Assembly (NCBI GenBank): GCA_020722945.1
Contig: DYJV01000042.1
Location: forward strand, 1-20,009
DNA: 20,009 nucleotides
Direction of reading: 5' to 3'
Source: Candidatus Methylomirabilis sp.
GTDB lineage: Bacteria > DYJV01
A program made the translations under genes and the position numbers. Of this stretch, positions 1 to 20,009 are shown in pieces (the first letter of the stretch is position 1; each line of letters begins with the position of its first letter). Below the pieces are notes generated by a model that made no database searches, was not told where the DNA came from, and saw nothing but the letters and a program-made list of their open reading frames with translations.

Positions 1-1
1 A

Positions 2-43
2 GTAGAGGGGAATTGGCCAGACCACCCAGAAGAACAGCCGTAA
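2..43 (+). CDS. Possible C-terminal tail of an upstream gene (partial)
   Basis: The first 43 bases read in frame 2 as VEGNWPDHPEEQP followed by a TAA stop at 41-43. The composition is protein-like and a terminator-like hairpin surrounds the stop, so a plus-strand gene probably ends here. Only 13 codons are visible and the family cannot be recognised. The other two frames are also open for short distances, so this remains tentative. Confidence 0.35.
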   Translation, partial: VEGNWPDHPEEQP

Positions 44-68
44 GTTTTCAGCTTGTTCTTATTTTTTC
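30..68 (+). terminator. Probable rho-independent terminator
   Basis: AAGAACAGC (30-38) pairs with GCTTGTTCTT (51-60), giving 9 base pairs with one bulged T. The run ATTTTTTC follows at 61-68. It overlaps the stop codon of the partial upstream frame, which would make it that gene's terminator. The stem is only moderately stable. Confidence 0.5.
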
Positions 69-161
69 AGCTAATGAAGTATCTTTAATGATTTTAAAAA
101 TGTAAAATTTTTGTAAAAATTTCTGTTTTTATTTGATTTTAATTTTAAAAAAATATATTTT

Positions 162-167
162 TATAAT
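162..167 (+). promoter_or_regulatory. Possible -10 box of the polyphosphate operon
   Basis: A perfect TATAAT lies about 95 bases upstream of the first gene of the polyphosphate operon, in very AT-rich DNA. No good -35 box lies at the usual distance; TTGATT at 133-138 is 23 bases away. A second option is TTGCTT (211-216) with TATAAA (232-237) at a 15-base spacing. Either could drive the operon, and AT-rich DNA yields such matches by chance. Confidence 0.25.
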
Positions 168-261
168 CAAACTATGCAAGTTGTGTATATTTGTGTTACA
201 AATAGCCAAATTGCTTATTTACTATCTTAGCTATAAATTATTTTTAAACAAGGAGGGGATA

Positions 262-717
262 ATGGAAATTTATCTTATCAGACATGCTCATGCTTTGGAG
301 AGAGAGGATTGGCAAGGTGAAGATATTGCAAGACCCCTATCGAAAGAGGGTATAGAGAGAGCTAAAAAAGCGTTCAAAAGATTTGCAAAGATTTTTAAAC
401 ATCCTGAAGTCATAATATCTTCTCAGGCTGTAAGAGCTGTTGAAACAGCAAAAATCTTACAAAAATATATTGACAAAGAGATAATTTTCAACCAAGAGAT
501 CAATCCTGGTTCTGATACCAGCGGCTATCTCAATATCATTGAATCAATAAAAGATAAAAATATCATTGCAATAGTTGGTCATGAGCCTACCATCTCCTCT
601 TTTGTATCAGAATACACCTCTGATAATAAGTTGGATCTTGTATTCAAAAAAGGTTCAATATGCCATTTGTCTGATAGAACCTTGCTCAACTTTATTCAGC
701 AGAAGTGTCTATTATAA
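262..717 (+). CDS. sixA: SixA-type phosphohistidine phosphatase (histidine phosphatase superfamily)
   Basis: A 151-residue cytoplasmic protein of the small branch-2 histidine phosphatase family, close to the usual SixA length. Visible motifs are the N-terminal RHAH (residues 7-10, with His8 as the expected phospho-acceptor), SSQAVRAVETA (residues 53-63, with Arg58 in the phosphate pocket) and GHEP (106-109, with the second catalytic His107). I chose ATG 262 because AGGAGGGG lies just upstream (251-258) and the motif then starts at residue 7. An in-frame ATG at 133 would add 43 unaligned residues. It is the first gene of the polyphosphate operon, and its stop overlaps the next start by one base. 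SixA of E. coli removes phosphate from histidine phosphotransfer proteins. Here the partner could be phosphohistidine on Ppk1, which is inference from context. Confidence 0.88.
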   Translation: MEIYLIRHAHALEREDWQGEDIARPLSKEGIERAKKAFKRFAKIFKHPEVIISSQAVRAVETAKILQKYIDKEIIFNQEINPGSDTSGYLNIIESIKDKNIIAIVGHEPTISSFVSEYTSDNKLDLVFKKGSICHLSDRTLLNFIQQKCLL

Positions 718-2114
718 TGATTCTACTTTATGGCAATGTAAATTTTGATACTAAATTTGATTTTGCAGATTTTAATTTTAAAGAGATATCTTCTACCAAA
801 AGTATCCCTATATCTCTAAAAGATAGTTATGATAATGCTATAGTTAATCAGAGCATTGTGTATCTGTATATTAACAGAAAAAATTTAATTTTTGATTTGT
901 CAGATTTCTCTATAAAAGAGAATATTTCTATTGAAGATTTAATTTATCCAAGAAAATTAATTACTTTTTACAGTAAAAATCTAACCTACCAGCACTACAA
1001 TGTCCTTGATAAAGATGAAAAAGTTACTCTGTCGCTCTTTAAGTTTAAGATTGTTTCTGATAAAAATATCGAAAATTATACATTTATTTTGCTGATACCC
1101 AAAAAGGGATATGAAGAGGAGAGCAAAGCTCTTGCTTCCTTACTTGAATCAAATGGATTTGAAATCCTTGATTCTGTTAGTATAATTAATCTATTCTCAA
1201 AATTAAGAATTATCAATAATTATAAATCAAAAATCATTAACCCTTTTCGTAAAAAAGATAACATATATATATCGTTGCAAAAGATCTTTTTAGGGGAGAT
1301 AGAAATCCTCAAAAGTAATATACATGGTGTTGTCAAGGATATTGATACAGAGTTCCTTCACGATTACAGAGTTTCAATAAGAAGATCAATGTCAATTTTT
1401 AAAGATTTTAAATATCTATTTCCTAAAGAAATTTATTTAGTAAATAAAGCATTTTTATCTAATATTTTTAAATTTACCAATAATCTCAGAGACCTTGATG
1501 TTTTTCTACTTTTTTTGCATAATTACAAAGATGGTGATATCGATATCAAAAGTATCGAGAAAACTGTAAAGGATAAAAGGGGTGAAGCCCTTGGAAATGT
1601 CAAAGTTTTCTTTAAATCTGATGAGCATAAAAAATCACTATCGAAGTGGGATATGTTTGTAAATAAAGGTTTGATTGATATCATGAGAAATGCGGAGAAT
1701 TTTACAGTCAAAAAAAGTGTTAAAAAAGTTCTTAAAAAGAAAATTAAATTTCTAAAAGAGTTAAATATAGATTACGATAATATCTCTAATGAGGAGCTTC
1801 ATAGTATCAGAATATTGTGTAAACATTTCCGTTATATAGCTGAGCATTTTCAATCAATATTCAATGATGAAGCCTCTCATAACTTCATAGAGACAATGAA
1901 AAATTTTCAAGATTATCTTGGTAAAAATCAAGATATATCGTTTCAAATTAATATGTTGAATCTGCTCAAAGAAATGACTCCATCAAATGATATCGAGACC
2001 CTCATACTTAAAAAGATAGTTGAAAGAGATAACAATCTATCACTTTTTTCTGAATATTACCAAAAATTTCAAGAAGAGCTGAAGTGCATCAAGATAAAGG
2101 AGATACTAAAGTAG
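717..2114 (+). CDS. CHAD-domain protein with divergent N-terminal (CYTH-like?) region
   Basis: A 465-residue protein. The C-terminal half (about residues 180-440) is a CHAD domain, recognised by two helical repeats with conserved basic motifs: HDYRVSIRR at 215-223 and LHSIRILCKHFRY at 361-373. CHAD domains bind polyphosphate (known for the family), which fits the operon. The first 170 or so residues occupy the place where many CHAD proteins carry a CYTH triphosphate-tunnel domain. The stretch around KKGYEEESKALASLLESNG resembles the CYTH-CHAD linker, but the usual N-terminal ExExK signature is missing, so any CYTH fold here is probably inactive. ATG 717 overlaps the sixA stop as TAATG; a GTG at 705 is possible but adds only four residues. 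It lies directly before the ParA ATPase and overlaps it by one base. Confidence 0.85.
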   Translation: MILLYGNVNFDTKFDFADFNFKEISSTKSIPISLKDSYDNAIVNQSIVYLYINRKNLIFDLSDFSIKENISIEDLIYPRKLITFYSKNLTYQHYNVLDKDEKVTLSLFKFKIVSDKNIENYTFILLIPKKGYEEESKALASLLESNGFEILDSVSIINLFSKLRIINNYKSKIINPFRKKDNIYISLQKIFLGEIEILKSNIHGVVKDIDTEFLHDYRVSIRRSMSIFKDFKYLFPKEIYLVNKAFLSNIFKFTNNLRDLDVFLLFLHNYKDGDIDIKSIEKTVKDKRGEALGNVKVFFKSDEHKKSLSKWDMFVNKGLIDIMRNAENFTVKKSVKKVLKKKIKFLKELNIDYDNISNEELHSIRILCKHFRYIAEHFQSIFNDEASHNFIETMKNFQDYLGKNQDISFQINMLNLLKEMTPSNDIETLILKKIVERDNNLSLFSEYYQKFQEELKCIKIKEILK

Positions 2115-2854
2115 TGAAGATTGTGACTGTTTATTCATCAAAGGGTGGAGTTGGGAAGACTACTACATCTGTTAATCTTTCATATCTTTTTGCTACGGAC
2201 AAATGCCGGACTTTACTGTGGGATCTTGATCCCCAAGGTTCTGCTTCATTTTATATGAGAGTCAAACCTACCCTTGAAAAAAGTATCGATAAAGTCTTAA
2301 AAAGTTTCAAATCGATTGACAAAAGCATAAAAGAGAGTGATTTTGATAATTTATTCCTACTGCCTTCAGATTCATCTTTGAAAAATATAGATTTTACTAT
2401 TGATGATATGAAAAAGCCCTCCAAAAAACTTGAGAAAACTCTTTTTCAAGGTGAGAATTTTTTTGATCTTATTATAATAGATTCACCTCCCGGATTTTCT
2501 CTGCTCAACGAATTACTCTCAAAAGTCTCTGATATGATATTAGTTCCGGTTATCCCTTCAACATTATCAATAAACAGCCTCAAACTGATAAACGATTTTT
2601 TAAAAGAGTGCAATATTAATATTGAGAAGGTTTATCCTTTCTTTTCAATGGCTGATATTAGGAAAAAGATGCATAAAGATATTATAAATGAGTATATCGA
2701 TGATTTTAAAATAAAGACAATCATTCCGTATAACTCTATTGTTGAGCAGATGGGAATACATAGAACTCCTATGCCATTTTTCTCACCAAATAGTAGTGTC
2801 ACTAAAAAATATATCAATTTAAAAAAAGAGTTGGAAAGGGCTATCAAAATATGA
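2114..2854 (+). CDS. ParA/Soj-type P-loop ATPase
   Basis: A 246-residue ParA/MinD-superfamily ATPase. It has the deviant Walker A KGGVGKTT with the signature lysine at residue 10, Walker A' WDLDPQG at 36-42, and Walker B LIIIDSPPG at 119-127. A basic segment RKKMHK near the C-terminal side of the core resembles the region ParA proteins use for non-specific DNA binding. These ATPases bind nucleoid DNA as ATP dimers and distribute chromosomes, plasmids or large complexes. No parB gene or parS-like site is seen nearby. I placed the start at GTG 2114, overlapping the CHAD stop by one base and preceded by AAGGAG at 2097-2102; an ATG at 2084 would add ten residues before the conserved start. The stop overlaps the ppx start as ATGA. 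Its setting within polyphosphate genes suggests a role with polyphosphate granules (inference). Confidence 0.88.
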   Translation: MKIVTVYSSKGGVGKTTTSVNLSYLFATDKCRTLLWDLDPQGSASFYMRVKPTLEKSIDKVLKSFKSIDKSIKESDFDNLFLLPSDSSLKNIDFTIDDMKKPSKKLEKTLFQGENFFDLIIIDSPPGFSLLNELLSKVSDMILVPVIPSTLSINSLKLINDFLKECNINIEKVYPFFSMADIRKKMHKDIINEYIDDFKIKTIIPYNSIVEQMGIHRTPMPFFSPNSSVTKKYINLKKELERAIKI

Positions 2855-4356
2855 ATATTGCTGTTTTAGATGTTGGGAGTAATTCTGTAAAAGTTGAGAT
2901 ATCCAAAGTAGAAGATGGGCATTTTGAATTAATTGAAGATTTTAAAGAGCTACTTAGGCTGGGAGATGATGTTTTCAGATTTGGGCTGGTAAAGGATGAG
3001 AGTATCCAGAGATTGATAAATGTTATAAAAGAGATAAAAGATGTATGTGATTTTAAAAAAGTAGACAAATTACGTGCAGTAGGGACATCTGCTTTACGTG
3101 ACGCAAGTAACAGTAGAGAGGTCATTGAGAAAATTTATAATGAAACAGGGGTTCTTATAGAGCTTATCTCTGGTGAAAAGGAAGCAGAGCTTGTCTATCT
3201 TGCTGTAACAGCAAATTTTGACATCAACCATTCAAAGACCTTAATTGCAGATATTGGTGGAGGGAGTGTAGAGTTTATAATATCTGATAATAACAAAGTA
3301 GTATTCCAACAATCAACACCTTACGGTTGTAATAGGCTGCTTCATAAATATTTTAATAATGACCCACCTAAAGAGAGTGAAATAGAGTATTTCAAAAACA
3401 GTATGCAAAATATACTTTCTGAACTCCCTCTTGATAGGAGTATTGATAAAGTTATCTCACTTGGTGGCACATTAAGTAATGTTTCATTTGTCTATATGCG
3501 TCAAATCCACTCAACCATTCAGAGAATAGGTTATATAGATAGAAAATTCTTAAAAAGTTTTATAAGGAATATCTCCTCCAAAACTATCAATCAGAGAAAA
3601 ACGATAAAAGGTCTTGATCCGAAAAGAGCTGATCTTGTTCTTCCTGCAACCCTCTTTATTGATACTATTTTGGATATGTGTGGAAAGAGCGGCTTTTATA
3701 CTATGGGTGGAGGTTTGAGAATAGGAGTTTTGATAGATACACTAAATAATATGGGGATACTCTTAAATTTTCAAAATAGTAAAGAGAACTTGAGATATTT
3801 AAGACTCCTTGAAATAGGTAAAAAATTTCAATTTGAAAAGGTTCATGCCATAAATGTAAAAAATTTTGCAGTTCAGATATTCAAAGTATTAAAGGATAAG
3901 TTTAATTTCTCCTATGATCTCCAAAAATATATTGAAGCTGCTTCAATTCTTCACGATATTGGGAATTATATATCTTACTCCCAACACCACAAACATAGTT
4001 ATTATTTGATAAAAAATTCCGATTTTATAGGCTACTCCAATGAAGAAATAGAATTAATTGCAAATATTGCAAGGTATCATAGGAAGAGTCTCCCAAAGAA
4101 TTCTCACGAAAATTATGTTAATTTACCAGAAAATAGTAAGCACATAGTAAGAGAGTTAGCTTCTATTTTAAGGATCTCTGATGCAATAGATAGGTCACAT
4201 TCAGGAAGGATAAAATTTGTAGATTTAAATATTCAGGGTAACAAGCTCTTTCTCAAGATGCTCCCTTGTGACGATATATCTATTGAGAAGAAAGCTATAG
4301 ATAGGAAAAAGGATCTTTTTGAAAAAACATTTAATCTGGAGCTAACTGTTTTATGA
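2851..4356 (+). CDS. ppx: Exopolyphosphatase, Ppx/GppA family with C-terminal HD domain
   Basis: A 501-residue protein, about the usual length of two-domain Ppx/GppA enzymes, which release orthophosphate from polyphosphate ends and/or hydrolyse pppGpp. The N-terminal ASKHA-fold phosphatase shows LDVGSNS (residues 6-12), AVGTSALRDA (76-85), ISGEKEAEL (106-114, with Glu111 at the catalytic position) and the glycine-rich phosphate loop ADIGGGSVE (133-141). Another glycine-rich turn, TMGGG, is at 284-288. The C-terminal HD-like helical domain carries LHDIGNYIS (367-375), HHKHSYYLI (379-387) and SDAIDRSH (443-450). The catalytic motifs look intact, so I expect an active enzyme. Translation starts at ATG 2851 inside the ATGA overlap with the ParA gene and ends in an ATGA overlap with the paralogue downstream. 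A choice between Ppx and GppA activity cannot be made from sequence alone. Confidence 0.9.
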   Translation: MNIAVLDVGSNSVKVEISKVEDGHFELIEDFKELLRLGDDVFRFGLVKDESIQRLINVIKEIKDVCDFKKVDKLRAVGTSALRDASNSREVIEKIYNETGVLIELISGEKEAELVYLAVTANFDINHSKTLIADIGGGSVEFIISDNNKVVFQQSTPYGCNRLLHKYFNNDPPKESEIEYFKNSMQNILSELPLDRSIDKVISLGGTLSNVSFVYMRQIHSTIQRIGYIDRKFLKSFIRNISSKTINQRKTIKGLDPKRADLVLPATLFIDTILDMCGKSGFYTMGGGLRIGVLIDTLNNMGILLNFQNSKENLRYLRLLEIGKKFQFEKVHAINVKNFAVQIFKVLKDKFNFSYDLQKYIEAASILHDIGNYISYSQHHKHSYYLIKNSDFIGYSNEEIELIANIARYHRKSLPKNSHENYVNLPENSKHIVRELASILRISDAIDRSHSGRIKFVDLNIQGNKLFLKMLPCDDISIEKKAIDRKKDLFEKTFNLELTVL

Positions 4357-5861
4357 AAAGCGGGTTATATGCTGTAATAAATATAGGGACAGGTGCATTC
4401 AGACTCCATATAGGTTCATTTGTAAATGGTAAATACAAAGTAATAGAGAGCCTCCTCAAATCTCTCTCACTTGGTAAAGATACATTCTCTAAAGGTTTCA
4501 TAACTCTCCAGAACTCCTTTGAAGCAGTAGAGATTATATCTGCATTTAAAAATAAAATAGAAGAGTATAAAATAAAGAATAGTTATGTTGCTGTTGCTAC
4601 CAGCAGTGTCCGTGAGTCGAATAACAGAAGTTTTTTTATTGATTTTCTAAAAAAGAGAACAGGTATAGATATAATTTTGCTCGATGCTTATCAGGAGATG
4701 TTTATAAGCTATCTTGTTGTAAAGAATGAGATAGCAAATTTTGAAGATTTTGAAAGAGATGGCGTGCTTTTTGCCGTAATATCGAGTGGTAACGTTGCTC
4801 TTACTGCTGTAAAGGGAACATCTATCAAATATTCTGAGTCTCTGCCATTTGGGAGTTTAAGATTAAATGAGATTTTTAAGAATGTTGAGGAGAAGTATAG
4901 AGTTTATGCCTTTAACGAATATATAGAAAATATGCTCTTTGCTCTTAAAGATATTGTAAAAAAAGAGAATATTAAAAATATTGTAATAACAGGTAGCAGT
5001 GCAAATACTATCAGGTCAATATTGGATATTGAAGGTATTAAAGTAAAGTATAACGATATCTTAAATCTATATGAGAATATAAAATTTCTATCAAAGAGTG
5101 ATATTTTGTCAAAATTTAAAATAAGGGAGAATGAGGCTGATATTTTAAAATCGATTGTGTCAATTTATAAAAATATTTTATCAGTATCTAATCGAGAGAT
5201 TTTTTACCTGTCCAAGACATCCTTTCCACACAAATTACTTATGTATTACACAAAAAATCTTAAGATAAAAAATCTTAATAACTACATTGATACAACTGTT
5301 ATGGAAATTGGGGAGAAGTATAAATTTGACAAACAACATTCAGTATTTGTCAATAAATTTGCCCTCAAACTCTTTAAAGATCTTCAAAATATACATCTGC
5401 TCCCTTTTAGGATGAAGCAGATACTATCGATTGCAGCACTGCTTCATGATGTAGGATATTTTATAAATCCTAATAATCATGAAGAGAATTCGTATTATAT
5501 AATCAATTCTCTCCATCTACCAGGTTTTACTTCAAAAGAGATAAAATCAGTAGCACTAATCTCTCTACTCCACAGAGGAAAAGGGAAAGATATATCGCCA
5601 GCTCTTTATGACGGTTTTACAGAGGAGGAGATATTTAATGTTAAGAAGTTAAGTGCGATATTAAAAATAGCGGATGCACTTGATGCAAGCCACAAACAGT
5701 ATATTAAAGAGATAGATGTTGTGAATAATGGTAAAAGTATATTGATATACGCTTATTCAGACAAATTTATATATTTTGAACAAACATCATTTAAAGTAAA
5801 GAGTAAGCTTTTTGAAAAAACATTCGGTATAAAAATCAAAATGGAGCATAAAATTGAGTAA
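4353..5861 (+). CDS. Degenerate Ppx/GppA-HD paralogue (probable pseudo-phosphatase)
   Basis: A 502-residue protein with the same length and domain order as the preceding Ppx, so it looks like an ancient tandem duplicate. The phosphatase half is eroded: the DxGSNS motif reads NIGTGAF (10-16), the phosphate loop DIGGGS is VISSGN (142-147), and the later TMGGG turn is lost. Glu115 still aligns with the catalytic glutamate. By contrast the HD half is well kept, with LLHDVGYFI at 363-371, HEENSYYII at 376-384 and ADALDASH near the end. This suggests that hydrolysis was lost while binding, dimerisation or HD function was retained. It overlaps ppx upstream (ATGA) and ppk downstream by 8 bases. It could regulate Ppx or Ppk, or bind polyphosphate or (p)ppGpp; this is inference. 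Confidence 0.82.
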   Translation: MKSGLYAVINIGTGAFRLHIGSFVNGKYKVIESLLKSLSLGKDTFSKGFITLQNSFEAVEIISAFKNKIEEYKIKNSYVAVATSSVRESNNRSFFIDFLKKRTGIDIILLDAYQEMFISYLVVKNEIANFEDFERDGVLFAVISSGNVALTAVKGTSIKYSESLPFGSLRLNEIFKNVEEKYRVYAFNEYIENMLFALKDIVKKENIKNIVITGSSANTIRSILDIEGIKVKYNDILNLYENIKFLSKSDILSKFKIRENEADILKSIVSIYKNILSVSNREIFYLSKTSFPHKLLMYYTKNLKIKNLNNYIDTTVMEIGEKYKFDKQHSVFVNKFALKLFKDLQNIHLLPFRMKQILSIAALLHDVGYFINPNNHEENSYYIINSLHLPGFTSKEIKSVALISLLHRGKGKDISPALYDGFTEEEIFNVKKLSAILKIADALDASHKQYIKEIDVVNNGKSILIYAYSDKFIYFEQTSFKVKSKLFEKTFGIKIKMEHKIE

Positions 5862-7860
5862 GAGTCCCTATCCGTATATTAATAGAGAGTTGAGCTGGCT
5901 CTTCTTTAATCAGAGAGTCTTGGAAATGTCTAATAATAGAGATATCCCTCTATTAGAGCGTTTGAAGTTTATATCTATATTCTCCAATAATCTTGATGAA
6001 TTTTTTATGGTAAGGGTTGCAGGTGTGATAGATCAGATAGAGCTTGGTTATGAGCAGAAAGACCCTTCTCGTGATACTCCGAAGGAAATATTCAATAAGA
6101 TCAGAGAGATTGTGGAAGACCTTACAATTTTGCAAAACAGATATTTTTTGCAACTTGCAAAAGAGTTAAAGGATGTTGATATAGAGATAAATAAGCTCAA
6201 AGATGCTAATTCGGAGTATCTTGATCTCGTATTTAACAAGGTAATACTACCCTCGATATCCCCTATTACCATAAGTAGCGGGAACCCTTTTCCATTTATT
6301 GCTAATAAAAGGAGTGGAATACTTGTTTGTATGAGAAAAGATAATATCGACTTTTACTCTCTGATAATTATTCCTGACAACCTAAAAAAGCTTTTTGTTA
6401 CTAATTATCAAAATAAAACTTTTGTTTATACTACTGACTTTATAATTTCTCACAAATTAAATGAAATTTATAATAGTTATGATATCAATGATTTTTATAT
6501 TTTTCGTATTACAAGAGATGCTGATCTCTCAATAGAGGAGGAGGGTGCAGAAGATCTTTTGGAGCTTATTGAAACATGGCTCTACAAAAGGAGAAAAGGG
6601 AATGTTGTCAGAGTTCAGATAAATAAAATTCCTACTGATAATATAAAAAACTTTCTTATTAATAATTTTGATATCCCACCAGAATTTATCTATGTAACCT
6701 CTGGAGTTATAGATTACACTGCTTTTTTCAATTTTAAATCTGCAAATGAAGAACTATATTTTAAACCATTTGAGTCCTATATCCCTAATAAAATCCCTAC
6801 AGATGTAAAGATATTTGATTATTTAAAGAAGAATGAGATAATTTTTTATAGACCGTATAACGATTTTTCATTTATCTCAAACCTAATTGATATAGCCGCA
6901 AGTGACCCAGATACAATTTCAATTAAAATGACTATTTACAGAGTTAATAATGATTCAAAAATTATTGATAGTCTTGTTAAAGCGGCTATAAATGGGAAAT
7001 CTGTATTTGTTGTGGTTGAGCTCAAAGCGAGATTTGATGAGCAGGTGAATGTTAATTTTGCCAAGAGACTTGAGGATGCAGGGTGCATCGTATCTTACGG
7101 GATACCCACACTCAAGATACATTCAAAGAATTTGTTAATAATCAGAAATGAAAATGATGAGATAAGGCGTTATGCCCACTGCTCAACCGGTAATTATCAC
7201 GAAAATACTTCCAAAATATATACAGATATAGACTATATAACTTCTAACGAAAAATTCACTTTTGAAGTAAATGGGCTGTTCAACTTTTTAATGGGATATA
7301 CTGATTATGTAAAATGGGAGAAATTATTCCTTGCTCCAAACTATTTGAGAGATAAACTCCTTCAATTAATTGATAATGAGATAAAAAATGCTAAGAAAGG
7401 GGATGAAGCTTATATTATAATAAAAGTTAATTCACTTATTGATAAAGCTCTTATTAAAAAACTTTATGAAGCATCAAAAGAGGGTGTAAAGATTGATCTA
7501 ATTGTTAGGGGTATTTGTGGAATTATGCCTAAAATAAAAGGTTTAAGTGATTCTGTGAGAGTTGTAAGTATAATTGGTAGATTTTTAGAGCATACGAGAA
7601 TATTCTATTTCCATAACAATGGTGATATTCGTCTATTTATAGCTTCAGCAGATTTTATGGAGAGGAATATGGATAGGAGAGTAGAGTATCTTACTGAGAT
7701 AGAGAACAAAACTTTAAAAATGAAACTTCTAAATATACTCAAAAAGCAGCTTTCAGATAATGTTAATTCTTGGGAGTTAATAAAGGATAAATATTATAAG
7801 GTAACTAAAGGAAAGAGTAAAATTGATTCTCAATCTCATTTTATAAATCATAGGTTTTAA
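5854..7860 (+). CDS. ppk1: Polyphosphate kinase 1
   Basis: A 668-residue polyphosphate kinase of the phospholipase-D-like Ppk1 family, close to the 688 residues of the E. coli enzyme. It transfers the ATP gamma-phosphate to growing polyphosphate through a phosphohistidine. The N-terminal signature INRELSWLFFNQRVLE lies at residues 9-24 and FSNNLDEFFMVRVAG at 43-57. The autophosphorylated histidine is most likely His423 in KIHSKNLLI, and the second catalytic histidine is His580 in FLEHTRIFYF. The motif CSTGNYHENT follows the first site. The start is TTG 5854, which places the conserved N-terminus correctly; GGAG at 5843-5846 is seven bases upstream. It overlaps the previous gene by 8 bases and ends the operon. 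The 186 bases to the convergent yibE-like gene hold no convincing terminator. Confidence 0.95.
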   Translation: MSKSPYPYINRELSWLFFNQRVLEMSNNRDIPLLERLKFISIFSNNLDEFFMVRVAGVIDQIELGYEQKDPSRDTPKEIFNKIREIVEDLTILQNRYFLQLAKELKDVDIEINKLKDANSEYLDLVFNKVILPSISPITISSGNPFPFIANKRSGILVCMRKDNIDFYSLIIIPDNLKKLFVTNYQNKTFVYTTDFIISHKLNEIYNSYDINDFYIFRITRDADLSIEEEGAEDLLELIETWLYKRRKGNVVRVQINKIPTDNIKNFLINNFDIPPEFIYVTSGVIDYTAFFNFKSANEELYFKPFESYIPNKIPTDVKIFDYLKKNEIIFYRPYNDFSFISNLIDIAASDPDTISIKMTIYRVNNDSKIIDSLVKAAINGKSVFVVVELKARFDEQVNVNFAKRLEDAGCIVSYGIPTLKIHSKNLLIIRNENDEIRRYAHCSTGNYHENTSKIYTDIDYITSNEKFTFEVNGLFNFLMGYTDYVKWEKLFLAPNYLRDKLLQLIDNEIKNAKKGDEAYIIIKVNSLIDKALIKKLYEASKEGVKIDLIVRGICGIMPKIKGLSDSVRVVSIIGRFLEHTRIFYFHNNGDIRLFIASADFMERNMDRRVEYLTEIENKTLKMKLLNILKKQLSDNVNSWELIKDKYYKVTKGKSKIDSQSHFINHRF

Positions 7861-8046
7861 ATTGCTTCAATCAAGACAGCTTGAAAGTGTAAGGTATTAA
7901 AACAGGCTTAAGGTTGAATGGGGAAAACAAAAAATAAATATAAAAAAATATCCACCCTATATGCATATTCAGGTAACCCACAAGCTGAAGAGTTTTTCAG
8001 TATTTAATAATATCAGTATCTTGTTTTAATTTCTGACAAACTTGAG

Positions 8047-9168
8047 TTAATTTTTTTTATACGAGTATATATATCCCGCTATTATTGCTGTTATTGGTGC
8101 TACTGCTATAAGTCCAAAACTTCCAACTAATGTTTTTAATATTTCTGATGATACCAATGGGAGATTTATAATATTTTGCCAAGGAATCCCCATCCCCATA
8201 AAAAACATCAACATTGTTATATATCCTCCAGAGTAGGCGAAGAGAAGAGTTGTTGTCATTGTTCCCAGAACTGCTCTACCAACAAAGAGTCCCGATTTGA
8301 TTAATTCTTTCATTGTTATTAAGGGATGCTTCTCTTTAATCTCTTTGATTGCTGCTGCAACATCCATAGAGATATCCATTATTGCTCCTGATGAAGCAAT
8401 AAATATGCTTGCAATGAATAATTTAAGTAGATTTATATTTCCAAACCCTGAATATAATAGACTTTCTGAAAAGGGTAAAACAGCACCATGAATTTTGAGA
8501 GGTTTTATAAATATTTCTGTTAAAATGCAGGTCAGTATCAGACCCATAATAGAACCTGAAGCAGCAGAAAAACCAAGCTTTGTAAATCCACCTATGAGAA
8601 AACTTATTACTATGACGAGGGAGGTAATTATCATAAGGGCAATCCACAATGGATCGTAACCTTTTAAAAATAGTGGGATCATTATTTTCCATAATAAGAG
8701 AGCTGAAAATATAAAAGATAAGAGTGCTTTTAATCCTGTTGTTCCTGCTACAAGAATAAGCATAAAGCTAAAAATTCCAAATAGTATAAAGATATATGTC
8801 AATCTGTATACACCCCTTGCAACTCCACTTACAATTTTACCATTTTTATCAGTAGAGAATTCAGCTAAAATAATTTCACCTTTCTGATAAAATTCATCAA
8901 AATCAAGTTTACCGAGAAGCTGATTTGATATTTTAATTTTTTCCCCTTTATATTTCCCCTCAATAATCTCAACTTCGAGTATCTGTGAGCCCATTTTTAT
9001 TATTGTTGTGTGCTCAATTATTGAGTTATCAACTTTTATAACTCTTGCTTTTACTTTATTTGTATTTAAAACTCTTTTATCAAAATCTGTTTCTTTTAAA
9101 AATAGTATTGCTGATAATATTGTTAGAAAAGCTATAAACAGAAGTTCTCCTCTAAATTTATTTTTCAT
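8047..9168 (-). CDS. YibE/F-family integral membrane protein
   Basis: A 373-residue membrane protein of the YibE/F family, whose molecular function is not established. One N-terminal transmembrane segment (about residues 8-24) is followed by a roughly 90-residue soluble domain with beta-rich character, then about seven hydrophobic helices. Family-like features are the run IASSGAIMDISMDVAAAI, a glycine-rich GSIMGL segment and FAYSGGYITML. ATG 9168 has an AGAGGA ribosome site just upstream. The gene lies about 40 bases downstream of the alkaline-phosphatase terminator hairpin on the same strand. It must therefore be transcribed by read-through or from a promoter overlapping that hairpin. Confidence 0.85.
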   Translation of the reverse strand: MKNKFRGELLFIAFLTILSAILFLKETDFDKRVLNTNKVKARVIKVDNSIIEHTTIIKMGSQILEVEIIEGKYKGEKIKISNQLLGKLDFDEFYQKGEIILAEFSTDKNGKIVSGVARGVYRLTYIFILFGIFSFMLILVAGTTGLKALLSFIFSALLLWKIMIPLFLKGYDPLWIALMIITSLVIVISFLIGGFTKLGFSAASGSIMGLILTCILTEIFIKPLKIHGAVLPFSESLLYSGFGNINLLKLFIASIFIASSGAIMDISMDVAAAIKEIKEKHPLITMKELIKSGLFVGRAVLGTMTTTLLFAYSGGYITMLMFFMGMGIPWQNIINLPLVSSEILKTLVGSFGLIAVAPITAIIAGYIYSYKKN

Positions 9169-9207
9169 AATATCCTCTTTTAAATTTTAAACTTTTGGAA
9201 TAAAGAA

Positions 9208-9233
9208 ATTCCCCTCTTTTTTAAGAGGGGAAT
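9208..9233 (-). terminator. Strong rho-independent terminator after alkaline phosphatase
   Basis: ATTCCCCTCTT (9208-9218) and AAGAGGGGAAT (9223-9233) form a perfect 11-base-pair stem with a four-base loop. Read on the minus strand the stem is followed by TTCTTTATT, so it serves the alkaline phosphatase gene that ends at 9272. On the plus strand no T-run follows. Confidence 0.85.
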
Positions 9234-9271
9234 CTAAAAGGAATGATTATTAAGTAGATTTTGTTGAGAAA

Positions 9272-10819
9272 TTAATTTATTAAACCACAATTTGTGAGAG
9301 AACATATCTTTTTGGGCACATCTACGTTGCTCATCTGACCTATAAATTTTTCTGCTCCATTACCTATTGCGTATACAGGAACCGGTAACCCTGTATGGGA
9401 GTAAGAGGTAAAGGTTACTCCTGACAACTCAGCTAAAGTGTGGGTGCACTGAACAGTAAAAGCATCGTATCCACCATAAAGGAGATAATCTTCTTCAGAA
9501 CCTATTATTGCTTTTCCAGCAAGTGTTCTATCATAAGCATCTTCTAACTGTGATTTCTGAAAATCTGTAAGTTGAGAGTAATCAATATTAAAGCTATATT
9601 TAATAAAAGTTTTTATAACATCATCTAAATCTTGAACAACTGGATAATTTAATTTGTTGTTTTTATAATCTGAAACAATCTTAGAAAATTCAATGTAAGA
9701 CATTTTTTGATCTGCAAAATTTGAGAAGTTTGTAGTATATTTTGTTCCTGCAAATCCGATAGTCATACCACCACATTCATGATCACCTGTAACAATTATC
9801 AGTGTATCATTTGGATTTTGGTTGTAAAAATCAACAGCAACTTTAATTGCATTATCAAAATCTATAACCTCTTTTATTGAAGAAGCAGCATCATTTGCAT
9901 GGTTTGCCCAGTCTATTTTCCCACTTTCAACCATCATAAAAAATCCACTTCCCTTTGTATCATTAAGGAGTTCGATACCTTTTTTTGTGTATTCTGCAAG
10001 TGTGATAAATCGCTCTTTATCATTACCGTAATATGCCTGATCAATAGCATAATAAAGTGCAGCATCTTTATCAAGACCTGTAGATGGATTTACTGCCACA
10101 ACTCTCTGATTATCAGCATATTTAAGAGCATCAAAATCGCTTCTTGTATTTACATATTTCATACCGCTCTCTTTTATTATATCTACAACATTTTTTTGAT
10201 CTTTATTTGGTCCTGTAGGTTTTTTAAAACCACCTCCAGCGAAGTAATCAAAACCGCTTGTTGGTATTTGAAGAGCGATCTCGTAGTAGTCATTTCTTGA
10301 AGCTTGATGAGCATAAAAAACCGCTGGTGTTGCATGATCGATAGATACGCTGCTTACAATACCTACTTTTCTACCCATTTTTTTGAAAGCTTCAGCTATT
10401 GTAGGATATTTTATTGTTGCATTAGGATCCATAGAAATTACACCAGATTTTGTTTTATATCCTGTTGCCAATGCAGTTCCTGTATCAGCAGAATCAGGAA
10501 CAAATGAATTTGTTCCAAAAGTTGTTGCAATCCCTAAGTAGGGGAAAGATGTAAAACCAATTTTTGGCATTGATTTAAGAATATCGTATGAATAGTCGTT
10601 ATTTGGAAAAGGGTAACAGTTTTTAGAACTTGCTTTCCCATTTTCACATGCATTCTGAAGTGAAGTAAGGTAATATTCAGCAGAATTTACCTGAGGTATA
10701 GACATCCCATCACCGATAAAAAGGAATACATATTTGGGACCACTTGCCTCAGATATAGATAGTAAAGAAAATACAAAAAAGATAATTGAAAAGATGTAAC
10801 AGGTAAAATTTTTTTTCAT
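9272..10819 (-). CDS. phoA: Alkaline phosphatase (PhoA family), exported
   Basis: A 515-residue alkaline phosphatase that would release orthophosphate from phosphomonoesters outside the cytoplasm. An N-terminal signal peptide is clear (MKK, hydrophobic core to about residue 20, likely cleavage after SEA at 25). Catalytic and metal-binding motifs are present: IGDGMS with Asp37, PDSADTGTALATGYKT with nucleophile Ser110, DHATPA at 161-166, ESGKIDWANH with Glu298, Asp303 and His307, TGDHECGG with Asp346-His347, and SHTGLPVPVYAIG with His475. ATG 10819 has AAGGAGAG upstream. Cysteines in the N- and C-terminal regions could form disulfides in the periplasm. Expression is probably linked to phosphate supply as in other PhoA enzymes, but I cannot identify a clear Pho box upstream. 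Confidence 0.93.
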   Translation of the reverse strand: MKKNFTCYIFSIIFFVFSLLSISEASGPKYVFLFIGDGMSIPQVNSAEYYLTSLQNACENGKASSKNCYPFPNNDYSYDILKSMPKIGFTSFPYLGIATTFGTNSFVPDSADTGTALATGYKTKSGVISMDPNATIKYPTIAEAFKKMGRKVGIVSSVSIDHATPAVFYAHQASRNDYYEIALQIPTSGFDYFAGGGFKKPTGPNKDQKNVVDIIKESGMKYVNTRSDFDALKYADNQRVVAVNPSTGLDKDAALYYAIDQAYYGNDKERFITLAEYTKKGIELLNDTKGSGFFMMVESGKIDWANHANDAASSIKEVIDFDNAIKVAVDFYNQNPNDTLIIVTGDHECGGMTIGFAGTKYTTNFSNFADQKMSYIEFSKIVSDYKNNKLNYPVVQDLDDVIKTFIKYSFNIDYSQLTDFQKSQLEDAYDRTLAGKAIIGSEEDYLLYGGYDAFTVQCTHTLAELSGVTFTSYSHTGLPVPVYAIGNGAEKFIGQMSNVDVPKKICSLTNCGLIN

Positions 10820-11257
10820 TGCTCTCTCCTTTCTGTTTAATTTTTTTGTTTGATTTTTTAGTTAACATTGAAATAATTTTTAACTTTAATTTTTACTTTT
10901 AAAAGTCACCTCCTCTCTATTAAGTTTATCATTACTATTCTAAAGGTTTATATTTAATATCTCTTTTTTAAGCACACTTAAATATATCATATTTTTTAAA
11001 TTTACAAGTAATTACAGATACTTTTTACATTATTTTTACAATGAGTAGGTTTTAGTAAAATGAAAATAAAGGGTGTTTGTGAAAAATAATTTTGGAATAT
11101 TTAAATATATTTAGGAAGATATTTAATTTTTTATTTTAAGATGATTTTTGATATTTTAAAAAATATTTTGAATTTTTGTGAAAAAGAGATTAAAAATTAT
11201 TTATTCTCTTAAAATGTTAACAGTATAGTCTCAAAGTCAACTAAAAATTCTCAACAT
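10820..11257. other. Gene-poor AT-rich intergenic region upstream of phoA
   Basis: About 440 bases lie between the divergently placed alkaline phosphatase gene and an IS remnant, and no credible coding region is seen. The segment nearest phoA should hold its promoter and leader. It contains the perfect palindrome ACTTTTAAAAGT (10895-10906), directly next to a minus-strand AGGAGGTGA that looks like a full ribosome-binding sequence with no suitable start codon. The rest is very AT-rich and shows no convincing repeats apart from the left arm of an inverted repeat at 11209-11218. Confidence 0.6.
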
Positions 11258-11262
11258 TTTAA
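11209..11262. repeat. 10-bp inverted repeat beside the transposase remnant
   Basis: TTAAAATGTT (11209-11218) and AACATTTTAA (11253-11262) are exact inverted copies separated by 34 bases. The right arm enters the decayed transposase frame. The pair may be a remnant of the insertion or a protein-binding site; AT-richness makes chance possible. Confidence 0.45.
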
Positions 11263-11491
11263 CAAAACAATTAAAAAAGATATGACAAAAACATACTATT
11301 ACGAAACGATAGAAGAGCTTAAAAAACACTTGATGAGCTATTTGCTTTATTACAATCATCAAAAGAAACTAAAGGCCTTGAAATTTAAAAGTCCGTATGA
11401 TAGGCTACTTGAGAAGTTTAACTCAAACCGTGAATTTTTTAAAGATAACCCTTACTATAAGTTGAGGGGACTAAACACTTCTTTAGCATAA
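11258..11491 (+). pseudogene. C-terminal remnant of an IS481-type transposase
   Basis: The frame reads FNKTIKKD and then, from the ATG at 11282, 69 residues ending in LRGLNTSLA. The pattern YYYE, a leucine-rich helix, YNHQKKLKALKFKSPYDRL and FKDNPYYKLRGLNT matches from memory the end of integrase-core transposases in the IS481 group, where YN..K.LKAL..KTP....F..NP......GPNT is typical. Complete enzymes are about 300 residues or more, so the N-terminal DNA-binding part and most of the DDE core are missing. No Shine-Dalgarno sequence precedes the ATG. Possible ends are TGTTA at 11215 and TAACA at 11494, but only five bases match. It is a decayed mobile-element scar rather than a gene. Confidence 0.7.
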
Positions 11492-11540
11492 CAAATTTAA
11501 CTCAATTTTATATTATATCAATAAGAAAGGGGGTAAAGGT

Positions 11541-12029
11541 ATGGCTGTTGATAAATCTTTGATAGCTCCTTGTGGGCTTTATTGTGGGGTGTGTGCAATT
11601 TACATTGCTGATAGGGATAACAATATCAAATTAAAAGAGAAGTTGGTGAATCTTTACAAAGGTAATTCAGGTAAAGGGACATTGGTGGGGAGTGAAAATC
11701 TATCAGTAAATGATATACACTGCAAGGGATGTTTATCAGATGATGTTTTTTTCTACTGCAAAAAGTGTGAGATAAAGGATTGCAATAGTGATAAAGGTTA
11801 CGAGGGGTGTTATGAGTGTAAAGAGTTCCCTTGTGAATATATTCAAAATTTTCCAATGGATGTTGGTAAAAAAGTTATTTTACGAGCTATCCCATATTGG
11901 AAAGAAGTGGGCACTGAAAAATTTATTGAAGATGAGGAAGCAAGATATATCTGCCCTCAATGTGGAAATCACCTTTTCAGGGGAGCAGTGAAGTGCAATC
12001 AGTGTAAAGCAGTTTTAGATATCGATTAA
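11541..12029 (+). CDS. Cysteine-rich DUF3795 protein
   Basis: A 162-residue protein with 15 cysteines. The N-terminal APCGLYCGVC (residues 9-18), the CKGC pair at 61-64, CxxC at 73-76, the cysteines at 81, 90 and 93, and CKEFPC (93-98) match the DUF3795 family pattern, whose function is unknown. The C-terminus adds a zinc-ribbon-like unit, CPQCG (138-142) with CNQC (152-155). The protein probably binds zinc or an iron-sulfur cluster. No signal peptide is seen. ATG 11541 has AAGGGGGT seven bases upstream. It stands alone between an IS remnant and a hairpin, so nothing in the neighbourhood indicates its role. Confidence 0.85.
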   Translation: MAVDKSLIAPCGLYCGVCAIYIADRDNNIKLKEKLVNLYKGNSGKGTLVGSENLSVNDIHCKGCLSDDVFFYCKKCEIKDCNSDKGYEGCYECKEFPCEYIQNFPMDVGKKVILRAIPYWKEVGTEKFIEDEEARYICPQCGNHLFRGAVKCNQCKAVLDID

Positions 12030-12133
12030 ATCACCATCTCCAAATTTAGAAAATTTAAGATTTTATTGAAATTGGATTAGAAGTTGTATATTTTTTTACT
12101 TTTTAGAATTTTTTAGAAAGAGGATGTTACTTT

Positions 12134-12163
12134 AAAGGGCGTTTTTTTATCATGCCCCCTTTT
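12134..12163 (+). terminator. Probable terminator of the DUF3795 gene
   Basis: AAAGGGC (12134-12140) pairs with GCCCCCTTT (12154-12162) with a two-base bulge, and T residues follow. A flanking GATG/CATC pair (12123-12126, 12165-12168) could lengthen the stem. It lies about 105 bases after the stop. The T-run is short. Confidence 0.45.
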
Positions 12164-12415
12164 GCATCTTTTATACTCTGCATTATAATAAAAGCATCTT
12201 TGTCTATTAACAATTTATGGATAAACGTTTATATTTTAATTCTTTTATTTAGATTGCTTAATTTTTAATCCTTACTGGTTGAGAGGTTAGTAAAAAATCA
12301 AGTTTTATATTGTTGTCAATTAGATGCCTTTGTGTAATTATATTATAAAGTTTCAAAATTTAATTATAATTGCATTACAAATCAATAATATCAACTAAAG
12401 ATTTAGTTTTTATTG

Positions 12416-12432
12416 ACTCCAAATATTGGAGT
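12416..12432 (-). terminator. Hairpin downstream of the acyl-CoA ligase
   Basis: ACTCCAA (12416-12422) and TTGGAGT (12426-12432) form a perfect seven-base-pair stem with a three-base loop, 13 bases beyond the ligase stop. On the minus strand the following sequence is CAATAAAAAC, without a T-run, so this is a weak or processed 3' end rather than a classical terminator. Confidence 0.4.
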
Positions 12433-12444
12433 TGGAGATTAATT

Positions 12445-13995
12445 TTAAACTGAGTATCTCTTTTTTAATGGGACTTTTGTAATTTTACCAGAGCCTGTTT
12501 TGGGTAGAGCATCTATAAATTCAACCGATTTAGGTGCTTTGTATGATGCTATCCTACTTTTTGCAAAATTTATTATCTCATCTTCAGATGCACTCATTCC
12601 ATCTTTTAGAACTACAAAAGCTTTGACTATTTCTCCCCATTTTGGATCTGGAACCCCGACAACTGCAACTTCAAGAACCTTTGGATGTTCGTAAATTAGA
12701 TACTCTACCTCTGTTGAATAAACATTTTCACCACCTGTGATTATGATGTCTTTCTTTCTATCAACAATATTTATATACCCCTCTTTATCTATTGTTGCAA
12801 GGTCACCTGTTTTCAGCCACCCATCAGGGGTAAAGGCTTTCTCTGTCTCTTCTGGCATCTCCCAATAACCGGGAGTTACAATATCACCCTTAACGATTAC
12901 TTCACCCACCTCTTTATCATTGTGCACTACTTCTGTGAGATCATCTTTAACAACTTTAAGTGATACTCCAAGAAATTCACGACCTGTTTTTGCTTTAAAT
13001 CTAAATTTATCTTCACTATTAAGATTAAGGAGATTTTTCTTTAAAATAGATACTGTAAGGTATGGGCTTGTTTCGGTCATACCGTATGTTTGGATGTAGT
13101 CTGATTTAAATTTATCCATTATCTTTTTTACAAGATCTGGTGCAATAGGAGCTCCTCCACTCAAAATAGCTCTGATACTTGAAAGATCATAATTCTCTAT
13201 ATTTTTGAAATTTATGAGCATATTTAGCATAGTGGGGACCATATTGCTGATTGTTACTCTCTCTTTGGCGATAAGTTCAAAAACAACATCTTCTTTAAAA
13301 TCGTTGACCATTGTGTGTTTTGCTCCAACAGCAGTAAATGCAAATGTTGCCCACGCATCAGCCAGATGAAACATAGGAGCAGCGTGAAGCCAATTATCGT
13401 TGTCTCTAATATTAAATTCAGCAATTGCACAGATAGAGTGAGTTGTAACATTTTTGTGTGTAAGCATTACCCCTTTAGGTTTACCAGTAGTTCCACTTGT
13501 AAAGTAGAGATGGGCAATATGGTCATCTGTAAATTCAACACTTTTAAACTCCAAAGGGTCTTGATTATCTTGAATATTCTCAATATAAACCCCGCTCCAA
13601 CCTTCAGGTATAGTCTCACCTGTCCAGATTATCTTATCTATAGAGTTTCTGATTGGTTCAAGCTGTTTTAGGTATCGCTGATTTGTAATGAGTAACTTTG
13701 AATGGGAACTTTTAAGTATATACTCTATCTCATTTGAAGATAGCCTTGTATTTATTGAATTTAAGATTATCCCGCATAAAGATGCTGCAAAGTAAGCTTC
13801 ATAATAGTAGTGACAGTTAAAATGTATAACAGATAAAACATCACCCTTTTTTAACCCCTGTTTCTGAAAGTATGATGAAAGTTTCAAAACTCTTTTTAAA
13901 ATATCTTTATATCTGTATCGAATAGAGCCGCACACTATAGCTTCATAATCAGGGTAAAGCTTTTCAGCTTTTATCAGAAAATCATGAATCAACAT
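12445..13995 (-). CDS. AMP-forming acyl-CoA ligase (fatty-acid-CoA ligase-like)
   Basis: A 516-residue adenylate-forming enzyme that would activate a carboxylic acid to its CoA thioester using ATP. Motifs are the P-loop YFTSGTTGKPKG (164-175), YGMTETS (304-310), the hinge GWLKTGDLATIDKEGYINIVDRKKD (within 392-416), the pantetheine-tunnel segment GGENVYSTEVE (421-431), and PKTGSGKITK with catalytic Lys504. The overall pattern fits medium/long-chain fatty-acyl-CoA ligases, but the substrate cannot be read from sequence. ATG 13993-13995 has GGAGG upstream. The start overlaps the end of the TRAP permease by 14 bases, so the two are almost certainly co-transcribed and translationally coupled. The transported molecule is then probably the acid activated here (inference). 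Confidence 0.9.
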   Translation of the reverse strand: MLIHDFLIKAEKLYPDYEAIVCGSIRYRYKDILKRVLKLSSYFQKQGLKKGDVLSVIHFNCHYYYEAYFAASLCGIILNSINTRLSSNEIEYILKSSHSKLLITNQRYLKQLEPIRNSIDKIIWTGETIPEGWSGVYIENIQDNQDPLEFKSVEFTDDHIAHLYFTSGTTGKPKGVMLTHKNVTTHSICAIAEFNIRDNDNWLHAAPMFHLADAWATFAFTAVGAKHTMVNDFKEDVVFELIAKERVTISNMVPTMLNMLINFKNIENYDLSSIRAILSGGAPIAPDLVKKIMDKFKSDYIQTYGMTETSPYLTVSILKKNLLNLNSEDKFRFKAKTGREFLGVSLKVVKDDLTEVVHNDKEVGEVIVKGDIVTPGYWEMPEETEKAFTPDGWLKTGDLATIDKEGYINIVDRKKDIIITGGENVYSTEVEYLIYEHPKVLEVAVVGVPDPKWGEIVKAFVVLKDGMSASEDEIINFAKSRIASYKAPKSVEFIDALPKTGSGKITKVPLKKRYSV

Positions 13996-16090
13996 TAGAT
14001 AAATCCTCCACTTTTCTATTTTGAATTATCTTTTTTACAATAATAAATATTCCCGGCAGCAGTAAAATTAGGTTAAGATATAAAGATGGATAGAACATAG
14101 CTACCCCTAAAGTTGTCATAATTATCCTCTCTGTTTTGGTTAAATTTACACGGAAAAACCCTGTTGTCCCAATTATAAGAAATAGCGTTGCGACTCCTGT
14201 GAGTATAAATTTGATGGCAATAGTAAAGACTCCCTGAAGATTGCTGTTTTGCTCTAAAAATGGGATAATCAGAAGAGCAGTTCCGAAGTAGGAGCATATA
14301 AATGATAAGCCAATAAGATATTTTGGCAGTGCAACAATTGCAGAGTAGATGCCTGTCTTAATAGGATTTGTCCCAAAAACAGAGGATGATGCATAGACAG
14401 ACAAGCCAACAGGTGGAGTAACCTCTGACAAAACAGCATAGTAGAATAGGAACATATGTGTTGAAAGGAGTGCTGCATTTTCTGGGATACCTGCTGCTAC
14501 TGCAAGTTTCAATATTGCTGGTGCAGTAAGAGCTGATGTCAAGACATAGGTTGCAATAGGTGGAATACCCATTCCGAGGATAATACTGAATATTGCTGTA
14601 AAGATTAGTGCAAAAAATAGGTTTCCTTTTGAGAGTTCTGAAAGTAAAACTGAAAATTTGGCTGCAACTCCGGAAGTAACCATCATTGTCATAACAATAT
14701 TTGCAGCACCCACAGCGACTCCTATATGGATAAGAGATTTAAAGCCATTTGCAAAACCTAAAGTTACTTTGGAATAGTGTGGTCTCATAGATGGTGCGAT
14801 GTATGCCAAGATAATAAAGAGAAAAGTTGATAAAACCACAGATATATTGACAGCAAAACCTAAATATATCATTGATAATATTAGAATTATAGGGAGAAAT
14901 ACAAATGAATGTTTTAAAAGATACTCTTTATCTACATTTATGGGGAGTTCTATTGTTTTTATCTTATCTTTTCTCACATAAAATTCGTTGTATAGCCAAA
15001 TTCCAAACAGATATATTAGCATTGGTCCTACTGCCATAACTATTATATGTGTATATGGAATGGCAAGAAGTTCAACCATCAAGAATGATATAGAACCCAT
15101 GATTGGTGGTGTTATGTAGGCTATAGAGCCAACAGTAGCAACAATTCCTGATGCTATATAAATGTTGTATTTTGCTCTCTGATAAAGATCTCTTGTAATT
15201 GTTGCAACAAATTGGGTGTCAGCAGCACCAGAGCCTGAAAATAAACCCATAAAAACTGCAAGGATACAAGACACTCTACCTGGTGAAGCGGGATGTTTGC
15301 CAACGAGAGCAAGTGCTATGTTGGATATGATTTTGCCAAACCCAAGTTCTGTAACTACTCCGCCAAGAATTGTAAAATAAACGAGATATTTAAGGGATAC
15401 ACCTGTTATTACGCCAAATAGACCTGCTTCTGTCTCGCAGTAAAGTTTCCCAAGTATCATATCAAAGCTGAAACCTGGTCCAGAAAATTGACCAGGGATT
15501 AGATTGCCATAAATATTATAAATTATAAATAAAAGTATAAGTATGGGTAAAGCTGCACCAATGACCCTGTATGTTATTGTGATAAGGAGATAAATCTCCA
15601 AAAAAGACATTACAAGATCAAATGGTTCGGGGAGTATTGCCCTATATATAAGATTTTCGTAGTTGATAATTAGATAAAATGTAGGGAGTAATATTAAAAC
15701 TGCGTTTAAAATATTCAGAAAATTTAATTTTTTGGTAAATATAGCAGATGAGATGGTTACTGTCCATATAATTCCAGCATATATTTTGTAAATTAATGGG
15801 AGATTGATCTCCCAGAAAGAGTATAAAGGGATAAATGACATAATTAGAAATATTAGTGTAAAAAAATTAAATTTGCTGCTTTCCGATTTATCAAAAATGA
15901 TAAGGAAGCCAGCAAAAATGAGTAAAGATATATGAACAGTACGCTTGACTTGGGTTAGGCTAAGAATAGAGATATGGTAATTTGACAAAGGTGTAAATGG
16001 ATGAATAACAAGATAAATATGATAGAGAGCAGAGGTCAAAAGAGTCCAAAATATTATTTTTTTGATAAAAGATTTATAATCTTGGGCCAT
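13982..16090 (-). CDS. TRAP transporter fused permease (DctQ-DctM fusion), TAXI type
   Basis: A 702-residue, highly hydrophobic inner-membrane protein with about 16-18 predicted helices. The N-terminal third has spaced helices like the small DctQ subunit. The rest resembles the large DctM subunit, with VFMGLFSGSGAADTQFVATI, YITPPIMGSISFLMVE, GMGIPPIATYVLTSAL and EVTPPVGLSVYASSS as family-like segments. It would carry an organic acid into the cell with a sodium or proton gradient, using the TAXI binding protein encoded upstream. ATG 16088-16090 has GGAGG at a normal spacing. The start lies 37 bases inside the end of the preceding open frame, and the end overlaps the acyl-CoA ligase start. Confidence 0.92.
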   Translation of the reverse strand: MAQDYKSFIKKIIFWTLLTSALYHIYLVIHPFTPLSNYHISILSLTQVKRTVHISLLIFAGFLIIFDKSESSKFNFFTLIFLIMSFIPLYSFWEINLPLIYKIYAGIIWTVTISSAIFTKKLNFLNILNAVLILLPTFYLIINYENLIYRAILPEPFDLVMSFLEIYLLITITYRVIGAALPILILLFIIYNIYGNLIPGQFSGPGFSFDMILGKLYCETEAGLFGVITGVSLKYLVYFTILGGVVTELGFGKIISNIALALVGKHPASPGRVSCILAVFMGLFSGSGAADTQFVATITRDLYQRAKYNIYIASGIVATVGSIAYITPPIMGSISFLMVELLAIPYTHIIVMAVGPMLIYLFGIWLYNEFYVRKDKIKTIELPINVDKEYLLKHSFVFLPIILILSMIYLGFAVNISVVLSTFLFIILAYIAPSMRPHYSKVTLGFANGFKSLIHIGVAVGAANIVMTMMVTSGVAAKFSVLLSELSKGNLFFALIFTAIFSIILGMGIPPIATYVLTSALTAPAILKLAVAAGIPENAALLSTHMFLFYYAVLSEVTPPVGLSVYASSSVFGTNPIKTGIYSAIVALPKYLIGLSFICSYFGTALLIIPFLEQNSNLQGVFTIAIKFILTGVATLFLIIGTTGFFRVNLTKTERIIMTTLGVAMFYPSLYLNLILLLPGIFIIVKKIIQNRKVEDLSNVDS

Positions 16091-16497
16091 ACTACCTCCA
16101 TATTTATACAGTCGTTTGATATCTCGATCTTGCTATCTCTAATAGATAGTGAGATCCCAATCATTGAACAGTAAGAGAGTTTATCTTTTCTCTCTTTTGA
16201 TAGCAAATTATTAATATCGTAGCTTCCAGATGTGTAGTAATTGAGAGTTTTAATATCTGTCCCCATATAAAAATTGGAAAAGTTAAAAGGTGTGTTAAAC
16301 CTTATCTCAACTTTTGAGCCAGTTACAGAGTTATTAAAACAGACTTTTATTTTATCCCATGGAAGTAAAAAATAAATTTTGGATAAAGAAGAAGTATTTA
16401 CAATTACTACTCTGACAAATAAGAGCAGTATAAGAGCAAAAATAAAAAAGAGGGCAGTAAATGCCCTCGTATATGATATTTTGTTAAATCTGATTAC
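16054..16497 (-). CDS. DUF1850-like open frame without a canonical start codon
   Basis: A continuous minus-strand frame of 147 codons runs from the end of the TAXI gene into the TRAP permease. It encodes a hydrophobic N-terminal helix (ALFFIFALILLLFVRVVIV), then a soluble part with VCFNNSVTGSKVEIRF, which resembles the YTHSV..PVEE region of DUF1850, and ends VVWPKIINLLSKK. DUF1850 proteins commonly lie between TAXI and fused TRAP genes, which supports the call. However, the only in-frame ATG is at 16264-16266, after the conserved part, and no GTG or TTG occurs earlier. Non-standard candidates are ATC at 16492-16494, which overlaps the TAXI stop, and ATT or CTG after the hairpin at 16450-16468. 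It is either a gene with an unusual start or one that has lost its start. The usual HSV histidine is Asn here. Confidence 0.5.
   Translation of the reverse strand, partial: VIRFNKISYTRAFTALFFIFALILLLFVRVVIVNTSSLSKIYFLLPWDKIKVCFNNSVTGSKVEIRFNTPFNFSNFYMGTDIKTLNYYTSGSYDINNLLSKERKDKLSYCSMIGISLSIRDSKIEISNDCINMEVVWPKIINLLSKK
16450..16468 (-). terminator. Terminator or attenuator hairpin after the TAXI gene
   Basis: GAGGGCA and TGCCCTC form a perfect seven-base-pair stem with a five-base loop. On the minus strand it is followed directly by TTTTTTATTTTT, a classical rho-independent terminator. It lies 25 bases after the TAXI stop and upstream of the permease. Partial termination here would give more binding protein than permease, as is common in such operons. 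Confidence 0.85.
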
Positions 16498-17495
16498 TTA
16501 ATAGCTCCAATCTCTTTAAAATACTTTATTGCACCTGGATGAAAAGGTATTGCTGTTTTCCCTATAAATTTTGCAGTGCTCTCAACATTTGTATCTTTTG
16601 ATGCCTTAACAGCAGAGTGAAGCTGATCTAAATTTGAAAAAACAGCTTTTACCATATTATAAGCAACATCTTCAGGGAGTGATTTGGGAGCAAGAATTTG
16701 GTTCCAGAAAGCAAGGGTCTCTGTATCGTTGCTTGTGCCATAAACATCTTTTTTGATCACTCCTGTGTCAGCAAGACCAGGAAATTTCTCGTTAAAGTAT
16801 TGGACAACCTTACTATCTTTTGGAATTGGAACAAATGCTACATTTTGACCTTTTCGTTTAAGGGTGGTTGTCAGCTCAACAATAGAGCCTGTAGGTAAGC
16901 CTCCTGACCAAAAATATGCATCTATTGTCCCATTTGAAAGACCCTCCTCAGACTCTTTTGCTCCAAGTTTCTCCCATTTTTTGAATGAGTCTGTTTTTAC
17001 TCCTGCTGATTCAAGTATCAGAAGTGCTGTATACTCTGTCCCTGATCCGGGAGCTCCTGTTGATACTCTTTTACCTGAAAGATCTGCAAGAGATTTGATC
17101 CCTGATTTGTCTGTGGTTACAATTTGGAGGAAATTTGGATACATCATCCATAAAATTGTAGTTGGTGCAGGGTTATCTTTAAACTTAGGGTGTGTCCCTT
17201 TAAATGTAACAAATGCTGAATCTGGAAGCGATGTTGCACAGAAGAATGTCCCTTTTGCAGGGTCTGATTTGTCCCTGATGAGAAGGTTATTATCGACTGA
17301 AGCTGCTGTCTGGATAGCAGTTGTCTTATAACCGGTGGTTTTGGTAATTATGTCAGATACCTGAGTCCCATAATAAAAATATACTCCACCTAATCCCCCT
17401 GTTGCAAAAAAGATTTTTTCATCCTTTGCATTTAGTAGAGTAGAGAAAAGGAAAATTAGGATAAATGTAAACAGAGTAATAAAAAATCTTTTCAT
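16494..17495 (-). CDS. TAXI-family TRAP transporter solute-binding protein
   Basis: A 333-residue periplasmic binding protein. The signal peptide is clear (MKRFF start, hydrophobic to about residue 20, likely cleavage after Ala23 in LLNA). Family-like features are FFATGGLGGVYFYYG near the mature N-terminus, GKRVSTGAPGSGTEYTA in the middle, GTIDAYFWSGGLPTGSI, and the C-terminal IPFHPGAIKYFKEIG, which is typical of TAXI proteins. It would deliver its ligand to the fused permease encoded downstream. ATG 17493-17495 is preceded by AAGGAGG. A TTGACA-containing promoter lies about 70 bases upstream, and a terminator-like hairpin follows the gene. The ligand cannot be deduced. Confidence 0.92.
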   Translation of the reverse strand: MKRFFITLFTFILIFLFSTLLNAKDEKIFFATGGLGGVYFYYGTQVSDIITKTTGYKTTAIQTAASVDNNLLIRDKSDPAKGTFFCATSLPDSAFVTFKGTHPKFKDNPAPTTILWMMYPNFLQIVTTDKSGIKSLADLSGKRVSTGAPGSGTEYTALLILESAGVKTDSFKKWEKLGAKESEEGLSNGTIDAYFWSGGLPTGSIVELTTTLKRKGQNVAFVPIPKDSKVVQYFNEKFPGLADTGVIKKDVYGTSNDTETLAFWNQILAPKSLPEDVAYNMVKAVFSNLDQLHSAVKASKDTNVESTAKFIGKTAIPFHPGAIKYFKEIGAIK

Positions 17496-17552
17496 TAATT
17501 CCTCCTTGACTTTTGATTTGTTTGTAAAAGAGATTTTTATTAGATATAATTT

Positions 17553-17581
17553 TTAGTATAAAACTATATTTTTTTTGTCAA
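17553..17581 (-). promoter_or_regulatory. Probable sigma-70-type promoter of the TAXI-TRAP operon
   Basis: On the minus strand a perfect -35 box TTGACA (17576-17581) is followed after 17 bases by TACTAA (17553-17558) as the -10 box; TATACT at 17555-17560 is the alternative with a 15-base spacer. The spacer is a run of A and T. The promoter points to the TAXI gene, whose start is about 60 bases away. Confidence 0.55.
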
Positions 17582-17642
17582 GTTAAATTCTTTTTTCTTA
17601 ACTAAAATAATAAAGAGAGAGCACGGAGATATTACCAGAGTG

Positions 17643-17671
17643 CCTGTCTGCCATGTGTCTCCACAGACAGG
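17643..17671. repeat. Perfect 8-bp inverted repeat (hairpin)
   Basis: CCTGTCTG (17643-17650) and CAGACAGG (17664-17671) are exact inverted copies around a 13-base loop. No T-run follows directly on either strand, so it is not an ordinary terminator. Confidence 0.6.
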
Positions 17672-18137
17672 AAGGCTGAAATGAAAAAAGAGAATAAATA
17701 CAAGAATAAAATACTCTTGTTATTTTGTTTATCGTAGCGATCAGAAATTTGGTTTTGACTCTATTCAGTTACCAGACTTTGACTCCAATCAATCTCCATC
17801 GGTGATGATGGCTTAAAAATAGTAGTGAGGCTGAAGGGAGATAAAAATTTAAAAACCAAAAAACAGATCGATAGGCTCAGCTACCCAAACAAAACTGAAA
17901 AACAAAAAATAGTTGTCAATTTTTAAAATAATTCAAACTTATAATTCAATCTTTACAATTTAAAATTTTTATAAAGTAACTTAAAAATAACAGCTCTTAA
18001 ACTCTTTTAAGTTTTAAAATTGAAATTGTGTAAACAAATTATGGACAAAAGTTGTTTTTTTAGTTATCCATTTTATGCTTAAAAGCTTTATACTCCTGCT
18101 TTTACTTTTTTTGATATCTTTTTTGAGGTTAATTTAA

Positions 18138-19094
18138 TTGGATATATTTTTTCCAATTTTTCAAGCTGTTGCTACTATGTTTGGAATAGGGATAATTGGT
18201 TTCTTCATAATACATAGGAAGGTTGTCCATGGGGACTTGTTTGGAATGATAGTCCCTCTTGTTGTTGATGTTGGTTTGCCTTGTCTTGTTTTCTCAAATA
18301 TCATAATGAAGTTTGATTCTGAAAAATTTTTTACACTCTGGAAGTATCCTCTCTATTGGGGTTCACAGACAATATATTTTCTTCTTTTGAGCATTATTTT
18401 TGCCAAATTATCAAAGCCTGAGACAAGAAGAGAATTTTCACTTTCACTATTTTATCAAAATGGGATATTTGTTCCTATTATAATAATTTCACAGGTTTTT
18501 GGAAGTAGTTCCAATTTATTGAGTGAGCTTTTCATCTTTACTGTTTTTTACCCTATACTTTTTTTTAATACTTACTCGCTATTTTTTAGAGATGCCAAAA
18601 GTAAACAAAAAAGTGGTGGATTGATTTTTAAAGATATATTTAATTCAGTATTGATTGCAACTATTTTTGCAGTAGTTATTAAAATTACAGGGTTTTATAA
18701 ATATCTTCCCCAATTTGTTTACTCTGTTTTCTCAGAAGTTGGTAAAATCACTATCCCTCTTATAATGATTGTTGTGGGTGGGAATATATATCTCGATATT
18801 TTAAAAAAACAGAAGTTTCTTATGGTTGAAAATATAAAATTTGTTTTAGTCAAAAATTTTATATTCCCCTTTTTTACCATAGTTTTACTCAAATTTCTTA
18901 ATCTTGGTAGTGATCTGAGTTTTATACTTTTTCTTCAGAGTGTTGTCCCTCCGATAACAGCAGCACCTATATTTATTAAAAGAGCAGGTGGAAATGAAAC
19001 TGCGGGTAACCAATTTTTGATATCCAGTTTTATTATCTCACTCTTCACAATTCCATCTTTCTATCTTTTTTATACTTCGCTCATTAAATTTTGA
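18138..19094 (+). CDS. AEC-family transporter (auxin efflux carrier-like permease)
   Basis: A 318-residue membrane protein with about ten hydrophobic helices in two halves, separated by a short polar stretch near residues 150-160, the usual size and layout of bacterial AEC permeases. Family-like features are FGIGIIGFFIIHRKV and LVVDVGLPCLVFSNI in the first half, and LIMIVVGGNIYLD and PITAAPIFIKRAGGN in the second half. Bacterial members move small organic acids such as malate or malonate; the substrate here is not evident. I accept the TTG start at 18138 because GAGG lies at 18125-18128 and the first helix then follows directly; the next in-frame ATG (18177) would cut into that helix. It is transcribed away from the TAXI operon and is a single gene. 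A weak CTCTA/TAGAG hairpin at 19131-19147 may end its transcript. Confidence 0.88.
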   Translation: MDIFFPIFQAVATMFGIGIIGFFIIHRKVVHGDLFGMIVPLVVDVGLPCLVFSNIIMKFDSEKFFTLWKYPLYWGSQTIYFLLLSIIFAKLSKPETRREFSLSLFYQNGIFVPIIIISQVFGSSSNLLSELFIFTVFYPILFFNTYSLFFRDAKSKQKSGGLIFKDIFNSVLIATIFAVVIKITGFYKYLPQFVYSVFSEVGKITIPLIMIVVGGNIYLDILKKQKFLMVENIKFVLVKNFIFPFFTIVLLKFLNLGSDLSFILFLQSVVPPITAAPIFIKRAGGNETAGNQFLISSFIISLFTIPSFYLFYTSLIKF

Positions 19095-19463
19095 TAGATA
19101 CTATAATTTTTATAGATTACCCTTATAATACTCTACTTCTGATAGAGATAAAAAATTTTATTTTTCCTGATTTTTGTTTTAAAAGTAAGAACTGTTTTTG
19201 AAAGATAGATATCTATTTTATTTTTACTGATTTTACCCCTTGAAACACTTATGTATCTGAAGACAAAAACCTCAATGATGTTAAAATTGATAGCTTTAAT
19301 TGTGTTTTTTTGGGTGGGGAGAGAGATACAGATTTAAAAGTAAGTTGAATTAAAATGTGTCTGATTTTAGAAGTTGGAGGAAGGTATTTTACTTTTTTTA
19401 AAAAAAATAAAAAAAGAATTGACAAAGTTAAAATATTATTGTAACGGGACTTTCTATTTTTAG
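19095..19463. other. AT-rich intergenic region ahead of the tRNA operon
   Basis: About 370 bases without a credible gene. It contains the weak hairpins CTATAA/TTATAG (19101-19115) and CTCTA/TAGAG (19131-19147), which may end the AEC transcript, and a TTGACA box near the tRNA genes. A minus-strand frame entering from the tRNA is only the antisense of tRNA-Thr. Confidence 0.55.
19419..19447 (+). promoter_or_regulatory. Probable promoter of the tRNA-tuf operon
   Basis: A perfect TTGACA (19419-19424) lies 39 bases before the first tRNA, in an A/T-rich setting. At a 17-base spacing the -10 position is TAACGG, a poor match, followed by G/C-rich bases that could be a stringent-type discriminator. 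The -35 box is convincing; the -10 box is not. Confidence 0.45.
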
Positions 19464-19536
19464 GCTGACGTAGCTCAATTGGTAGAGCAGCTGACTTGTA
19501 ATCAGCAGGTTGCGGGTTCAAGTCCCATCGTCAGCT
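19464..19536 (+). tRNA. tRNA-Thr (anticodon TGT)
   Basis: A 73-base cloverleaf. Acceptor stem GCTGACG pairs with CGTCAGC. The anticodon arm GCTGA-CTTGTAA-TCAGC carries TGT. The T arm GCGGG-TTCAAGT-CCCAT is present with one weak pair. The discriminator is T and CCA is not encoded. It is the first of four tRNAs before tuf. Confidence 0.96.
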
Positions 19537-19554
19537 TTATTTTTTTCTAATCAA

Positions 19555-19637
19555 GGAGAGGTTCCCGAGTGGACAAAGGGAGCAGACTGTAAATCTGCCG
19601 GCTGACGCCTTCGGAGGTTCGAACCCTCCCCTCTCCA
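19555..19637 (+). tRNA. tRNA-Tyr (anticodon GTA)
   Basis: An 83-base tRNA with a long variable arm, as expected for bacterial tyrosine tRNA. Acceptor GGAGAGG pairs with CCTCTCC. The anticodon loop CTGTAAA carries GTA. The variable arm includes GGCTGACGCCTTC and the T arm GGAGG-TTCGAAC-CCTCC is perfect. The discriminator is A and CCA is not encoded. Confidence 0.96.
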
Positions 19638-19643
19638 CTAAGT

Positions 19644-19692
19644 AATGGAAAGTAGATAGGAGATTTTTCGTTATTTACTACACTTTTCCATT
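19644..19692 (+). repeat. Hairpin in the tRNA-Tyr/tRNA-Gly spacer
   Basis: AATGGAAA (19644-19651) and TTTCCATT (19685-19692) are exact inverted copies, and GTAG/CTAC next to them may extend the stem with a bulge. A spacer hairpin within a tRNA precursor could guide processing; its role is not known. Confidence 0.5.
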
Positions 19693-19707
19693 TCATTGAG
19701 ACATTTT

Positions 19708-19781
19708 GCGGGAGTAGCTCAGTTGGCTAGAGCATCAGCCTTCCAAGCTGGGGGTCGCGAGTTCGAATCTCGTCTCCCGCT
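19708..19781 (+). tRNA. tRNA-Gly (anticodon TCC)
   Basis: A 74-base cloverleaf. Acceptor GCGGGAG pairs with CTCCCGC. The anticodon arm TCAGC-CTTCCAA-GCTGG carries TCC. The T arm GCGAG-TTCGAAT-CTCGT is present. The discriminator is T and CCA is not encoded. Confidence 0.96.
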
Positions 19782-19865
19782 CTTAATCATCTTTTTGTAT
19801 GGGAAAGCAACATACGATTTTCTATCTATATTATTGTGTTATTTTATTTATGTTAGGTTTTATAT

Positions 19866-19938
<73 letters not shown>

Positions 19939-19971
19939 TAAAAAGTAGCAAAAGTAAAACAGGAGGCAAAA

Positions 19972-20009
19972 ATGGCAAAAGCAAAGTATGAAAGGAAGAA
20001 GCCGCACGT
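19972..20009 (+). CDS. tuf: Elongation factor Tu (5' end only)
   Basis: The window ends 38 bases into a gene starting MAKAKYERKKPH, the conserved N-terminus of bacterial EF-Tu. AGGAGG lies at 19961-19966, about five bases before the ATG. The four upstream tRNAs and the 33-base spacing support co-transcription. The GTPase motifs lie beyond the window. Confidence 0.92.
   Translation, partial: MAKAKYERKKPH

Follow-up and report, generated by a model that had tools for sequence, protein, structure and literature searches.

On how polyphosphate (polyP) granules are placed within cells, a 2025 review states that a need for energy or ATP in granule localization remains to be seen, and names only AlgP (PMC13052382). 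In Pseudomonas aeruginosa, AlgP influences how evenly polyP granules are spaced along the nucleoid (PMC9239181); it is a histone-like DNA-binding protein, with no ATPase. CHAD proteins localize to granules in vivo (Tumlirsch and Jendrossek, 2017, as cited in PMC9239181), and the residues with which the crystallized Chlorobium CHAD protein grips polyP have been validated by mutagenesis (PMC6537752). Among ParA-type systems, McdA/McdB places a large non-DNA cargo through an adaptor, as would the system proposed below. The side-by-side arrangement of ppk, parA, and CHAD genes has already been drawn for Acidithiobacillus, where the ParA was taken for a gene of chromosome or plasmid partition; those papers concern cAMP and copper and give it no positioning role (PMC6416229, PMC10892726). 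The initial annotation of the locus described here held that a ParA-type ATPase spaces polyP granules with a CHAD protein as cargo adaptor, and took such a system to be undescribed. This is nearly right, except that the gene adjacency had already been drawn. Here we demonstrate a conserved ATPase-CHAD gene pair in which the ATPase forms its own clade and the polyP-binding surface of the CHAD protein is structurally known; the results suggest a dedicated machine that places or shares out polyP granules in at least five phyla, the ATPase being paired with a polyP-gripping protein, usually within a cluster of polyP genes.

The window, meaning the whole 20,009-nt stretch of Candidatus Methylomirabilis DNA that was analyzed, contains at 262-7860 a head-to-tail run of six genes: sixA, CHAD, ParA ATPase, ppx, a degenerate ppx, and ppk1. 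All five junctions of this polyphosphate operon overlap (Table 1). The annotation had listed the same genes and overlaps with correct positions and names, and only the starts were refined. For CHAD, which has candidate starts at 705 and 717, the ATG at 717 is likelier and forms a TAATG overlap with the sixA stop codon. The ATPase likely starts at the GTG at 2114 (TAGTG overlap, with a Shine-Dalgarno sequence, AAGGAGA, at about 2097-2103), and ppk1 at the TTG at 5854, where the start region was read directly. The specific sixA model matches the first gene slightly below its cut-off (E 3.7e-19, 69.1 bits vs. 74.5). Because the pair shares one overlapping operon with Ppk1, which builds the polymer, and Ppx, which degrades it, carrier and cargo are probably co-produced.

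Table 1. Genes of the polyphosphate operon, with a profile match for each.
Feature	Positions	Strand	Profile match
sixA-type phosphohistidine phosphatase (histidine phosphatase superfamily)	262..717	+	His_Phos_1, E 2.9e-11
CHAD protein, 465 aa, pI ~9.0	717..2114	+	PF05235, E 8.6e-30, above cut-off
ParA-type ATPase, 246 aa	2114..2854	+	AAA_31, E 3.2e-34
ppx exopolyphosphatase, Ppx/GppA family, C-terminal HD-like domain	2851..4356	+	Ppx-GppA, E 3.4e-56
Conserved pseudo-exopolyphosphatase	4353..5861	+	Ppx-GppA, E 2.1e-14
ppk1 polyphosphate kinase, 668 aa, TTG start	5854..7860	+	TIGR03705, E 3.8e-220

The linkage between CHAD and ATPase genes is far above chance. A CHAD gene lies immediately 5' of the ATPase gene, on the same strand, in 46 of the 52 genomes that bear a member of the ATPase clade; these genomes come from unbiased searches and represent at least five phyla. 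By comparison, a CHAD gene is upstream at none of the ~47 Soj-type loci examined. One early contig scan had returned a single relative, and whole-genome searches supplied the others. Adjacency to CHAD and polyP genes, which the annotation had proposed to check, is conserved over several phyla. All six genes are found again in exactly this order in members of the Deferribacterota, among them Denitrovibrio acetiphilus; at eight loci of this phylum a sixA orthologue comes first in the gene group, and within three of its genera ATPase and CHAD are present or absent together. Paracoccus marcusii and P. aestuarii have a CHAD-ParA-CYTH arrangement on plasmids. A reciprocal search of 386 genomes of many families with the Chlorobium CHAD protein returned a set of genomes almost identical to that found with the ATPase, with seven shared (Fisher p 1e-12, kinship ignored). 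The ATPase and CHAD trees are also correlated (mirror-tree r 0.82), which we do not count as evidence because shared ancestry alone could produce such a value. Counted against the positioning reading are the six of 52 ATPase-bearing genomes in which the adjacent CHAD is missing; CHAD is also not found beside the more distant sister genes in Marinobacter, sphingomonads, Pontibacter, and Halomonas.

Where the wider context was read (29 loci), ppk1 is the commonest neighbor after CHAD (17/29), and ppk1 or ppx lies within 5 kb, invariably on the same strand, in 18; many of these loci are CHAD-ParA pairs with neither ppk nor ppx nearby. Of 49 clade genomes, 40 encode a Ppk1 that scores above cut-off. 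The rank of ppk1 among the neighbors would suit an ATPase that positions a Ppk1/CHAD complex or a granule-nucleation site (for example at a pole or on the nucleoid) rather than finished granules, again with CHAD as adaptor, and granules do sit at a defined site in several species (PMC13052382). We regard this as quite improbable: ~40% of the inspected loci lack an adjacent ppk1, so that a role specific to Ppk1 is less parsimonious than one specific to the polymer.

The ATPase has a complete Walker A motif, KGGVGKTT, as the annotation had stated, in which the signature lysine (K10) and the P-loop lysine (K15) are both present. Across 15 clade members, KGGVGKT, DxDPQ, and the Walker B D-x-P-P are invariant or nearly so, a deviant Walker A with signature lysine, a Walker A', and a Walker B all being features of the ParA/MinD superfamily, and EKMGIxRxP is a motif of the clade. 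When placed in a tree against Soj, McdA, and MinD, as had been advised, the ATPase does not fall with Soj; its clade stands apart from Soj, McdA, and MinD-like proteins (support 99/99, branch 0.97), the position of McdA being unsure since it is represented by one partial sequence on a long branch. Bit scores show the same gap, with at least 275 for the main clade vs. at most 147 for Soj. The C-terminal 100 residues have a mean charge of +4.9 in the clade vs. +3.5 in Soj-like proteins. The clade alignment does not conserve the second arginine of the Soj NVR motif, a DNA-binding position, and this too was counted against the positioning reading.

No parB gene was found within the window, nor any parS-like site even when three mismatches were allowed, in agreement with the initial annotation. 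Among the fetched loci, exact parS sites occur at 11, all of Soj type and including the parAB locus of the same genome (contig 87), and at no CHAD-ParA locus. The genome has two further ParAs, each adjoining a ParB; grouping with Soj together with a parB elsewhere had been named as grounds to abandon the proposal, and the parB genes that exist belong to these other ParAs. Chromosomal Soj identity is ruled out by the tree, the placement of ParB, and the distribution of parS. Were the ATPase an ordinary partition protein of a plasmid or chromosome, present in a polyP operon by chance, it would have the ParA-kind fold and motifs that we observe, and databases do assign such genes to chromosome partitioning (PMC6416229). 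Given the separate clade, the lack of ParB and parS, the ParB partners of the genome's two other ParAs, and the CHAD neighbor in 46/52 genomes, this explanation is scarcely credible.

The CHAD protein begins with an N-terminal domain of ~200 aa to which no family was assigned, continues with a long CHAD domain, and ends in a helical extension; its nearest solved structures are those of the Chlorobium CHAD (3e0s, 6qv7, 6qva). Residues H215, R218, R222, R258, R372, Y373, and K395, the equivalents of the polyP contacts H253, R256, R260, R296, R418, Y419, and K441, are invariant in 29 of 29 aligned linked CHADs. Partner proteins of ParA/MinD ATPases are described as sharing a positively charged, disordered N-terminus (PMC10241942). 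Such a basic tail is absent here (in 17 linked CHADs the first 30 residues carry a net charge that averages -0.8), and we rejected an N-terminal tail as the ParA activator. CHAD fits the suggested role of cargo adaptor in that it is the sole near-constant partner and keeps its polyP-binding residues, but the basic disordered N-terminus is missing.

Several other ideas about this protein were set aside. A CYTH domain in the N-terminal region found no match in Pfam, PDB sequences, or profiles of CYTH proteins from neighboring loci, comparisons whose sensitivity is limited by small alignments, and the profile comparison gave no support to a dead CYTH. The motif YDTFDWRL is CYTH-like by eye only. 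Nor is the N-terminal domain specific to the ATPase-linked proteins, as it is found too in CHADs without an ATPase. An apparent CHAD-ATPase fusion, a 602-aa open frame, is no proof of contact, as CHAD sits in a different frame. A structure model of CHAD from a two-row alignment had a mean pLDDT of 42, too low to be of use.

The intact ppx retains its catalytic motifs (DVGSN, GEKEA, DIGGGSxE). In its neighbor the phosphate-binding motifs are replaced and the HD-like domain is retained, and the altered motifs (NIGASAFRM, PSDEIYIKY, NISSGNV, and GSSxN) are common to eight orthologues. Because relatives keep the same altered motifs, the "degenerate" ppx is a maintained pseudoenzyme and not a decaying gene. 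This conserved pseudo-exopolyphosphatase is a second new feature of the operon.

Together with the SixA phosphatase, the conserved pseudo-Ppx gives the operon a regulatory look, as would be expected if the ATPase were an ATP-sensing switch that acts via CHAD on Ppk1/Ppx activity, or on access to the polyP chain, according to energy state. Regulatory members of the ParA-like family exist; FleN/FlhG regulates and does not position. A regulator would also fit the CHAD partners, which lack the usual ParA-activating tail, and the tight overlap with the genes for Ppk1 and Ppx, enzymes that use up or generate ATP-equivalents. However, the polyP-binding CHAD, and not the enzymes, is the partner kept most constantly; many CHAD-ParA loci have no ppk or ppx nearby, and in a sister genus the group sixA-CHAD-ppx occurs without the ATPase, which argues that the enzymes do not need it. 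We judge a regulatory role unlikely.

None of the computational tests that the annotation had named as able to refute its proposal did so. The reading we favor, and think probable from the sequence comparisons, is that ATPase and CHAD are a two-part ParA-type polyP cargo system, with CHAD as the adaptor, that positions granules. The ATP-bound ATPase would dimerize and bind a matrix, of which the nucleoid is the likeliest candidate; CHAD, sitting on polyP chains or granules, would recruit the ATPase and trigger its release; and the resulting ATPase gradient could space granules and divide them between daughter cells, by analogy with McdA/McdB and carboxysomes. For the broader claim, that this is a widespread ATP-driven organelle-placement system dedicated to polyP granules with the polymer-binding CHAD as cargo adaptor, we see the chances as even. 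If true, a polymer would join DNA and protein assemblies on the list of ParA cargos, and this system would be the first of ParA type to recognize its cargo via an inorganic polymer and not DNA or a protein shell. With a range of at least five phyla, the pair provides a named candidate gene for granule placement and inheritance, with cultured hosts, and the sister genus without the ATPase is a natural contrast. The pair is also a way to mark polyP-storing organisms for phosphorus cycling and wastewater treatment.

In comparison with known systems, the nearest solved sequences to the ATPase are Soj/ParA proteins (8ray, 6iub, 1wcv), which have the same ATPase core. Identity to Soj is nevertheless ~30%, and in addition to its separate clade and the absence of ParB or parS, the Soj C-terminal NVRLxEAPSxGK is replaced by DVEKMGIxRxP in the window ATPase clade. 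The CHAD protein belongs to the same long subfamily as Chlorobium CtCHAD (PMC6537752), with E ~1e-103 over the CHAD domain and C-terminal extension; the solved Chlorobium protein comprises the CHAD part only, and its key polyP contacts are shared. YgiF-type CYTH/TTM-CHAD fusions differ in having an N-terminal CYTH, none being detected in the window CHAD. The Acidithiobacillus group, likened by gene kinds alone, has the same three kinds side by side in one genus. McdA/McdB resembles the window pair in that a ParA-type ATPase without ParB/parS is encoded with the genes of its cargo. The window ATPase did not join the sole McdA reference, a weak result with a partial sequence on a long branch, and in the alignment it keeps the signature lysine where the solved McdA (6non) has SGGQGKTT. 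No McdB-like gene occurs at the locus, CHAD occupying the partner position; unlike in McdAB, the adaptor here would be CHAD and the cargo a polymer.

The window is an entire contig (20,009 bases) of a 2.5 Mb draft genome and, as the initial annotation proposed, carries a six-gene polyphosphate (polyP) operon. Gene calls and junction reading agree on an overlap at all five junctions, also with refined starts. The KGGVGKTT motif of the ATPase is complete, and neither a ParB-like protein nor a parS-like site was found across the window, both as previously claimed. Through its alkaline phosphatase, the convergent pair downstream adds a further phosphate gene to the flanks; the minus-strand run beyond it looks ordinary.

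Coordinates of features in the window and at two compared loci
Location	Strand	Feature	Details
262-7860	+	polyP operon	sixA, CHAD, ParA-type ATPase, ppx, degenerate ppx, ppk1
717-2114	+	CHAD	likely start ATG 717
717-1320	+	domain N-terminal to CHAD domain	~200 residues; YDTFDWRL motif conserved in relatives
2114-2854	+	ParA-type ATPase	likely start GTG 2114, AAGGAGA closely 5'
4353-5861	+	second ppx	DxGSN to NIGASA, GEKEA to PSDEI, DIGGGSxE to NISSGNV
5854	+	ppk1	likely start TTG
8047-10819		YibE/F-like membrane protein, alkaline phosphatase	convergent to operon
12445-17495	-	acyl-CoA synthetase, DctM-type TRAP transporter, TAXI-like solute receptor (NMT1_3)
L093:6826-7785		319-aa gene, overlapped by the clade ATPase after it	G384, contig of 2,472,645 bases; stands in place of CHAD
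L033:6004-6750		sister gene of the ATPase clade	Marinobacter nauticus plasmid pMAQU02; near phbB, no CHAD

Grouping with the chromosomal-partition ParA, Soj, together with a parB elsewhere, had been named as grounds for abandoning the granule-positioning proposal. The genome does encode two further ParAs, on contigs C87 and C179, each adjoining a ParB in a full parAB locus outside the window, with an exact parS at the C87 locus; as estimated contamination is 5.8%, one of these loci may derive from a plasmid or another organism. In a maximum-likelihood tree of 66 rows, the window ATPase belongs to a separate clade (support 99/99, branch 0.97), with MinD-like and McdA references outside it on long branches whose exact placement is unsure. 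A profile built from the window ATPase and its relatives gave 275–417 bits for the main clade (229 for one member cut by a contig end), 258 for a sister gene and 175–192 for sphingomonad relatives, against at most 147 for Soj-type proteins. Clade members carry a C-terminal DVEKMGIxRxP at the place of NVRLxEAPSxGK in Soj. Identity with Soj is therefore rejected on the separate clade, the score gap and the two ParBs, which belong to other ParAs.

The proposed linkage with CHAD and polyP genes is widely conserved. The clade occurs in 14 of 82 genomes in the phylum of G046 (CHAD directly upstream in 14/14), 10 of 50 Deferribacterota, 4 of 84 in the phylum of G397, 20 of 396 in the large phylum to which G165 belongs (its members group with Aestuariispira, so probably Pseudomonadota), and nine of a wide sample of 386, most of different families. 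When these samples were merged (n = 52), CHAD lay immediately upstream on the same strand in 46; the same check on ~47 Soj-type loci found none. Within 5 kb at 29 wider-context loci, CHAD was found at 27, ppk1 at 17, sixA at 13 and ppx at 11, always on the same strand. Carriers include Aestuariispira insulae; in Paracoccus aestuarii and P. marcusii the genes lie on plasmids, in the order CHAD-ParA-CYTH-NUDIX. The operon observation is confirmed, and much more strongly than one window could allow.

The exact six-gene order recurs in seven Deferribacterota genomes (protein identity ~30–55%), with two more partial copies; one of the seven (G482) matches Denitrovibrio acetiphilus (PMC3035293), which places the full operon in a cultured species. 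In the second ppx every phosphate-binding motif is replaced, and eight orthologues share the replacements; the adjacent intact paralogue keeps the canonical motifs, and both retain a C-terminal HD-like domain. By sequence, the second ppx is a maintained pseudoenzyme, probably with a regulatory or polyP-binding role.

Among solved structures, the linked CHAD family is closest to the Chlorobium CHAD crystallised with polyP (3e0s, 6qv7, 6qva; E ~1e-103), in which mutation of H253, R256, R260, R296, R418 and Y419 lowers polyP binding (PMC6537752). Equivalents of all these residues, and of K441, are identical in 29/29 aligned linked CHADs, including that of the window, making CHAD a candidate polyP-binding adaptor. 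Its N-terminal domain matched nothing in Pfam, PDB sequences or the CYTH profile; CHADs unaccompanied by the ATPase have it too, so it was rejected as a sole mark of ATPase binding.

With the Chlorobium CHAD as query, eight of the 386 genomes gave a match of E ≤1e-40, and seven of these also belong to the nine ATPase carriers (Fisher p 1e-12, phylogeny not corrected). ATPase and CHAD are jointly present or absent within three Deferribacterota genera (g390–g392), and CHAD genes occur in 10/10 ATPase-bearing Deferribacterota vs. 23/50 overall (Fisher p 1e-4, likewise uncorrected for phylogeny); in G472 both are present, apart. A sister genus (G328, G487, G488; loci L132, L133, L135) keeps sixA-CHAD-ppx with no ATPase between CHAD and ppx, so the ATPase is accessory to polyP metabolism and not required, as a positioning part would be; this genus is a natural contrast for experiments. 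The 319-aa protein of G384, without a Pfam match, is a candidate alternative partner. The pMAQU02 sister gene lies close to a polyhydroxybutyrate synthesis gene, a possible tie between the wider clade and a different storage polymer.

Positioning of polyP granules by the ATPase with CHAD is plausible and the best-supported reading. The comparison demonstrates a conserved pair, a distinct ATPase clade, a candidate adaptor and absent DNA-partition parts; an ATP-dependent ATPase dimer on a matrix would be recruited and then released by CHAD on polyP, so that granules would be spaced and inherited. The main rival casts the ATPase as an ATP switch that regulates polyP metabolism. Weak points of the positioning reading are that linked CHADs lack the basic N-terminal tail usual for ParA partners (PMC10241942), one Soj arginine is not conserved in the clade alignment, 6/52 clade genomes have no adjacent CHAD, and 9/49, several of them incomplete drafts, have no clear Ppk1.

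Full-text searches of an open-access library (bioRxiv preprints outside scope) turned up no account of a ParA system dedicated to polyP. An organelle-placement review from 2025 lists no ATPase that acts on polyP granules (PMC13052382), and polyphosphate is absent from the main survey of multiple ParAs. The initial annotation's claim of novelty holds to that extent, but the gene arrangement itself has been drawn: two Acidithiobacillus papers, themed on cAMP or copper, depict ppk-parA-CHAD and label ParA a partition protein (PMC6416229, PMC10892726).
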